This document shows, one piece after another, positions 1-64,000 of a DNA stretch of 64,000 nt. Where the stretch lies: NCBI GenBank assembly GCA_002319075.1, contig NVQB01000001.1, forward strand, positions 1,860,001-1,924,000, given 5' to 3'. The first letter of the stretch is position 1. Each line of letters starts with the position of its first letter. The DNA comes from Sphingobacteriaceae bacterium. GTDB lineage: Bacteria > Bacteroidota > Bacteroidia > B-17B0 > Aurantibacillaceae. The position numbers and the translations under genes were made by a program. The notes beneath the pieces were generated by a model, which saw nothing but the letters and a program-made list of their open reading frames with translations, was not told where the DNA came from and did no database searches.

Positions 1-604
1 CTATTGGCAGTTCTTCCCATTTCAGTTTGCCAAAACAAGCCTCATAATACTGGAAACATTTTTTTAATGTCGAAAAACTTTGTTTATGCCTTCCTATGTC
101 AGTGTTGGAAACAACATAATAATAATCAAAATGATAAGAATGGGTGCAATATTCAAATTCAATAAGTTTAATGTGATAAGGGGCTGGTTCAACTAAGCGT
201 CTATTCTCAGGGCCAATCATACTCCAGGTCTTTAGACCGTTCGTAGAATAAAATTTTGCCAAATCTTCATCAGCTAAGTTAGTGGTATATATTTTTAGAG
301 GTTTTATTTGGTGGAATTCCTCTAATAAGTCCAAATATTTCCAAAAGGCTTTTTCTTGATCATTATCACACTCTTCAAGTATTGCTTTTGCCCAGTCCAT
401 GCTTGCACCCCATTTATTGAATTTCTTTTTAACCCAAACATTCAGGTAGTCCAATGGTGGGTTGTCATGTGTGGCTGGATTAACGGAGTAACCCCTAATT
501 AGATTATAGAGGTCTGAAAACCTAGGTGTCCCTTCAAAATACATGCGGTAATGCCTTTTGATTTTTTGTGCGAATTCGAATATTGATAGATTGTCTAATT
601 TCAT
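1..604 (-). CDS. Hypothetical protein, 3' end beyond left edge
   Basis: An uninterrupted reading frame starts at an ATG (604-602) and runs about 201 codons to the left edge without a stop, so the C-terminus lies outside the window. The protein begins MKLDNLSIFEFAQKIKR and is rich in Tyr, Trp and charged residues. It has no signal peptide or membrane segment, so it is probably cytoplasmic. I do not recognise a family. It could be part of an accessory island lying to the left, because the next genes rightwards are ordinary chromosomal genes. Confidence 0.7.
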   Translation of the reverse strand, partial: MKLDNLSIFEFAQKIKRHYRMYFEGTPRFSDLYNLIRGYSVNPATHDNPPLDYLNVWVKKKFNKWGASMDWAKAILEECDNDQEKAFWKYLDLLEEFHQIKPLKIYTTNLADEDLAKFYSTNGLKTWSMIGPENRRLVEPAPYHIKLIEFEYCTHSYHFDYYYVVSNTDIGRHKQSFSTLKKCFQYYEACFGKLKWEELPI

Positions 605-679
605 TTAAGCAATTTTAGCGAGGTTTGTCCCACTGCTCATCGATGATCACTAACTACCTGCTAAGTAATATATTTCCTT

Positions 680-1261
680 TTACTTCAGTGTCCCCGTAAT
701 TCCGAACTGAATAATTACACGACTTGGATAGATAGAAAGTAAATTATTATTCACATTAAACATCACCGAAGTGCTCAGGTTAATATTATCTGCAATCTCC
801 TGGCGAAATCCTCCACCCACGAGTACATAGTCTACCCAAACCTTATCATTCGGCTCCATAGAAAAAAGATTCGGCTGACGCAGTTTGTCGTATTGCAGCT
901 GCACAAAATAATTTTCACCAATCACATAACGCGCGTAAGAATGTCCTCCAAAAATAGATTGAGAGTAATTTCCGTAATAAGAATTGTAACTTATGTAGTT
1001 GTAAATTCCTCCAACACCCATGCTGAAATTTTTGAAGATATTATATCCTATCGTGGGGGATACTAAAATGAAAGTTGGATTCCCTATCCAGGCCTGAACA
1101 TTACCACCCCAGACCACATTTTCTTTCCAGGCATCGTTCTTAGGTTCCTTTGTTTTAGCCATCTGACCCGGACGTTTTGATCCGTAATATACACTGTCTA
1201 CCTGCGCTGCAAGTCCGCCGGATAAAAGCGCTAAAAGAACTATAAATTTAAATGCTTTCAT
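680..1261 (-). CDS. Secreted outer-membrane beta-barrel-like protein
   Basis: A 193-residue protein with a clear N-terminal signal peptide (MKAFKFIVLLALLSGGLAAQ, cleavage probably after LAA). The rest is alternating aromatic/polar strands (for example GVGGIYNYISY, YFVQLQYDKL, VIIQFGITGTLK), the texture of a small eight-stranded outer-membrane barrel. No catalytic motif is visible. It stands alone: the gene on its right diverges from it across about 105 bp. Outer-membrane location is inferred from composition only, and the function is unknown. Confidence 0.75.
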   Translation of the reverse strand: MKAFKFIVLLALLSGGLAAQVDSVYYGSKRPGQMAKTKEPKNDAWKENVVWGGNVQAWIGNPTFILVSPTIGYNIFKNFSMGVGGIYNYISYNSYYGNYSQSIFGGHSYARYVIGENYFVQLQYDKLRQPNLFSMEPNDKVWVDYVLVGGGFRQEIADNINLSTSVMFNVNNNLLSIYPSRVIIQFGITGTLK

Positions 1262-1338
1262 TGGAAGCTAGTGTTTTAAAATCGGAAGCCACTGCGATGG
1301 TGTTATACAAATTTCGTTCTTGGTTATGAAATATCAAG

Positions 1339-1346
1339 TATCTTCG
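1339..1346 (+). promoter_or_regulatory. Bacteroidota -7 promoter box for the SDR gene
   Basis: TATCTTCG matches the Bacteroidota sigma-A -7 consensus TAnnTTTG with one change. A TTG at 1320-1322 lies 16 bp upstream, close to the usual 17-19 bp spacing for the -33 element. The box sits 20 bp before the ATG at 1367. Confidence 0.55.
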
Positions 1347-1366
1347 CTACATAAATTTACTAAAAA

Positions 1367-2065
1367 ATGCTAATACTCATCACCGGTGCATCTAAAGGAA
1401 TTGGCTTCGAAATGGTAAATCTTCTGTCAAAAGATCCTACTAACCTTATCATCGCTGTTTCAAGAAATACAGATTCCTTAAACAAGCTGGTCCGCACTCA
1501 AAACACACATTCTATTCTTCCTATAAAAGCTGATATAACCAAAGCAGCTCAACAGAAAAAAATATTTCAAACCATTAAATCATTAAATATCGGCCTCGAT
1601 GTACTTGTAAACAATGCAGGTCAGATTGTAAATAAACCCTTCGAGAAAATAACTGAGAAAGAATTGCACGCTGTTTATGCTACAAATGTTTTTGCACCAT
1701 TTACCCTGATTCAAACACTCTTACCCCTGATGTCGAAAAAAACGCGGGGACATATCGTTAACATAGGCAGTATGGGCGGCTTCCAGGGGAGTTCTAAATT
1801 TCCAGGATTAAGCGCTTATTCGAGCAGTAAAACAGCATTAAGCGGGCTGACAGAAGTTTTGGCCGAAGAATTAAAACCAAAAAATATCGCCGTAAATTGT
1901 CTTGCTCTTGGATCCGTGCAAACCGAAATGCTCGCCAAGGCTTTTCCTGGCTACAAAGCCCCATTAAAGGCTGTTCAAATGGCGGAGTTCATTTGTCATT
2001 TCGCTACAACGGGTCAAAATTATTTTAATGGAAAAATCATCCCGGTTTCCTCCACTACCCCTTAA
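1367..2065 (+). CDS. SDR family NAD(P)-dependent oxidoreductase
   Basis: A 232-residue classical short-chain dehydrogenase. Visible motifs are the Rossmann TGASKGIG (residues 6-13), the structural NNAG (82-85), the catalytic Ser in NIGSMGG (about 135) and the active-site pair Y151/K155 (YSSSK). Length is normal for classical SDRs. The substrate cannot be inferred; the family reduces or oxidises carbonyl/alcohol groups with NAD(P)(H) in the cytoplasm. The stop codon lies 14 bp before the ATG chosen for the TonB receptor that follows, so the two are probably co-transcribed from the promoter at 1339. Confidence 0.9.
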   Translation: MLILITGASKGIGFEMVNLLSKDPTNLIIAVSRNTDSLNKLVRTQNTHSILPIKADITKAAQQKKIFQTIKSLNIGLDVLVNNAGQIVNKPFEKITEKELHAVYATNVFAPFTLIQTLLPLMSKKTRGHIVNIGSMGGFQGSSKFPGLSAYSSSKTALSGLTEVLAEELKPKNIAVNCLALGSVQTEMLAKAFPGYKAPLKAVQMAEFICHFATTGQNYFNGKIIPVSSTTP

Positions 2066-2079
2066 TTCTGAACATGTAC

Positions 2080-4446
2080 ATGAAAAACTATTTCCTTTTA
2101 TTTTTGATCGGGTTTCATTTTTCATCTTTTTCTCAAACCATTACTCAAACCATTCGCGGTAGCGTTATTGACAAGCAAAGTCAAACGCCTTTACCGGGCG
2201 CAGTAATTCAACTTTTAAATTCAGAACCCCTCTTGGGAACTTCCACGAATGAAAAAGGTGAATTTAAAATTGAGAATGTTCCCATTGGCCGCTGGCAATT
2301 AAAAATTTATGCGATAAGTTACAAAGAACGATTCATCACCGTAGTTTTAAATTCAGGGAAAGAGTCTGTTACCACTGTTGAGTTGGAAGAAAGTGTCATT
2401 CAGGGCGAAGAGGTAGTTATTCTGGCGGAAGAAGATAAAACACAAACCAATAACAAAATGAGTACGGTGAGTGCGCGCGTTTTTAGTGCAGAAGAAGCCG
2501 CGCGGTATGCCGGAAGCCGTAACGATCCCGCTCGTATGGCTGCAAATTTTGCAGGAGTAAGTGGCGCTAATGATTCACGAAACGATATTATTATTCGTGG
2601 AAACTCCCCACTTGGTATTTTATGGAGACTTAACGGGCTCGATATTCCCAATCCGAATCACTTTGGCAACGCGGGCTCTACAGGAGGGCCAATAAGCATT
2701 TTAAATAATAATACCCTCGATAATTCCGATTTCATGACAGGCGCTTTTGCTGCAGATTACGGCAATGCTACTTCTGGTGTATTCGATTTGAAGATGCGCC
2801 AGGGAAACAATGAAAAGCATGAATACATTGCACAACTTGGCTTTAATGGCTTTGAGCTTGGCGCTGAAGGACCTTTTACGAAAAAAAAGAACTCTACATT
2901 TATGGTAAATTACCGCTACTCTACTTTAGCGGTATTTAAAGCTTTGAACATTGATTTTGGCGCCGGCGCTGCTGTTCCACAGTACCAGGACGCCACTTTT
3001 AAAACAGACTTTAACACCAAAAAAGCAGGCAAATTTTCTTTCTGGGGCATTGGAGGATTGAGTTATGTGGCTTTGCGGGAAAGAGACAAAAAAGCCGGTC
3101 AGGATCTCTACGGCTATAGTGCGCGTGACACTTACTTTCGGTCAAACGTAGGAGCGAGTGGCATTACGCATACCATTCTTTTTAAAAAAAATGCCTACCT
3201 CAAAACAAACATGGGCATAAGTGGAAGTGTAAATAAAATTATAGCCGACAGAATTGACACCTCATTTAAAACGCCTGATAACCTCAAACCTGAGTACAGG
3301 CAAACCACACAGAATGTTCGCTATTCATTAAATACCACTTACAACAAGAAATTCAATTCCCGAAATTTTATAAATATTGGTTTTTACAGTGAGTTTTACA
3401 AAACGGTTTTTGTTGATAGTACAGATTACTTTTTTGGAAACAACACATTTATTACGCTTCGTAATTACAAGGGCAATACGGCTTTGCTACGAGGTTTTGT
3501 TCAGTGGCAACACAAATTCAATGATAATCTTTCTGTTAATGTGGGTCTCAGTAACCAATTTTTTCTTCTGAATAATTCAAATGCCGTAGAACCACGCTTA
3601 GGTTTAAAATATGCTCTTACAAAAAAGCAAGCTTTAAGCCTGGGTGGAGGATTACATAGCCAGCTACAACCGATTTATATTTATTTTGCCACCGATACCT
3701 CGGCACAAAATCGCGTGGAGACTAATAAAAATCTCGATTTTACCCGAGCAGCCCATGCAGTGTTGGCGTACGACAACAACTTCTCTACCAATTTTCGTTT
3801 AAAGACAGAGATCTATTACCAGTATATTTATAACGCTCCGGTAAAAAATTATCCCGATTATTTTTCGGTCCTGAATTTAGGTGCTGATTTTAATAGTCCT
3901 AATGTTTCCAACCTTGTTAGTAAAGGCACAGGCTACAATTATGGTTTGGAAATAACCCTTGAAAAATTTTACAGTAAAGGCTATTATTTCTTATTTACCT
4001 CCAGTTTTTTTGAAAGCAAATACAGGGGCAGCGATGGCGTTTTAAGAAACACAGCTTTCAACGGAAATTATGTTTTAAATCTGTTGGGAGGAAAAGAATT
4101 TAAGATCGGGCAAAAACACATTTTAAGTTTCGATCTGAGAGCGACATACGCAGGCGGAAAACGCTATTCTCCCATTGACCTGCAAGCCAGTATAGCGGCA
4201 AACTCCGAGGTTCGTGATGTTTCCAAAGCCTATCAATTTCAATATCCTGCCTATTTTAGAATGGATGTTAAGCCCGGTTACCGTTACAATGCAAAAAAAG
4301 TAACTCACGAATTTACAATAGACATTCAAAATGTAACAAGGAATGAAAATGTCTTCCAGCAAACTTACGATATCACAAATAAGAGGATAAATACGGATTA
4401 CCAACTCCGTTTTTTTGTCATTCCACAATACCGGGTGTTATTTTAG
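2080..4446 (+). CDS. TonB-dependent receptor with carboxypeptidase-regulatory-like domain
   Basis: Outer-membrane receptor of about 788 residues. A signal peptide (MKNYFLLFLIGFHFSSFSQ) starts at the ATG at 2080; an in-frame ATG at 2074 is possible but adds only two residues. Next come a CarboxypepD_reg-like beta-sandwich (GSVIDKQSQTPLPGAVIQL, GTSTNEKGEFKIENVPIG), a plug domain (NDIIIRGNSPLGILWRLNG) and a long C-terminal 22-strand-type barrel ending in an aromatic residue (YRVLF). The family imports large ligands using TonB energy. No SusD partner is adjacent, so this is not a polysaccharide utilisation locus; the ligand is unknown. It follows the SDR gene closely and probably shares its transcript. 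Confidence 0.92.
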   Translation: MKNYFLLFLIGFHFSSFSQTITQTIRGSVIDKQSQTPLPGAVIQLLNSEPLLGTSTNEKGEFKIENVPIGRWQLKIYAISYKERFITVVLNSGKESVTTVELEESVIQGEEVVILAEEDKTQTNNKMSTVSARVFSAEEAARYAGSRNDPARMAANFAGVSGANDSRNDIIIRGNSPLGILWRLNGLDIPNPNHFGNAGSTGGPISILNNNTLDNSDFMTGAFAADYGNATSGVFDLKMRQGNNEKHEYIAQLGFNGFELGAEGPFTKKKNSTFMVNYRYSTLAVFKALNIDFGAGAAVPQYQDATFKTDFNTKKAGKFSFWGIGGLSYVALRERDKKAGQDLYGYSARDTYFRSNVGASGITHTILFKKNAYLKTNMGISGSVNKIIADRIDTSFKTPDNLKPEYRQTTQNVRYSLNTTYNKKFNSRNFINIGFYSEFYKTVFVDSTDYFFGNNTFITLRNYKGNTALLRGFVQWQHKFNDNLSVNVGLSNQFFLLNNSNAVEPRLGLKYALTKKQALSLGGGLHSQLQPIYIYFATDTSAQNRVETNKNLDFTRAAHAVLAYDNNFSTNFRLKTEIYYQYIYNAPVKNYPDYFSVLNLGADFNSPNVSNLVSKGTGYNYGLEITLEKFYSKGYYFLFTSSFFESKYRGSDGVLRNTAFNGNYVLNLLGGKEFKIGQKHILSFDLRATYAGGKRYSPIDLQASIAANSEVRDVSKAYQFQYPAYFRMDVKPGYRYNAKKVTHEFTIDIQNVTRNENVFQQTYDITNKRINTDYQLRFFVIPQYRVLF

Positions 4447-4609
4447 CAAGCATCTTTTACGCGCAGTTTTATTTCAAAAATCAGCAGTTTGAGGACAGAT
4501 TTTTGCATGCAATTTGGCCTAAAACCATTTAGCGGGGTGCTAAATTTTAACATATTGTGAAGGAATCTAAAATACCCGGGAATGCCCTTACCTGATTCAA
4601 AAAAAATAG

Positions 4610-4617
4610 TATCTTCG
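4610..4617 (+). promoter_or_regulatory. -7 box that fixes the start of the caspase gene
   Basis: TATCTTCG, a one-mismatch match to TAnnTTTG. It lies between the upstream in-frame ATG (4582) and the ATG at 4642. Transcription from this box would begin after 4582, so it argues for translation from 4642, where a good signal peptide begins. Confidence 0.55.
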
Positions 4618-4641
4618 TTCTGTCAATCTAAATCCATTACC

Positions 4642-6984
4642 ATGTCAATATTAAGAAATTTGTTAGTTGTAGGAATGCTGTCTTCAATTCCGACAGTTGT
4701 TTTATCACAGTCCCCAAAAAAATACTGTGACGCTGCAGAAAAATTTGAGAAAGCAAAAAATTATGAAGGTGCCATAGAGAACTATTCTAAAGCGCTTGAA
4801 ATGGACCCTAAATTTGAGAAAGCCTATATAGCCAGAGCCTTATGCTATGAAAAAATTAATTTCAAGCTAGAAGCTGTCGAAGATTATAAAAAAGCGATGG
4901 TTTTTAATCCTAAGGAAAAAGAATATTACTACAATGCCGGGCGTTTATTAGCCGATCTTAACAAGAATACCGAGGCAGATGAAATGTTGCGCAAAGCTAT
5001 TGAGCGCGATAAAGGTTACACTGAAGCATTAACGGTTGAAACCGATGTATTGTTCAAACTTAAAGATTACACTTATGGTTTAAAAGTAGCTGAAATGGCT
5101 ATGGATGATAAAAAAACAGCACAAACCCTTTACAATTATGCCGTAATGCATGACAGTTTAAAGAACAATATTGAAGCTGAAAAATATTACAAGGCATCAA
5201 AACAAGCCGATGCTAAATTTATGCCTGCATACGTTGCTTTAGCTCTCACCCAAATAGAATTAGGTAAAAACGAAGAGGCAATGAAAGTTTGCGATGAAGC
5301 TTTAACAAAAGATCCTAACAGCTCTGAGGTGTTTTACGCGAAGAGTTTAGTGAATGCTGCAAAGAAAGATTACCAAAACGCAATTAACGAAATTACCAAA
5401 GTCATCCTTACTAAACCGTCTACCAATGCTTATATGAAAAGAGCTTCTTTTTATACAATACTTGGCCAGCACCATAATGCCATCAACGATTATTCTCAGG
5501 TAATTCGTTTGGATGACAAAGACATTTACGCTTATCTGAACCGCGCGTATGCTAGTGAGCAAATTCAGAATTTCAAATCTGCTTTGTCTGATTACAACAA
5601 AGTGGCAACCCTTGCAACAGGCGACGCTAAGATTGACAACATCGTTAAGCAAGCTAAAATTAAAATTTTCGAATTAAACAAAGAAAGCGCAAAGCCTGAG
5701 ATTGAATTAACCTCCATTAAATCAGACAAAAACGTTCTCAAAATTTCTTCAGACAAAAATGAAATTGTGATTAAAGGGCACGTAAAAGATGCAAGTTTAA
5801 TTAAAAACATCAATGTAAACTCAGGAACAGCTGTGTTTTCTCAGGATTCTATGAATCCTTCCTTTACATTGAATATTAATGAACTTATGAAATTAAATGA
5901 GATTACTGTGAGCGCTACTGATATTTATAACAATACGCAAATCACACAATACAAGATTGAAAAAACAGAAAGTGACAAACCTATCATCGCGATAGAAACC
6001 CCAATAGCTACTTTCGAAAATGAAATCTTTATTGAGAACAATAATCAGGAAATTTATTTACAGGGGAAAATTAAAGATGCCAGTCTTATTGAATCTATCA
6101 GTGTTGACGGAACAAGTGCTTCGTTTAATCCAACCAACTTAAATCCTGAATTCTCTACGCAAGTAAAAATTGCTGATAAGTCGAAAATCTCTATTACTGT
6201 GCGAGATATTTATGGCAACGAAAATGTCCAGGTATATGCATTAAACCGCAGCGCCGCAACAGCCGGCATCGATAATCCAATGGGTAATACCTGGGTGGTG
6301 TTCATTGAAAACAGTAAATACACAAGTTTTCCAAGCTTAGAAGGTCCTGCAAAAGACGTTACTGCCATGAGAACTGCTTTAGCTAATTACAAAATAACTA
6401 AAACTGTTCTTAAACAAAATATGACTAAAACAGAGATGGAAAAATTCTTCTCGATTGAGTTAAGAGATTATGTAAAGAACAATAATATTAACTCTTTATT
6501 GATCTGGTATGCTGGTCACGGTAAATATGTAAGTCCAACGGGTTACTGGGTGCCTTCAGACGGAAAAACGGATGATGAGTTCAGTTACTTTGGTATCAAC
6601 AACCTGAAAGCTGCAATGCAATCGTATGCTGGCAAGTTGGTTCATACTCTGGTTATTACAGACGCATGTGAGTCGGGTGCTACTTTTTTAATGGCTATGC
6701 GTGGTGGTGATGAGGAAAAACGCTGTGATAATTTTGAGCTTACTAAAGCAAAATCGTCGCAGGTGTTTACATCTGCTGGTTATGAACTTGCTTCTGACAA
6801 TTCACAATTTACCAAAACATTTGTTAACTGTTTGAACAACAATGTTGATCCTTGTTTGCCTATTGAAAAAATCGTTAAGAAAGTAACTGTTTCAGTATCT
6901 CAGGCGGGTAACCAGGCTCCTAAATTTGGTAAAATTAAAGATCTTGAAGATGAAGGTGGTACTTACTTCTTCATTAAAAAATAA
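4642..6984 (+). CDS. TPR-repeat protein with C-terminal caspase (peptidase C14) domain
   Basis: About 780 residues. The start at 4642 gives a signal peptide (MSILRNLLVVGMLSSIPTVV, then LSQ); a further 20 codons upstream are open, but the promoter box at 4610 argues against using them. Domains in order: about eight TPR units (residues 25-330; AIENYSKALEMDPKFEKAYI is typical), two beta-rich repeats that both contain KDASLI(K/E) (about 360-530), then a caspase-like domain. The catalytic dyad is visible as His in YAGHGKY (about 626) and Cys in TDACESG (about 676). Such bacterial C14 proteins cleave after basic residues or act in regulation. It is exported, so it probably acts in the periplasm. 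It is followed after 24 bp by the propeller-SpoIIE sensor. Confidence 0.9.
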   Translation: MSILRNLLVVGMLSSIPTVVLSQSPKKYCDAAEKFEKAKNYEGAIENYSKALEMDPKFEKAYIARALCYEKINFKLEAVEDYKKAMVFNPKEKEYYYNAGRLLADLNKNTEADEMLRKAIERDKGYTEALTVETDVLFKLKDYTYGLKVAEMAMDDKKTAQTLYNYAVMHDSLKNNIEAEKYYKASKQADAKFMPAYVALALTQIELGKNEEAMKVCDEALTKDPNSSEVFYAKSLVNAAKKDYQNAINEITKVILTKPSTNAYMKRASFYTILGQHHNAINDYSQVIRLDDKDIYAYLNRAYASEQIQNFKSALSDYNKVATLATGDAKIDNIVKQAKIKIFELNKESAKPEIELTSIKSDKNVLKISSDKNEIVIKGHVKDASLIKNINVNSGTAVFSQDSMNPSFTLNINELMKLNEITVSATDIYNNTQITQYKIEKTESDKPIIAIETPIATFENEIFIENNNQEIYLQGKIKDASLIESISVDGTSASFNPTNLNPEFSTQVKIADKSKISITVRDIYGNENVQVYALNRSAATAGIDNPMGNTWVVFIENSKYTSFPSLEGPAKDVTAMRTALANYKITKTVLKQNMTKTEMEKFFSIELRDYVKNNNINSLLIWYAGHGKYVSPTGYWVPSDGKTDDEFSYFGINNLKAAMQSYAGKLVHTLVITDACESGATFLMAMRGGDEEKRCDNFELTKAKSSQVFTSAGYELASDNSQFTKTFVNCLNNNVDPCLPIEKIVKKVTVSVSQAGNQAPKFGKIKDLEDEGGTYFFIKK

Positions 6985-7008
6985 TCTCTGTCGGTTGTAT
7001 AATAATAT

Positions 7009-10000
7009 ATGTTTATCAAGAGATTTATACAATCCTTTTTATTAGTATTTCCCTTTTTAGTTACGGCGCAAACCTATCATTTCACCAATTACGGTGTAAA
7101 GGATGGGTTGGCGCAATCTAATGTTTCAGGCGTTGTTCAGGATAGTTCAGGTTTTTATTGGTTAGCCACCGATGGCGGTGTATCGCGTTTCGATGGAAAA
7201 AATTTCATCAATTATACCACTGAAGATGGACTCGCAGATAATAATGTAAGTGCCATTTTCCTGGATAAGAATAATCACATTTGGTTAGGTCACGAAAACG
7301 GAAGCTTAACAAAATACGACGGTAAAACATTTTCAGAAATAAAATCCAAGCTTCTGCCGAAAGACAAAAAGATTTTCGGGTTTTTCCAGGACAAGACCGG
7401 AAGCCTTTGGATTTCGACCTTTTCGGCGGGCGTTATTAAAATTCTGGATCCCTCGCGTGACGTTAAAGAAAAATTGCAAATTAAAGTCTACTCTGGTCGC
7501 CAGGGTTTAAGCCAGTATGTTTTTTCTACTTCGCAGGATAAAGAAGGCAACCTCTGGTTTTTGACCGACATTGGAATTAAAATCATGGACAGGAGCACCC
7601 GTCAATTTGATTTCTTCCGTCCCGAAAATATGCCCGTGGGACAGATCTCTGCATTAGCGCTTGATCATAACAATAATTTTTTAATGGGAACAACTGCTGG
7701 AAGCGTTTCCCGTTACGACATCCATACCAAGACATTTGAAACTCTTATAAGTCAGGAAGCCACTGCAAATCCATTAATAGGTGGCGGACCTAATTACATT
7801 TATACCATCCTCGAAGATAAAAAAGGTAATGTGTGGGCCACTGTTGCAAACCATGGCGTTTACCGTTACACCAAAGCTAACGGCAGGGTTACCGGATTTA
7901 ACACCACTAACGGATTAGCGACCAATAAAATAAAAAACATTTTTGAAGATAAAGAAGGAAACATGGTGTTTGGAACTTCCGGTGAAGGCCTTGAAGTTTT
8001 TTCAGGTGAGAAGTTTGTCTCCTTTTCAAAAAGAAATGGATTAAGAGACAACCAGGTTTGGGCTATCAGCAAAGATAATTCTGGCAACATGTGGTTTGGT
8101 ACCAATGAAGGATTAACCATTTATAATCCCAAAGCAACACCTGAAAAAGCGTACACAAATATTACAATTTCTGAAGGATTGCCAAATAATAACGTACGCT
8201 CTATCGTAACTGACCATTACGGAAACTTATGGATCGGCATGTGGGGTGGAAAAGTTATTCGTTATGATGCTGCGTCAAAACACTTCATGCAGATTCCTGC
8301 GCTCAATGACATCGTAAATAATTTGGTAAGTTCGCTTTTAATAGACTCAAAAAACAGGCTGTGGATCGGAACTTACGAGGGCATTGTAGTTTATGATTTA
8401 AGCTCAGGGGCAATTAAAACTTTACGTACCATTGATGGCTTAAGCGATAATGACATATCAACTATTTTTGAAGACAGCAAAGGCAATGTTTGGATTGGAA
8501 CAAAACAAAAAGGAATTTCATTTTATGATGGCAAGACTTTTAAAAAATACAATCGCGAGAACGGCTTAAATAATACGAGTATTTCTTCTATAGCGGAAGA
8601 CGCCAAACACCAGATCTGGATTGGCACAGAAGGTGGTGGTGCTTTTGTTTTCAATGGAAAAACTTTTATAAATTACAAAGTAAAAGACGGTCTTATTTCT
8701 GATTTCGTTACGCTAATAACCACTGATAAAAATAAAAATGTTTGGTTAGGTACCAACAAAGGTTTAAACAAATATAACCCTGACAAAGCTGGCTTTTCTT
8801 TTTTCTCAAAAGGTGATGGTTTTACAGGCGTAGAAACCAAAGCGAGAGCTTGCTACACAGACAATGAAAATAATTTGTGGTTTGGAACAGTAAATGGTGC
8901 GTTTAAATATACTCGGAAGCTGGATGCTTTCGTGACAAATACGCCACTCACAAAAGTTTTGTCTTTCAGGGTAAATCAAAAAGAGCGTCCGCTTAATAGC
9001 CCCGTTAATCTATCTTACGAAGAAAACACTTTAGACCTTGAATTTGTCGGTATTGATCTTTCAAATCCTGAGGGTGTACGTTATAAAGTAAAACTGGAAG
9101 GTTATGACGCCGACTGGAAAACCGTACAGGAAACAACTCTAGAGTATGGAAATCTTCCCCACAACAAATACGTTTTAAAACTTTCGTCATGCAACAGCGC
9201 GGGCTTTTGTAGTGAACCCATGAGTTTCGATATAGTGATCAGTCCACCCTACTGGAAAACATGGTGGTTTTATTTGATTGTGCTTACGGGCGTGGTGAGC
9301 GGTTTGTTCGGATACATTAAAATCAGGGAACGTAAACTTCGTGATGAGAAAAAAATTCTGGAAGACAAAGTTAATGAGCGCACCGCAGAGGTTGTAGAAA
9401 AAAACAAAGAATTAGATGAAATCAACAAAGATATTACAGCCAGTATCCGCTACGCCAAACGCATTCAGGATGCTATTTTACCCCCAGATGACTTCGTAAA
9501 AAAACATTTACCTAACACCTTTGTTCTTTTTAAACCAAAGGACATTGTGAGTGGAGATTTTTACTGGATGGAAGACAAAAAAGACACCGTTATCTTTGCT
9601 GCTGTAGACTGCACAGGACATGGTGTTCCGGGAGCATTTATGTCGATCGTTGGGCATAATTTATTAGATCGGGTAGTTGGCGAACAAAAAATCACTCAGC
9701 CTGCCAGAATTCTGGACGAATTAAATAAGAGTATCAGTGATACATTAAGACAAACTGACCTTGAAGATAATACTGTACGCGACGGTATGGATATTGCCAT
9801 CTGTGCCTTTGATAAGAAAAAAGGAGTTTTAGAATATGCAGGAGCTTACAATCCATTATGGATAGTGCGTAACAAAGAACTCATCGAAATAAAAGCTAAT
9901 AAGTTTCCGATTGGAAATTCAAAATCAGGAGAGAATAATAAATTTACCAACCACGAAATAACGCTTCAAAAAGGCGATACTATTTATATTTTCTCAGATG

Positions 10001-10191
10001 GTTATTCTGATCAGTTTGGCGGGCCGGCAGGTAAAAAGTTCAAATCCAGTAACCTAAAACAACTGCTTTTAAATTCGCAGGATTTAAGCATGCAGGAACA
10101 ACGGACGCTTTTAAATAATTCTATTGAAGAATGGCGCGGTCAGCATGAGCAGGTAGACGATATTTTAGTGATCGGAACCCGCTACAATTGA
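7009..10191 (+). CDS. Two-component-regulator-propeller sensor with SpoIIE (PP2C) phosphatase output
   Basis: A 1060-residue membrane sensor. A signal peptide (MFIKRFIQSFLLVFPFLVTA) is followed by about 13 Reg_prop repeats (signature D..GNLWIGT...G(L/V)..Y, residues 25-650) that form periplasmic beta-propellers. A Y_Y_Y domain follows (about 660-745; LEGYDADWKTVQE). One transmembrane helix lies near 751-770, then a coiled coil (EKKILEDKVNERTAEVVEKN), then a SpoIIE/PP2C Ser/Thr phosphatase (about 811-1060) with metal-site motifs SGDFYW, DCTGHGVPGAFMS, DGMDIA and FSDGYSDQFGG. Most Reg_prop sensors end in a histidine kinase; here the output is dephosphorylation, as in partner-switching systems. 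The 3' end overlaps the convergent acetyltransferase gene by 10 bp. Confidence 0.93.
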   Translation: MFIKRFIQSFLLVFPFLVTAQTYHFTNYGVKDGLAQSNVSGVVQDSSGFYWLATDGGVSRFDGKNFINYTTEDGLADNNVSAIFLDKNNHIWLGHENGSLTKYDGKTFSEIKSKLLPKDKKIFGFFQDKTGSLWISTFSAGVIKILDPSRDVKEKLQIKVYSGRQGLSQYVFSTSQDKEGNLWFLTDIGIKIMDRSTRQFDFFRPENMPVGQISALALDHNNNFLMGTTAGSVSRYDIHTKTFETLISQEATANPLIGGGPNYIYTILEDKKGNVWATVANHGVYRYTKANGRVTGFNTTNGLATNKIKNIFEDKEGNMVFGTSGEGLEVFSGEKFVSFSKRNGLRDNQVWAISKDNSGNMWFGTNEGLTIYNPKATPEKAYTNITISEGLPNNNVRSIVTDHYGNLWIGMWGGKVIRYDAASKHFMQIPALNDIVNNLVSSLLIDSKNRLWIGTYEGIVVYDLSSGAIKTLRTIDGLSDNDISTIFEDSKGNVWIGTKQKGISFYDGKTFKKYNRENGLNNTSISSIAEDAKHQIWIGTEGGGAFVFNGKTFINYKVKDGLISDFVTLITTDKNKNVWLGTNKGLNKYNPDKAGFSFFSKGDGFTGVETKARACYTDNENNLWFGTVNGAFKYTRKLDAFVTNTPLTKVLSFRVNQKERPLNSPVNLSYEENTLDLEFVGIDLSNPEGVRYKVKLEGYDADWKTVQETTLEYGNLPHNKYVLKLSSCNSAGFCSEPMSFDIVISPPYWKTWWFYLIVLTGVVSGLFGYIKIRERKLRDEKKILEDKVNERTAEVVEKNKELDEINKDITASIRYAKRIQDAILPPDDFVKKHLPNTFVLFKPKDIVSGDFYWMEDKKDTVIFAAVDCTGHGVPGAFMSIVGHNLLDRVVGEQKITQPARILDELNKSISDTLRQTDLEDNTVRDGMDIAICAFDKKKGVLEYAGAYNPLWIVRNKELIEIKANKFPIGNSKSGENNKFTNHEITLQKGDTIYIFSDGYSDQFGGPAGKKFKSSNLKQLLLNSQDLSMQEQRTLLNNSIEEWRGQHEQVDDILVIGTRYN

Positions 10192-10694
10192 GAAGCCGGA
10201 TTGACGATTTGATAAATTATTTCTTTTTTGCCCTCCGTAATTCTCTCTTCTAAAAATACGAGTCCCAATTTCGTCAGAACCTTAATGGAAGCTTTATTTT
10301 CGGGCATTGCCCGGCCTACGATGATTTGCATTTCAAATTTCCCGAATCCTAATTCTATACAAGCTTTCGCAGCTTCTGTAGCGAAACCTTTGTTCCAATA
10401 TTTTTTAAAAAAACGGAACCCGATATCATACTCTTTAAGATCGGGCGTAAATTTTAAACCACACCAACCTAAAAAATTGTTCGTGGTTTTTTCTATAACT
10501 GCCCAACGACCAAAGCCATATATTTTATAATGCGTGTATGCTTCCAGAAAGTCATGAGCTTCCTTTACCGACGCAAAAGGGATGTCGCCTGTATAGCAAA
10601 TTACTTCCGGATCAGAATTCAGATCATAGGCAGATTTAGCATCATCCGAATCCATTTCCCTTAAGTAAAGACGCTCCGTTTCAAGAATTTTCAT
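10182..10694 (-). CDS. GNAT acetyltransferase, RimJ/RimL type
   Basis: 170 residues, the usual size for a single GNAT domain. It starts MKILETERLYLREM, the common first strand of RimJ/RimL-like acetyltransferases. The acetyl-CoA-binding motif A is visible as FFKKYWNKGFATEAAKACIE followed by motif B (ENKASIKVLTKLGLVF). Likely an N-acetyltransferase of a protein alpha-amine or small amine; substrate unknown. It is the last of three leftward genes with the two to its right, 20 bp after the previous stop. Confidence 0.88.
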   Translation of the reverse strand: MKILETERLYLREMDSDDAKSAYDLNSDPEVICYTGDIPFASVKEAHDFLEAYTHYKIYGFGRWAVIEKTTNNFLGWCGLKFTPDLKEYDIGFRFFKKYWNKGFATEAAKACIELGFGKFEMQIIVGRAMPENKASIKVLTKLGLVFLEERITEGKKEIIYQIVNPASQL

Positions 10695-10714
10695 TAAGAA
10701 ATAAATTAAAGGTT

Positions 10715-11317
10715 TCAGACCAGTTTATTCCGGAGTTTCTCTCTCAGATCATTTTCCCATTCTGATTTAAGAATGCTCAAAACAATACTGTCTCGCCTTC
10801 CTCCCCTTCCATCTGGTCCAGAGCTACGCAGAATACCCTCTACAGTGCACCCTAAACTTTTCATGGCCGCAATACTTGTGGCATTATTGTTATCCGCTCT
10901 AAACTCAACACGCTCGATTTGCAAAGTGTTGAAAGCAAAATCCAACATTAAAAACTTGCAATGTTTATTTAACCCGGTGCCGCGAAAATTTTTTCCATAC
11001 CAGGTAAATCCAAGTTGCAGCGACTTGTTTGTCATTTGAATATCGTAGAACCGTGTACTACCGGCAAATTTTTGCTGACGTTTATCGAAAACAATAAACG
11101 GATACTCGCGTTTTGCGCTCTTAGCTTCCAGAGCAAGTGCGATATAATGTTTCAGATTATCCTTTCCACCTGCTTGCACAAGTGAATAGTACCAGATTTC
11201 AGGTTCGTTTAATGAAAACTCCAGAAGGTTGTCGTAGTCTGTAAATTCAAGAGGTCTAAGCAAAACCGCGTCATCTTCTAACCGAATACTAGTTGAAAAT
11301 GCGTCCGGCGAAAACAT
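10715..11317 (-). CDS. GNAT acetyltransferase, RimJ/RimL type
   Basis: 200 residues. Features of the RimJ/RimL branch: an N-terminal IRLEDDAVLLRPLEFTDYDN, a central LGFTWYGKNFRGTGLNKHCK pyrophosphate-binding loop, and the C-terminal RVEFRADNNNATSIAAMKSL with EGILR, typical of family members that acetylate small molecules or ribosomal proteins. It lies 2 bp after the coiled-coil membrane protein gene and 20 bp before another GNAT gene. The two acetyltransferases are only distantly alike, so they are not a recent tandem copy. Confidence 0.88.
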   Translation of the reverse strand: MFSPDAFSTSIRLEDDAVLLRPLEFTDYDNLLEFSLNEPEIWYYSLVQAGGKDNLKHYIALALEAKSAKREYPFIVFDKRQQKFAGSTRFYDIQMTNKSLQLGFTWYGKNFRGTGLNKHCKFLMLDFAFNTLQIERVEFRADNNNATSIAAMKSLGCTVEGILRSSGPDGRGGRRDSIVLSILKSEWENDLREKLRNKLV

Positions 11318-11319
11318 TT

Positions 11320-12243
11320 TTAATCCAGTTTAAAACTTGTGCTTCCAATCACCACACCGTCGCAGGTAACCTCCACCATGTACTTGCCGGGAACATATTC
11401 CCCTTGCCCTTCGCAGTACGTAACACCGCTTATTTCAACATTGGCATAGTTCAAGGTTTCTTTACCGGCAAAGTAACCGTTACTTTTGTTGAAGGTGAAC
11501 TTATAATTATCGTCGTAGTTTTTTGCCATTTCTTTTCCATCCGGTGTCATAATTCGAATATAGACGGTTTTCTCCCCGGTTTTAGCAATCTTATTTTCAC
11601 CTAAGGTGAAACCTACTTTTATTTTTTCAGTTTTGCTGGCCTTATTTGTTTCGCTTTCTTTTTTGCCTCCGCGTTTATAAGACACTGGCTTTGCAGTAAT
11701 ATTAAAACAGGTGAGCACGCTTCCCTTTGCTATGGTTGTTTTAAGTTCGTCTTTTTCTTTAATAAGGGTTGTTTGTTTCTCTTTTTCGAAATCAAGTTGT
11801 TTTAGAACTACTTTCTTTTCTTTTACCAGCGCTACATTCAGAGTATTTAATGAGTCTATGGTTCTAACATACCCTTGCATGATACCACGCAAAGTCTCCG
11901 TTTCCTTTCTTAGTTGTTTAATGATGTATGCATCCCCTTTATGTTTATCTGCCTGCTTGATGAGTTCTTCAATACGCGTGCGCTTCTCGTCGATTTCTTT
12001 CTGCATACCGGCATCCGTTACCTTCAGGCCGTCAAAATCCTTCTGTAAAACGATAAGATCCGCTTTAACGTTATCGCGTTCTACAATAACCTGCTCTGTC
12101 ACAATTTTTTCTCTGATAATCTCGTTTTTCGAGGTTTTCCATAGCCAAATGGTTATTCCATTGCTTGCGAGCAAAAGAATAATAAGAGACCATAAAATAA
12201 TAACACCGCCTCGTTTCCGTGATTTTTCTTTTTCTTCCGTCAT
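11320..12243 (-). CDS. Membrane-anchored coiled-coil protein of unknown function
   Basis: 307 residues. A short Lys/Arg-rich cytoplasmic N-terminus (MTEEKEKSRKRGG) precedes one transmembrane helix (VIILWSLIILLLASNGITIW). A long coiled coil follows (about 40-170, heptad-rich with many Glu and Lys), and the end is a C-terminal beta-rich domain (about 175-307; KIKVGFTLGENKIAKTGEK, YVPGKYMVEVTCDGVVIGST). By topology the coiled coil and beta domain are periplasmic. I do not recognise a named family. It is the first gene of the leftward group with the two GNAT genes. Its start lies back to back with the ComF gene (44 bp between starts). Confidence 0.8.
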   Translation of the reverse strand: MTEEKEKSRKRGGVIILWSLIILLLASNGITIWLWKTSKNEIIREKIVTEQVIVERDNVKADLIVLQKDFDGLKVTDAGMQKEIDEKRTRIEELIKQADKHKGDAYIIKQLRKETETLRGIMQGYVRTIDSLNTLNVALVKEKKVVLKQLDFEKEKQTTLIKEKDELKTTIAKGSVLTCFNITAKPVSYKRGGKKESETNKASKTEKIKVGFTLGENKIAKTGEKTVYIRIMTPDGKEMAKNYDDNYKFTFNKSNGYFAGKETLNYANVEISGVTYCEGQGEYVPGKYMVEVTCDGVVIGSTSFKLD

Positions 12244-12269
12244 TTTACAAAAATAACATACAAAAATGC

Positions 12270-12277
12270 TATTTTAG
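12270..12277 (+). promoter_or_regulatory. -7 box for the ComF gene
   Basis: TATTTTAG, one mismatch from TAnnTTTG, placed 10 bp before the ATG at 12288. It supports that start over an upstream in-frame start at 12219, which lies inside the divergent gene. Confidence 0.45.
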
Positions 12278-12287
12278 TGTGAGAAGT

Positions 12288-12980
12288 ATGGCACTTATTA
12301 ACGATTTCATGTCATTAATTTACCCTCGCCAATGCGAAGCTTGTGCTAACAGCCTGTTTGCTCATGAAATCTACTTGTGTAACCATTGTAAGTTAAATCT
12401 TCCTAAAAGTAATTACCATTTACATAGCGACTCTGAGTTGATTCAAACGTTCAGTGGCCGTGTTCCTCTGGTTAATGCCGCCTGCTACTATTTATATGAG
12501 AAAAGCGGTAAGATTCAAAAATTATTGCATGCCATTAAATACGAAGAACAAAAAGAACTTAGCGAATATCTTGGCAAACTTTACGGAAAAGATCTGGTAA
12601 ATGAGAGTTCGTTCCAAAACGTGGAAGTTATACTCCCTGTTCCTCTGCATAAAAACAAATTAAAACACAGGGGCTTTAACCAGAGTGAATGGTTTGCAAA
12701 AGGTCTCTCACAAAGCCTGGAAAAAAAAGTAGATATAGTTTCCTTGGAAAGAGTTGTGGATACCGCAACACAAACTAAGAAGAAAAAATTTCAACGTTGG
12801 GAAAATGTAGAAGGCATTTTTAAATTACATACTGATGCAAAATTAGCTAACAAGCATGTGCTTTTAGTAGACGATGTAGTGACCACAGGGGCTACTATTG
12901 AAGCCTGCTGGGAAGCTTTGCGACATGTGAGTGGTATAAGAGTTTCTTTAGCGAGTATTGCCTTTGCTTCAAAACACTGA
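12288..12980 (+). CDS. comF: ComF family phosphoribosyltransferase-like protein
   Basis: About 230 residues from the ATG at 12288 (MALINDFMSLIYPRQCEAC). The N-terminus carries the ComF zinc-ribbon (CEAC...CNHC). The C-terminal type I phosphoribosyltransferase fold shows PVPLHKNKLKHRGFNQSE and the PRPP-binding loop VLLVDDVVTTGATI. In competent bacteria ComF acts in the cytosol during uptake of transforming DNA; many non-competent species carry homologues, so that role is not assured here. An in-frame start at 12219 exists but overlaps the neighbouring gene and lacks the conserved start. Confidence 0.93.
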   Translation: MALINDFMSLIYPRQCEACANSLFAHEIYLCNHCKLNLPKSNYHLHSDSELIQTFSGRVPLVNAACYYLYEKSGKIQKLLHAIKYEEQKELSEYLGKLYGKDLVNESSFQNVEVILPVPLHKNKLKHRGFNQSEWFAKGLSQSLEKKVDIVSLERVVDTATQTKKKKFQRWENVEGIFKLHTDAKLANKHVLLVDDVVTTGATIEACWEALRHVSGIRVSLASIAFASKH

Positions 12981-12987
12981 TCTGAGT

Positions 12988-13416
12988 CTAAAGGGCCAGA
13001 AATCTCTCCCTGTCTTCATTAGCTAATAAAGCACAACTCTCCACTCTGCCAAAAATCTTCTTTCTTCGGCGCGCGATAAAATCGTAGACCCAGTTTCGGA
13101 GGAAAGGTGGTATGATTACAAAAACAATGGCAAAAGACCAGGGAGCGCGCATAAACGGAGCCAGGCGCAACGCCGCGCAGGACTTAATGTAGGCAGAATG
13201 ATCTTTGACTAATATGACACTATCGATCTTCTCATCAATTTCAAAATACTTCCGCAGTGCTTTTCCAATTTCAGATTCTAAAGGTGCAAAATGCATCCTC
13301 TTATTTTTATTTTCATTGCGTAAAAAGAACTGAATAGTCTTATTACAAAAGCCGCATTCCCCATCAAATAATAAAATGGGTTGTTTGCTCAGTGCTTCTT
13401 GTATTTCTTTCGTCAT
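12988..13416 (-). CDS. DCC family thiol-disulfide oxidoreductase (DUF393)
   Basis: 142 residues with the defining DGxCxxC motif at residues 18-24 (FDGECGFC, Cys21 and Cys24) in a thioredoxin-like fold. Other family marks are KRMHFAPLES and the C-terminal WVYDFIARRRKKIFG. It has no signal peptide. It is the last gene of a leftward operon: 3 bp separate it from the propeller lipoprotein gene. DUF393 proteins are often encoded beside HTTM membrane proteins; one such protein is encoded 6 kb away (19557-20399). Confidence 0.9.
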   Translation of the reverse strand: MTKEIQEALSKQPILLFDGECGFCNKTIQFFLRNENKNKRMHFAPLESEIGKALRKYFEIDEKIDSVILVKDHSAYIKSCAALRLAPFMRAPWSFAIVFVIIPPFLRNWVYDFIARRRKKIFGRVESCALLANEDRERFLAL

Positions 13417-13419
13417 AAT

Positions 13420-14889
13420 TTAGGGGCGTGCAAAAATAAAATAAGGATCAGAACTCAATTCGTATTTTTTTGATAAAACTTTAAATGAGGTTAAATCTAC
13501 AAAGTTCACAAATCCGTTTCTTCCTGTACACTCACTGGTATGATGAGGCAAAGGGCCATTAACGGAAACATTGCGTGACAACACATACAGAAGTTTTTTT
13601 GTTTCATCTACTGCAATGCCATGAGGTTGGTAACCACACTTTATATTTGTAGTGTTGTAACTGTTTGCATCTATGCGCGTCAGAATTCCAGTTGCTCCTG
13701 GAAGTGTCGTATAATCTTCTGTACAACTTACATAATACTGATGCATGACGCTTGAATAGATGATCTCCTGCGGTTGTTGGCCCGTTGGTATAATTTTCAC
13801 CACCTGATTTGTACTGAGATCCAAAACTCTCACATCGTTTGATTGCTGGCAGGTGATTAACAAATTACTTTCATCAGCACTCAGCAAAAGATCGTGGGGC
13901 CAGATACTGAGATTATTGGGAATGCTTGTATTTTCAAGAAAAATGGTGCCCGCATCCGAGAATGAAGTATCCAGTACAGTGATATAATTGCTGTATTGAG
14001 CACCAACATACACCTTATCCTCTGCAGGATTCAGCGCAATGCCGTGGGGATTTGCCAGCAGGCCTGAAAACGCCAGGAGTTTTCTATTCTCTAGATCTAC
14101 CGCAGTAATGCGACCATTCGCATTTAAAGAAGTGCAATAAGCGCGTTTTCCATTTTTCGAAATGATAAAGGTATTCCATTCTTGTACATCCTCGGGTCCG
14201 GTTCCTGCTGCGGCGGGAGTTAAGGGAATGTCACCTACATAACTGTCGTCGCTGCACCGAAACTTCTGCATGATATTATTATTTACAAAAATAACATACC
14301 AATACTTACCGTCGGGCGAAACCCGCACTTGGTGAGGCGTATCTTCATTAGGCTTATTTCCAACATTGATAAAACGCATGGGTAATTGTGTTTCGGCGTC
14401 AAAAACGGTAACCACATCACAGCCCTGATTGACAGCGTAAAATTTTTTTCGGTTTGCCTCAGACCACATAATAGTTCCATTTATGTCTGGAGCACCTTTG
14501 TCGATCCAGTTCTTTATCTCTGTTACTTTCTCAAATGAAAGAGGATCTCCGTTCAGTGGCATCAGTGGAGTGTTTCTAATGCCAAGTTCGGGATAGGTGT
14601 TAATGAAATAACACAGTGAAGAAAATTTACTACTAAACGGAATGACAGGTGAGCCACTACCAGAACCTTTAAACATGGTTGACCAGGTTTCCAGATTAAG
14701 TCCGGCTGCGGCCTGATAACTGCTTGTATTGTGACAACCAGAAACCGCGCAGGTGCCTACCATGATCTTTGCAATGTTGGTTGGGTAATTACTCCGGTTC
14801 AATTTTTCAATATCCTTTCCAATGTCTTTAGTGCAGGAGCAAAGAAGGAACAAAGAAAAAACCAGTATAGCAGCGAATTTGTTTTTCAA
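13420..14889 (-). CDS. Lipoprotein with CX4CH haem-like site and beta-propeller
   Basis: 489 residues. The lipoprotein signal ends LLCSC (Cys about 19). Next is a small cytochrome-like region with CAVSGCH (C47, C52, H53), a CX4CH instead of the usual CXXCH, and a downstream TPLMPL that could give a Met ligand. The remainder (about 130-489) is a YVTN/YNCE-type seven-bladed propeller with repeated phrases such as VSPDGKYWYVIFVNNNI and ITCQQSNDVRVLDLSTNQVV. It is probably attached to the outer membrane facing the periplasm or surface. It is the middle gene of a three-gene operon, 3 bp from each neighbour. Haem binding is inferred from the motif only. Confidence 0.85.
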   Translation of the reverse strand: MKNKFAAILVFSLFLLCSCTKDIGKDIEKLNRSNYPTNIAKIMVGTCAVSGCHNTSSYQAAAGLNLETWSTMFKGSGSGSPVIPFSSKFSSLCYFINTYPELGIRNTPLMPLNGDPLSFEKVTEIKNWIDKGAPDINGTIMWSEANRKKFYAVNQGCDVVTVFDAETQLPMRFINVGNKPNEDTPHQVRVSPDGKYWYVIFVNNNIMQKFRCSDDSYVGDIPLTPAAAGTGPEDVQEWNTFIISKNGKRAYCTSLNANGRITAVDLENRKLLAFSGLLANPHGIALNPAEDKVYVGAQYSNYITVLDTSFSDAGTIFLENTSIPNNLSIWPHDLLLSADESNLLITCQQSNDVRVLDLSTNQVVKIIPTGQQPQEIIYSSVMHQYYVSCTEDYTTLPGATGILTRIDANSYNTTNIKCGYQPHGIAVDETKKLLYVLSRNVSVNGPLPHHTSECTGRNGFVNFVDLTSFKVLSKKYELSSDPYFIFARP

Positions 14890-14892
14890 AAA

Positions 14893-17151
14893 TTAGTCTT
14901 TAATAATCTTTTTTGTAACCGTGAAGCTTTTTTTGTTGGTTGTTATTGTGAGATTCACGAAGTATACTCCTTTGTTTAAACCAGATATATCCAGGTTTTC
15001 CGAATTAGCATTTAAGTTAGATTGAAGAACTTGTTTTCCGATTAAATCATAAACAGAGACGGTTGCTTTCTGGAAGTCCACCGAATTTATTTCAACTGTA
15101 ATTATGTCGCTGGAAGGATTTGGGAATAAAACTATTGTAGAAGCCTGATCGGAGTTATAGTCATTTAAACCAACGTACATCGAATTAGACGAAAAGAAAT
15201 TTAATCCTCCTCCTGCATTTCCGACAATGAGATCGCGTTTGTTATCACCATTAACATCCTCATACCAAACGGTAGATTGACTCCCCTCATTTAACCCATT
15301 CACAGACGAAGTTATTTTTGTAAAAGAACTAGTTAGTACCGAAGGAACAGCATATTGAAAGATACTTCCACTAAAAGATCCAACTAGTAAATTAACTGTA
15401 GAGCTTCCGGTTTCCCTGTAGAAAAATGGCACCGCATATCCATCATAACCAAAAATATTCGGATCTCCTTTAACATCAACACCTCCCAACGCAGCTGTTA
15501 CTAAAGTAAATGAAGGTGCAGATGAAGTGCCAATGTTCCTGTACCAGGCAATCTTTCCATTTTGCATACCAACCAGGATGTCTAATTTAGAGTCATTATC
15601 AAGATCGAATAGTTGTGGGGCTGCCGCTGCAAAGGGTGTTGTTATAGTAAAAGGATTTTCGTGAAACACTGAAAAATTACAAAGCGCATTTGCACCCGCC
15701 GTATTTTCCAGCCAGTGAATTTGTCCGCTGGATGTTCCCAATAAAATATCGTTGTCACCATCCTGATCAATGTCACCCACCGTAGGCACTGCATTGTTGA
15801 TTGGCAGGGTGCTTACCAACGTGCGTGTGCTAAGGCTTGCATAGTCGCGAGTAACCAATGAATAACTTGGTTGGCTTGTTGTTCCTATATTTTTATATAA
15901 TGTTAAACGCGACCTATTTGTAGTATTTATGTAATAGCCATAATTTCCAATGAGTAAATCCTTCAATCCGTCAGCGTTATAATCGAACAAAACAGGAAAA
16001 GCATTCTGTCCCACTTCGATCATTTCATCCTGCAAAAAATTATATTTATCAAACTGGAAATTTACAGTGCTTGTGCTACTCGCGTTTTTGTATAACCACA
16101 TACTTCTGTAGTTTTCGCTGCCGTAAGCATTGGGAGTTACTATCAAATCTTTTTTATTATCACCGTCTACATCCACGTTGTACGCACAAGGAAAATTATT
16201 CATTTTAACATGTGTTGTATTTCCTTTGTTCGGATAGTTTGGATAAAGTTTGGTTGTATCAGTAAAAGAGGCTGTGAGTGTAGATCCGGTATTATGAACA
16301 TACTGAATATCGTTACAGGCAATATCACCCATAAGTAAATCCCAGTCAAGGTCACCATCGCTATCAATACAAGTGAGACATGAGCCGGCATGATAAGTTT
16401 TAGGAGCATTTGAATCTTCCGAAGGTTTATTGGTTTCACAAACATTCATAGTTACTTCACAATTACTTTCATTTATTCTTCCCCAGCAATTGTCTGTGTA
16501 ATCAAAAACCAAACTATCGCAACCATATCCTTTTTCTTTAGAAACATTTTTGTGGTATTGAATAAAAATTCCCTGGGGCGAAAAAGTAAGCACGTCAATA
16601 TCTCCGTCACCATCAATATCAACGATTCCAGGTACCCCCTGGGTACTTGCATATAGGTTGGTGACCGCCGGAGCTCCCCCTGCATTATAATCTGAAAGCA
16701 GAAGCGGACTTACCAGTGTAAAAGCAAGGCTCGATCCGTTACTCACATTTTTGTACACAGCTATGCCTGAATTTACCGAGCAAAAAAGATCTTCTTTACC
16801 ATCACAATTATAATCCTTAAAAACCGCCCAGTTGGTTACCTGCGGAAACATATAACTTTGATACCAATCTTCTTTATATTTTGTTTCGCCTACAGAACCA
16901 ATATTAATGAAGCATCTGAAACGGCCCACACCGTAGAGATTAAGGCGATCAAAAACAACGAGGTCTTTTTTATTGTCTCCATTGAGATCCATGTTGGAAA
17001 CGTTTGAGAAATTTATTCCATTAGCCCATGGCATTTTTAAAACATAGCCATTTTCAATAACAGTAATTGTATCACGTGCAACAGTAAGTTGTGCGAACAC
17101 ACTCTTCAAAGAAAAGCAAAAAGCCAGTATTAAAACTCTCTTAAACATCAT
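14893..17151 (-). CDS. FG-GAP/VCBS-repeat protein with T9SS type A sorting domain
   Basis: About 752 residues. Tandem ATGs (17151, 17148) start a signal peptide (MFKRVLILAFCFSLKSVFAQ). The body carries many FG-GAP-type calcium-binding loops of the form DxDGDxxxDLxxG (DINGDGDIDVL-like; for example DIDGDGDIDVLTF, DIDQDGDNDILLG), giving an integrin-like propeller. The last ~80 residues are a T9SS type A signal (LFPNPSSDIITVEI, VSVYDLIGKQVLQ, LNKGVYFVNL). It is therefore exported across the outer membrane and probably attached to the surface. It heads the operon with the haem-like lipoprotein and the DCC protein. Adhesion or matrix role is inferred. Confidence 0.9.
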   Translation of the reverse strand: MMFKRVLILAFCFSLKSVFAQLTVARDTITVIENGYVLKMPWANGINFSNVSNMDLNGDNKKDLVVFDRLNLYGVGRFRCFINIGSVGETKYKEDWYQSYMFPQVTNWAVFKDYNCDGKEDLFCSVNSGIAVYKNVSNGSSLAFTLVSPLLLSDYNAGGAPAVTNLYASTQGVPGIVDIDGDGDIDVLTFSPQGIFIQYHKNVSKEKGYGCDSLVFDYTDNCWGRINESNCEVTMNVCETNKPSEDSNAPKTYHAGSCLTCIDSDGDLDWDLLMGDIACNDIQYVHNTGSTLTASFTDTTKLYPNYPNKGNTTHVKMNNFPCAYNVDVDGDNKKDLIVTPNAYGSENYRSMWLYKNASSTSTVNFQFDKYNFLQDEMIEVGQNAFPVLFDYNADGLKDLLIGNYGYYINTTNRSRLTLYKNIGTTSQPSYSLVTRDYASLSTRTLVSTLPINNAVPTVGDIDQDGDNDILLGTSSGQIHWLENTAGANALCNFSVFHENPFTITTPFAAAAPQLFDLDNDSKLDILVGMQNGKIAWYRNIGTSSAPSFTLVTAALGGVDVKGDPNIFGYDGYAVPFFYRETGSSTVNLLVGSFSGSIFQYAVPSVLTSSFTKITSSVNGLNEGSQSTVWYEDVNGDNKRDLIVGNAGGGLNFFSSNSMYVGLNDYNSDQASTIVLFPNPSSDIITVEINSVDFQKATVSVYDLIGKQVLQSNLNANSENLDISGLNKGVYFVNLTITTNKKSFTVTKKIIKD

Positions 17152-17154
17152 ATA

Positions 17155-17162
17155 CAAAAATA
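17155..17162 (-). promoter_or_regulatory. -7 box directly before the FG-GAP gene start
   Basis: On the minus strand the sequence is TATTTTTG, a full match to TAnnTTTG, only 3 bp before the ATG at 17151. The same TTTGTATATG junction recurs at 60823-60832. Confidence 0.45.
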
Positions 17163-17279
17163 TACAAATTATCGCCCAAAAACCAAGACTTAAGCGCCAT
17201 TTAAAAGGTAAAATAATCCAAATAAGAAAGTTGCGCCAGGCCAGGCATTTTTTTTGTAATTTAAAAGTGAATTTCTATT

Positions 17280-19514
17280 GTGAAAAAATTACTCTGCATA
17301 GTCCTTTTTCTTCTGCTAAGTCTGCCTGGTTTATCCTTTCACATCGTTGGCGGCGAAATAATTTACAATGATCTTGGAAATGGGAAATACGAAATTATAT
17401 TGAAAATTTACCGTGATTGCGCCGCCCTAAATGCAAGTCCTTTTGATGGTTTATCCAACACTCCTCCGGCATACCTCACGAGTTATAATGCTGCAGGTAA
17501 CGTGGACACCCTTTACGAAATGGGTTCCCCTTTAATTTCCTCTGTCCCTTCGGCCTTTAATAATGCCTGCGTTTATGCGCCAAATGATATTTGTATTGAA
17601 GAAGGGATCTACACAGCCACGCTAACCCTACCGCCAAGATCAGGAGGCTATACATTGGTCTATCAGCGCTGCTGTAGAAATGCCATTATTTCAAATCTCT
17701 TATTACCCGCAACACAAGGCGCCACCTATTTTACAAAAATTCCAGGACCAGAAGAAGTGACTGCAAACAGCTCACCCCGCTACACGAAATTTCCACCCAT
17801 TTATATTTGTGACAATGTAGCTTTGAGATTTGATCATTCGGCCACTGATCCGGATGGCGATCAATTGGTTTATTCATTGTGCGCGCCTTATGCGGGACTT
17901 GATGGTTGTTGTGCATCCCTAAATAGTTCAGTGCCTTTTTCCAGCAGCGTGTGTCCTTCGCCCCCGGCATCTTGTCCAACAGTAGCTTCTGCTCCACCCT
18001 ACAGTACTGTTATGTTTGTAGCTCCCTTTAGTGGCGGTTATCCGATAGCTAGTAACCCGGTTTTTGCAATTAATCCAACTACAGGAGAGTTAACAGGCAC
18101 ACCAACACTTACCGGACAATATGTTGTTGGCGTTTGCGTTCAGGAATACCGTAACAATGTCCTGCTGAATACGCACTTCCGAGATTTTCAATTTACCGTT
18201 ATTCCATGCACTGTTACGGTGTTAAGTGCCGTGGCCGATCAAACACAGCAATGCCAGGGGCAAACCATTTATTTTAAGAATCAGAGTTTAAATAATTCTA
18301 CGAGCCCGGTTTATCATTGGGACTTCGGTGTATCCGGAACCAATTCTGATACTTCCAATTTAGTGAGTCCTAATTATCTATATCCTGACACAGGTATTTA
18401 TACAATATCCCTTGTTACCAACCCCGGCAGACCATGCACGGATACTTTGAGAAAACAAGTCTATGTTTACCCGCCCTTAAAAATTAAATTTAAACAGCCC
18501 GACCGACAATGTTTTAAAGGCAACGCGTTTACCTTTACTACTCAAGGCGACTATCTTCCCCAGACCACTTTTGATTGGAACTTTACAAGCTCTGCCACTC
18601 CGGTAACTTCTAACTTAAAGGATCCCGTCGGCATTCATTTTAACCAACCGGGCGTTTATTTTGTAAAAATGCGGGCGAAGCAATTTGCTTGCCGCGATTC
18701 GTTTACAGATAGCGTAAGGGTAATACGAAGTCCAAAAGCTAAAATCAATACCGTTCAACCCGGGCTTTGCGAACCGGCCTCCGTAGGCTTTAGTAACGGA
18801 ACCCTCAGTGATATTCCCGTCACGTATTTATGGAAATTCAGCGATGGCACAAGTTCTACGGAATTTGAACCTTTAAAAATATTTACACCCGCGGGCACTT
18901 ATGCGGCCACTCTTATTGCGGAATCTAAGCAGATCTGCAAGGACACCTCGATGGTTGTATTGTCGCCAATAGTCGTGAATCCCAGTCCTGTTGCCGCTTT
19001 CAGTCTAAGCCCCAAAGAGACCAGTATTTTTGAGCCTGAGATTACTGTAAAAAGTTTAGCGAGTGCTGATGTTGTAAATCTTATTTTTTATTTCGGAGAT
19101 GGACAAACTTCAACCGCTATTCAAAACTTGCATAGTTATTCTGACTTTGGAGATTACAGGGTAACGCAATTGGTCACCAATCAATTTGGATGCAGTGATA
19201 GCATCAGTGATCTCGTGAAAATCTTACCCGAGTTCAGGTTTTGGATTCCAAATTCGTTTACCCCGGATGATAACGGACGCAACGATATTTTTATGCCCGT
19301 TACCATTGGCGCTTTAAATTATGATTTTGAAATCTTTAATCGCTGGGGACAAAGAATTTTTAAAACAACAAACCCCGAGGAAGGCTGGAACGGCTCTTAT
19401 AAAGGCCTTGAGAGTCCACAGGGAATTTACGCCTGGAAAATAACTTTAAAAAATGTTGCGACTCAAAAAAGCGAAACGCATTTGGGTCACGTTACACTTA
19501 TTAGAAATCCCTGA
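17280..19514 (+). CDS. PKD-domain surface protein with T9SS type B (gliding-motility-associated) C-terminus
   Basis: 744 residues from a GTG start that gives a signal peptide (MKKLLCIVLFLLLSLPGLSF). The N-terminal half resembles the large adhesin family that begins HIVGGEIIYNDLGNGKYEI and contains TDPDGDQLVYSLC. It is followed by several PKD-like domains (YHWDFGVSGTNSDTSNLVS, WKFSDGTSSTEFEPLKIF). The end is a classical type B sorting domain: WIPNSFTPDDNGRNDIF, IFNRWGQRIFKTTNPEEGWN, SPQGIYAWKI. Cargo of this class depends on the T9SS and often a PorP/SprF partner; none lies in this window. Probable surface adhesin. Confidence 0.92.
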   Translation: MKKLLCIVLFLLLSLPGLSFHIVGGEIIYNDLGNGKYEIILKIYRDCAALNASPFDGLSNTPPAYLTSYNAAGNVDTLYEMGSPLISSVPSAFNNACVYAPNDICIEEGIYTATLTLPPRSGGYTLVYQRCCRNAIISNLLLPATQGATYFTKIPGPEEVTANSSPRYTKFPPIYICDNVALRFDHSATDPDGDQLVYSLCAPYAGLDGCCASLNSSVPFSSSVCPSPPASCPTVASAPPYSTVMFVAPFSGGYPIASNPVFAINPTTGELTGTPTLTGQYVVGVCVQEYRNNVLLNTHFRDFQFTVIPCTVTVLSAVADQTQQCQGQTIYFKNQSLNNSTSPVYHWDFGVSGTNSDTSNLVSPNYLYPDTGIYTISLVTNPGRPCTDTLRKQVYVYPPLKIKFKQPDRQCFKGNAFTFTTQGDYLPQTTFDWNFTSSATPVTSNLKDPVGIHFNQPGVYFVKMRAKQFACRDSFTDSVRVIRSPKAKINTVQPGLCEPASVGFSNGTLSDIPVTYLWKFSDGTSSTEFEPLKIFTPAGTYAATLIAESKQICKDTSMVVLSPIVVNPSPVAAFSLSPKETSIFEPEITVKSLASADVVNLIFYFGDGQTSTAIQNLHSYSDFGDYRVTQLVTNQFGCSDSISDLVKILPEFRFWIPNSFTPDDNGRNDIFMPVTIGALNYDFEIFNRWGQRIFKTTNPEEGWNGSYKGLESPQGIYAWKITLKNVATQKSETHLGHVTLIRNP

Positions 19515-19556
19515 GCATTAAAATAAATCTTACATTTAAGTTCAGGATTTTGTTCA

Positions 19557-20399
19557 GTGAAAAAACTAAGCGCGTATTTTTTTTCAGAATACCATTTAAA
19601 AACTCAAACTGTTTGGTTTAAGCGCTTACTTTATTTATTTCTTATAATTGAAAGTCTTTATTACCTGGCTTACTTTGATGTTTTGTTTGGAGCAAACAGC
19701 ATTGTGACTGTCAGTTCAGGGCCTATCGGTTATTTCAAACATTTAGCTTTCATTCTTTATGATTCAGAATATACCAGCTTTGGATTTTGTTTTCTCCTTG
19801 CGGTTTTGTGCCTATCGCTTCTGAATCTTTTCACCGTCCGTTTTGCCCTACCGGTTAATGTACTACTCTGGTTTTTGATGATTAATATTCACAACCGCAT
19901 TTATCCCACGCTTACGGGAGGTAGTAATTTGCTAAATCAATTGCTTTTTTTTAATTGCTTTTTGTCGGCTACGTTTTCTGAGGAAAAAACCAGTAGAAAC
20001 GAACTAAAAATATGTTTGCATAATATGGGTTTATTAGCCATCGCCGGCCAAATTTGTCTGCTCTACCTATACTCTGCACTGGCAAAATTCGAAGATCCCC
20101 AGTGGGTTTCCGGACAAGCTATTGCCACCATTTCGCAGATTCAACGCTTCTCACTATTCTCGTCACCTGACAATTTCAGAGCTTTAAACCCCGCACTTAT
20201 TTTCGTTAATTATGTTGTACTTTTTTACCAGCTTTTATTTCCTGTATTTATCTGGATCTCGAAAATAAAAAAACCACTTTTAATTATTGGAATTCTCATG
20301 CATCTGTACATTGCGTTCTTTATGGGTCTGGTTAGTTTTGGTTTTGTAATGATTTTAGGCTATGTATTTTTTTGGCCTGTGAAAAGCGCCAAATCATAA
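19557..20399 (+). CDS. HTTM-type multi-pass membrane protein
   Basis: 280 residues from a GTG start, with about six to seven hydrophobic helices. The N-terminus (FKRLLYLFLIIESLYYLAYF) and the motif LLYLYSALAKFEDPQWVSG match the HTTM domain found in vitamin K gamma-carboxylase-like bacterial membrane proteins. Only the membrane domain is present, without the C-terminal lumenal extension of true carboxylases. Function in bacteria is unsettled. It lies 43 bp after the type B T9SS gene and may be co-transcribed. DCC-family proteins are frequent partners of HTTM proteins, and one is encoded at 12988. Confidence 0.75.
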   Translation: MKKLSAYFFSEYHLKTQTVWFKRLLYLFLIIESLYYLAYFDVLFGANSIVTVSSGPIGYFKHLAFILYDSEYTSFGFCFLLAVLCLSLLNLFTVRFALPVNVLLWFLMINIHNRIYPTLTGGSNLLNQLLFFNCFLSATFSEEKTSRNELKICLHNMGLLAIAGQICLLYLYSALAKFEDPQWVSGQAIATISQIQRFSLFSSPDNFRALNPALIFVNYVVLFYQLLFPVFIWISKIKKPLLIIGILMHLYIAFFMGLVSFGFVMILGYVFFWPVKSAKS

Positions 20400-20407
20400 A
20401 AAAATTT

Positions 20408-20415
20408 TATCTTTG
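20408..20415 (+). promoter_or_regulatory. -7 box of prfB
   Basis: TATCTTTG, an exact TAnnTTTG match, only 4 bp before the prfB ATG (20420). The mRNA would be nearly leaderless if this box is used. Confidence 0.5.
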
Positions 20416-20419
20416 TTGC

Positions 20420-21521
20420 ATGTTTACAAATGACCAATTAAAAGACTTGAATGATCGCAGTATCGCGTTGAGGGGGTTTCTTTGACTACGATAGGAAGAA
20501 ACACGATCTTGAGTTATTAGAAGAAAAAACCCTTGATCCAAATTTTTGGACAGACTCCAAAAAAGCCGAAAAAATTTTAAACGAAGTAAAGCAGGTAAAA
20601 AGCTGGACATCCTCCTATGACGACCTTTCGCGCCAGGTAGATGATCTCAATACCCTTTACGAATTCTTTAAAAGCGGCGATGCCACTGAACAGGAAACAG
20701 AACTCGAGTACAATTCAGCTTTTAAAAAGCTGGAAGAAATCGAATTTAAAAACATGCTTCGTGGTGAAGAAGACAGCCTGAATTGCATTTTACAAATTAA
20801 CGCGGGCGCCGGCGGTACAGAGAGCTGCGACTGGGCGAGTATGCTCATGCGTATGTACATGATGTGGGCAGATAAAAAAGGCTTCAAAGTAAAAGAGCTG
20901 GATTATAACGGTGGCGACGTTGCCGGAATTAAATCTGTATCCCTTGAAATTGAAGGAGAATTTGCCTATGGCTTTTTAAAAGGAGAAAATGGTGTTCACC
21001 GATTGGTGCGTATTAGTCCATTTGACTCTAACGCCAAACGGCATACGAGTTTTGCTTCGGTGTATGTTTATCCGGTAGTGGACGATACTATTGAAATTGA
21101 AATTAAACCAGCAGACATTGAAATTTCTACTTCGCGAAGTGGCGGTGCCGGCGGACAAAACGTAAATAAAGTAGAAAGTAAAGTTCAACTAACGCATAAG
21201 CCAACCGGCATTGTTGTAGTTTGCCAGGTAGAACGCTCTCAGTTAGGAAATCGGGCCATGGCTATGCAAATGTTAAGATCTCAGCTTTATGAGCTCGAAA
21301 TGCGTAAACGTAATGAAGCCAAGAATGCTGTAGAAGAAGGGAAGATGAAAATTGAATGGGGTTCGCAAATTCGCAGTTATGTTCTGCATCCTTATAAGAT
21401 GGTAAATGACCATCGCACTGAATTAAAAATAACCGATGCGGAAGGCGTGCTCGATGGAGAACTGGATGAATTTATAAAAGCTTACCTGATGGCACTTGGT
21501 GGAAAGATGCCTGCTAATTAA
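20420..21521 (+). CDS. prfB: Peptide chain release factor 2, programmed +1 frameshift
   Basis: The gene is read in two frames. Frame 1 runs 21 codons from ATG 20420 to CTT (20480-20482), where an in-frame TGA (20483-20485) follows. After skipping one T the second frame (GAC at 20484) runs to the stop at 21521, giving about 366 residues, the normal RF2 length. The recoding signals are the Shine-Dalgarno-like AGGGGG (20471-20476), a TTT spacer codon and the slippery CTT TGA C, as in Escherichia coli. Class I release factor marks are ISPFDS (an SPF codon-recognition tripeptide) and [10 protein letters not shown] (catalytic GGQ). RF2 reads UGA and UAA, so the in-frame UGA makes its synthesis self-limiting. 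It is followed by rsmA after 10 bp. Confidence 0.97.
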
Positions 21522-21531
21522 AAATAACTAC

Positions 21532-22317
21532 ATGCAACAACCAGTAAGAGCAAAAAAACATTTAGGTCAACATTTTTTGAATGATGAAAACATTGCAAAA
21601 AATATTGTTGATGCCTTATTGGAAAAAGATAAAACAACTCCGATTATTGAAGTTGGTCCGGGAACAGGTGTACTGACTCAGCATATGATTGCAGACATTG
21701 AAAAGTTTTTTGCTTTGGATGTGGATACTGAATCCGTTGCCTTCTTAAAAGAAAAATATCCTGCGCAAAAAGATAAAGTATTGATCTCGGACTTTTTAGA
21801 AACCGATCTTGAAAAATTAGCAGGCCCGAAATTTAATGTCATAGGAAATTTCCCTTATAACATTTCCAGCCAGATCATGTTTAAAGTTCTGGATCACAAA
21901 AACCAGGTAGATTATTGTGTTGGCATGTTTCAGAAAGAAGTTGCCATGCGTCTCGCTGAAAAACCTGGCTCTAAAGTATACGGTATTTTAAGTGTGTTAT
22001 TGCAAGCTTATTATGATATTGAATACCTCTTCACCGTTCAGGAGAATGCGTTTACACCGCCACCAAAAGTAAAAAGCGCAGTCATCCGTTTAACGCGAAA
22101 TACGGTTCAGAGTCTCGATTGTGATGAAGTCCTTTTTAAAAAGGTTGTAAAAACTGCTTTTAATCAGCGAAGAAAAACCATTCGGAATTCAATACGTTCT
22201 TTATTCAATAATAACGAGATCCGTTTTCCACTTTTAGACAAGCGTCCTGAACAACTTTCAGTAGCGCAGTTTGTAGAACTGACAAAGTTTGTAGAAGACA
22301 ACAGCCTTAGCCAATAA
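21532..22317 (+). CDS. rsmA: 16S rRNA (adenine1518-N6/adenine1519-N6)-dimethyltransferase
   Basis: About 261 residues from the ATG at 21532 (MQQPVRAKKHLGQHFLNDEN, the conserved KsgA start); an in-frame GTG at 21496 would overlap prfB. SAM-binding motif I is EVGPGTGVLTQ, and the catalytic NxPY motif is NFPYNISS. The C-terminal domain has FNQRRKTIRNS, the typical KsgA signature. It dimethylates two adjacent adenines in helix 45 of 16S rRNA during 30S assembly; loss in other bacteria gives kasugamycin resistance. It lies 10 bp after prfB and is probably co-transcribed with it. Confidence 0.96.
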   Translation: MQQPVRAKKHLGQHFLNDENIAKNIVDALLEKDKTTPIIEVGPGTGVLTQHMIADIEKFFALDVDTESVAFLKEKYPAQKDKVLISDFLETDLEKLAGPKFNVIGNFPYNISSQIMFKVLDHKNQVDYCVGMFQKEVAMRLAEKPGSKVYGILSVLLQAYYDIEYLFTVQENAFTPPPKVKSAVIRLTRNTVQSLDCDEVLFKKVVKTAFNQRRKTIRNSIRSLFNNNEIRFPLLDKRPEQLSVAQFVELTKFVEDNSLSQ

Positions 22318-22320
22318 TCT

Positions 22321-23571
22321 TTACCTGCGTAATAATTCCAAATCTTTTCTGAACGCAAAAAGTTGAAGAAAGGTGTAATTATTGTTTTTCATAAATACAA
22401 GGGTAAGCACTATGGCCTGCGCGATGTATGACAGAGAAGCCGCATAACAAGCACCAACCAGTCCGAAACGGGAAATAAAATAATAGCTGGTACAAAGTGT
22501 AATGGCCAAACCTGAACTATTTGCCAAAAGTAAAATGCGTTGCTTTCCAAGTCCCGAAAAATAATGACTGATAATGCTTGAAAAACTCAAGCATAAAACT
22601 CCAGGCGACAAGTAGAGCATAATTGTTTTTGTGCCGGAAAAATCTTTCCCAAGAAGAAATGTAAAAAAATCTTCAGGCAGCACAACAACCACCAAAACAC
22701 ATAGCAGGCTCAGTAAAAAACAAATCTTTGACAATAAGAAAGTAACCCTGCTGTTGTTGCTTACATCTTTTTGATTGGCAATATGCGTTAAGATGATAGG
22801 CGATATACTTCCACTTAAAATCCAGACAGACTCAATTAAAGATGTGGCGCTGGAGTAGATCCCTACCAGCATGGTGGTACCAATCATGTAATAATTATAA
22901 CGGTTGCTTAATGTATGCGCCAGATTTCCCAATTGATTTACAAAACCATTTCGTAAAACATCTTTTATTTTCACCGGACTTTTACCTTCATCTTTAGTTA
23001 CCATTTTAAGAATAAAAAAAGTTGAGATCAGAAAAGAAACTGTCCACGAAACATAAGCAGCTATCAGGTAGGCGTTTACATTTTTAATTTGCAAAATAAA
23101 TACCGCTACGCACAATACTGCCAATAAAAGAAGAGGCTGAAAGAAGATAAGAAAATTATATATTTTAATCTTTTCTTTGGCCAGCAGAACAACTGTGTGA
23201 AAGGCCTGCATAGTAACAAGAAACGATAAGATTAAGACATGTAACCACAAATCTTTTACTCCTAAGTCAAATTGAGGATAGAGTTTTTGCAGGGTATAGA
23301 AAACAGAATTGATGCCGAATATGCAGGCAATTGTCCATAGAACACCATAGGAATAGATCTTTGAAATAGCATGTTTCGGAATAAAATAAACGAGTGCAGA
23401 ACCTGTATAAATTTCACTGATTGTCTGGATAATTGCCAGATTCAGGATCAACTTACTTACCTGTCCTACTTCTTCGCTGCCTAGCTGTTGTGTTTGTACC
23501 AGCAGAATACCCAATAGAGTAAAAGCTACAGTACTTTTTGCAAAAAAGGAGGATATGAGGTTCTTTAACAA
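22321..23571 (-). CDS. Polysaccharide/lipid-linked oligosaccharide flippase (MATE/Wzx superfamily)
   Basis: 416 residues with about 12 predicted transmembrane helices and the N-terminal pattern of the oligosaccharide flippase family (a first helix pair around STVAFTLLGILLVQTQQLGS and a long run of hydrophobic segments). It probably flips an undecaprenyl-linked glycan across the inner membrane. It lies 49 bp downstream of a GT4 glycosyltransferase gene on the same strand, and together they suggest a small cell-surface glycan module. It converges with rsmA, 3 bp between stops. Confidence 0.8.
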   Translation of the reverse strand: MLKNLISSFFAKSTVAFTLLGILLVQTQQLGSEEVGQVSKLILNLAIIQTISEIYTGSALVYFIPKHAISKIYSYGVLWTIACIFGINSVFYTLQKLYPQFDLGVKDLWLHVLILSFLVTMQAFHTVVLLAKEKIKIYNFLIFFQPLLLLAVLCVAVFILQIKNVNAYLIAAYVSWTVSFLISTFFILKMVTKDEGKSPVKIKDVLRNGFVNQLGNLAHTLSNRYNYYMIGTTMLVGIYSSATSLIESVWILSGSISPIILTHIANQKDVSNNSRVTFLLSKICFLLSLLCVLVVVVLPEDFFTFLLGKDFSGTKTIMLYLSPGVLCLSFSSIISHYFSGLGKQRILLLANSSGLAITLCTSYYFISRFGLVGACYAASLSYIAQAIVLTLVFMKNNNYTFLQLFAFRKDLELLRR

Positions 23572-23620
23572 TTTTTGATGTCGTGTTTGTTATTTCGGCT
23601 TACAAAAAAGCCGAGTGTAT

Positions 23621-24790
23621 TTATTTTTTTATTGCCTGATTATAAATTTCATTTAATCTTTCGCCCACTTTTTCGTAGCTGTAATTCTCCACAGCAAAAT
23701 TCCTGATAAAACTGGCGTCGTATGTTTCTGAAGTTTGTGCAAACTTTAAAATGGCGTTTGCCAAAGCAGCCTCATCTTTTTTCTTTACCATAATTCCGAG
23801 CTCGGGTTTCATATATGTTTTAATAGCACCCGCATCGCTTGTTATTACTGGTTTTGCGCATGCGAAAGCTTCAATTATAACCAGGCAAAATGTTTCATAA
23901 TTACTGAACATGATTAAGGCATCGCTGGCATTAATTTCTTCTACCAGTAGTTTGCTCACCAGCCGCCCTTTAAATTTTATTTGTTCCTGAAGCTGAAGCT
24001 CTTTCACAAGTTGCTGGTATTTTTCTTTGTCAACCCCTTCACCTACAACATTAAGTGCAAGGTTTGGATTCTGTTTAAAAGCGTTTGCAAAAGCTCTAAT
24101 TATACCACTCACATTTTTCTCTCTGTCGTTTAACGAAGAAATATGAATGAGTTTTGTGATAACAGTTTTTTCTTTCTTAACCGGCGTAAAGGCATGTACA
24201 TTCACCACGTTAGGCACTACCTGATAATTTCCATGCAGTTGATGCATCAGCATGGCCTCCTTTAAATAAGTACTTGTAGGTAGTAGTGCCTCGGCATCTT
24301 TAACGATCTTACGCGTATAAAATTGCTGCAAAATTCCTTTATAGTTCCCATCTTCTTCCGTATAGCCAGACCAGTTCTCATTAATCACATAAGGAATAGC
24401 ATGTTTTTTAGAAAGGTGATACGCGCCAATACCCATGGGCATAATCACGTTTAATTGAATCAGGTCAGGTTTAACCCTTCGCTTTGTTAGCTCCTGATAA
24501 CCATAATCAAAAGCTTCGAGAACTCTTTTCTTTTTTTTGACCTTCGAAAAAAAAGGGATCAGCGATTCCACTTTTTTATAATAAACTGTAAGTGTAAGAA
24601 TGCTTCCCTCTAATGATTCGATACATTCAAACTCCGACTTCAAATTTTCGTCAGAACACACATGTACCACGCTCACTTCATTGTAGAGTGCCGCTGCCTC
24701 AGCAAAATAACGATTGAAAATTCCGTGCGTTGGATTTTGTCTGTTTGGATACCAGGAGGAAATAAAAAGAATATGTTTTTTTTTCTCCAT
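23621..24790 (-). CDS. Family 4 glycosyltransferase (GT-B fold)
   Basis: 389 residues. N-terminal acceptor-side motif FISSWYPNRQNPTHGIFNRY and C-terminal nucleotide-sugar half with the EX7E pattern (YETFCLVIIEAF) and AKPVITSDAGA, both typical of GT4 retaining transferases. It has no membrane helix, so it is cytosolic or peripheral. It is followed by the flippase gene, so it probably adds a sugar to a lipid-linked surface glycan. Donor and acceptor cannot be told from sequence. Confidence 0.9.
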   Translation of the reverse strand: MEKKKHILFISSWYPNRQNPTHGIFNRYFAEAAALYNEVSVVHVCSDENLKSEFECIESLEGSILTLTVYYKKVESLIPFFSKVKKKKRVLEAFDYGYQELTKRRVKPDLIQLNVIMPMGIGAYHLSKKHAIPYVINENWSGYTEEDGNYKGILQQFYTRKIVKDAEALLPTSTYLKEAMLMHQLHGNYQVVPNVVNVHAFTPVKKEKTVITKLIHISSLNDREKNVSGIIRAFANAFKQNPNLALNVVGEGVDKEKYQQLVKELQLQEQIKFKGRLVSKLLVEEINASDALIMFSNYETFCLVIIEAFACAKPVITSDAGAIKTYMKPELGIMVKKKDEAALANAILKFAQTSETYDASFIRNFAVENYSYEKVGERLNEIYNQAIKK

Positions 24791-24848
24791 TTTTCAGGAA
24801 GATACCTCGGTATAAAAAAAGTTTAGAGCGCCAGTTATAGAAAAATAA

Positions 24849-25424
24849 CTAGTCAATACTAATAGCTACTTCCATTAAGAACATGGACCTATTATCGTTT
24901 ATTTGTTCAAATTCTGTTCCCAACTTATTACCACTCTTCATTCCAATGGTAATAAAACCAAGACCTGCCCCACCCTTTTCGCTTAGCTCATTATTTTCGA
25001 GGTGTTCGAGGTAATAAGCTTTAAGTTCGGCGGGATCCTGAAAAGAATTTATTTTTTCAATGTGTTTGCTTAGCTTTTCAATAGACGCATTAGCAATAAG
25101 ATTTGCTGTGATCATCTTCACAGCTTTATCAGTAATGTATAAAATAAAGAAATTATGTTTGGCACCATTTTCATCTCTGTGGCCATGGATGTACATGTTT
25201 TGCAGAGACTCAATACAAATAAAGAATACTTTTTTTACAACCGATTTGGGCAGACTTTTGTCGAGAATATTCCCTTCAATTTCTGTTTCAAGTTTCGAGA
25301 TTGTTTCAGAATTTAAAACACCATCGTAAGCCAGGATCAAAGTGCCCTGACTATTGACATTTTCGACACATTTGGAAAAATGCTGATCAAAAAATTCGGC
25401 GTCTTTATTCACTGTGCTATTCAC
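24849..25424 (-). CDS. SiaB family (DUF6272) GHKL-type protein kinase
   Basis: 191 residues with the fold marks of a GHKL ATPase: an N-box-like ESLQNMYIHG and a G-box-like GGAGLGFITIG. Proteins of this kind in Bacteroidota and in Pseudomonas (SiaB) phosphorylate a small anti-anti-sigma-like partner that a PP2C/SpoIIE phosphatase dephosphorylates. No SiaC-like partner is in the window, but a SpoIIE sensor is encoded at 7009-10191. It lies 3 bp after the deoxynucleoside kinase gene, so the two share a transcript. The SiaB assignment rests on pattern recognition and is moderately sure. Confidence 0.75.
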   Translation of the reverse strand: MNSTVNKDAEFFDQHFSKCVENVNSQGTLILAYDGVLNSETISKLETEIEGNILDKSLPKSVVKKVFFICIESLQNMYIHGHRDENGAKHNFFILYITDKAVKMITANLIANASIEKLSKHIEKINSFQDPAELKAYYLEHLENNELSEKGGAGLGFITIGMKSGNKLGTEFEQINDNRSMFLMEVAISID

Positions 25425-25427
25425 TCT

Positions 25428-26045
25428 TTATTTAAATAATCCGTTAAGTTCTGCGTCAATCATTCTGATCACTTTTCCCAGATCCTCTTTGCTTTCGCTA
25501 AAATTGACATCGTCTACATCTACGATCATAATTTTACCTGACTCGTACGATGCATTCCAGGCCTCATAACGTTCGTTTAGTCGTTTTAAATAATCTAAAC
25601 GAATACTATTTTCATATTCACGGCCACGTTTTTGAATTTGTTTCACCAATGTAGGAACGCTCGCTCTCAAATAGATAATAAGATCAGGAGCCTTTACCAG
25701 GCTCTCCATTAATTTGAAAAGAGAAAAATAATTATCATAGTCGCGTGAAGTCATAAGACCCATGGCGTGAAGATTTGGTGCGAAAATATAAGCATCTTCA
25801 TATATCGTACGATCTTGCACCACTGTATGTTTTCCTTTACGGATGTCCAGAATTTGATTGAAGCGATTATTTAAAAAGTACACCTGCAAATTAAAGGACC
25901 ACCGTTGCATATCTTCATAAAAATCATTCAGATAGGGATTATCATCAGCGTCTTCGTAGTGAGCATGCCATTTATAATGTTTCGCTAATAATGATGTTAA
26001 AGTGGTTTTCCCCGACCCAATGTTTCCAGCAATTGCAATGTGCAT
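25428..26045 (-). CDS. Deoxynucleoside kinase
   Basis: 205 residues. P-loop GNIGSGKTT (residues 7-15), EDADDNPYLNDFYED and the catalytic-region motif VVQDRTIYED (the DR pair) match the deoxyadenosine/deoxyguanosine kinase family; the LID arginines are in QKRGREYE. It phosphorylates purine deoxynucleosides in the salvage pathway with ATP. Some Bacteroidota and Gram-positives carry two such paralogues; only one is here. Promoter-like TAATTTAG lies about 25 bp upstream on the minus strand. It is the first gene of a pair with the SiaB-like kinase. Confidence 0.92.
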   Translation of the reverse strand: MHIAIAGNIGSGKTTLTSLLAKHYKWHAHYEDADDNPYLNDFYEDMQRWSFNLQVYFLNNRFNQILDIRKGKHTVVQDRTIYEDAYIFAPNLHAMGLMTSRDYDNYFSLFKLMESLVKAPDLIIYLRASVPTLVKQIQKRGREYENSIRLDYLKRLNERYEAWNASYESGKIMIVDVDDVNFSESKEDLGKVIRMIDAELNGLFK

Positions 26046-26136
26046 ACGTAATTGTTAAATAATTAGCCTAAATTAGAAAAATAACTTACAAAATGCAAAA
26101 ATATGTTGATAAACGTCAATTTTAATTCGATGAAAA

Positions 26137-27165
26137 TCAAAGACTTGATTTAAGTTTTGCTTTCTCCGAAAGGTAATAAGTGCATATTTCTCCTATTACT
26201 TCGTGAGTTGGCCTGAATTCAATATTTAGTGCAGTTTTGACCTTTTGATTTGAAAAAAGTTGCTTATTAAATGCTGAATTGCTCAAAGCTTTAGTGATTT
26301 TTCGCTCTTTTCCTGTGAAAAGTGATAAAAATCCCTCCAGAACCCTTGCTGTTGCTAATAAAGACTGCGAAGCATTAATAGCGGGAGCAGGCTTTTTGAA
26401 GCTGGTTTGAATGTGGCTTAAAATGTTGTGAAAGGTGTAATTGTTTTCCACTAAGATGAACCTTTGTCCGAATAAACCTTCTGTAACCAGGCGGATCATC
26501 ACTTTTGCCACATCTGTAGCAGCAATGTAAGAGCCCAAACCGTTAGTATAAAATTTATTGCCGTTATAGGAGGAATCAAAGAGGCGTGAGCTACTTTGGT
26601 CCCAGAATCCTGGTGCTAAAATAACGCCGGGATTCACAATAACCGCATTAAGTCCTTCCTCGATGCCTCGCCATACTTCACGTTCGGCATTATACTTACT
26701 CGTGGCATAATCACTTTCTTTCCCTGATTTTTTCCAGAAAACTTCCTCTGTTAAAATTTGTGTGTAGTCTAGATTATGTATCGTTCCTATAGAGCTAACG
26801 TGACACAAAGCTTTAATTCCCTTGTGCAGACAAGCGTCCACAACATTTCTTGTTCCTGATTCATTTACTGAGAATAGCTTTTTTCTATCTTTTGGATTAA
26901 AAGAAACAAACCCGGCACAGTGGTATACGTTAGTAATATTGGTAAGAGCCTCTTCGATTGAAAAAACATCGCAGATGTCAACATCCACCCATTTAATTTT
27001 ATCAAATAAAACTTTATAATCAGGAGTATAATAGGCGAAAAGATTTTCTACTCTTTGTGTATTGCTGTTTTTTTGTTTACAGGCAATAACCTGCTGATTG
27101 TTTTGCAACAAAGCTAAAACAACATGACTTCCTACAATGCCGGTGGCGCCCGTTACTAAATTCAA
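26137..27165 (-). CDS. NAD-dependent epimerase/dehydratase family protein
   Basis: 342 residues, extended SDR. Rossmann motif VTGATGIVGSHVV at the start, active-site Tyr/Lys in SDYATSKYNAE, and NPGVILAPGFW, typical of dihydroflavonol-reductase-like epimerases. Substrate unknown; possibly a sugar nucleotide, or a ketone in lipid metabolism. It is the last gene of a three-gene leftward operon (gpsA, PAP2-like, this gene) with gaps of 3 and 4 bp. Linkage to gpsA and a PAP2-like protein makes a phospholipid-related role possible. Confidence 0.9.
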   Translation of the reverse strand: MNLVTGATGIVGSHVVLALLQNNQQVIACKQKNSNTQRVENLFAYYTPDYKVLFDKIKWVDVDICDVFSIEEALTNITNVYHCAGFVSFNPKDRKKLFSVNESGTRNVVDACLHKGIKALCHVSSIGTIHNLDYTQILTEEVFWKKSGKESDYATSKYNAEREVWRGIEEGLNAVIVNPGVILAPGFWDQSSSRLFDSSYNGNKFYTNGLGSYIAATDVAKVMIRLVTEGLFGQRFILVENNYTFHNILSHIQTSFKKPAPAINASQSLLATARVLEGFLSLFTGKERKITKALSNSAFNKQLFSNQKVKTALNIEFRPTHEVIGEICTYYLSEKAKLKSSL

Positions 27166-27169
27166 TTAT

Positions 27170-27802
27170 TTAAGCAAAAATGAGTTTATGAAGCGTTGAA
27201 AACAAAAGTGTCTGCACTATTAATCCTAATAAAAATCCACTGTAAATTTGTGAGGGTTTATGTTCCAGCAATTGCAGACGCGCAAAACCAATAAGACCCG
27301 CAAGTACTATAACGACTATATAGAAGGGAGTCATATCAAATTGAATGAGTGAAGAAATTGAAATCAGAACACCAAGTAGTCCGCCTACTCCAACCATGTG
27401 TGCACTGATTTTAGTTTTCATATTTATTACAGCTGTTAACAAGATAGCTAATCCACCGCCTACTATAAATAATTTTATGCTTGGCCAGATATTTATGTCT
27501 TTCAACAAGTAAGATAATCCAAAATAAAACAAAGCAGTCATCACATAAGGCCAGGTTCTGTCTTTTTGATTTGAAAGCGTCATACCTGGAATTGTTTTTA
27601 ATTTATAGAGCACATAAATATTTAAGACGGGGAAAACAAAAGAGAACATGAATACCACCAGCGAAATGCGCCACTTGGTATCGTATTCGGTGAGAAAATC
27701 GTAGACCGTATTTTTTATTCCAAAAAACAAAAGAAGACAGCCGTATGTGGCCATGAGCAGCGGGTGAAAAACAACAGATATAACTAAAGAAAACGTTCTC
27801 AC
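27170..27802 (-). CDS. PAP2-superfamily-like membrane protein
   Basis: 210 residues with about six transmembrane helices. Parts of the PAP2 pattern remain: KTKISAHMVGVGGLLGV (between helices 3 and 4) and LARLQLLEHKPSQIYSGFLLG near the end. The canonical SGH and SRxxxxxHxxxD catalytic residues are only partly kept, so phosphatase activity is doubtful. It sits between gpsA and an epimerase gene in one operon, consistent with a lipid phosphate substrate or a structural role. Family call moderate. Confidence 0.7.
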   Translation of the reverse strand: MRTFSLVISVVFHPLLMATYGCLLLFFGIKNTVYDFLTEYDTKWRISLVVFMFSFVFPVLNIYVLYKLKTIPGMTLSNQKDRTWPYVMTALFYFGLSYLLKDINIWPSIKLFIVGGGLAILLTAVINMKTKISAHMVGVGGLLGVLISISSLIQFDMTPFYIVVIVLAGLIGFARLQLLEHKPSQIYSGFLLGLIVQTLLFSTLHKLIFA

Positions 27803-27805
27803 AGA

Positions 27806-28798
27806 TCAGGATAATAAATTTGACAATTCGATTATCTCTTTACGGACATCTTTATTTTGATAAATAATGTTGTAAACTGCGTTGGTAATTGGCATATGTA
27901 CTTTATACTTTTTATTTATTTCGTAAACACATTTCACCGCATAATAGCCTTCTGCCACCATATTCATCTCCAGTTGCGCTTGCTTTACGCTGTAGCCTTT
28001 GCCCAGCATAGTGCCAAACATGCGGTTACGACTGAACTGCGAATAGGCTGTTACCAGAAGATCTCCCAAATAAGCTGAGGCCTTTATATCACGATCAATG
28101 GGATGGACAGCATCTACAAAACGTTTTATTTCCTGTATAGCATTGCTTACCAACACTGCAAGAAAATTATCGCCATAGCCTAATCCATGACAAATACCAC
28201 CTGCAACAGCTATCACATTTTTAAGTACAGCAGAAAATTCAGTGCCATAAATATCGTCACTTACTGTGGATTTAAGATAACGGCAATTTAATAAATTGCT
28301 TAAAACCTGTGCGTTGCCAGTATTAATGGAGGCAATGGTAAGATAACTCAGTTTTTCTAAAGCTACCTCTTCAGCGTGACAAGGCCCTGTTATAACACCA
28401 ATGTTTTCTAAAGGAACATTGTAAATCTTGTTCAGATATTCGCCTACAATAAGATTGTGTTGCGGAACAATGCCTTTAATAGCAGAAAAAATGATTTTAC
28501 CTTTCAGGTCTTCCTCGCTCAAGGCAGAAAAAGCATCGTGTAAAAAAGCAGACGGGATTGCCAATACCAGGTAATCTGAATTTTTCACACATTCAGAAAG
28601 ATCGGTATAAAAAGAAATATTTTCTGTTTCAAATTCAACAGAGCTCAGGTACCGTGGATTTGTTTTATATGCGTTAAAATAACTGATATCGTCCTGTTTA
28701 CGGATATACCAGTTTATGTGTGCGGTATTGTTCAGAAATAACTTAGCGAGAGCCGTTGCCCAGCTTCCGCTACCTATCATGGCTATACGGGGAGACAT
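27806..28798 (-). CDS. gpsA: NAD(P)H-dependent glycerol-3-phosphate dehydrogenase
   Basis: 330 residues. N-terminal Rossmann motif GSGSWATALAKLF, then SAIKGIV and GPCHAEEVA, and the catalytic-lysine region VLKNVIAVAGGICHGLGYGDN, all conserved in GpsA. It reduces dihydroxyacetone phosphate to sn-glycerol 3-phosphate, the backbone of phospholipids, in the cytoplasm. It is first in the operon with the PAP2-like and epimerase genes. A TAAATTTA box on the minus strand lies about 28 bp upstream. Confidence 0.96.
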   Translation of the reverse strand: MSPRIAMIGSGSWATALAKLFLNNTAHINWYIRKQDDISYFNAYKTNPRYLSSVEFETENISFYTDLSECVKNSDYLVLAIPSAFLHDAFSALSEEDLKGKIIFSAIKGIVPQHNLIVGEYLNKIYNVPLENIGVITGPCHAEEVALEKLSYLTIASINTGNAQVLSNLLNCRYLKSTVSDDIYGTEFSAVLKNVIAVAGGICHGLGYGDNFLAVLVSNAIQEIKRFVDAVHPIDRDIKASAYLGDLLVTAYSQFSRNRMFGTMLGKGYSVKQAQLEMNMVAEGYYAVKCVYEINKKYKVHMPITNAVYNIIYQNKDVRKEIIELSNLLS

Positions 28799-28840
28799 AC
28801 TTATTTATGCTTTTTAAACACGTAAATTTACGGGTTCAAT

Positions 28841-29536
28841 TTACACAAAAATAATGTCTTCATCGTTTAAATTTCCTGAGCCCATAAAGCGGTTGTAAAC
28901 CCTTGCCAGAGTAATAACATCCTTCTTGCAATAGCTTTCAATTTTTGGCAGATCTTTGTCCTCATAAAAGGTTTTGCCAACCTGACTTCCATCCATATCG
29001 TCCTTTGGAGAAGGAATACCAAAGACATGTGCAAGGAGGTTAAGAGAGCTAAAATTCTTTACGTCTCCAAATTTCCAGAGATCCATTGTATCGATATGGT
29101 TTACATTCCAGGGCTTTAAACCTTGTAGTTGCAGTGTTTTTGGAAGCGGTAAATTATTGATCAAAAAACGACGGCATAAAAATGGAAAATCGAATTCTTT
29201 ACCATTGTGTGCACAAAGCAAATGACCGGAAGTATTAAAATGTTGCTTTAAAAGATCTGCAAACTGAAGTAATATTTCGAGTTCATTTTCAGAAGCAATC
29301 GTTTTAACACGGAATTTCTTATCATTATAAAATCCAAGTCCTATACAAACAACTTTAGCAAACTCTGCGTAAATGCCTGCCTTTACATACTGTTGATCTG
29401 GCGAAACTTCTTTATTGTATTGCCATTTCTTATCCCAGAGCTCGCGACTTGCTTCATTAAGCTCACTGTATTTGTATACCAGGGGCACAGTTTCTATGTC
29501 GAGAAAAAGAATTTTTTCTATGTCCGTTTTTGCCAT
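28841..29536 (-). CDS. DnaQ-like 3'-5' exonuclease (PolB-exonuclease-related)
   Basis: 231 residues of the RNase H-like DEDDy exonuclease group. Exo I is FLDIETVP, Exo II is CAHNGKEFDFPFL, Exo III is YCKKDVITLARVY, and WNVNHIDTMDLW is characteristic of the predicted PolB-like exonuclease family widespread in Bacteroidota. No polymerase domain is present. It probably trims DNA 3' ends in repair. It lies 42 bp upstream of gpsA on the same strand. Confidence 0.9.
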   Translation of the reverse strand: MAKTDIEKILFLDIETVPLVYKYSELNEASRELWDKKWQYNKEVSPDQQYVKAGIYAEFAKVVCIGLGFYNDKKFRVKTIASENELEILLQFADLLKQHFNTSGHLLCAHNGKEFDFPFLCRRFLINNLPLPKTLQLQGLKPWNVNHIDTMDLWKFGDVKNFSSLNLLAHVFGIPSPKDDMDGSQVGKTFYEDKDLPKIESYCKKDVITLARVYNRFMGSGNLNDEDIIFV

Positions 29537-29636
29537 AAGTTTTCCTTAAAACTCAAATGTAGGCGTTTACTTTTCTATAAAAAATAAGCTGGTACTTTTA
29601 TTCCGGCACTTATGCTCTAAATTTAAACACGCAAAA

Positions 29637-30035
29637 CTATTCGTGTGAATTATAGTCTGCCGGAGAGATGTGAAAGGTATAGATGGGCGTATTCGATTTA
29701 TCCTGATAATAATATTCAATCAGTGTGTTTGCCTCACGCAATTTTTTCATTTCAATGCTCGCTTTAATATTACTGATAATGCCGGGCCACAGAGCTCTGT
29801 AAAATTGTACCGTATCCACATTTTTCGCAACAATAGTCATTAAAGTGTATTTGTATACAAGTGTGTTAGGTTCTTTCACTTCTATGCCATCCAGCCGGGT
29901 TTCAGAGTCGAGCATTTGCGGACACTTTTCATTTATAACCGTAGCAACTTCAGAAAGTTCTTTCCGGTTTTTTACTGTAGGATCTTCGCAGGAGACTAAG
30001 ACACAAACTAATATCAAAAAATACAAACCCTTCAT
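29637..30035 (-). CDS. Small hypothetical lipoprotein
   Basis: 132 residues. A type II signal peptide (MKGLYFLILVCVLVSC) gives a lipobox ending at Cys16. The remainder is a compact alpha/beta domain (KEPNTLVYKYTLMTI, ANTLIEYYYQDKSNTPIYTF) without a motif I recognise. It lies 3 bp after the M1 aminopeptidase gene and is surely co-transcribed with it, so the two may work in the same compartment. Confidence 0.8.
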   Translation of the reverse strand: MKGLYFLILVCVLVSCEDPTVKNRKELSEVATVINEKCPQMLDSETRLDGIEVKEPNTLVYKYTLMTIVAKNVDTVQFYRALWPGIISNIKASIEMKKLREANTLIEYYYQDKSNTPIYTFHISPADYNSHE

Positions 30036-30038
30036 AAA

Positions 30039-32702
30039 TTATTTTTTCGCGCGGTTATAAATCTCCAACAGTTTATCATAAGTCTGTTTTGCTAACTGGT
30101 ATTCTTTTTCAGGATCAGCAGTATTCAAATTTGCCTTCTTTGCATTTTCAAGTTTTACAGAAGCTGAATTTTGTTTACTATCCCAGGTGCTAACCAATTC
30201 TTTTAATCCATTCAATGCAGTATACTTAATGTATTTGTGCGCTCCCTTCCCGATCATTTCCAGATCAAGTGCGCTCGTAATCGCATTTTGAGGAATCAAA
30301 CATTTCCTGGATGTCTTGGTATAAAAAGCTGAAAAACTCATCAGATCAAAACCATTGATGTATTTTAAAGCATCGTGAAAGAAATGAATTTGTCCATCGC
30401 CACCATTGTTAGCATAAATGTTTGCAATGGCGAAGATGATGTCTTTACCTCCCTCACGTTCAAGCGGGCCGGCTTTTTCTAAAGCAAGTTTAGGATCATT
30501 TTTAGCAATGCCGTTCAAACCTTCTACAATAACCGCGTAAGACTGATCGTTTAATGCTGCTATATTCATGCCTGCTATTTCAGTGGCAGGACCTACTTTA
30601 TTTAGTGCTTCGAGTAATTTAGCTTTAACTACTGTATTCTTTTCTGCAATGTACATGTGCAGGAAAAGGGTTTTAACTTCGGCCTGCTGCGCTCCTTCTG
30701 CTTTTTCAAGTTGGCTGATTGCATAGCGTCTTAGAGCCTGGCTCTTATCTTTTTCTGCTACTTCTTTAAAGGCACCAAATACCGCATCCTCTTTTATCTT
30801 TGGCTCAAGGGCCTTCAGAGCTTCCAGGCGGTCCTGATATAATGGAGTATTGCGAGCCTGAAATAAATATTCGTCTGTAGTTTTTGGATATTCGATATCT
30901 GCTAATAATTGCCTTTCCGCATCTACATTTACAAGTTGTAGTCTTCCTGAAACTGCAAAAGCGAACGTTTGTTTTTGTTCCGTAAGTTCAATGTGTTTTC
31001 TTGTAGCGACATTATTTATATAAAAATCAACTTCTAATGGCAAAGTGTAAAGAGGGCATTTTTTTAAATCCTGAACCTGTTCAATTGTAATTTTTAAACT
31101 GTCGCCGGCAGTGTTGCTTTGCGTTTTAATTTTCAGAGAAGGTCGTCCGCTGCTCAGGTACCATTGGTTAAAAAACCAATTCATGTCCCTGCCTGTTACC
31201 TCTTCAAAAGCAAGACGAAGATTGTGAATTTCTGCTGTTTTAAATTTATTTGTTTCCAGGTATTTTTTTAGGGAAGCAAAAAAAGCATCGTCCCCAACTG
31301 CTTTTCTAAGCATATGAATGATTTGTCCACCTTTATTATAACTAAAAGCGTCAAACATATCTTCTTTGTCATTGTAATTAAAACGAATAATATTTACTTC
31401 TTTTGAAGACCCTAAATATCCCTGGCGGCTTTGTAAAAGGTGGTAATCAGCGGCATCGCGGCCAAATTTATGTTCTTCCCATAAATACTCACCGTAAGTG
31501 GCAAAACTTTCATTTAAAGAAAGATTGCTCCAGCTTTCGCAGGTAACAAGATCGCCAAACCATTGATGAAATAATTCGTGAGCAATAACAGAATTTCCTT
31601 TTTTTCCATCCAGCATTTCGCGGGTAGTCTGGTAAACCATAAAATCACCGTGCAAAGTAGCACTTGTATTTTCCATTGCGCCACTCACATAATCCCTGGC
31701 TACAATTTGTGCGTACTTCGGCCATTCGTAGGGCACGCCAAGGACTGACGAATAAAAATCAATCATCTCCTTAGTATCACCAAAAATTGTTTTGGCATGT
31801 TCTTCATACATGGGCTCTACATAATAGCTGATCTCTTTTCCGTTCCAGGGCTCATCCGTTACTTTTTTAAACTCGCCAACAGCCATCATAGCAAGGTAAG
31901 GCGCGTGTGGCTGATCCAACTTCCAATGATCTGTTCGCATACCATTTGGTTTTTTGTCGGAATGAATTAAAGTTCCGTTGGATAGCGTCAGGTATTTATC
32001 TTCAACGGTCATCAAAATCTCCATGGTTGTTTTTTGACCTGGATTATCAATAGTTGGAAACCATGCGGAGCTCGCCTGCGTTTCTCCCTGAGTCCATATT
32101 TGAGGCATTTTATAGGGATTCTCACCAGTCGTGTTCACAAAGTATAAGCCCTTATCATCACTTATTGCAGCGCTTCCACCTGGATTTGTAAGTTCATTTG
32201 GTTTTGCAACGTAGTCGATAATAACAAAATAATTTTCTTTCGAAGTAAATACTCTGCCAAGATTTATTCGCAGAGAATCATTTTTGTAAACGTAAGAAGG
32301 TTCAAGCATAGCGTCCGGTTTGTTGGCTTCAGTAGTAACATTGGTTGCGATACGTGTTTTTGCAGCATCCATCACTTCTACTTTTTTAATATCCATGCCA
32401 CGCGCATTCAGGTAGAGTATGTTTGTTGGATAAAAATGCGGTTTCAGGCGAATGGTTGCTTTGCCATTCATGCGGCATAATTTCCAATCAAAATTAACTT
32501 CCAGCTTTGTGTCTATCAGATCGTTGTCTTTCGTAACCGATGCCCTGTAAATTTCCCTTTTTACAGGATCGCTGGCCATAACGCTAATAGTATCAAGCAT
32601 TATAGACACATCGTCTTTAACCAACTGTGTTTTTTTTGTTGTTTTACAGGCAACTATTACAAGAGCAAAAAAAATACTCAGAGACAAACTACGGAAGAAC
32701 AT
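30039..32702 (-). CDS. M1 family metallopeptidase (aminopeptidase N-like) lipoprotein
   Basis: 887 residues. The signal peptide ends in IVAC, so it is probably lipid-anchored. The aminopeptidase exopeptidase motif is GAMEN, the zinc site is HELFHQW with the third ligand Glu in NESFATYGEYLW 18 residues later, and a C-terminal HEAT-like helical region follows (about 590-887). It removes N-terminal amino acids from peptides in the periplasm or on the outer membrane. A small lipoprotein gene follows after 3 bp. Confidence 0.95.
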   Translation of the reverse strand: MFFRSLSLSIFFALVIVACKTTKKTQLVKDDVSIMLDTISVMASDPVKREIYRASVTKDNDLIDTKLEVNFDWKLCRMNGKATIRLKPHFYPTNILYLNARGMDIKKVEVMDAAKTRIATNVTTEANKPDAMLEPSYVYKNDSLRINLGRVFTSKENYFVIIDYVAKPNELTNPGGSAAISDDKGLYFVNTTGENPYKMPQIWTQGETQASSAWFPTIDNPGQKTTMEILMTVEDKYLTLSNGTLIHSDKKPNGMRTDHWKLDQPHAPYLAMMAVGEFKKVTDEPWNGKEISYYVEPMYEEHAKTIFGDTKEMIDFYSSVLGVPYEWPKYAQIVARDYVSGAMENTSATLHGDFMVYQTTREMLDGKKGNSVIAHELFHQWFGDLVTCESWSNLSLNESFATYGEYLWEEHKFGRDAADYHLLQSRQGYLGSSKEVNIIRFNYNDKEDMFDAFSYNKGGQIIHMLRKAVGDDAFFASLKKYLETNKFKTAEIHNLRLAFEEVTGRDMNWFFNQWYLSSGRPSLKIKTQSNTAGDSLKITIEQVQDLKKCPLYTLPLEVDFYINNVATRKHIELTEQKQTFAFAVSGRLQLVNVDAERQLLADIEYPKTTDEYLFQARNTPLYQDRLEALKALEPKIKEDAVFGAFKEVAEKDKSQALRRYAISQLEKAEGAQQAEVKTLFLHMYIAEKNTVVKAKLLEALNKVGPATEIAGMNIAALNDQSYAVIVEGLNGIAKNDPKLALEKAGPLEREGGKDIIFAIANIYANNGGDGQIHFFHDALKYINGFDLMSFSAFYTKTSRKCLIPQNAITSALDLEMIGKGAHKYIKYTALNGLKELVSTWDSKQNSASVKLENAKKANLNTADPEKEYQLAKQTYDKLLEIYNRAKK

Positions 32703-32810
32703 CGCTTTAAATTAAAATTAGACTGTAAAAATGGAATAATTTCAGCGAATACCAAAAATCAAGGTCTAAAAACCCCCTTTTTGCGCAAACAAGCATATTA
32801 CCGGGTAATT

Positions 32811-33206
32811 TTAGCTTTTTACAAATAACTTGTTTGCAGAGATTTTTAGAAGTCCGAATATTTTCTCTGTTTCATCCTGGAGCTGTGAAACGTTTTTAGG
32901 TAATTCGAGTTTCAGACTTTTAAAGAAAGTATCCATTTTAGAAAGCCAGGGTTTAAGCGCTTTTATGGAACGTTTATGAATAATGGATTTAAGCGCGGTG
33001 TTTTGTTCTATCTCTCTGATGAATTCCTGAATAATTACTTTTATCTTTTTATTTTCGAAAGTATGTTCTTTAGAGGTACTCGACAGAATAAATTTTACAA
33101 GATCTATATTAAGATGGTAACTTTTGAGTAAAGCTTCCAACGGATATCCATTCTGTTTAGCAGTTTTGATTCTGCTTAAGGCATAAGTAATTTTCTTTTC
33201 AGTCAT
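32811..33206 (-). CDS. Hypothetical protein, helical
   Basis: 131 residues from the ATG at 33206 (MTEKKITYALSRIKTAKQNG); an in-frame TTG at 33215 is unlikely because it falls in the terminator's downstream flank. Mainly alpha-helical, rich in Lys and Leu, no signal peptide. I do not recognise a family. Its start lies 8 bp beyond a strong terminator hairpin for the T9SS gene, so it must either be read through or use its own promoter (see the hairpin entry). Confidence 0.7.
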   Translation of the reverse strand: MTEKKITYALSRIKTAKQNGYPLEALLKSYHLNIDLVKFILSSTSKEHTFENKKIKVIIQEFIREIEQNTALKSIIHKRSIKALKPWLSKMDTFFKSLKLELPKNVSQLQDETEKIFGLLKISANKLFVKS

Positions 33207-33213
33207 ATATAAC

Positions 33214-33244
33214 AAAAACGCCCGCTAAAATAGCAGGCGTTTTT
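33214..33244 (-). terminator. Rho-independent terminator after the T9SS beta-helix gene
   Basis: Two 14-nt arms (33214-33227 and 33231-33244, one mismatch, 3-nt loop) with a T-run on the minus strand. The loop and flanks read TATTTTAG on the minus strand (33232-33225), a near match to the -7 promoter box, 18 bp before the next ATG. Confidence 0.85.
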
Positions 33245-33262
33245 GAAGAGTGAGCATTAAAT

Positions 33263-35227
33263 TTACTTATTCACAACTAACTTAACAGTTTCTTTACCGT
33301 TAGCAGTAGTTAATGTTACAAAGTAAATACCGTTTTGTAAATCGCTTGTATTAATAGCAAATTTATTTTCGCCATTTGTCATTGTCATATTTTGAACCGG
33401 GCTGGCAACAAGTTTACCAGTGATGTCAAAAATATTTACATTTAAAGCAGAAGCATTTTGAGTATTAACCATTAAGGTTGCAACTTCTTTTGTAGGATTA
33501 GGGAATACACTAACAAATCCGATAGTGTTTTTCACTTCATTTACAGCAACGTCAAGACAAGTATTTGTAACAACTGAAACCATTGCTGTTTGCATACCGT
33601 TAGCATCTGTTACCATTAAAGTTAATGTGTGAGTTCCGAGAGTTGAAATTGTAAAACTTGGATTCACAACAGTATTGCTGGAGATAGCTACCCCTGGAGA
33701 AACGCTCCATGTAAGTGAGCAATAGTTTGGAGAAACAGTTGCAGAAGCAGCAAACTGAGCAGTAATTGTTTGACCACCGCTGCTGATACAGAAAACTGTA
33801 GGAGCTGAAACAGCTACTGTAGAATTGAAAGTACCTGTTGCAGCAGCAATAGCAGCATCAGTAAAGCTTGCACCAGCACGAGCGATTGAGTTAGCAGAAG
33901 GACGGAAATCTCTTCCTGTGAACAATAAAGGAGAACCTGTTACATAAGGATCAGCTAAGATGTTTGCGCTTGACAATAAAGTATCGTTTGCATTAGTAGC
34001 TAACCAAGTATTGATATTTGTAAATGTACTACTTGAACCGATCTCACTTGCTTTTTGACCGTAACCTGCAAGGATATTGTTTTTAAATACTAAAGAACCA
34101 GTAGTTGCATTTCCTTCAGAAGCAGAACCGTCAATGTATAAACCACGTGTTTTGTGATCCATTAAAATAGAGTTAACGATTTTAAGAGCAGAGTTTCTGC
34201 GGATACGGGCACCACGACGGTAACCAGGGTGAGTTGTAGCACTTGTAACACCTCTTAGTGGCCCGATATCTGTTACGTTAGAAAAGATAGCAGCAGTTTG
34301 AGGTAAGTTAGTACTTCCTGTAGCATCGTTATCTGATTCAAAAGCTTCTGAAGTAGAAGCACCTGAAGTATTAGCATAAGTTGGATCAGCGTAACGTGCA
34401 TCACGAACACCTAAACAAAATTGTACTGAACCTCTGAAACCGTTATCAGTGTCAAAATTATCATCAGTACAACCAAAAGCTACTAAGTGCTTGCAATTAA
34501 CTGCTCCACCAAACCACTCATAAGCGTCATCATTAATGTATGAACATTGGATATAGTCGATTTTTGTACCGCGACCTACAGCTCCCATTGTTAAACCGTT
34601 GATTTCTTTATCTGGTGCATAGATATACCCACCAAATTCGATACGAACGTATTCAAGGTCACCTGAATTATCGTTATCATCAGGGCTTGTGCCTCCACCG
34701 TATTCAGTTAAAGCAGTTGGTGCAATACCTTCGATGTTGTTTACACCGTTAGCATTATTATTATTTCCTTTTCCTAAAAGTATAATTCCACCCCAATCAC
34801 CAGCAGCTCTGCTACCAGTTGGTTGATCTGATGTAAAAACGATAGGAGCTGTTCTGGTTCCTATAGCCATTAATTTTGAACCTTTAGTTATGAATAAACC
34901 AGATCCACCTGCACCGCTTAATCCTTTAACAATAACACCTGGTTGAATTGTTAAAATTGAATTTCCTGTTACATAAATAGGTCCTTGTAATAATATTACC
35001 TGACCTGTGCTCCAGGTTGTGTTTGAAGAGATATTTGCACTGATAGTAACTGTTGGCGCAGGATAAACTTTATTTTGCGGATCCCATTCAGTCCAAGTAT
35101 CTGTCCACATTGGAGTTGGTGCCGGAGCAAAAGCTCCACGGTAACATGTTTTTTCAAGAAACGGACTTTGTGCAAAAGAACTTGCTAAGGTCAATGCAGC
35201 AACCGCGGTAAATAAACTTTTTTTCAT
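33263..35227 (-). CDS. Secreted parallel beta-helix protein with T9SS type A sorting domain
   Basis: About 654 residues from the ATG at 35227 (MKKSLFTAVAALTLASSFAQ signal peptide); an upstream in-frame TTG at 35263 adds 12 unlikely residues. The middle (about 60-440) looks like a right-handed beta-helix (ILTIQPGVIVKGLSG, KIDYIQCSYINDDAYEWFGG, VRIEFGG). A PKD/Ig-like segment follows (about 480-570), then the T9SS tail (VFPNPTKEVATLMV, VNIFDITGKLVAS, LQNGIYFVTL). It lies 210 bp downstream of a TonB receptor gene that has its own terminator. Proteins of this type are commonly paired with such receptors in Bacteroidota; role unknown. Confidence 0.92.
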   Translation of the reverse strand: MKKSLFTAVAALTLASSFAQSPFLEKTCYRGAFAPAPTPMWTDTWTEWDPQNKVYPAPTVTISANISSNTTWSTGQVILLQGPIYVTGNSILTIQPGVIVKGLSGAGGSGLFITKGSKLMAIGTRTAPIVFTSDQPTGSRAAGDWGGIILLGKGNNNNANGVNNIEGIAPTALTEYGGGTSPDDNDNSGDLEYVRIEFGGYIYAPDKEINGLTMGAVGRGTKIDYIQCSYINDDAYEWFGGAVNCKHLVAFGCTDDNFDTDNGFRGSVQFCLGVRDARYADPTYANTSGASTSEAFESDNDATGSTNLPQTAAIFSNVTDIGPLRGVTSATTHPGYRRGARIRRNSALKIVNSILMDHKTRGLYIDGSASEGNATTGSLVFKNNILAGYGQKASEIGSSSTFTNINTWLATNANDTLLSSANILADPYVTGSPLLFTGRDFRPSANSIARAGASFTDAAIAAATGTFNSTVAVSAPTVFCISSGGQTITAQFAASATVSPNYCSLTWSVSPGVAISSNTVVNPSFTISTLGTHTLTLMVTDANGMQTAMVSVVTNTCLDVAVNEVKNTIGFVSVFPNPTKEVATLMVNTQNASALNVNIFDITGKLVASPVQNMTMTNGENKFAINTSDLQNGIYFVTLTTANGKETVKLVVNK

Positions 35228-35374
35228 TTGATTTAATTTTAATTGATTTAATTTCTCCGGCAAAGTTCCATCATCAACATGTAGAGGGCGTTAATCAAAA
35301 ATTAAAAAACAATTACCTGTGCGTTATCTAAATGTTACGGTGTTCAGCGAATTCATTGATATAAGTCAAATCAC

Positions 35375-35414
35375 CTCAAAAAAACAAGAAGCCACGAGTA
35401 TTTACGCGGCTTCT
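35375..35414 (-). terminator. Terminator after the TonB receptor gene
   Basis: A 10-bp stem with one mismatch (35387-35396 with 35405-35414) and an 8-nt loop, followed on the minus strand by TGTTTTTTTG. It lies just after the receptor stop codon at 35438. Confidence 0.8.
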
Positions 35415-35437
35415 GAAAAGGGCACTGTTTTACGTTT

Positions 35438-38353
35438 TTAAAACTTGTAGCTTACCTGCACGTTGAAGGTTGTGCCGTAACGAATAGTTCTGATAGTGTC
35501 GTCGGTCTTTTTATCAAATTTGTTGTTAAGATTTTTATCGTTGTAAAAATACTGAAGTTGGTATTTAGCCAAAAGATCACGCACTGTAACTCTGACTTCC
35601 AATTTGTTTTTTAAAAAGCTTTTTGACGCCTGGAGATCAAGAACGGTACGCCCATTCTCCCATATATCTAGCTGGTTGTCGTAATTTCCTACAACACTGA
35701 TACGTTGACCTACCCTGTTTACAATAGCGCTGATGCTATACCCTTTATCATTATCAACCCACATTAAACCGGCGTTGAATAAGTAGGGCGACTGGCCTTG
35801 TAAGGAACGTGAATTTGGTGCGTCAACAGGTTTTGAACTTTGTTTTGAAATATCAACCGAAGATCTGATGTAGGCAAAGTTTGTAAATAAAGTAAGATTA
35901 TCTAAGAACTTCCCAAACAAAGTAGAGTCGTTTTTATAAAAGGTTCCTAGTAGAATACGGTACTCGAGTTCGATACCATAACATTTGGCATTCGGAGCGT
36001 TTGCATAAGAAATTTCATTGGCATTTGCTCTTGCTACCTGCTCTATAGGATTTTTGAAATCTTTATAGAATAAAGAACTTGAGAATAATTGCCCTTTACC
36101 TGGATATATCTCGTACCTAAGATCATAGTTGTTTATGATTGCTCTTTGCAAAGTATCATTACCACTGGTAAAAAATAAAGTAGTAAAGTCATAAAAACCA
36201 AATTTTGCAAGCTCTCTGAATTCAGGTCTGTTAAGCGTTTTAGAGTACCCTAAACGTATATTTTGTTTACTGTTAAGTGAAAAAATAAAATTAGCAGAAG
36301 GAAGGATGTCTGTAACAGTGGTGTCTTTAACAATTTCTTCGTTGTTGAATTTGTAAAGTGGTCCGGGATAAGCAAGACGCTGATTGTAAGATTCTAACCT
36401 GGCTCCAACAATGGCTCTGAACCATTCATTGTATTTAAAATCACCCATCAAATAGGCAGCTTTTAAGTTAGAGCTTGCTTTGTAAGAGTCTGTAGGAGTA
36501 GTTCCTTCCGTTAATTTAAATCCGCCAACACCTGGCGAAATCAACCCCATATTCTGGTTGTTGAATATCGTTCCCTCGTTGAGGTATAATAAATCTCTAT
36601 CAAATTGCACTGCTCCGCCACCATACTCTGTGTAACCAAATTGCCTTGCTACAAACGATCTGTCGCGTGCCTGTATTTGTGCCCCGATTTTTAAATCGAA
36701 ATTAAATTTAGACGATACCTTAAATGGTCGTGAAACGTCGGCTTTGATACTTTGTATGTTTTCGTTAAGACTTGACCAGAACATAAAACCACCATAATTA
36801 TTTCCAACGCTACTTGGAGAAATAGATGCCTGGTATACAGTATCGAAAGGATTAGGATTAGCAGGATCACTGATAGAAAGATTACGTCCGTAAGTATTTC
36901 TTCTCAGGTTTGGCACGTCGCGTTTTACTCCGCTGTAAGAGCCTACCCATCCAATTTTGATTTTTGAATTCTTCAGGTAATGGTCTCCGATTAATTGAGA
37001 GGAAGCAATTCGGTTCGAAGTGTACCAGAAAGCAGTGGTCTTCGACTCAGTTTGATTTACTGCGGCGTCAGCCAAGCCACCTGTTCCCAAACGCTTAATG
37101 GTTCTGTCTTCAGAGTTAAAGCTAAATAAGTTTTTAGAGCTTATAGAGTTGTTCGGGTTTAATTTGCAGGTAAGATTTAAAAGTGCCCCGGCTAAAACAA
37201 CTTCCGAATAGGTATCATCGTTAAAGGTTGCATCAAGGCGGGAAGCTTGACCTGGCGTGTTGTTTTCAGAATACGTATTTCTTACAGCTTTTATAAAACT
37301 ATTAGTTTTGTTATAACTTACCGAAGCTAAAATTCCAAGGAAATCGCGCTCCTTATATTTGAAATTATATCCCGCTGAAGCTTGTAAAGAAGCATTCGGA
37401 CCAAATTTTTTATTGTAGGTAGACCAGTCACCAACGTTTACATCTTTAGCTAATTGCGCCTGGTTATCTTTTCCGATTGGATAGTCTTTAGAAGACGGAA
37501 TTGCAGAGGGCATTGCCCTGGTTCCATCATCGTATCCCAACCAATCTTTTTTTCCGCCTTTGTAATAGTATTGTGTTTTACCGGTAGTGTAAGTATTGTA
37601 TCCTGCGCCCACTGAAACGGCAACGAAATTTTTCTCAGGAATACTTTTCGTGCTAATGTCGATAATACCTCCGGCAAATTCGCCGGGCATATCGGGACGT
37701 GCCGTTTTTGTGATTACCAGATTATCAAGCATGTTACTCGGAAAAATGTCGAATGCAAAGGCTTTTCTGTCGCTTTCTGAACTTGGCAAAGGCGCACCAT
37801 TTAAATAGGCGGCGTTGTAACGCTCATTTAAACCACGCACTACCGCAAATTTATTATCCTGGATACTCGCTCCACTAACACGTTTTAAAACATCACTGGT
37901 ATTTCTATCGGGTGTACGTCTAATTGTTTCAGCACTAATTCCATCACTTACACTCGCATTATTTTTTTGCTGAAGAACCAAAGCGGTATTATTTTCTTTA
38001 TTAAGGGTTACTACAACCTCCACTTCGCCAAGATCCTGCGAAGAGGAAGGCTCCAATTGAATGTTAACGTCTGTTACATCGTTGGCAACAACTGCAACAT
38101 CCGCTATTTTTTTTGAATTGTATGATATATAACTAACTACCAATACTACTTTGCCTGCCGGCACGTTATTAATAGCGAACTTTCCATCAAAATCGGCCAT
38201 AGCTCCACGGGTCGTACCTTCGATCAGGACCGACGCTCCCGGAAGTGTTTCGCCTGTTTTAGAATCTACAATTGTTCCGGAGATTCTGCCGGTTTGTGCA
38301 CTTAAAAGGGTGGTGAAAAAAATGAGTGTGATAATTGTCAAATACTTTTGCAT
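35438..38353 (-). CDS. TonB-dependent receptor with carboxypeptidase-regulatory-like domain
   Basis: 971 residues. Signal peptide (MQKYLTIITLIFFTTLLSAQ), CarboxypepD_reg-like domain (GRISGTIVDSKTGETLPGAS, about 22-105), plug (about 130-245; FAVVRGLNERYNAAYLNG with PSSESDRKAFAFDIFPSNML), then the beta-barrel ending VQVSYKF. The plug sequence, with RKAFAFDIFPS, belongs to a Bacteroidota receptor subgroup often paired with secreted T9SS proteins. It is divergent from an OmpR/PhoB-type regulator, which may control it. Substrate not evident. Confidence 0.94.
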   Translation of the reverse strand: MQKYLTIITLIFFTTLLSAQTGRISGTIVDSKTGETLPGASVLIEGTTRGAMADFDGKFAINNVPAGKVVLVVSYISYNSKKIADVAVVANDVTDVNIQLEPSSSQDLGEVEVVVTLNKENNTALVLQQKNNASVSDGISAETIRRTPDRNTSDVLKRVSGASIQDNKFAVVRGLNERYNAAYLNGAPLPSSESDRKAFAFDIFPSNMLDNLVITKTARPDMPGEFAGGIIDISTKSIPEKNFVAVSVGAGYNTYTTGKTQYYYKGGKKDWLGYDDGTRAMPSAIPSSKDYPIGKDNQAQLAKDVNVGDWSTYNKKFGPNASLQASAGYNFKYKERDFLGILASVSYNKTNSFIKAVRNTYSENNTPGQASRLDATFNDDTYSEVVLAGALLNLTCKLNPNNSISSKNLFSFNSEDRTIKRLGTGGLADAAVNQTESKTTAFWYTSNRIASSQLIGDHYLKNSKIKIGWVGSYSGVKRDVPNLRRNTYGRNLSISDPANPNPFDTVYQASISPSSVGNNYGGFMFWSSLNENIQSIKADVSRPFKVSSKFNFDLKIGAQIQARDRSFVARQFGYTEYGGGAVQFDRDLLYLNEGTIFNNQNMGLISPGVGGFKLTEGTTPTDSYKASSNLKAAYLMGDFKYNEWFRAIVGARLESYNQRLAYPGPLYKFNNEEIVKDTTVTDILPSANFIFSLNSKQNIRLGYSKTLNRPEFRELAKFGFYDFTTLFFTSGNDTLQRAIINNYDLRYEIYPGKGQLFSSSLFYKDFKNPIEQVARANANEISYANAPNAKCYGIELEYRILLGTFYKNDSTLFGKFLDNLTLFTNFAYIRSSVDISKQSSKPVDAPNSRSLQGQSPYLFNAGLMWVDNDKGYSISAIVNRVGQRISVVGNYDNQLDIWENGRTVLDLQASKSFLKNKLEVRVTVRDLLAKYQLQYFYNDKNLNNKFDKKTDDTIRTIRYGTTFNVQVSYKF

Positions 38354-38491
38354 GTTCTATATTTTATGGTGCAAAAAACGCAATCGTAAATTATTCTTAC
38401 TTAAAGTTCATGTTACCAAAAGTTTAACATAATAGTCGATTTGCGAAAATAACTTAATGATAAGTTAACTTTCGTGCTATGGCGTTTTTGC

Positions 38492-38499
38492 TAATTTTG
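38492..38499 (+). promoter_or_regulatory. -7 box for the response regulator gene
   Basis: TAATTTTG, exact TAnnTTTG match, with TTTCG about 19 bp upstream as a weak -33 element. The 245-bp divergent spacer also holds AAGTT-type repeats (AAAGTT at 38403 and 38419, AAGTTAAC at 38462) that could be regulator sites. Confidence 0.5.
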
Positions 38500-38598
38500 T
38501 AAGGTAAATTTTACACTAAGAGATAGCCGTGTTTAATAAATTAACTCTCATAACAAAAAAGCTATTTCATATCACAAGCAAAAATAATTATACAACAT

Positions 38599-39282
38599 AT
38601 GAATAATTCAGCATTTAAGATATTGTTAGTGGATGACGAGCCGGATATTGTTGAGTTTCTGGGCTACAACTTAAAAAAAGAAGGCTACGAAATTTTAACA
38701 GCCAACAATGGTAAAGACGCTATTGAAATTGCAAAAAGAGAAATTCCACATCTGATTGTGCTCGACGTTATGATGCCAGACATGGATGGGATTGAAACCT
38801 GTCGCGAGATTCGCGAACAAAAAGGATTGCAGGATGTGATTATTGCTTTTTTAACGGCCCGCAGCGAAGATTATACACAAATTGCAGGATTTGAAGTAGG
38901 AGCCGATGATTATATAACCAAACCTATTAAACCCCGTGTTTTTATCAGCCGTGTAAAAGCACTTCTTAGAAGACTGCAAACCGCAGCTAACTCTGAATCA
39001 AACGTAGAATTTGGAGAAGTTCGTATTGATAAAGAAAAACATTCGGTATTTAAAAATGAAGTGGAAATTGCGCTCCCTAAAAAAGAGTTTAAACTATTTG
39101 CTTTATTAAGCAGTAAGCCTGGAAAGGTGTTTACACGCGAATTCATTCTCGACCAGGTTTGGGGCGACGAAGTTGTAGTAGGTGATCGCACGATCGACGT
39201 GCATATCCGTAAACTCCGCGAAAAAATTGGTGACGATTATTTTAAAACCGTAAAAGGAGTTGGATATAAATTCGAATTCTAA
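38599..39282 (+). CDS. OmpR/PhoB-family response regulator
   Basis: 227 residues. Receiver domain (about 5-120): acidic pair in VDDEPD, phospho-acceptor Asp in LIVLDVMMPDMDG, and the conserved Lys in DDYITKPIKP. C-terminal winged-helix DNA-binding domain (about 132-227): PKKEFKLFALL, VFTREFILDQVWG, DRTIDVHIRKLREKIG. No histidine kinase gene is adjacent (tRNAs follow), so it is an orphan in this window. It lies divergent from a TonB receptor, the likely target by position. A terminator follows at 39306. Confidence 0.95.
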   Translation: MNNSAFKILLVDDEPDIVEFLGYNLKKEGYEILTANNGKDAIEIAKREIPHLIVLDVMMPDMDGIETCREIREQKGLQDVIIAFLTARSEDYTQIAGFEVGADDYITKPIKPRVFISRVKALLRRLQTAANSESNVEFGEVRIDKEKHSVFKNEVEIALPKKEFKLFALLSSKPGKVFTREFILDQVWGDEVVVGDRTIDVHIRKLREKIGDDYFKTVKGVGYKFEF

Positions 39283-39305
39283 AATACCTTCCAAATAAAA
39301 TTAAG

Positions 39306-39333
39306 AAACCTTTCAAAATTGAGAGGTTTTTTT
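39306..39333 (+). terminator. Terminator after the response regulator gene
   Basis: AAACCTTTC pairs with GAGAGGTTT (one G-U) around a 6-nt loop, followed by a run of seven T. Confidence 0.85.
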
Positions 39334-39370
39334 GTTTTTAGGCGTAGTATGAAAGGAGGTCGTAAAACAA

Positions 39371-39400
39371 AAAGCTCCCTGAAAAAAATCAAGGAGCTTT
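39371..39400 (-). terminator. Terminator of tRNA-Leu(CAG)
   Basis: An 8-bp stem (AAAGCTCC with GGAGCTTT) and a T-run on the minus strand (TTTTTGTTTT), 12 bp past the tRNA 3' end. Confidence 0.75.
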
Positions 39401-39412
39401 ATGGTTTATGGG

Positions 39413-39496
39413 TGCCCGCGAAGAGACTCGAACTCTCAAGGTAATTACACCAACGGCTTCTGAGACCGCAACGTTTGCCAATTTCGCCACACGGGC
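39413..39496 (-). tRNA. tRNA-Leu (anticodon CAG)
   Basis: 84-nt class II tRNA. The acceptor GCCCGTG pairs with CGCGGGC, the anticodon loop is CTCAGAA with anticodon CAG, there is a long variable arm, and the T-loop is TTCGAGT. CCA is not exactly encoded (ACCCA follows). Read leftwards; it reads CUG codons. Confidence 0.95.
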
Positions 39497-39710
39497 AGGC
39501 TCGTAAAGTTAAGGTTTTTGAAGACTTACAATCATGTTATTGAGAGGAAATGCGTTTTGTTCACTTCTCAACTACGCACAAGCCAGCTTTAAATTCCACT
39601 GGATGTTAATTCTGCCCGAAGTGACATCTGAAAGGCGATGGGAATCTTAAGCTGTATATGAAGGTACTCCCCCTCATTCGCTATGCTGCGACGGGACCCC
39701 TTAACCCCAC
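39497..39710. other. Spacer between two tRNA-Leu genes, no gene recognised
   Basis: 214 bp without a convincing gene. The frame that begins MGVRVPSSAL on the minus strand starts in tRNA sequence and is a translation artefact. The right part (39660-39710) is more C-rich (ACTCCCCCTCATTC, GGGACCCC) than its surroundings and is unexplained. Confidence 0.5.
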
Positions 39711-39737
39711 AAAAAAACCCGCTGTAAAAGCGGGTTT
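39711..39737 (-). terminator. Terminator of tRNA-Leu(UAG)
   Basis: A perfect 9-bp stem (AAACCCGCT with AGCGGGTTT), 5-nt loop, then seven T on the minus strand, 7 bp past the tRNA. Confidence 0.9.
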
Positions 39738-39744
39738 GTAAAAG

Positions 39745-39825
39745 TGCGGATGAAGGGACTCGAACCCCCACGCCTCGCGGCGCCAGATCCTAAGTCTGGT
39801 GCGGCTGCCATTACGCCACATCCGC
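39745..39825 (-). tRNA. tRNA-Leu (anticodon UAG)
   Basis: 81-nt class II tRNA. Acceptor GCGGATG pairs with CATCCGC; anticodon arm CCAGA-CTTAGGA-TCTGG gives UAG; long variable arm; T-loop TTCGAGT. Its own terminator separates it from the CAG isoacceptor to the left. Confidence 0.96.
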
Positions 39826-39882
39826 AAATTTAGGAGGTCAAATATATGAAATCTTTACCATCTGACAAAATAAATTTTTAGC

Positions 39883-40854
39883 CTAAATTGTTATAACGAG
39901 GCGTTTTGTGCCTGAAATTTCCATATTCCAGGCAGATTCCACTTCTTTTAAGGGCACTGACAGTGTATCTATTTTTATTTTACCTTCCGCTGCAAGATGA
40001 AACATTTGGGGCAAAACTTCTGTGGTATAACGTCGCATATCCTCTTGCGAAAGACTTCCAATGCCTGAACCTAACAGTTCAATAGCAGAACTCCTTAAAA
40101 TGCCTGAATCTAATTTAATACTGGCACCTGCCATTTCTCCCACGGTTACAATACGTACCGGACGGGTAAATTTGCTGGTTCCTGTACTTTTAAAAACTTC
40201 CAACAGTAGCTCTACCGGTCGGCCCCATAAATAGTCAATTACCAGGTCGATGGGAGTTGCTGCATGAATTTCCTTTAAATTTTTTAAAACCTGGTCTTCT
40301 TCCTGCTTCAGTGAAATAATAGTATCTGCGCCTAAACCTAAAGACTGTTGAAGTGCATCCGCATTTCTTCCGGTAACAATAATTTTAGAAGCCCCGTAAA
40401 ACTTCGCGACCTGAACCGCCAGTTTACCCGTAACACCTGTTGCACCGTTGATAAGCACTACGTCACCCACCTTAATTTTTGCGCGACCCACAAAGGCCAT
40501 CGCCGAACCAATAAGTGCATTCGGCAGCGCGGCCGCAGTAGCATCGTCCAGGTTATCTGGCAGCACTGTATAACTGTTCTGTTGAATCAGGGCTTTTTCG
40601 GCTATCATTCCGGTTAATCCTGATGCATAAACTCTGATCCCATTCTCTAAAGTGCCCACACCGTCTATACCCACAGCTGTTGGAAAATCGGAATAGTTGG
40701 CATAATGCGTTCCAGCCACACGCATTTTATCTATATTCTTAACCGACGCTGCGGTTATGTTCATTAAAATTTGTGTTTCGTTTTGCGGAACCGGATCTGC
40801 AATGTCTTCGTATTTTGGAATACTTCCCAGTTTATGGATTACTGCTGCTTTCAT
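39883..40854 (-). CDS. MDR-family zinc-independent quinone oxidoreductase-like protein
   Basis: 323 residues. GroES-like N-terminal half (MKAAVIHKLG, GIDGVGTLENG) and Rossmann half with INGATGVTGKLAVQVAKFYG. It lacks the catalytic and structural zinc cysteines, as in quinone oxidoreductase and enoyl-reductase-like members. It probably reduces an alpha,beta-unsaturated carbonyl or quinone with NADPH. It stands alone; its 122-bp upstream spacer shows no clear element. Substrate unknown. Confidence 0.9.
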   Translation of the reverse strand: MKAAVIHKLGSIPKYEDIADPVPQNETQILMNITAASVKNIDKMRVAGTHYANYSDFPTAVGIDGVGTLENGIRVYASGLTGMIAEKALIQQNSYTVLPDNLDDATAAALPNALIGSAMAFVGRAKIKVGDVVLINGATGVTGKLAVQVAKFYGASKIIVTGRNADALQQSLGLGADTIISLKQEEDQVLKNLKEIHAATPIDLVIDYLWGRPVELLLEVFKSTGTSKFTRPVRIVTVGEMAGASIKLDSGILRSSAIELLGSGIGSLSQEDMRRYTTEVLPQMFHLAAEGKIKIDTLSVPLKEVESAWNMEISGTKRLVITI

Positions 40855-40976
40855 AATCAGATAGTGTTGTTTTGTTTGGCTACAATTACATTCATAAGTA
40901 GATTTTCAACCTGCAAAGTTAAACTTCGGGTTTTAAAAGCCTGATAAGATTTGTTAAGAAAAGTAAGAATAAATGA

Positions 40977-41228
40977 TTACTCAGGGCCGAAGAGCACTGT
41001 AAGACTTGAAGCAGGATCTTCTTCCATTTCTTCAAAACTATTTTGCGCAAGAAAATAATTTAGAGAAATGCGATTTGTGGTTTTTACATAAAAGAAGTTT
41101 TCATCGTGATACAGATTAATTTTCGCAAGGCTTTTACCTTCTCTTAAAACATCTTTAATCGTCTCCTGCAGACTAAATTTATTTTCAGCTGTTACAGGAT
41201 GTTTTTCACTTTTATACCACCAGTCCAT
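40977..41228 (-). CDS. Small hypothetical protein
   Basis: 83 residues beginning MDWWYKSEKHPV. Mixed alpha/beta composition (KINLYHDENFFYVKTTN), acidic C-terminus, no signal peptide or membrane helix. I do not recognise a family. It is isolated by about 70 bp and 120 bp from its same-strand neighbours, which favours a real small gene over a shadow, as no larger frame overlaps it. Confidence 0.6.
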   Translation of the reverse strand: MDWWYKSEKHPVTAENKFSLQETIKDVLREGKSLAKINLYHDENFFYVKTTNRISLNYFLAQNSFEEMEEDPASSLTVLFGPE

Positions 41229-41300
41229 TACTATGTAATGTAGGTATTAAGAACGAGCAAAAACATTTTTGAATGTTAAATATAGCTTATCCTCAAATTA

Positions 41301-42254
41301 CTAAGCTCTTTTCCGTTTCTGCTTTTTCAAAACAGGAATACTGAGGGGATCGGCAATGATGCCGAAGCTTAGAACCCGAAGTGCATTTACATAATACAGG
41401 TTATAATAATCAGGACCAAAGTAAGCGCGCGTAAACACAGAAAAATCGGATAGCTTATGAAACGGCTTTATCGCTAAATAAAGATCAACCGAATGACGTG
41501 TTCCAAATTTTTTAGTTCCAAACATAAAACCATAGTTAATGTATGCTTTTATTTTCTGAGAGTAAATGATATGACTTTCCAGCGTAATCTTATTGTAGTA
41601 ATAAGTGTTTTTTAAATTCTCTTCCCGCAGGAAATCGAGTTGCCGTTCGTAAGCTATACGTCCATTCATAAATGCTTTACCAATGCTTCCCGAATCTATT
41701 GTTGACCAGCTAAAAGCCACTTCAAGTGCGTTGGTGGAAAAATTTCCATTGGTAAAGTTTACACTATCTCTGTTAACCGTGTAATAATTGCCGTTTTGCC
41801 CATTCGAATGGTGACTTACTCTATAAGTTATAAATGCCAGCTGATCTTCTGATTTAAAAAACTTAAAAATTTTTCTGGTAAAAGGTGATTTTATCTGGTG
41901 ATAAAAAAGCAAGCTGGGCATATAACTTGGAGTCTTCACCGGAAAACTTTTCTCATTGTACATGCGCACAACGATCTTAGGAAAAAATGCAAAACCCGTC
42001 GTTCTGTTTTTAGAAGTTAATAAAAAGTCGGGAGATATTTGTCCTTCAAAAAGTAATGGATTTAATTTTTTAATTCCTGAAGCGGTTTTATAATTGCCAA
42101 AACCTTGTCCGAATGAAACATACGTTCTATCCGAAGTTGAAAAGATGGCTTCGTCAATATTAGCTAAGGCTGAAGGAATTTGGGAATGAACACAAACAGA
42201 ACAAATAAGAAGAAAAAAGAAACTAAGAACTCGTGAAAAAGAAAAACACTTCAT
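41301..42254 (-). CDS. Outer-membrane beta-barrel protein, possible phospholipase A (OMPLA) relative
   Basis: 317 residues with a signal peptide (FFFLLICSVCVHSQ) and a barrel-like remainder. The segment VSHHSNGQNG recalls the OMPLA active-site HxSNG (catalytic His and Ser), followed about 20 residues later by NGNFSTNAL where the family has its third catalytic Asn. C-terminal strands FSVFTRAYFGPDYYNLYY and ALRVLSFGIIADP also fit. If correct it hydrolyses phospholipids in the outer membrane. The rest is divergent, so I hold this as a probable but untested assignment. The C-terminus is strongly basic (KKQKRKRA). Confidence 0.6.
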   Translation of the reverse strand: MKCFSFSRVLSFFFLLICSVCVHSQIPSALANIDEAIFSTSDRTYVSFGQGFGNYKTASGIKKLNPLLFEGQISPDFLLTSKNRTTGFAFFPKIVVRMYNEKSFPVKTPSYMPSLLFYHQIKSPFTRKIFKFFKSEDQLAFITYRVSHHSNGQNGNYYTVNRDSVNFTNGNFSTNALEVAFSWSTIDSGSIGKAFMNGRIAYERQLDFLREENLKNTYYYNKITLESHIIYSQKIKAYINYGFMFGTKKFGTRHSVDLYLAIKPFHKLSDFSVFTRAYFGPDYYNLYYVNALRVLSFGIIADPLSIPVLKKQKRKRA

Positions 42255-42363
42255 TATTTTATAATAACCTCAATACACCCCGTTTAAATGCGAGGCATCA
42301 AATATAAAGCTTCTTGGTTAATTCTGATGCATACATCCTTTTTTGACACGCGCTTTTTAAAAG

Positions 42364-42390
42364 AAAAAACCCCGATCAAATTGATCAGGG
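42364..42390 (-). terminator. Terminator of the RND efflux operon
   Basis: Arms CCCCGATCAA and TTGATCAGGG (one mismatch) with a single-base centre, followed on the minus strand by six T. It lies 28 bp past the last gene of the operon. Confidence 0.85.
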
Positions 42391-42417
42391 TATACTCTTT
42401 ATTCTTGAAATTGCTTT

Positions 42418-43851
42418 TTAGTTCCAGCCACCACCAAGAGCTCTGTAGATATTAACCCTTGCGGTCATCTGTTGTTTTTTAGTTTCAATCAGTTCAAATT
42501 TAGATTCCAGAGCATCACGTTGTGTTAAGAGAACCTCCATGTAATCTGCCCTTGCCGATTTAAATAAATTTGTAGAGATGGTGATAGATTGATTTAAAGC
42601 CTCCACTTGTTGCGTTTTTAAATCGTAGCTTTTTTTCAGATTACTAATATTAGAAACTTCATTAGCCACTTCGATGTAAGCATTTAGAATCGTTCGCTCA
42701 TAGTCGTAAACAGCCTGTATTTGCTTCGCGTTAGCGCTGTAATAAGTGGCTTTGATCGCGTTTCTGTTAATTAACGGGGCAATTAAATCTCCAGCTAAAG
42801 TGTAGATCAGCGATTGTGGAGACTTAATAAGATAAGCCGCGTTAAATGCTTGATAACCTATACCACCACTGATATTCAAAGAAGGATAAAACCTTGCCTT
42901 TGCCACTTTTACATCTAGCTTAGCGGCTGCGAGATTACGTTCTGCCCGTTTAATATCGGTACGATTCTGCAATAATTGCGCCGGAACCCCTACGTAAACA
43001 GTGTCGTTTGGTAAGTCTACAAAAGTCTGCGAAGTTCTTTGAACCGGCTGCGGAAATCTACCCACAAGAAAATTAATCTTATTTTCTGTCTCCGTAATTT
43101 TTTGCTGAATGTCAAACTGCAAACTCCTTGTATGATATACCTCCGCTTCAAACCTGCGCACTGCCAGCTCTGTAACACGTGTTGCGTCTTTTTCCAACCT
43201 TACGATTTTTAACGCGTTGGTTTGAATATCAATATTTTGTTTGACGATCTCCAGTTGATTGTCGAGAGCAAGCAGTTCATAATAAGAGTTTGCGATCTCA
43301 GAAATCAGTTTCGTTACCATAAAGTTTTTTCCTTCAATGCTTCCCAGAAACCTGTTAAAGGCTGACCTTTTAGCGTTACGTAACTTTTGCCAGATATCTA
43401 CTTCCCACGAAGCGTAAACGCCAAACATATAATTTGGCAGCACCTCCGGAGTTGGTTTTCCGGGCGCGATATAAGTTATAGCGTCACTTGCACCCTGCGA
43501 AGTATTTCTTCCAACCTTGTCTACACCAGCATTAGCACGCGCACCAATAAATGGAAGGTATTCTCCTTTGCGGGCTCTTACTTCATTTTTGGCCACCTGA
43601 ATTTCCTGCAACATAATATTGAGCTCTTGGTTATTCTTTAGAGCAGTATCAATGAGCGTATTCAGGTTAGCGTCAGTGAAGTAACGTTTCCAGGTGATTT
43701 TAGCAGTATTAGAACTGTCCTGCGAATTATAATAACCTGCAGGAAGCGTTTTATTTTCTTTTTTCTGAGTCACAGAAGAGCCGATACAACTCGTATAGAA
43801 AAGGGCAACAGCAGTTATCCCAAGTCCAATAACTATTTTTTTAGTGCGCAT
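42418..43851 (-). CDS. RND efflux outer-membrane channel (TolC/NodT family lipoprotein)
   Basis: About 477 residues from the ATG at 43851 (MRTKKIVIGLG); an ATG three codons upstream is equally in frame. A lipobox (FYTSC) is followed by two OEP repeats with long helices (for example NRTDIKRAERNLAAAKLDVK, the conserved NodT motif) and a C-terminal ITARVNIYRALGGGW-type end (QMTARVNIYRALGGGWN). It forms the trimeric outer-membrane duct of the pump. Its start overlaps the end of the permease gene by 11-20 bp, a sign of translational coupling. Confidence 0.94.
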   Translation of the reverse strand: MRTKKIVIGLGITAVALFYTSCIGSSVTQKKENKTLPAGYYNSQDSSNTAKITWKRYFTDANLNTLIDTALKNNQELNIMLQEIQVAKNEVRARKGEYLPFIGARANAGVDKVGRNTSQGASDAITYIAPGKPTPEVLPNYMFGVYASWEVDIWQKLRNAKRSAFNRFLGSIEGKNFMVTKLISEIANSYYELLALDNQLEIVKQNIDIQTNALKIVRLEKDATRVTELAVRRFEAEVYHTRSLQFDIQQKITETENKINFLVGRFPQPVQRTSQTFVDLPNDTVYVGVPAQLLQNRTDIKRAERNLAAAKLDVKVAKARFYPSLNISGGIGYQAFNAAYLIKSPQSLIYTLAGDLIAPLINRNAIKATYYSANAKQIQAVYDYERTILNAYIEVANEVSNISNLKKSYDLKTQQVEALNQSITISTNLFKSARADYMEVLLTQRDALESKFELIETKKQQMTARVNIYRALGGGWN

Positions 43852-46800
43852 GATCTTCATTGTCTTGTTGTGGAAAATTATCTATTTGATGAACGATTTG
43901 TTCTGTCAGTGAACCCTCTTCTTCGTTCTTAATGAGCTTGCGTCCTTTAGCCAGACTTCCGAAAATATAATATAAACCTGGCACGATGATTACTCCGAAC
44001 AGCGTTCCAAAAAGCATCCCACCTAAAGAGGATGAACCAATGGTACGGTTACCAAGGGCGCCGGCCCCATGAGCAAACACCAGTGGAATTAAACCCGCTA
44101 TAAAAGCGAACGAAGTCATTAAGATAGGCCTGAAACGCACTTTTGCTCCTTCAATCGCAGCTTCCAAAACGCTGAAGCCTTGTTTCTGTTTTTGAACGGC
44201 AAACTCCACGATCAACACTGCGTTCTTACCCAGCAGCCCGACGAGCATTACCAGCCCTACCTGTGCGTAAATATCATTCGCAAGACCCATTCCTTTAATC
44301 ATCAGAAACGATCCGAAAACCCCTGCCGGTAGCGAGAATACAACTGCCAAAGGAATAATGAAACTTTCGTATTGTGCGGCTAGAACAAAATACACGAACA
44401 CCAGCACAATAATGAAAATATAGATAGCTTCATTACCACGACGTGTTTCATCATAAGAAAGTGCAGCCCAATCAATATCAAACCCATGAGGTAATGTTTT
44501 TGCTGCCACTTCACGCACAGCTTCAATTGCTTCTCCACTGCTGTATCCTTTTGCCGGTGCGCCACGAATACCTGCCGTGTTGTACATGTTGTAACGGTTG
44601 ATTTCATTGGCTCCTTGTTTTTTTACAATTTTCATGAAAGCAGAAAACGGAACCATTTCGTCACGGTTATTTTTCACATACAAATTCATAATATCGGTTG
44701 GAAGCCTTCTGAATTCAGGAGCTGCCTGCACAAACACTTTAAAGAAACGCTGGTATTTAATAAACCCTAACTCGTAGGTACTACCCACAAAAATAGAAAG
44801 CGTATTCATAGCATTACCAATGGTAACACCTTTTTGCATGGCAAGTTCATTATCAATTTCAATTTCGTACTGAGGATAGTTTGCACTGAAAAAAGTGAAC
44901 AAACCACTTAGCTCTTTACGTTTACCAAGGTCGCGCATAAAGTCTTTTGTAACTCTATCCAACTGATTGTAATCTCCCGAATTGGTCTTATCCAGTAACT
45001 GTAATGCAAAACCACCAGCCGCTCCAAATCCCGGTACTGCAGGAGGATCAAAGAATTCAATAGTAGCGCCTGGAATGGCTTTTGATTTTTCCTCGAGCTC
45101 ATAAATGATTTCCTGCACCGTATGTTTACGTTTCGACCAGGGCTTAAGGTTAATTAAACAAGTTCCCGCATTCGAACCACGACCCTCTGTCAACACCTCA
45201 TAACCAGCAATAGAAGAAACCGATTGCACGCCTTCTACTTCCTGGATAATCCCCACCAGTTTATTAGATAGATCATTTGTTCTCTCCAAAGTTGAACCAG
45301 GAGGAGTTTGAATGATGGCGTAAAGCATCCCCTGATCTTCACTTGGAATAAATCCGGAAGGAAGGTTGTTGCTTATAAGCACGATGCCGACAGAAAACGC
45401 AACGAACATGGCAATGGTAACAGTTTTGCGATGAGCTATTAATCTCAACAGTGAAACGTATCTGGCAGTAAGTTTTTCAAAGCCTCTGTTAAACCAATCT
45501 ATAAACCGGTTTAATAAATGTTTCTTCCTCACTTTTCCATGATTATTTTTTAAGATCATTGCGCAAAGCACAGGAGTAACGGTTAGAGCCACAATACCCG
45601 ACAGTACAATGGCCGACGCCATCGTTATAGAGAACTGCCTGTAAAACGTTCCTACGGGTCCCGACATAAAAGAAACCGGAACAAACACCGACACCATGAG
45701 TAAAGTAATGGCGATTACGGCTCCGCTGATCTCACCAATTACTTTTCGTACAGCGTTATAAGGCGAAAGATGTTCTTCCTCCATTTTAGCGTGTACGGCC
45801 TCCACGACGACTATCGCATCATCGACGACTATACCAATCGCCAACACCAACGCAAACAAAGTAATCATGTTAATCGTTAATCCGAATATCTGGATAAAAA
45901 TAAACGCGCCAATCAAAGAGATAGGAACTGCCAGTGTTGGAATAAGCGTTGAACGCCAATCGCCAAGAAAAATAAATACAACGAGGGCCACTAAGATAAA
46001 GGCATCTCTTAAAGTGTCGATTACATTTTCGATAGAAGCATCAAGGAAATTAGAAACGTCGTAACTGATTTCATAATCCATTCCAGGAGGAAAAGTTTTT
46101 TTCAATTCATCCATTTTCTCTTTCACTTTTTCGATAACCGCACTCGCATTACTTCCATAGGTTTGTTTAATTACCATGGCAGCAGAGGGATGTCCGTTCA
46201 TACTGGAATAAATATCGTAATATTCACTTCCCAACGAAACGGTTGCAATATCTTTCAAACGAAGCATTTCACCATTGGGATTTGCTTTGATAATAACATT
46301 CTCGTATTGTTTCGGATCGTTAAACCGGTCAGAATAAGCCAATACATATTCTAAAGCCTCAGCTTGTTTACTGTCACCACGACCAATACGTCCGGGTTTA
46401 CCAATAATACTTTGATCGCTTAAAGCCTCCATAACCTCATCTGGTGAAATCTGGTAAGCCCGCATACGGTCTGGATTTAACCATACACGCATCGCATACT
46501 GACGACTTCCTAAAATTCTTACCTGACCAATGCCGTTGATACGCTGCAGTTCAGGTACCATATTAATACCGGCATAGTTAAAAAGAAATTTCATGTTGGC
46601 ATTTTTATCTTTACTATAAAGATTTACATACATCAACATACTTGGAATAACCGGAGTAATGATAACCCCTTCTCTTTGTACCAGAATTGGCAACCTGTTT
46701 GTAACCTGCTGCACACGATTAGAAACCTGAACCAAAGCCTGGTTAATATCCGTGCCCGGATTAAATACTACCTGGATATTTGCTTCGCCCGCGCTGGTAG

Positions 46801-47044
46801 CATCGGAGGTCATATAACGCATTCCCCAGGCGCCATTAATAGACTGCTCGAGAGGAATGATAACTGACTCAGCAAGTGATTTTGCACTTGCCCCTGGATA
46901 GGATGCACTCACCATTACTACAGGTGGCGCCACCTCAGGGAATTGAGATGTAGGCAGCGTTTTGATCGCTAACACACCCATAAATAAAATTACGAGCGAG
47001 ATAACAATGGCAAGTACGGGCCTTTGAATGAATTTACTAAACAT
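43841..47044 (-). CDS. RND efflux permease, HAE1 (AcrB/MexB-like) family
   Basis: 1067 residues, standard length, with 12 transmembrane helices and two large periplasmic loops. The start MFSKFIQRPVLAIVISLVI is typical. Proton-relay residues are present: the Asp pair in AIGIVVDDAIVVVEA (helix 4) and Lys in LVGLLGKNAVLIVEFA (helix 10). HAE1 pumps export amphiphilic drugs, dyes, detergents or solvents; the heavy-metal (CzcA) type has a different helix 4 signature, so metal export is unlikely. Middle gene of the adaptor-permease-channel operon. Confidence 0.96.
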   Translation of the reverse strand: MFSKFIQRPVLAIVISLVILFMGVLAIKTLPTSQFPEVAPPVVMVSASYPGASAKSLAESVIIPLEQSINGAWGMRYMTSDATSAGEANIQVVFNPGTDINQALVQVSNRVQQVTNRLPILVQREGVIITPVIPSMLMYVNLYSKDKNANMKFLFNYAGINMVPELQRINGIGQVRILGSRQYAMRVWLNPDRMRAYQISPDEVMEALSDQSIIGKPGRIGRGDSKQAEALEYVLAYSDRFNDPKQYENVIIKANPNGEMLRLKDIATVSLGSEYYDIYSSMNGHPSAAMVIKQTYGSNASAVIEKVKEKMDELKKTFPPGMDYEISYDVSNFLDASIENVIDTLRDAFILVALVVFIFLGDWRSTLIPTLAVPISLIGAFIFIQIFGLTINMITLFALVLAIGIVVDDAIVVVEAVHAKMEEEHLSPYNAVRKVIGEISGAVIAITLLMVSVFVPVSFMSGPVGTFYRQFSITMASAIVLSGIVALTVTPVLCAMILKNNHGKVRKKHLLNRFIDWFNRGFEKLTARYVSLLRLIAHRKTVTIAMFVAFSVGIVLISNNLPSGFIPSEDQGMLYAIIQTPPGSTLERTNDLSNKLVGIIQEVEGVQSVSSIAGYEVLTEGRGSNAGTCLINLKPWSKRKHTVQEIIYELEEKSKAIPGATIEFFDPPAVPGFGAAGGFALQLLDKTNSGDYNQLDRVTKDFMRDLGKRKELSGLFTFFSANYPQYEIEIDNELAMQKGVTIGNAMNTLSIFVGSTYELGFIKYQRFFKVFVQAAPEFRRLPTDIMNLYVKNNRDEMVPFSAFMKIVKKQGANEINRYNMYNTAGIRGAPAKGYSSGEAIEAVREVAAKTLPHGFDIDWAALSYDETRRGNEAIYIFIIVLVFVYFVLAAQYESFIIPLAVVFSLPAGVFGSFLMIKGMGLANDIYAQVGLVMLVGLLGKNAVLIVEFAVQKQKQGFSVLEAAIEGAKVRFRPILMTSFAFIAGLIPLVFAHGAGALGNRTIGSSSLGGMLFGTLFGVIIVPGLYYIFGSLAKGRKLIKNEEEGSLTEQIVHQIDNFPQQDNEDHAH

Positions 47045-47067
47045 CTTTTTTTGATTTAAATTTTAAA

Positions 47068-48150
47068 TTACTCAACGTATACTCTTAATTTAGGAAGTAC
47101 CAGTTTTGGATCTTCATAGGTATACTCAATTTTATCTCCGTCTTTTACTTTTCTTATTCCTTCAAGAAGTATTCTTTCGTTTTCGTTAACACCGTCTTTG
47201 ATAATATACAGATCGGGCATTTCAGAAGCGATATTAATTTCTCTTGATCTTACCACATTATCTTTACCTACCACAAAAACATATTTCTTTTCAAGGATTT
47301 CATAAGTGGCTTTTTGAGGAATGATAACGGCATTTCTAAGGGGAATAGTCATTTGAATGTTACCTGTTTCACCGTGACGAAGAAGTCCTTTCGGATTTGG
47401 AAATGTTGCCCTGAAAGCGATGTTGCCCGTTTCATTATTAAAATCGGCTTCAATCGCTTTTACCACACCCGACTGATCAAAGAGTTGATTGTTGGCCATC
47501 ATCAGATTTACATTTAAATTTTCTTCTGTGGCGTGTGTTTTATAATTCAGGTATTCTGCTTCAGGTACATTAAAATAAACCCACATTTCGCTATTGTCAG
47601 AAAGTGTAGTGAGCAGATCGCCTTCGTTTACAAGACTTCCCAACCTTACCTGGAAATGATCCATAATTCCATTGAACGGCGCCCTGATCTCCGTAAATCC
47701 AAGATGCACCTGCGCCAAAGACAATTCTGCTTTTGCTCTATCTAATTTAGCTTTGGCCAGAGCCAGTTCATTTTTAGACACCACGTTACTATCTGTAAGT
47801 CTTCTTGTGTTTTGATATTCAATCTCCGCAAAATTAGCTTCTGCCTGAGCTTTTTGTTGCTCTGCCTGATACATCATAGGCATAATCTGGAACATCATCT
47901 GCCCTTCTTTCACCGACTGACCTTCATCTACAAAGATTTTTTGCAAATACCCTTTTTCCAGTGCCCTCAGCTCAATGTGGCTGATGGCATGGATCTGGCA
48001 AACATATTCTCGTGTAATTACTGTATCTTTTCTCAAAGGACTTGTAACCAGGAATTTTGTTTCTTTCTCTTTTTCTTCTTTTTTAGAATCACAGCTTGTC
48101 GTGCAAAGCACCGCAAACAAACTAATAAACATGAGCGACTTCCTCATCAT
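47068..48150 (-). CDS. RND efflux periplasmic adaptor (membrane fusion) lipoprotein
   Basis: About 360 residues from the tandem ATGs at 48150/48147 (MMRKSLMFISLFAVL, lipobox TTSC). The ATG at 48204 would add 18 basic residues before the signal peptide and lies beside a TACTTTG promoter-like box, so the later start is preferred. Family signs: the lipoyl halves (VDEGQSVKEGQMMFQI and FTEIRAPFNGIMD), a short helical hairpin between, and beta-barrel/membrane-proximal domains. It bridges the permease and the outer-membrane channel. First gene of the efflux operon; the permease follows after 23 bp. Confidence 0.94.
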   Translation of the reverse strand: MMRKSLMFISLFAVLCTTSCDSKKEEKEKETKFLVTSPLRKDTVITREYVCQIHAISHIELRALEKGYLQKIFVDEGQSVKEGQMMFQIMPMMYQAEQQKAQAEANFAEIEYQNTRRLTDSNVVSKNELALAKAKLDRAKAELSLAQVHLGFTEIRAPFNGIMDHFQVRLGSLVNEGDLLTTLSDNSEMWVYFNVPEAEYLNYKTHATEENLNVNLMMANNQLFDQSGVVKAIEADFNNETGNIAFRATFPNPKGLLRHGETGNIQMTIPLRNAVIIPQKATYEILEKKYVFVVGKDNVVRSREINIASEMPDLYIIKDGVNENERILLEGIRKVKDGDKIEYTYEDPKLVLPKLRVYVE

Positions 48151-48304
48151 AATGTTATTCTTTTTAAACGATTTTTTGTTGTTGATTTTTTGGGTCTTTG
48201 GCATGCAAAGTACCCGGTTGTAGCTTAAGCTAACACGAATAAAAGATCACAAGATTAAGAGCTTAAGATTTAAGCTCCTTTTGTATCCTTTAATAAAATA
48301 AAAA

Positions 48305-48685
48305 TCAGATTCTGAAAACCTGTAAGGCTATATACCTGTTGGATTCTGTAAAAGAAAAATTCCGCTGCAAGGGCAGAATTTTTTGAAGCTCACTAACTAC
48401 ATTTATTCCTATTAAAGAATAAAGCACATTAACAAGAAGAAAGGGATTGCTTTTTAATTGAGTTTCCTCGTTCGAATCTTCCTCGCAAATTTCTGCCGAA
48501 TATTCAGCATTATCGCACGAACCGGAACTTTGCACGCTCGTGGTTTTGGTTTCAAAAGACGCCTGGGTTTTTGCTAAAGGATTTGTCTTGCCGTTTAAAG
48601 AAATTACAGCATTTACTACCAATAATTTTAAGATAAATGCTGCGCAGATAAGAATAGCCGTATTTACTTTAAAACTCTTGAACAT
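48305..48685 (-). CDS. Small membrane-associated hypothetical protein
   Basis: 126 residues. One N-terminal hydrophobic helix (TAILICAAFILKLLVVNAVI), a middle acidic stretch with two Cys (GSCDNAEYSAEICEEDSNEE), and a second hydrophobic stretch (FLLVNVLYSLIGINVV). I do not recognise a named family, though short proteins of this layout are met near efflux genes in Bacteroidota. It lies 155 bp before the efflux operon on the same strand, which suggests but does not prove a link. An exact -7 box precedes it. Confidence 0.6.
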   Translation of the reverse strand: MFKSFKVNTAILICAAFILKLLVVNAVISLNGKTNPLAKTQASFETKTTSVQSSGSCDNAEYSAEICEEDSNEETQLKSNPFLLVNVLYSLIGINVVSELQKILPLQRNFSFTESNRYIALQVFRI

Positions 48686-48702
48686 GGTCTGGATTAGAAG
48701 AA

Positions 48703-48710
48703 CAAAAGTA
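48703..48710 (-). promoter_or_regulatory. -7 box for the small membrane protein gene
   Basis: On the minus strand TACTTTTG, an exact TAnnTTTG match, 17 bp before the ATG at 48685. Confidence 0.45.
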
Positions 48711-48813
48711 CTCAGCTTTTACAGATTACGAAACACTTTTGTTAAAATTAACAATTAAAAACGTTAAGCTTTAGGAAAAGATTTGCTGCGGCACCTGCGC
48801 AAGCTTTGCTAAT

Positions 48814-49008
48814 TCAAGATTCATCCTTCATTCCACGAATCAGGCCAATTCCCGAACCAAAGAAGAGAAGCCCCAAAATGCCATAGATTATGATCGCCTT
48901 TATATCCTGCTTTCCGCCCTGCGTGTCTGCGAATAAAACTGCGCAATAAATCAATCCTATAATGCCTAGCACTGTGAGTATTGAACCGAAAATCCTTTTG
49001 ATGTTCAT
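48814..49008 (-). CDS. Small two-helix membrane protein
   Basis: 64 residues with two transmembrane helices (IFGSILTVLGIIGLIYCAVL and IKAIIIYGILGLLFFGSGIG) joined by a short polar loop (ADTQGGKQD), ending in a charged tail. Small proteins of this pattern are common and unnamed in Bacteroidota. No larger frame overlaps it. A TAGATTTA box lies about 30 bp upstream on the minus strand. Confidence 0.65.
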   Translation of the reverse strand: MNIKRIFGSILTVLGIIGLIYCAVLFADTQGGKQDIKAIIIYGILGLLFFGSGIGLIRGMKDES

Positions 49009-49088
49009 GCTTCTTTTTTGATAGTAGTTACACTCTAAATCTATGCCAGCAGTGGCACTAATATTAAAAACAAAAAAAAGACGCTTTA

Positions 49089-51677
49089 CTACTCAACAAT
49101 TAACTTACCACTTGCGTGGGTCGAATTATTTAAGGTAAGCCTGTAAAAATAGATTCCGCTTTGTTGGTTAAGTTCCACCACGTTACTTAGCTGCATTATT
49201 TTTTGTTCAGAAACAATTTGTCCTAATTGATTGAAGATTACAAAAGTCAAATCGCCTTCAGGCAGCACCGGCAATTCTAAAATGAATTTTTCTTTGCCCG
49301 GATTTGGGAACACTTTAAATGCTGATAGGGGGAAATTATCAGAAGCGAGTGAAGTACACAAAGAGACTGTAATTGTTTTCACAGCTGTTGTCGAACAATT
49401 ATTTACATCCTTACCGGTTACAGAATATACGGTGTTGGACGAAGGGGTAACAACTATGCTCGTGCTGGTAAATTGTCCTACACTCCAACTATAGGAAGCA
49501 GCTCCGGATACTGTTAAAGTAGCAGAATGGCCTTTGCAAATTACGTTTGAAGCAGTTAAGAGCGTTAAAGTAGGGGTGTTAAAAACCTGAATAGAAACTG
49601 TAGCGGTGCCGGTGCAATTAAATTCATTACTCCCCTGAACAGTATAAACAGTTGTTGTTTGTGGGTTTACAGTGTAGCTGTCGTTAACCGGACCTCCCGT
49701 CCATGAATACGTTATGGCGCCAGACGCTGTAAGGGTGCCAGAGCTAGCTTTACATTGAGCTGTAGGACCAGAAACCGCGATAGTGGGATTAGGATTTACT
49801 ATAAGGGTAACAACAGTGGTGTCGGTACAATTCAATAAACTAGTGCCTACAACCGTGTAATCCGTTGTTGTTTGTGGGGTTACTGTATAGGTATTTCCAA
49901 CAGGTCCGCCCGTCCACGAATAACTCGCTGCCCCGTTTGCCACGAAAATACCAGAATTGGAGATGCATAAATCTGTTGGTCCCGCCACGGTGATTGTTGG
50001 TGAAGGATTTACGGTAACATCAATACTGGCACGTGGCGACAAACTGCAAGAAGAAACCTCAGCATAATACGTATAAACTGTAGGAGTAGTTCCAGTATAC
50101 AAATTAGATGTGTTCAAAGTTGTTCCTGTTGCTACTGCCGAGCCCAAACTTGCAGTTAGGTACCAGTTAACAGATGAGTTTATACGGTGAAAAGCTGTTA
50201 GGGTGGCCGTTTGGCCATTGCAAATACTGGCTTGTGGAGCAGCAACGAGACTATCTACGGTACAAGGCAAAGAGATTCTCCAAAGGTCTTGCATATTATC
50301 AGTCAGAGAATTCGACGTACTGTCCAGCCCTTCGCCGCCAAGTAACCAGCCTTCACCCTTTGAAGTCGTCCAGTAAGTATTATAGGTTCTCGCCCCCGGA
50401 ATAGTTGAAGGAGAAGACAAACCCATGGTGCCATTTGTTCCATCAATATAGGGAAGGTTTGGACCTTTCACCCAGGTAAATTGATTGGTTGACAAATTAT
50501 ATTTAAAAACATCATTTAATAGGCCGATGGTAGTTGATGAAAATCCATCACCACCAAATATCCACAAATCACCCGAAAGATCTTTCCAACACGCTGCAGC
50601 CTGCCTGCATCCAGGCAGAACAGTTGAACCGGCTACACCGAGGGTTCCGTAATGTCCGAGCTGATTTGTAAGATTTGAACCTGCAATCCACGTCCAAACA
50701 CCTGTAGTGGGATCGTACTTCCACATATCATTCAGCCAGCCAACCGAGGTTAACGAACAATACCCTTTACCGCCAAACATGTAAAACATGCCATTGTGCT
50801 CCCATGCACTGGCAAACTCCGCAGCCCCCGGCCTGTTTGTACTTGCTGGCACATTTAGTGTGCCATTAACAGCATTTTGATTCCCGAAATTTGCTCCACC
50901 CATCCAGGTCCATTGATTTGTGCCGATATCAAATTTCCAAAGATCATTCAAATATACAAGTGACGTTGTTGTTGCGGCATATCCATGCCCACCAAACATC
51001 CATAAGTTACCATTGGCATCAACCCAACTGGCAGAAGCACGTCGCGCTCCCGGCATGTTACTAGACGAAGAAACTCCCAAAGTGCCATAAGATCCCGCGG
51101 TTACTGTAGCTGTAGTTCCCTTTACAAAGGTCCATTCGCTGGTAACAGGGTCAAATTTCCAAAGATCAGCAAGGCATTGTGCATTAACCTGCGGTGAAGT
51201 ATTACCAAAACCATCACCTCCAAACAGCCAGAACTTGCCCTGTGCGTCTACCCACGAAAAAGAAAATTCACGTGCACCAGGATTATTTGTAGGTGAAGCA
51301 ACACCTTGAGTGCCGTAAATGCTAAACTGGTTTGGAGACGTGCCTCCTTTTATAAAGGTCCATTCGTTAGTACTTACTGTGTACTTCCACAAATCTGAAT
51401 GCCAGTACTGGCCTGGTCCTTCACCACCAAACATCCATAAATCACCATTGCTATCAACCCAGGTGTTAGCTCCATGCCTGGTACCCGGTTCATTTGTCGG
51501 TGCAGAAACTCCAGGCGTACCAAAAACGCTTGCTATAGACGCGTTCAGGGCGCTTCCTCGCATCCAGGTAAAATCCTGAGCCAACAGGTTTGTATTAATT
51601 ACAATAAATGTACAAGCAACCAGCGTTCTGAAAATGTTTTGCTGAAAGAATAATGTCAGGGTGAATGTTCTTTTCAT
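49089..51677 (-). CDS. Kelch-type propeller protein with T9SS type A sorting domain
   Basis: 862 residues with a signal peptide region at the start. Residues about 35-470 hold seven kelch-like blades, each with phrases such as GTRHGANTWVDSNGDLWMFG, GARRASASWVDANGNLWMFG and NDLWKFD. A series of Ig/PKD-like modules follows (about 480-770; repeats of YSWTGGP...YTVTPQTTTDYTV). The last ~85 residues are the type A sorting domain (VFPNPGKEKFILEL, FVIFNQLGQIVSE, QQSGIYFYRL). Exported by the T9SS to the surface; role unknown, perhaps adhesive. Monocistronic by spacing. Confidence 0.92.
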   Translation of the reverse strand: MKRTFTLTLFFQQNIFRTLVACTFIVINTNLLAQDFTWMRGSALNASIASVFGTPGVSAPTNEPGTRHGANTWVDSNGDLWMFGGEGPGQYWHSDLWKYTVSTNEWTFIKGGTSPNQFSIYGTQGVASPTNNPGAREFSFSWVDAQGKFWLFGGDGFGNTSPQVNAQCLADLWKFDPVTSEWTFVKGTTATVTAGSYGTLGVSSSSNMPGARRASASWVDANGNLWMFGGHGYAATTTSLVYLNDLWKFDIGTNQWTWMGGANFGNQNAVNGTLNVPASTNRPGAAEFASAWEHNGMFYMFGGKGYCSLTSVGWLNDMWKYDPTTGVWTWIAGSNLTNQLGHYGTLGVAGSTVLPGCRQAAACWKDLSGDLWIFGGDGFSSTTIGLLNDVFKYNLSTNQFTWVKGPNLPYIDGTNGTMGLSSPSTIPGARTYNTYWTTSKGEGWLLGGEGLDSTSNSLTDNMQDLWRISLPCTVDSLVAAPQASICNGQTATLTAFHRINSSVNWYLTASLGSAVATGTTLNTSNLYTGTTPTVYTYYAEVSSCSLSPRASIDVTVNPSPTITVAGPTDLCISNSGIFVANGAASYSWTGGPVGNTYTVTPQTTTDYTVVGTSLLNCTDTTVVTLIVNPNPTIAVSGPTAQCKASSGTLTASGAITYSWTGGPVNDSYTVNPQTTTVYTVQGSNEFNCTGTATVSIQVFNTPTLTLLTASNVICKGHSATLTVSGAASYSWSVGQFTSTSIVVTPSSNTVYSVTGKDVNNCSTTAVKTITVSLCTSLASDNFPLSAFKVFPNPGKEKFILELPVLPEGDLTFVIFNQLGQIVSEQKIMQLSNVVELNQQSGIYFYRLTLNNSTHASGKLIVE

Positions 51678-51797
51678 CTTATATTTTTTAGGTATAAGAT
51701 AAATGTAGTAATTTTTTAAAGAGATTAGTGTGGAAATGATGTATTAGAACCGCATTGTAAGTCCATTACAACTAAATATTCCATAGCACAGTCATTT

Positions 51798-52613
51798 TTA
51801 TTTTGGCAAAAGAATGCCAGCAATTTCTTCTTGCCTGTTTAACACCATCCAGTGCTGTGCATCTTTAATTAATACAATTTCAGTTTGCGGGCATAATTCT
51901 TTAAACGCATAAGCATGACTAATAGAAAAATGTTTTCCCTTTTCAGCCCAAATTAAACTAACCGGGCATTTTATATTTTTGTAATACTCCGGAAGCTTTT
52001 TTAACTGCGCACCATAGCCTGCACACATGCGAACGATATATTGCCTCACTTCCCTTTTTTTGAAATGTAACCATAAATCGTTTTCCAATTCAGTGTCAAT
52101 CACCGAAATATTGCCTTCAACAAAAGTGCGCTTTGCTCTTTGGAAAACCAATTGCGGCAGATAGTTCAACACAAATTCATTAAACCTGAATTTTCGCAGC
52201 AATGTTATTTCCCACGATGTTTTTTCGCTCCACATTAACAGCGAATTCATCACACAAACAGATTGCGTATCTTCTGGATAGAGTGAAGCGAAGACCAGTG
52301 CCGCTTGACCGCCCATATCCTGCGCGAGTATATTTATTTTTTTTAAGCGAAAGTGCTCTGCTATTTTTTTTAGGCGGTTCGCCATTACCACTGGTGTCGC
52401 CCCTCCTGCCCATGCTTCGCTGTTGCCCATGCCGGGCCAGTCGAAACCAACAACATAGTAGGTCTTTGCTAAAAGAGGAGCTAATTTATGCCAGATTTGC
52501 AGATTGTCAGGATAGCCATGCAACAAAACAAACACGCTGTTCTTTTTATCACCCAGTTCAAAGTAACGCAGCCTTTTGGTCTCTATAACACTATAGTTTG
52601 TTTTAAGAAGCAC
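51798..52613 (-). CDS. Alpha/beta hydrolase with Asp nucleophile (epoxide-hydrolase/haloalkane-dehalogenase type)
   Basis: 271 residues from a GTG start placed directly after the TAA of the preceding gene. The oxyanion motif is HGYPDNLQIW (HGxP, as in epoxide hydrolases). The nucleophile elbow is LAQDMGGQAAL, with Asp where esterases have Ser. Likely catalytic His in DAQHWMVLN near the C-terminus and acidic residue in LIWAEKGKHFS. Asp nucleophiles attack epoxides, C-halogen or fluoroacetate carbons to give an ester intermediate. It is the last gene of the leftward trio with a FAD oxidoreductase and a fatty-acid-hydroxylase-type enzyme, so an epoxide of the same pathway is a natural substrate guess. 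Confidence 0.85.
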   Translation of the reverse strand: MLLKTNYSVIETKRLRYFELGDKKNSVFVLLHGYPDNLQIWHKLAPLLAKTYYVVGFDWPGMGNSEAWAGGATPVVMANRLKKIAEHFRLKKINILAQDMGGQAALVFASLYPEDTQSVCVMNSLLMWSEKTSWEITLLRKFRFNEFVLNYLPQLVFQRAKRTFVEGNISVIDTELENDLWLHFKKREVRQYIVRMCAGYGAQLKKLPEYYKNIKCPVSLIWAEKGKHFSISHAYAFKELCPQTEIVLIKDAQHWMVLNRQEEIAGILLPK

Positions 52614-54002
52614 TTACAGATCTTTTATGAGTTGATTGGAAGCTAATATTCCTGATATAGCGCAAAAGCTTACCCATTGCCCGGGATGCGTTGAACTGCC
52701 GCAAAAATACAAACCTTTAAAATACGGGCTTTTGTGATGCATCCTTCCCATGCGCATAAACTTACTGGTCATAACAGGGTTCATACTTTTGTTGTATAAA
52801 ACAAATTTTTCAGACCAGGTGCGCGGGGTATTGTAATCCAATACTTCAAAATCTGTAATACCAGCCTTCCACCAACTTTCTTCTAAAACCGCAGCAATCA
52901 TTTTTTTACAATCCGTATCGCTCAATGTCAAAGTAAGTTCGTGCGGCAGAGGAAAAACCAAACGCGCGTTCATCCATCCATCCATGTTTTTTTGAGTAAT
53001 ACTATCCGGCAAAATAAAAGACTTACAGTTCGGAATATCTTTTTCTAATTTAAACTTTATATAACTTCCTTGGGGCTGTCCTTTAACTCTTAAAAACACG
53101 CAAATTCCCGGAGATTGCAGAGGCAATGTTTTTATTTTGTTTTTGAAAGCAACAGGCGTCTCTTCAATTAAATTCAGGTAGGTATCTATAGCACTGTTAT
53201 TGGAGATCACATGCGTGCATTCTAAAAAATCGTTATCGTTATACTCAATACCGCTTACGCACTTATTCTGAATGCGGATCTTTTTTACTTTAGTGTTAAA
53301 CATAAATTTTACTTTATGCTGAACACATTCCTGAAAGAGTTTATCCGCAATACTACCAATTCCCTTTTCCGGATAATAAGCACCAATATGATGGATCAAG
53401 CTGGGAACAAAAGACATTGGACTCGGAGCTTTGTCAAGAGACTGCGCGGCAATATGTGTCCAGATCCCAATTCCGTTTTTTATGGGATCATTTAACGCAA
53501 ACCTATTTAATACTTTTCCTAACGAACTTAGCAGAAAAGGAATGAGGCTTAGTTTGCCACTTTTAATAATTTTTAAAGGGCCGGGAGTAGAAAAAGTAAA
53601 AGGAATAAGTTGCCTGTATTTTTTGTAAGTCTTAGTTACGAAATCAGCGTAACGTTCACCCTGCTTATCCCATTTCGTATTTATTTCGGCTATTGTTTTA
53701 TTAAAATCTGAATAAATAGTAAAAACACTTTCATCCGTTTCAACAGAATAAACATTTTCAATACGCATTAAATTTAAAGATCGTAAATCCAATCCTACTT
53801 GCTCGAATGCCCATTCAAGACCCGGTTTGTCAAGCAGAATGTAGGGACCTGCATCAAACGTATTTCCTGACACGGACACACTTTTTGCTAAGCCCCCCGG
53901 TTTATCAGTGGCTTCAAAAACAGTTACCTCAAATCCTTTTTTGGCCAAATTTAAAGCCGCAGATAAGCCACCAATGCCGGAACCGATTATTGAAATAGTC
54001 AT
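52614..54002 (-). CDS. FAD-dependent phytoene desaturase/retinol saturase-like oxidoreductase (CrtI superfamily)
   Basis: 462 residues. N-terminal dinucleotide-binding motif (IIGSGIGGLSAALNLAKKG then FEVTVFEATDKPGG), a middle with KGIGSIADKLFQECVQHK, and the C-terminal SSTHPGQWVSFCAISGILAS, the usual ending of COG1233 proteins. The family desaturates, isomerises or saturates polyenes. It is not in a carotenoid cluster (no crtB or idi nearby), so another polyene or lipid is likely. The ATG overlaps the stop of the hydroxylase gene (ATGA), and the next gene starts directly after its stop, so the three are translationally coupled. Confidence 0.9.
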   Translation of the reverse strand: MTISIIGSGIGGLSAALNLAKKGFEVTVFEATDKPGGLAKSVSVSGNTFDAGPYILLDKPGLEWAFEQVGLDLRSLNLMRIENVYSVETDESVFTIYSDFNKTIAEINTKWDKQGERYADFVTKTYKKYRQLIPFTFSTPGPLKIIKSGKLSLIPFLLSSLGKVLNRFALNDPIKNGIGIWTHIAAQSLDKAPSPMSFVPSLIHHIGAYYPEKGIGSIADKLFQECVQHKVKFMFNTKVKKIRIQNKCVSGIEYNDNDFLECTHVISNNSAIDTYLNLIEETPVAFKNKIKTLPLQSPGICVFLRVKGQPQGSYIKFKLEKDIPNCKSFILPDSITQKNMDGWMNARLVFPLPHELTLTLSDTDCKKMIAAVLEESWWKAGITDFEVLDYNTPRTWSEKFVLYNKSMNPVMTSKFMRMGRMHHKSPYFKGLYFCGSSTHPGQWVSFCAISGILASNQLIKDL

Positions 54003-54619
54003 GATGAGATAAAGTGTTTGTCTTTTTTATACGCCATACCTGGATAATCTTTTGTGGGAAGCGTTCCGAAAATTCTATCCCAAAATAATGAACTGGTTCC
54101 GAAAACTTTATCGGTTTCAACAAAGTGATGAATGTAGTGATACCTGGTTAGTTTTGGAAAATACTTAGACAATCTTTGATGATGAATAAAATAGTGAACG
54201 GTTATATACTGAATAACACCAATTTCTAATCCGAAAAAAAGCAGAAAGGCATAGTGAGTAAAAAAAAATTTAAAAACCACCAGTGTGACTACTTGCACAC
54301 CTACACGTAAAAGCAGAGGCACAAACAATGTTTTGGCAGGTTCATGATGATGAACACCATGTAAAATGTACTTTATAAATACTATATTTTTATTGTTAGT
54401 TTCAAGATGAAAAACAAAACGATGCATCATGTATTCGCTAAATCCCCAGATAAACCAACCGGTTAAAGGCAACGTTAAAATCAGGATAAGGGAATGATTG
54501 TAAAAGGATTCGAAATACAAACATACACCGAGCAGTGTAACACTCAGTATGTAAGAAAGCAGTGGGGATGTTTTTGAAACCCAATTCAAATATTTTTTTT
54601 GTAAAAAACTTAAAATCAA
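53999..54619 (-). CDS. Fatty acid hydroxylase/sterol desaturase family membrane enzyme
   Basis: About 206 residues if the TTG at 54619 starts translation; another TTG at 54589 is possible, and longer versions run into the divergent gene at 54676. No ATG is available in this region. Histidine boxes of the diiron membrane hydroxylases are clear: HRFVFH, HGVHHH, HYFIHH and HYIHHF, with four hydrophobic helices. Family members hydroxylate or desaturate lipids, sterols or carotenoids using O2. It is the first gene of the trio with the CrtI-like and hydrolase genes. Promoter region shared with the divergent diiron protein. Confidence 0.85.
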   Translation of the reverse strand: MILSFLQKKYLNWVSKTSPLLSYILSVTLLGVCLYFESFYNHSLILILTLPLTGWFIWGFSEYMMHRFVFHLETNNKNIVFIKYILHGVHHHEPAKTLFVPLLLRVGVQVVTLVVFKFFFTHYAFLLFFGLEIGVIQYITVHYFIHHQRLSKYFPKLTRYHYIHHFVETDKVFGTSSLFWDRIFGTLPTKDYPGMAYKKDKHFISS

Positions 54620-54640
54620 ATTCTTACTATTAAATAAGTG

Positions 54641-54648
54641 TAAATTTA
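54641..54648. promoter_or_regulatory. Palindromic -7-like box between divergent genes
   Basis: TAAATTTA is its own reverse complement and matches TAnnTTTG with one change on each strand. It lies 27 bp before the + gene ATG (54676) and 21 bp before the TTG start proposed for the - gene, so it could serve both. Confidence 0.35.
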
Positions 54649-54675
54649 GGGTAATTAACGTAAGCTTTATAAATA

Positions 54676-56511
54676 ATGGGGAAGATTTATGATGAGTTCG
54701 TAAATGAACTAAATCAAATTGCCACAAAATATAAAAGTCAACCCGACCGGGAACTGGACAAACTCTTGCAACTAGCATTGGAAAGAGAAGAACTCGTAAC
54801 TACGGCTTACCGCGCAAGTTTTTTACACAAAAATATTGAAAGACTCCACGTAGATGAAGATTTAAAAACAATTTTCAGACAAGCATTCATCTGGATATGG
54901 AAGGACGAAGACATGCACACTATTTATACCCGCGGCGCTCTTCTTAAATCCGGTAATTATTCACACAAATTTAAAACATTCATTAGCCAGTTCCAGGGCT
55001 TTATTGGAGGCTGGTCGGGCTCCATCATTCAACATCTCAGTTGGAAAGAGGCTCCCGTTTCTTTAGCCCTGGCCAAATGCATCCTCTCCTTCGGAAAAAT
55101 ATCAGGAAAAATTCCCAAAGAAATACGAAATGAATTAAAACACGGATCATTTAAAAACTTCTGCGCGTTTAATATGGATGCAGAAAATACAGCCCGCGTT
55201 TGTTGGGAAAGAATTATCGCCCTGGCAAAAAAAGATCCGCGTTATGGTGAGGAGCATCTTAAAGATTTTCAACGTATTATTTTTGACGAAACCAGGCACG
55301 AAAATGTTTTCCGAATTATTTTCGAGAATCTAACACAAGAAGATAAATTAATTGAGGGCTCCGTTAAAGAAGATATTATTTCTCAACTCAAAAATGTCAG
55401 CGATTATTTTTTACCAATCAAGTTTCGCAATAAAACCAGCAATCCTGTTGGCAGCGGAGGCAAAGTATGGGTAGCAGAAAATAATAGTAGCCGCAACAAA
55501 TACGATTTTTTTATTGACGAATTAAAAAAAACAGAATTAGTATCTGCATTAACACAGAAAGCAAAGGCCAATAACCAGGCTATTGAAAACTTAAAAATAG
55601 TGATTAAAGTTTCTTTCTCAATGGGGTACAACAAAGAAGACTTATCTCCGATAGCGGATGCTGTTTTGCTTAAAAAGTTTGCAGAATATATTTACAACCT
55701 TGGATTCAAAACCATTAAGGTAATTGACATAGACTCTATCTACACTAATTTTTATTATAACAGATCCGTTGCTGAGCTTGCCAGGTATTTTCAGTTTGAA
55801 TCTGAATATTATCAAATTGTAAATGCTACAGAAGAATTGGAAGAACACCATTTTACACGTGGTATCGGAAATTATAGAGTTTCAAAAACCTGGAAGGACT
55901 CAGAGTTTAGAATAAATTTCGCCAAGATCAAAAGCCATCCCAGCGAATTGGCTCTTTTATCCATAAGCAATTTAGAATGGTTAACGGGCAGCGCCAGGGA
56001 ATTTGTTTTTGTTGATCGCACTGTAAATAGAGAAACTACTACTTGCATGTTATTGGATGATTTTCCACCAAACTTCACATTGGTAGAAGCCTATGATTTA
56101 GTACCTATTGGCATCTTAGGGGTTATGGGCTGCAAAAGGCCTATAAATCCCAGGAGGTTTTATTTTGGAACAGATCTACTATCGGTAGATCTGGCACTTG
56201 CCAAACATTTAAAAATAGTTCCGATTCCTGAAAAAACATCTCTGCGAAATACGCTCTACTGGTTTGGCATAGAAAGCCTGGACTATAAAATTGAAGGAGA
56301 AGACTCTGTCATAAAAGAATGGAAGTCTCCCACCAAAAATTATTTTTGGGCTTTTTTAGGTCTTATATCATTACCGGTTTATCAGCTACTAAGCAATAAA
56401 GGACAGTTGTTTGTACCAAAAATGGATACTGCAAATTTTCCAGCCAAAAACAAGCCTGGTATAATTTCAGTCCTCAGGCTGGTAAATAGAAAAATAACTA
56501 ATCTTCCTTAG
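54676..56511 (+). CDS. Ferritin-like diiron domain fused to DUF362 domain
   Basis: 611 residues. N-terminal helical domain (about 1-235) with a full set of diiron ligands in the usual order: Glu39 (EREELV), E78xxH81 (DEDMH), Glu170 (MDAENTA), E205xxH208 (DETRH). The C-terminal part (about 280-560) fits DUF362: INFAKIKSHPSELALLSISN, DLVPIGILGVMGCKRPINPR, FGTDLLSVDLALAKHL. The cysteine clusters of ferredoxin-linked DUF362 proteins are missing. A hydrophobic stretch (FWAFLGLISLPVYQLL) near 555-575 may associate with membrane. DUF362 function is not established. Divergent from the hydroxylase-CrtI-hydrolase operon, so a shared oxidative pathway is likely. Confidence 0.85.
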   Translation: MGKIYDEFVNELNQIATKYKSQPDRELDKLLQLALEREELVTTAYRASFLHKNIERLHVDEDLKTIFRQAFIWIWKDEDMHTIYTRGALLKSGNYSHKFKTFISQFQGFIGGWSGSIIQHLSWKEAPVSLALAKCILSFGKISGKIPKEIRNELKHGSFKNFCAFNMDAENTARVCWERIIALAKKDPRYGEEHLKDFQRIIFDETRHENVFRIIFENLTQEDKLIEGSVKEDIISQLKNVSDYFLPIKFRNKTSNPVGSGGKVWVAENNSSRNKYDFFIDELKKTELVSALTQKAKANNQAIENLKIVIKVSFSMGYNKEDLSPIADAVLLKKFAEYIYNLGFKTIKVIDIDSIYTNFYYNRSVAELARYFQFESEYYQIVNATEELEEHHFTRGIGNYRVSKTWKDSEFRINFAKIKSHPSELALLSISNLEWLTGSAREFVFVDRTVNRETTTCMLLDDFPPNFTLVEAYDLVPIGILGVMGCKRPINPRRFYFGTDLLSVDLALAKHLKIVPIPEKTSLRNTLYWFGIESLDYKIEGEDSVIKEWKSPTKNYFWAFLGLISLPVYQLLSNKGQLFVPKMDTANFPAKNKPGIISVLRLVNRKITNLP

Positions 56512-56551
56512 GTAAGGTTGCAAGATAAAAAAGATTGAACTTCTCTTTCAT

Positions 56552-56570
56552 AGGCGAATTTGCCTTTTTT
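56552..56570 (+). terminator. Weak terminator after the diiron-DUF362 gene
   Basis: AGGC pairs with GCCT around a 6-nt loop, followed by six T; it overlaps the end of the convergent gene by 2 bp. Confidence 0.5.
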
Positions 56571-57357
56571 ATTCAACTGGCCTTATTATCTTTCCTTTCG
56601 TTACTAAGTTTTTTGCTTGTGCTAGCGTGCTTGGTTCTCCCTCATCAGTTAACATAAAACCACCTTTCACAAGCCATGCAATTCCAAAAGGAACTAAAGC
56701 AGAAACTTCAAGCCAATACGTCGATTTAGGAGGGATCTGTATGTGACAGGCCTCCATAATAGCAAGCGCAGCAACTGTAAGGATACTTAGAAATGTAATT
56801 ACGCCGCACCAGATGTAAACCTGATTTCGCCTTACTTTCCATTTATTCTCTCTCCAGTTTTTATCATTAGTTCTCGTAAAAATGCAAACACTCATGTATG
56901 AAAATATTATCAGCATACTTGCCGCTGAAAAATAATGTATACCTGCTCTTATATTAGAATCGGAATACTGAAAAATTGCACAAGAGTCTGTACTATTTGA
57001 ATTAGTAGGAATAAGAGAAACACAAATAGCAAATATGCCTGAAATGCTCGTTAAAGTGCCGTCAAGTTTTGGCCTAAAGACTCTGCAAATACGCCATGAA
57101 CATGCGGAAACAGGATTGCTTTTGGGTTTTGGTGTCGGATAAAAAATAAGAACTAATCCTAGTCCCCACAAGATACCAATGAACCATGGCGCGGAAACCG
57201 TAAAATAATAATGACTTATTGAGTCTTGTAAGCAATCGCATTGCCCGACAAGGCGTGCCTGAATAACAACAAGGGATGGTAATGCAAGGCCAAAGAGACC
57301 AATACAATGTCTTAGACTCTTAAATTTTATGTCTGCTATATCGTCTCTGTTTTCCAT
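56569..57357 (-). CDS. Six-helix membrane protein of unknown function
   Basis: 262 residues with about six transmembrane helices. The beginning (LRHCIGLFGLALPSLVVIQA, then DSISHYYFTVSAPWFIGILWGLGLV) matches a widespread uncharacterised bacterial membrane family resembling DUF998; I cannot give a function. There are several loops with Cys (GQCDCLQ, ACSWRICR, SCAIFQ) that may pair outside the cytoplasm. It is convergent with the diiron gene and marks the left end of the accessory region. Confidence 0.75.
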   Translation of the reverse strand: MENRDDIADIKFKSLRHCIGLFGLALPSLVVIQARLVGQCDCLQDSISHYYFTVSAPWFIGILWGLGLVLIFYPTPKPKSNPVSACSWRICRVFRPKLDGTLTSISGIFAICVSLIPTNSNSTDSCAIFQYSDSNIRAGIHYFSAASMLIIFSYMSVCIFTRTNDKNWRENKWKVRRNQVYIWCGVITFLSILTVAALAIMEACHIQIPPKSTYWLEVSALVPFGIAWLVKGGFMLTDEGEPSTLAQAKNLVTKGKIIRPVE

Positions 57358-57404
57358 TTGATATGAGAATTATTTATCAAATATAAAATATCAAATTGGA
57401 TAAT

Positions 57405-57430
57405 AAAGGCCGGTAAACCGCCCTTTTTTT
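57405..57430 (+). repeat. Hairpin CGGTAAACCG with T-run, left copy
   Basis: AAAGGCCGGT pairs with ACCGCCCTTT (one mismatch) around AA, then seven T. It looks like a terminator but lies between two divergent gene starts, where no transcript needs ending. An inverted copy lies at 58750-58766. Confidence 0.6.
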
Positions 57431-57481
57431 GTGCTGAAATTCTTCTACTTTTATCTAATAAAGAATCAGAAAACTAAAAGT

Positions 57482-58096
57482 ATGAAAAAAACAGTATTCT
57501 CAGTATTTACACAGGATCATAATAACTGCGTACCTATAGCTCTAATAAAGGCTGCCGTAGATAAATTCGGTTTATATGGCGTTTTTAAAAAGGTGCATTA
57601 CCAGAACAACAGTATTAGGGTACTAATGAGAAACAACCGCAGCATAACTATCGCTAATCAGGAGTATAGCAAGATTATTGAAGGCTCCTTTATAAAATGG
57701 TTAATCAAAGCAGCCGACATTAAACCAGCTACCGTTGCAATGATGAACCAGGTTTTACTGCTCTATGCCGTGATGATTAAGTGCGGAACTAAAATCGGAT
57801 TCATATATGAAAATGGGGAAGTGGAATCGATGACCCTGAAAGAATCTCTTTACTGCATTACTAAAGAGGGTCTCTGTGCTGACCATGCGCACCGCTATCT
57901 GGGATTAAAGAGGAAAAAGATCGAAGATTTTGATAAAAATTCAATCGGAAAAATTCCTGCCAAAGGAGTATTGGCTTATAACGAACACCATACTGTAGCC
58001 GTTAGAAATCGGTGTTTCGATCATTACGGGAGCTTGAGTTCCCTCAAAAAAGATCCTAACGATGAGGCTCTTTGTTGGTATTATCAACTTATATGA
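57482..58096 (+). CDS. Hypothetical protein, possibly papain-like cysteine protease fold
   Basis: About 204 residues from the ATG at 57482 (MKKTVFSVFTQDHNNC); a GTG at 57431 adds 17 less likely residues. The start QDHNNCVPIALIKAA resembles the NDC(V/G)P..A active-site Cys helix of papain/C39-like proteins; a later EHHTVAVRNRCFD gives His169/170 and Asp180 in the right order. No signal peptide. These are pattern matches only; no close family is recognised. It is convergent with the next gene (8 bp between stops), and both are preceded by the same hairpin. Confidence 0.6.
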   Translation: MKKTVFSVFTQDHNNCVPIALIKAAVDKFGLYGVFKKVHYQNNSIRVLMRNNRSITIANQEYSKIIEGSFIKWLIKAADIKPATVAMMNQVLLLYAVMIKCGTKIGFIYENGEVESMTLKESLYCITKEGLCADHAHRYLGLKRKKIEDFDKNSIGKIPAKGVLAYNEHHTVAVRNRCFDHYGSLSSLKKDPNDEALCWYYQLI

Positions 58097-58104
58097 TAAA
58101 ATAG

Positions 58105-58662
58105 CTACTTTTTGTGGTTAAACAAGCGTTCAAAGTCTATTGGATTAAAGTACAGGGCAATATATAGCTTAAACGCTTCAAGGCGTTCTTTTTCATGAGG
58201 GGCATAATTGGTCCTTTGATAATTGATTTTCTGGAGGTAATAATCAAAATAAGAGAGCTCTTTAACCGAAATCAATCCATTATTAAAATAATACGACAAT
58301 CGTGAAAAAAAATCAAGTATTTTGTCAGCCTCACGCCTTAACATTAGCTCATCATCGTCAACTATTGCAGCAGTTTTATGATCTCGGAAAGTCTGTTTGA
58401 GATTATAACAAGGTAGAGCATCAATTTGACTGTCAATGAAGTTTTTTATAACAGCATTAGGTCGTTTGCTTACTATGAAATCATCTAGTAGCCGTTTAGA
58501 CCTGAAATATGTTTTAGAATCAAATTCGCTTGCCAAAGATTTTAGAAACTCTGCTCGCTTCGTTTTGTTTGCAGCCGAATACTCCCAGACCCCCTTCGTA
58601 AATACAATAACTCCACCGATAAAGCTGCCTACCTCTAAATAGTCTTTTACATCCTGATCCAT
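58105..58662 (-). CDS. Hypothetical membrane-anchored protein (DUF4760-like)
   Basis: 185 residues. A single N-terminal hydrophobic helix (LEVGSFIGGVIVFTKGVWEY) is followed by a helical cytoplasmic domain (KRAEFLKSLASEFDSKTYFR, ILDFFSRLSYYFNNGLISVK), a layout seen in DUF4760-like proteins of unknown role. Family call tentative. It shares a cassette-like segment with the convergent papain-like gene. Confidence 0.65.
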   Translation of the reverse strand: MDQDVKDYLEVGSFIGGVIVFTKGVWEYSAANKTKRAEFLKSLASEFDSKTYFRSKRLLDDFIVSKRPNAVIKNFIDSQIDALPCYNLKQTFRDHKTAAIVDDDELMLRREADKILDFFSRLSYYFNNGLISVKELSYFDYYLQKINYQRTNYAPHEKERLEAFKLYIALYFNPIDFERLFNHKK

Positions 58663-58749
58663 ATTGTCGATTTTTAATTATTTTTGACTGTTCAGTCTAC
58701 TGTTAGACAAAGTACACCTTCAAAAATAAATAATTTTATTTACAAAAAT

Positions 58750-58766
58750 GGGGCGGTAAACCGACC
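58750..58766 (-). repeat. Hairpin CGGTAAACCG, right inverted copy
   Basis: On the minus strand GGTCGGTTTACCGCCCC followed by ATTTTTG; it is about 85% alike to the left copy and points inward, 88 bp before the ATG at 58662. Confidence 0.55.
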
Positions 58767-58975
58767 TATTTAGGAACAATTCATAATTTATAAATCGCTT
58801 GTAGGTGCATTCCGGTCTCTTAATGTTTGAAATTAATTAAACTACTTCTTCCCCAAAAGGGCCAGAATTTTCTATCGAAATTCCGGAAGAGTTTTAAAAT
58901 TATAAAGGTTCCGCGCTGTTAATAAAGTTTTAACACCTTCTTTAACAATGCGGACAGGTGTTCCAATAAATCGTT

Positions 58976-58983
58976 TATCTTTC
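58976..58983 (+). promoter_or_regulatory. -7-like box for the MNT-HEPN gene
   Basis: TATCTTTC, one mismatch from TAnnTTTG, 50 bp before the ATG at 59034. Confidence 0.4.
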
Positions 58984-59033
58984 GCCTACCTAAAGCAGAA
59001 CTTCCTAAAAGCAGAAATTAATTAGCTTTAGGA

Positions 59034-59927
59034 ATGATATTCCCTTCAGGTCAGGCAAAAATGAAAACGGCATTATCACACCTTCCAGAACACAAGCAGG
59101 CTGAGCTAAAGGCCATTAAGGAGGCATTGATCCCACGCTATGCGGAGATTGAAATGATCATCCTGTTTGGAAGCTACGCGCGTGGAACTTTTGTGGAGGA
59201 TAAATACGTAGAAAAAGGCATTACTTACGAATACAAATCAGATTACGATTTGTTGATTATGATGAGTAAGAATGGCCATGCTAACAGCGACACCTTAACT
59301 TCATCTATTACAGGAAGGATCGAAGAACTAAATCTGCCTACGCCGGTAAATCCAATTTTTCACGGGGTGGAATTTGTAAACCATGAACTACGTGAGGGAA
59401 ATTATTTCTTTGACGAGATCAAGCGTGATGGTGTTTTACTATTTACGACTAACCGTTACCAACTTGAAGAGAAGCGAGAATTTAGTGCGGAAGAAGCTCA
59501 GAGCAAAGCAAACGAATATTTTAATGGGTGGTTTGAAAGTGCCAACAACTTTTTCAAAGGTTATAATTTCTATTTAAGTGAAGGAAATAATAAGGAGGCT
59601 GCATTTTCACTTCACCAAGCGACAGAAAGGTTCTATGGTTCAGTTCAATTAGTATTCACGGGCTACAAACCAAAAACACACGATATTGAAATTTTAGGCA
59701 AGCTGGCAAAAGCAGTTGATATGGAGTTTGGGAAGGTATTTCCTCGTGCCACTGTACAAGAGCGCCAGCGCTTTTCTTTGCTCAAAAAAGCTTATGTTGA
59801 AGCGCGTTACAATATGGATTACACCATTAGCAAAGCCGACCTGGAATATTTAAGTGAACGTGTGCAATTGCTTCGTGATTTAACAGAGAAGATCTGTAAA
59901 CAAAAAATAGAGAGCTTTACAAAATAA
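59034..59927 (+). CDS. Minimal nucleotidyltransferase fused to HEPN domain
   Basis: 297 residues; a second ATG at 59061 is also possible. The N-terminal MNT domain has the nucleotidyltransferase signature GSYARG (46-51) and the metal-binding Asp pair in SDYDLL (70 and 72), with a 16-residue insertion between. The C-terminal HEPN domain (about 140-290; AFSLHQATERFYGSVQLVF, YNMDYTISKADLEYLSERVQ) is helical. I see no RX4-6H RNase motif. Separate MNT and HEPN genes form toxin-antitoxin pairs in which MNT AMPylates HEPN; here they are one chain. It is in the accessory region, often a site for such genes. Confidence 0.88.
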   Translation: MIFPSGQAKMKTALSHLPEHKQAELKAIKEALIPRYAEIEMIILFGSYARGTFVEDKYVEKGITYEYKSDYDLLIMMSKNGHANSDTLTSSITGRIEELNLPTPVNPIFHGVEFVNHELREGNYFFDEIKRDGVLLFTTNRYQLEEKREFSAEEAQSKANEYFNGWFESANNFFKGYNFYLSEGNNKEAAFSLHQATERFYGSVQLVFTGYKPKTHDIEILGKLAKAVDMEFGKVFPRATVQERQRFSLLKKAYVEARYNMDYTISKADLEYLSERVQLLRDLTEKICKQKIESFTK

Positions 59928-59932
59928 TAAAT

Positions 59933-59949
59933 GGCAGGCAGTGCCTGCC
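59933..59949. repeat. Perfect GGCAGGCA hairpin
   Basis: GGCAGGCA and TGCCTGCC are separated by one base, 5 bp after the MNT-HEPN stop codon. There is no T-run, so it is more like a dispersed palindrome than a terminator. Confidence 0.6.
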
Positions 59950-60036
59950 GAATTAAGAAATAACAGAAAAAACAAACCATAGCTTATAATTGAATCGGGT
60001 TGATCAAGAAGATTTTTAAATCTAAAAATCAACTCC

Positions 60037-60522
60037 ATGAAATCAACAGTAAAACAACTCTCAAAATTAAAAGGCCTGGGCGATATTGAAACGCCTGAAA
60101 ACAATCCAATACTACTTCATTTCCTTAGCCCATTGGAGCTTGCGGCCTATAAAAACAAATTCCAACCATTCAAATACAACCTCGATGGCGTGATTCTCGA
60201 CATTGAGCCAAACATGAGTAAAGAGCTATACTGGCAATCGAAACGGCGCGCCACAGCCATTCGCCAGCTTTTACAAAAAAGTAAACAAAAAATTCTGAAG
60301 CAAGATCCCGAACTCAAACGTTTCTTACACAAACCTCTCAAACATCATAATCTTCCCACACGCATTTATCACGTTTTAAAAGGCAACGGCTGCTATAACA
60401 TGGCGGAAGTAGCTCAGAAAGGTGAAGCAGGACTAAAACGGATGCGCGGCATGGGTAAAGTTCAAATCGCCCACATCATGAAGCTGTTTATGGATAACGG
60501 GTGCGGAGATCTGTTTTTATAG
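60037..60522 (+). CDS. Small protein with RNA polymerase alpha-CTD-like helix-hairpin-helix domain
   Basis: 161 residues. The C-terminal 60 residues (LPTRIYHVLKGNGCYNMAEV, then LKRMRGMGKVQIAHIMKLFM) follow the alpha-CTD pattern: L..R..N.L...G......L......L.....G......I...L...G. The N-terminal 100 residues are Lys-rich and helical without a recognised family. Alpha-CTD-like domains bind DNA minor grooves and transcription factors in RNA polymerase, but the fold also serves other nucleic-acid binding roles. Preceded by 109 bp with no clear promoter. Confidence 0.75.
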   Translation: MKSTVKQLSKLKGLGDIETPENNPILLHFLSPLELAAYKNKFQPFKYNLDGVILDIEPNMSKELYWQSKRRATAIRQLLQKSKQKILKQDPELKRFLHKPLKHHNLPTRIYHVLKGNGCYNMAEVAQKGEAGLKRMRGMGKVQIAHIMKLFMDNGCGDLFL

Positions 60523-60829
60523 CGATCATTTTACCAATATCAGGAAAATACTTTTTAAGCTATTGAAACTTAAATCCGTCAAAACGTTTTGACGTTTTAG
60601 GTACTCGGTATTCTACTGGATGAGGCTAAAAAGCGGTGGTGTAAAACTCACCAGCTTTATACCCGCTCCCTGGTTCCTTGCACAATACTCCCTACTTACC
60701 CCGTACATATCCCGTCTTTTAGTACGAAACACATCCATTCACTCAGCTTCTCATACACCTTCCCTCAGAGGTCAATACACTCTTACTCATTCGTCAAATT
60801 TTCCGTCCAATTATGAGGTATCTTTGTAT
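60523..60829. other. Intergenic region with an 18-bp palindrome
   Basis: 307 bp without a supported gene; an open frame continues upstream of the next gene to 60620 but lacks the family start. It contains the exact palindrome CGTCAAAACGTTTTGACG (60577-60594) followed by TTTT, 55 bp after the stop of the alpha-CTD-like gene, and a bulged hairpin near 60632-60660. Confidence 0.55.
60819..60826 (+). promoter_or_regulatory. -7 box directly before the ATG at 60830
   Basis: TATCTTTG, exact match, 3 bp before the ATG. It also argues against the 70-codon upstream extension of the frame. Confidence 0.5.
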
Positions 60830-61417
60830 ATGGCATTTCAGGTTGGTGATATAAAACTCTCAGGTACTGTAAATGGTATTTCTTTCTACCACAGTGTCTT
60901 TGGCTGGCTGGCCAGGTGCAAAGGCGGGCCAAAGCGGAAACAATTCAAAACCTCACCGGTATTTGTCCGATCAAGAGAGAACAGCGAGGAATTCACAACT
61001 TGTGCACGGGCTGCTGCTGCTCTGCGCCGCCTGGTAATAGCACACACTGCTCAAAAAGACAAAAGCCTTTACCACCGCCTCATGAAGTTGATGCGCCTGC
61101 TCGCAGATAACGATAAAGACTCCCTTCGTGGAAAGCGCGATCCAATGAAAGGGATGCAGACAATCGAAGCCCTGGCACTTTTAAAGGAATTCAAAATAAC
61201 CCAAGATCTTTGCCTGTACGATCTTCTGCTCATAAAAGGGCTGATTAAAAAATCTCATGAAAAAGTGAACGCATGCAACCCACCTATTATACTTTCAGCT
61301 GCTATAAAACGAAGACGAACCAGAAAGCCATCGCCTTTTTATCCTCTTCCCAAAGCCCTGCCGCCACACTTATCTTTAAGCCAGAAACAAATACAGGTTA
61401 ACACCGCTTTCGGTTAA
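60830..61417 (+). CDS. Hypothetical protein of a Bacteroidota-specific short family
   Basis: About 195 residues from the ATG at 60830. The start (MAFQVGDIKLSGTVNGISFY) and the segment RSRENSEEFTTCARAA match a family I know from Bacteroidota, whose members begin MAxQxGxIKLxGTxxxxxFY and carry a conserved TREN.xEF motif. Members are often in several copies and of unknown function. Basic and without a signal peptide, so it may bind nucleic acid. The C-terminus is rich in Lys, Arg and Pro. It sits in the accessory region. Confidence 0.75.
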   Translation: MAFQVGDIKLSGTVNGISFYHSVFGWLARCKGGPKRKQFKTSPVFVRSRENSEEFTTCARAAAALRRLVIAHTAQKDKSLYHRLMKLMRLLADNDKDSLRGKRDPMKGMQTIEALALLKEFKITQDLCLYDLLLIKGLIKKSHEKVNACNPPIILSAAIKRRRTRKPSPFYPLPKALPPHLSLSQKQIQVNTAFG

Positions 61418-61699
61418 AGGGGCAGATAGAAAGCTATTTATAGGTTTAGCATCTGCACTACAATCAAACTTTATTTTCTTTCCCACAGCTTTTGAGCATG
61501 ATCCGAAATCACTTCGTGCTTTCACTTCGGGACACCACTGAAGTGAAAAACCCCTCCCGAAATAAATCGAAAGGGGTTTTCTACTTCAGTGGTCCCAGTG
61601 GGAACTATGTCGAACTTTGACCCTGAGGATTTAATTAAGATTTTTGAGTTTTTGGAAATGGTCGAATTAAATGTCGAACTTTAATAACATACTGTGTTT
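61418..61699. other. Intergenic region holding the first 91-bp repeat
   Basis: 282 bp without a gene. Repeat copy 1 lies at 61507-61597; ATGTCGAACTTT occurs twice (about 61607 and 61671). Confidence 0.7.
61507..61597. repeat. 91-bp direct repeat, copy 1 (tRNA 3' tip plus terminator)
   Basis: Identical over 91 bp to 62064-62154. It ends with GGTCCCA, the last bases of the tRNA-Met acceptor arm (minus strand), but no tRNA body follows. It includes the whole terminator hairpin. Confidence 0.95.
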
Positions 61700-62020
61700 T
61701 TAATCTGAAATGATATCTTCGATAATATCTAAAGGCTTAAGAGTTCCTTTATAACCCAATTTATCCAGAGTCCCTATCAACATTAGCTTTATTGCTTTTT
61801 TGCCCATTGTAGTTTTAAAATATAATTCTCGCTTCTTTGCATCTTCTTTAAAAAGGTAAAACTCACAAAAAATTAATTCCAATGGGCCTCGGTATGATGT
61901 ACTCTTCGTCCCGCCGGAGTTGTGATCTTTAATTCTCGCTTCCAGATTTGAAGTATATCCTACATATAATTCAAAATCTTTCTTACTAAAAAGTATATAA
62001 ACACAATACGGTAGAGGCAT
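61700..62020 (-). CDS. GIY-YIG nuclease family protein
   Basis: About 106 residues from the ATG at 62020 (MPLPYCVYILFSKKDFELYV); a TTG at 62065 would begin inside the repeat. GIY-YIG motifs: CVYIL (GIY position), LYVGYT (YIG position), the Arg in NLEARIKDHN and Glu in KKRELYFK. It is a single-domain, UvrC-N/YhbQ-like protein. The gene lies exactly between the two 91-bp repeats, which marks it as the likely mobile or homing-type unit. Endonuclease activity is inferred from the family. Confidence 0.92.
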   Translation of the reverse strand: MPLPYCVYILFSKKDFELYVGYTSNLEARIKDHNSGGTKSTSYRGPLELIFCEFYLFKEDAKKRELYFKTTMGKKAIKLMLIGTLDKLGYKGTLKPLDIIEDIISD

Positions 62021-62063
62021 AGTTATAAAAATAAGGAAAATTCTAAAGTGGCCCCGAAGTAGC

Positions 62064-62154
62064 AATCACTTCGTGCTTTCACTTCGGGACACCACTGAAG
62101 TGAAAAACCCCTCCCGAAATAAATCGAAAGGGGTTTTCTACTTCAGTGGTCCCA
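62064..62154. repeat. 91-bp direct repeat, copy 2 (overlaps the intact tRNA-Met)
   Basis: Identical to 61507-61597, 557 bp away. It covers the last 8 bases of tRNA-Met(CAT) and all of its terminator. Confidence 0.95.
62086..62153 (-). terminator. Long terminator hairpin of tRNA-Met
   Basis: Arms of about 25 bp (GGGAC-CACTGAAGT-AAAACCCCT with its complement) that start within the tRNA acceptor; the T-run follows the core ACCCCT...AGGGGTTTTT stem. The same hairpin is at 61529-61596 in copy 1. Confidence 0.8.
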
Positions 62155-62220
62155 CTTGGAATCGAACCAAGCACCTACTGATTATGAGTCAGTTGCTCTA
62201 ACCGAATGAGCTATAGGACC
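62147..62220 (-). tRNA. tRNA-Met (anticodon CAT)
   Basis: 74 nt. Acceptor GGTCCTA pairs with TGGGACC (one G-U), D-arm AGCTCATTCGGTTAGAGC, anticodon arm ACTGA-CTCATAA-TCAGT, T-loop TTCGATT. CCA is not encoded. It may be elongator Met or the lysidine-modified Ile2; the two cannot be separated by eye. Confidence 0.95.
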
Positions 62221-62279
62221 AATATTTTTCCTCACAGAGGATTGCAAAAATAGATAATTACCCCATATTTGCAAAATAA

Positions 62280-62909
62280 ATGCGGGAAATTAAAAATATC
62301 ATCTTCGATCTGGGCGGCGTGATCATTAATCTTGACACAAGCCTTACTATTCATGAGTTTAATAAAATCAGCGCTATTCCTTTTGAAGAGGTTTACACAC
62401 AGGCAAAACAAAGCGAGCTCTTTAACAGTTTCGATAAAGGTTTAATTTCCGATTTTGAGTTTTTTTCGCAACTCAGAAAAGAAATTCGCTATGAAGGTCA
62501 GGAAGCAGATTTACTCTTTGCCTGGAATGCTATGTTGTTGGACGTTCCGGAAAAAAGACTGGATTTGCTCGTAGAAATGAAACAAAATTACAACACCTAT
62601 TTATTGAGTAACACCTGCGAGCCACATATTGCAGCTTTTGAAAATGACCTGTACCTGGAACACGGTGTGAAAAATTTCAACGACTATTTCGATAAAGTTT
62701 ATTATTCCTGCAGAATGGGCATGCGTAAACCTGACAAAGAAATTTTTGAATTGGTATTAAAGGAAAATGATCTTGTGCCTGAAGAAACCGTTTTTATTGA
62801 TGATTCAGCACAACATGTAAAAGGCGCGGGTGAATGCGGGATTAACGCCTACCTGCTTCCAAAAAACATGGAAGTTGGTGACCTGCTAAAAGAACTTAAG
62901 TTGTTGTAA
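62280..62909 (+). CDS. HAD family hydrolase (subfamily IA, phosphatase-like)
   Basis: 209 residues. Motif I is FDLGGVIINLD, motif II the Ser/Thr in LLSNTCEPH, motif III Lys in MGMRKPDKEIF, motif IV VFIDDSAQHVKGA. The DLGGV form of motif I is typical of the group that includes alpha-D-glucose-1-phosphate phosphatase YihX. Cytoplasmic phosphatase with unknown substrate. Promoter-like CATATTTG lies 8 bp before the ATG. Its 3' end overlaps the convergent esterase gene by 14 bp. Confidence 0.92.
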   Translation: MREIKNIIFDLGGVIINLDTSLTIHEFNKISAIPFEEVYTQAKQSELFNSFDKGLISDFEFFSQLRKEIRYEGQEADLLFAWNAMLLDVPEKRLDLLVEMKQNYNTYLLSNTCEPHIAAFENDLYLEHGVKNFNDYFDKVYYSCRMGMRKPDKEIFELVLKENDLVPEETVFIDDSAQHVKGAGECGINAYLLPKNMEVGDLLKELKLL

Positions 62910-63666
62910 ACTGAACAACCGTCTCAAAAAACTCTTTTGGTTTTTCTGCATGTACCCAATGCCCTGCTCCATTTAAGATAACAAGAGTTGAATGCGGGAA
63001 TCTTTTTTTAAGATCATCTTTATCTTCATCACTAATGTATTTTGACAACTCCCCTTTAACAATGAGTGCTGTTGTTTCACTTACAAATTCAGGAACACCC
63101 ACACAAACATTTTCATACTTTTCTGAAATAACTTTTAAGTTAAAGCGCCAATCCATAAGATCTTCGCTATTATCTTTCCAATAAATATTTTTCAGGAGAA
63201 ATTGTTTGGTTCCAAAATCTTTGATGTGTTCGTTCAAAATGGCCTCAGCTTCTTTACGTGTTTTGATTTTAGAAAAATCTACAGCGTTTAATGCAGCTAA
63301 CACATCCTGGTGATGAGGGGGATAAGCCCTTGCGGAGATATCAGCTATAATAATTTTAGAAGCAATACCTGCATACTTCAACTCAAAATACATCACCGTT
63401 TTACCACCCATGCTATGTCCCAGCAAGATGGGATCTTTTAATTGGTGATCGTCGATAAACTCTTTAAGATCTTCCGCCATTGCTTCATAAGTCCATTCAT
63501 CGCTGTGCGGCGATAAACCATGATTGCGCTGATCTATAGTAAAAACACGAAAGCCTTTTTCTGCAAAGCCTTTTGCATGTGTATTCCAATTATCGCTTTG
63601 TCCGAATAATCCGTGTAATATAACAAGCGGCGGCCCTTCGCCAAATTCTCTGAATGCTAATTTCAT
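62896..63666 (-). CDS. Alpha/beta-fold hydrolase, YbfF-like esterase
   Basis: 256 residues. Oxyanion region LHGLFGQSDNW, nucleophile elbow GHSMGGKT (Ser), and catalytic His in GAGHWVHAEKP, all as in YbfF-type acyl esterases. No signal peptide, so cytosolic. Substrate unknown; small acyl or acyl-CoA esters are typical. It is 43 bp downstream of pdxJ on the same strand. Confidence 0.9.
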   Translation of the reverse strand: MKLAFREFGEGPPLVILHGLFGQSDNWNTHAKGFAEKGFRVFTIDQRNHGLSPHSDEWTYEAMAEDLKEFIDDHQLKDPILLGHSMGGKTVMYFELKYAGIASKIIIADISARAYPPHHQDVLAALNAVDFSKIKTRKEAEAILNEHIKDFGTKQFLLKNIYWKDNSEDLMDWRFNLKVISEKYENVCVGVPEFVSETTALIVKGELSKYISDEDKDDLKKRFPHSTLVILNGAGHWVHAEKPKEFFETVVQFTTT

Positions 63667-63709
63667 ATAGTTTTTTTAGATCATTTCGAAAACGAAATGA
63701 TCGTTTAGA

Positions 63710-64000
63710 TTATTTTAATTGTTTCAAATAAAGTTGAACGGTATTTTCTAATCCAAAATACAAAGCATTACTTATCAATGCGTGACCGATAGAAACTTCT
63801 AACAATCCGGGAACATTTTCCTTAAAATATTTTAAATTTTCAAGACTCAAATCGTGTCCGGCATTCACCCCTAAACCCAGTTCAGATGCACGTTGCGCTG
63901 CCTTCATAAAAGGAAGGATGATTTTTTCTTTTTCTGTAGAAAACAAACGTGCGTATTCTTCTGTATATAATTCAATACGATCAGTTCCGGTCTCCTTCGC
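63710..64000 (-). CDS. pdxJ: Pyridoxine 5'-phosphate synthase, 5' part beyond right edge
   Basis: The last 96 residues are present; the frame stays open to the right edge, reading TGTDRIELYTEEYA, AQRASELGLGVNAGHDLSLE and VSIGHALISNALYFG. These match the conserved PdxJ C-terminal part, with the GHDL and IGHA phosphate-binding motifs. PdxJ condenses 1-deoxyxylulose 5-phosphate with 3-amino-2-oxopropyl phosphate to give pyridoxine 5'-phosphate in the DXP-dependent vitamin B6 route. The N-terminus lies outside. Confidence 0.95.
   Translation of the reverse strand, partial: AKETGTDRIELYTEEYARLFSTEKEKIILPFMKAAQRASELGLGVNAGHDLSLENLKYFKENVPGLLEVSIGHALISNALYFGLENTVQLYLKQLK

Follow-up and report, generated by a model that had tools for sequence, protein, structure and literature searches.

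A two-domain Bacteroidota protein that joins a putative dimetal carboxylate domain to a DUF362 domain

What is to be made of a protein in which a helical domain with a putative dimetal site is joined to a DUF362 domain, and is the joined form real in the first place? The question is raised by a single gene in the window, by which we mean the whole 64,000-nucleotide stretch of DNA analysed here. The gene runs on the forward strand from an ATG at 54676 to a stop at 56511 and encodes a protein of 611 amino acids (P0001) in one intact reading frame with no internal stop, in agreement with the open reading frame, strand and coordinates of the first-pass annotation. It is the single match in the host genome, which comprises 5.65 Mb in two contigs. 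A full-length relative (P0002, locus L003) was found in a metagenome-assembled genome of Fluviicola, also of the Bacteroidota. The two proteins are 55% identical over residues 1-611, have the same layout and begin with the common start MGKIYDE. The occurrence of the same layout in two separate assemblies argues against the fusion being an artefact, and we conclude that the fusion protein is genuine, as had been claimed earlier. A terminator-like hairpin lies 3' of the gene (56552-56565, + strand), although the consensus scan that detected it found 7 hairpins between 51500 and 57500 against 4.8 expected in shuffles.

The pattern of divergence between the two proteins fits two folded domains that are under strong coding constraint, with a looser linker between them. 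Amino acid identity is 58.7% in residues 1-235 and 55.6% in residues 301-611, and falls to 41.5% in the more variable linker, residues 236-300 (55381-55575, + strand). Codon positions 1, 2 and 3 are changed at 0.34, 0.19 and 0.62 of sites, respectively, in residues 1-235 and at 0.37, 0.22 and 0.59 in residues 301-611, compared to 0.45, 0.45 and 0.63 in the linker. Strongly hydrophobic segments are absent from both proteins (the highest hydrophobicity mean over 19 residues is 1.46), and thus we take the fusion protein to be soluble.

The fusion is rare and is new to the searches of this analysis. The phylogenetic profile called for by the first-pass annotation found the full-length form, among the genomes searched, only in the window's own genome and in that of Fluviicola. 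Within the host's family it was present in 1 of 87 genomes (its own) and within the relative's family in 1 of 150 (that of P0002). A BLAST search of a phylum draw gave a full-length match in 1 of 395 genomes, again the host, and one further protein, from genome G255, that matched in the DUF362 part only. These genome draws overlap and their counts are not additive. A profile search of a class draw of 395 genomes returned the host and three weak rows that were left aside, two of them after inspection: one is within a helicase-like open reading frame (G606) and one at a kinase/regulator pair (G371), both named by eye, and the third has three internal stops (G781). A profile of the N-terminal domain (E ≤ 0.01) returned the host and four rows from the 395 phylum genomes. 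One of these overlies a 637-residue open reading frame on the opposite strand (L021), one is a stretch without any His (L024) and the remaining two contain internal stops. A weak row from G401, in an order draw of the same 87 genomes as the family draw, was judged by eye to be unrelated. Plasmids gave no match to P0001 at E 1e-5 or to P0002 at E 10, and two scans of viral contigs gave none. A shared-peptide scan of species genomes, which reaches close relatives only, gave 18 stretches with one relative, P0002, among them. The searches have limited power to detect distant relatives, and coverage beyond the Bacteroidota came from the close-relative scan, the plasmids and the viral contigs. Literature searches found no paper pairing DUF362 with ferritin in the collection covered, and none on the fusion among the matches listed (the best 20 of 91 in one case); a further DUF362 lead was dropped, as the matching strings in the passages concerned read DUF3623 (PMC12423673).

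The C-terminal part was said in the first-pass annotation to be a DUF362 domain without ferredoxin cysteines, and both halves of that claim held. Against Pfam DUF362 (PF04015), P0001 scores 17.0 bits (E 0.0065) as a whole and 18.3 bits for its C-terminal part, both below the gathering cut-off of 24. In contrast, P0002 is above the cut-off with 24.9 bits as a whole and 26.9 bits for its C-terminal part, and it spans positions 1-198 of the 200 in the profile where P0001 spans 1-119. Additionally, the G255 protein, which has 369 residues and is clearly DUF362 (86.4 bits), matches P0001 residues 274-544 by BLAST (E 6.7e-17) and is 25-26% identical to the C-terminal part of the fusion. Despite the sub-threshold score of P0001, the score of P0002 and the BLAST link lead us to regard the assignment of this part to DUF362 as well supported and, in our view, settled. 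We place the region at residues 308-508 (55597-56199, + strand), an extent taken from P0002, as P0001's own match covers 308-425. In a three-way alignment of P0001, P0002 and the G255 protein, the common polar positions include K311, D328, W406, D408, R412 and K417, and further S420, H421, N432, R448, D500 and D505 (full-length numbering).

No CxxC motif occurs in P0001 or P0002, and ferredoxin cysteines of the CxxCxxC type are absent; each protein has five scattered cysteines, three of which are at common positions. The passages on DUF362 in two papers describe iron-sulfur regions nested in the domain (PMC7955657) and iron-sulfur proteins that carry it (PMC5742341). The C-terminal 300 residues of the fusion have the K/S-H, N and paired D positions in common with a clear member of the family. 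The fusion differs from it in being very divergent, in lacking the ferredoxin cysteines and in carrying an extra 235-residue N-terminal domain. According to PMC11770544, DUF362 and DUF2088, the family of the nickel-pincer lactate racemase LarA, belong to one Pfam clan, CL0471; however, no LarA family match is among the Pfam rows of P0001. Among the literature passages on DUF362 covered here, none assigns it a function, and sequence searches found no solved structure of any relative.

The N-terminal domain (residues 1-235; 54676-55380, + strand) carries the putative ligands in the order E, ExxH, E, ExxH. As first reported, these are E39 (codon 54790-54792), E78 and H81 of E78-D-M-H81 (54907-54918), E170 (55183-55185) and E205 and H208 of E205-T-R-H208 (55288-55299), all on the + strand, and all six are identical in P0002. 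The domain of P0001 has ExxH motifs at 55, 78, 153 and 205, and only those at 78 and 205 exist in P0002, where they are the only ones. In shuffles of the single sequence, a loose form of the pattern arose in 609 of 20,000 cases and an all-Glu form in 388 of 20,000. Column shuffles that required the pattern to be conserved in both proteins gave it in 84 of 20,000, and all of these tests flatter the pattern somewhat, as the spacing limits were chosen with it in view. Conservation is common in residues 1-235 regardless, where 14 of the 22 Glu and 5 of the 8 His are retained, and the probability that all six ligands are conserved is 0.049 among random Glu/His choices. The argument as a whole is built on two sequences. 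The pattern thus appears to go beyond what chance readily gives, short of proof of a metal site. No significant internal two-fold (two-hairpin) repeat was found in the domain.

The spacing of the carboxylate ligands is a further point of comparison. The last ligand of acyl-ACP desaturase is H232, which differs from the H237 named in the passage used here. Of that passage (PMC4777478), only the glutamate positions were used for the spacing, which they give as 38/53/33; the positions tabulated for ribonucleotide reductase (RNR) R2a give 31/89/34 (PMC13060455). The 39/92/35 of P0001 appears close to the ferritin-like range, with an E78-E170 gap of 92 that is R2-like (89), not desaturase-like (53). 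In their ligand order, compatible spacing and DExxH style, the two fusion proteins resemble the ferritin-like dimetal carboxylate proteins, namely RNR R2, acyl-ACP desaturase, AurF, DUF455 and MiaE, and differ from them in that no significant sequence or fold match was obtained for the N-terminal domain.

Searches of the domain against Pfam, NCBIfam, PHROGs and PDB sequences gave nothing above chance, the best rows being unrelated families at E 0.03-0.2. These chance-level rows included an ETV6 fusion in PDB (E 0.032), Omega_Repress in Pfam (E 0.051) and a PHROG of unknown function (E 0.09). With hhalign, a two-row alignment of the domain was compared with 83 targets, comprising 5 ferritin-like proteins and 78 background open frames. 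Rank 1 was taken by a DUF455 protein, L027, with a score of 27.5 against 25.5 for the best background frame and 21.9 for the next, in a short match with a small lead over background and an hhalign probability of only 7-8%. The E205/H208 helix is in register with the DETRH helix of L027, 23 residues being aligned with 48% identity. A trimmed copy outscored every one of 40 shuffles (top shuffle 19.6). L027 scores 41.3 bits against the DUF455 model (cut-off 34.3), and its helix was aligned by phmmer with the DEMRH helix of bacterioferritin (E 0.0032). A stronger DUF455 protein, L026 (98.1 bits), ranked 25 of 83 in the same register. Taken as a whole, the profile comparison suggests that the domain matches a single DUF455 protein, in register but weakly. 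The AurF profile (rank 53) and two proteins that we take by eye to be MiaE-like (ranks 36 and 75) fell in the background; the latter came up in the DUF455 search below its cut-off (18.7-22.9 bits against 34.3). A plasmid homologue search returned 1 record for DUF455 and 24 for AurF, none of which entered the profiles. The L027 protein, which through its DETRH helix comes closest to the domain in the profile comparison, is encoded by a 483-codon, DUF455-type open frame at L027:1390-2838 (- strand).

Structure prediction, which the first-pass annotation had put forward as a check, was run with AlphaFold on two-row alignments and gave a pLDDT of 40.7 for the full length and of 48.6 (pTM 0.47) for the N-terminal domain. 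Confidence of this order, 41 and 49 in round figures, is expected from two sequences and is too low to judge ligand geometry. The model of the domain is mainly helical; the models are too poor to display a bundle or a site, and fold searches with the model of the domain mean little. On this low-confidence model, Foldseek gave no match at E ≤ 0.001 and the best VIA-align match was Lsp1 (Z 4.4). A row for RNR R2 (5olk; Z 3.2 for 73 residues within positions 124-206 of the model) is noise and was discounted as support. No ferritin-like protein rose above noise in these searches, an outcome that on such a model excludes nothing. Of the earlier label "ferritin-like diiron" domain, what stands is the complete and conserved ligand set; the family name found no match above chance, usable model or fold match to lean on.

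These results are best read as pointing to a dimetal-carboxylate oxidoreductase fused to a domain of the LarA clan; metal binding, the bundle fold, O2 chemistry, the DUF362 pocket, the substrate and any role in the neighbouring gene set are inferred. The N-terminal helical bundle would hold a carboxylate-bridged dimetal, probably diiron, site formed by E39, E78, H81, E170, E205 and H208, and this site would activate O2 or peroxide. Substrate binding or processing would fall to the DUF362 domain, whose clan also contains lactate racemase, in a pocket that probably uses K311, W406, D408, R412, K417, S420, H421, N432, D500 and D505. The two domains may then perform linked steps on one small molecule. 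Judging from the conserved ligands, the presence of a dimetal site in the N-terminal domain is likely, and for O2 chemistry on a substrate the chances seem about even. The case for the whole, a soluble two-domain metalloenzyme in which the dimetal bundle and the DUF362 domain carry out linked steps, is likewise evenly poised. A bolder version, improbable in our estimate, supposes a swap of redox modules. DUF362 proteins often carry iron-sulfur clusters, and in the fusion an O2-using dimetal carboxylate domain, from a sequence family not described before, would have taken the place of this anaerobic-type module. The resulting bifunctional enzyme would combine O2 chemistry with lactate-racemase-clan chemistry on one substrate.

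Two other readings of the N-terminal domain have to be weighed against this. The domain may be helical without any catalytic dimetal site, with a Glu/His pattern that is due in part to chance; the protein would then be a DUF362 enzyme whose extension has a structural role or binds a partner. Such an outcome is possible, if somewhat unlikely: it agrees with the lack of a ferritin-like family match by sequence beyond a weak local profile match and with the frequency of the loose pattern in single-sequence shuffles, but it does not sit well with the conservation of all six ligands, with the drop to 84 cases when the shuffled pattern had to be conserved or with the absence from P0002 of every N-terminal ExxH motif other than the two that supply ligands. 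Alternatively, a ferritin-like domain might handle iron, O2 or peroxide in the manner of rubrerythrin or a ferroxidase, protecting or supplying the DUF362 active site rather than oxidising a substrate. The only in-register profile match points this way, as it leads to DUF455 and from there to bacterioferritin. We nevertheless hold this reading to be quite unlikely, since neither protein has the CxxC of a rubredoxin-type electron donor and the 92 residues from E78 to E170 exceed the corresponding stretch of a plain ferritin core.

A third proposal concerns the pathway and not the mechanism, and its standing is not exclusive of the other readings. In it the fusion would serve the neighbouring operon of hydroxylase, FAD oxidoreductase and hydrolase as its dedicated tailoring enzyme, acting in a polyene or carotenoid step. 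The operon lies on the - strand, divergent from the fusion gene. Its first gene (P0004, 53999-54619) encodes a membrane protein of the FA_hydroxylase/sterol-desaturase family (51.3 bits, cut-off 31). The start at TTG 54619 is a guess; as listed, from ATG 54778, the open reading frame overlaps the fusion gene by 103 bases, and TTG 54619 or 54589 are likelier starts. The second (P0003, 52614-54002) encodes an FAD oxidoreductase with an Amino_oxidase match (70.2 bits, cut-off 19.8). Its best NCBIfam match, crtI_fam, reaches 142.1 bits and is below the cut-off of 238.1, and thus we call it CrtI-like rather than CrtI; among proteins of solved structure, a gamma-carotene desaturase is its best match (E 1.5e-23). 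The third (P0005, 51798-52613) encodes an alpha/beta hydrolase (95.5 bits, cut-off 25.8) with a QDMGG motif, which we take to be of the Asp-nucleophile type of epoxide hydrolases and dehalogenases. Adjoining the hydrolase gene, at 49089-51677 (- strand), is a gene for an 862-residue protein with Kelch repeats and, as a mark of type IX secretion, a Por secretion tail.

The arrangement favours the operon proposal to a degree. The three neighbours are tightly packed, with a 4-base overlap and abutting reading frames, and only 57 or 87 bp separate the likely starts of the fusion gene and P0004. Furthermore, the fusion and a P0003 match at E ≤ 1e-40 are both absent from the 86 other genomes searched in the family, which is consistent with joint arrival. 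In Fluviicola, however, the P0002 gene is back to back with a gene for a UbiG-type methyltransferase (152.8 bits, cut-off 102.95), with genes that we take by eye to be nuo-type a little beyond, and the best P0003 match in that genome, an assembly whose completeness is not established, is 27% identical over residues 5-283. The hydroxylase/FAD setting is thus not conserved. An O2-dependent step in a polyene pathway, as first suggested, was drawn from the neighbourhood, which P0002 does not share; a link of the fusion to such a pathway seems unlikely to us, and its role as the operon's dedicated tailoring enzyme has a similarly small chance. A divergent tailoring-type gene beside the fusion in both genomes is suggestive, with two cases. 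The methyltransferase gene is at L003:9118-9903 (- strand) and its product is above an equivalog cut-off; the window has no clear match to it (best E 0.17). Bacteroidota use menaquinone.

The value of the fusion is that the partner domain, with its putative metal site open to test, offers a handle on DUF362. Should the dimetal site prove real, metal content and O2 consumption would be directly measurable and could guide the hunt for the substrate, and the N-terminal domain would represent a family of dimetal proteins that is new in sequence.

Two other genes of the window, both on the + strand, deserve mention. One (59034-59927) encodes a 297-residue protein that joins nucleotidyltransferase (Polbeta) and HEPN domains, which more often occur apart, as the two genes of an MNT/HEPN toxin-antitoxin pair. 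The other (60037-60522) encodes a 161-residue protein, far shorter than the rpoA product, with a match to the RNA polymerase alpha C-terminal domain (26.4 bits, cut-off 23.8).
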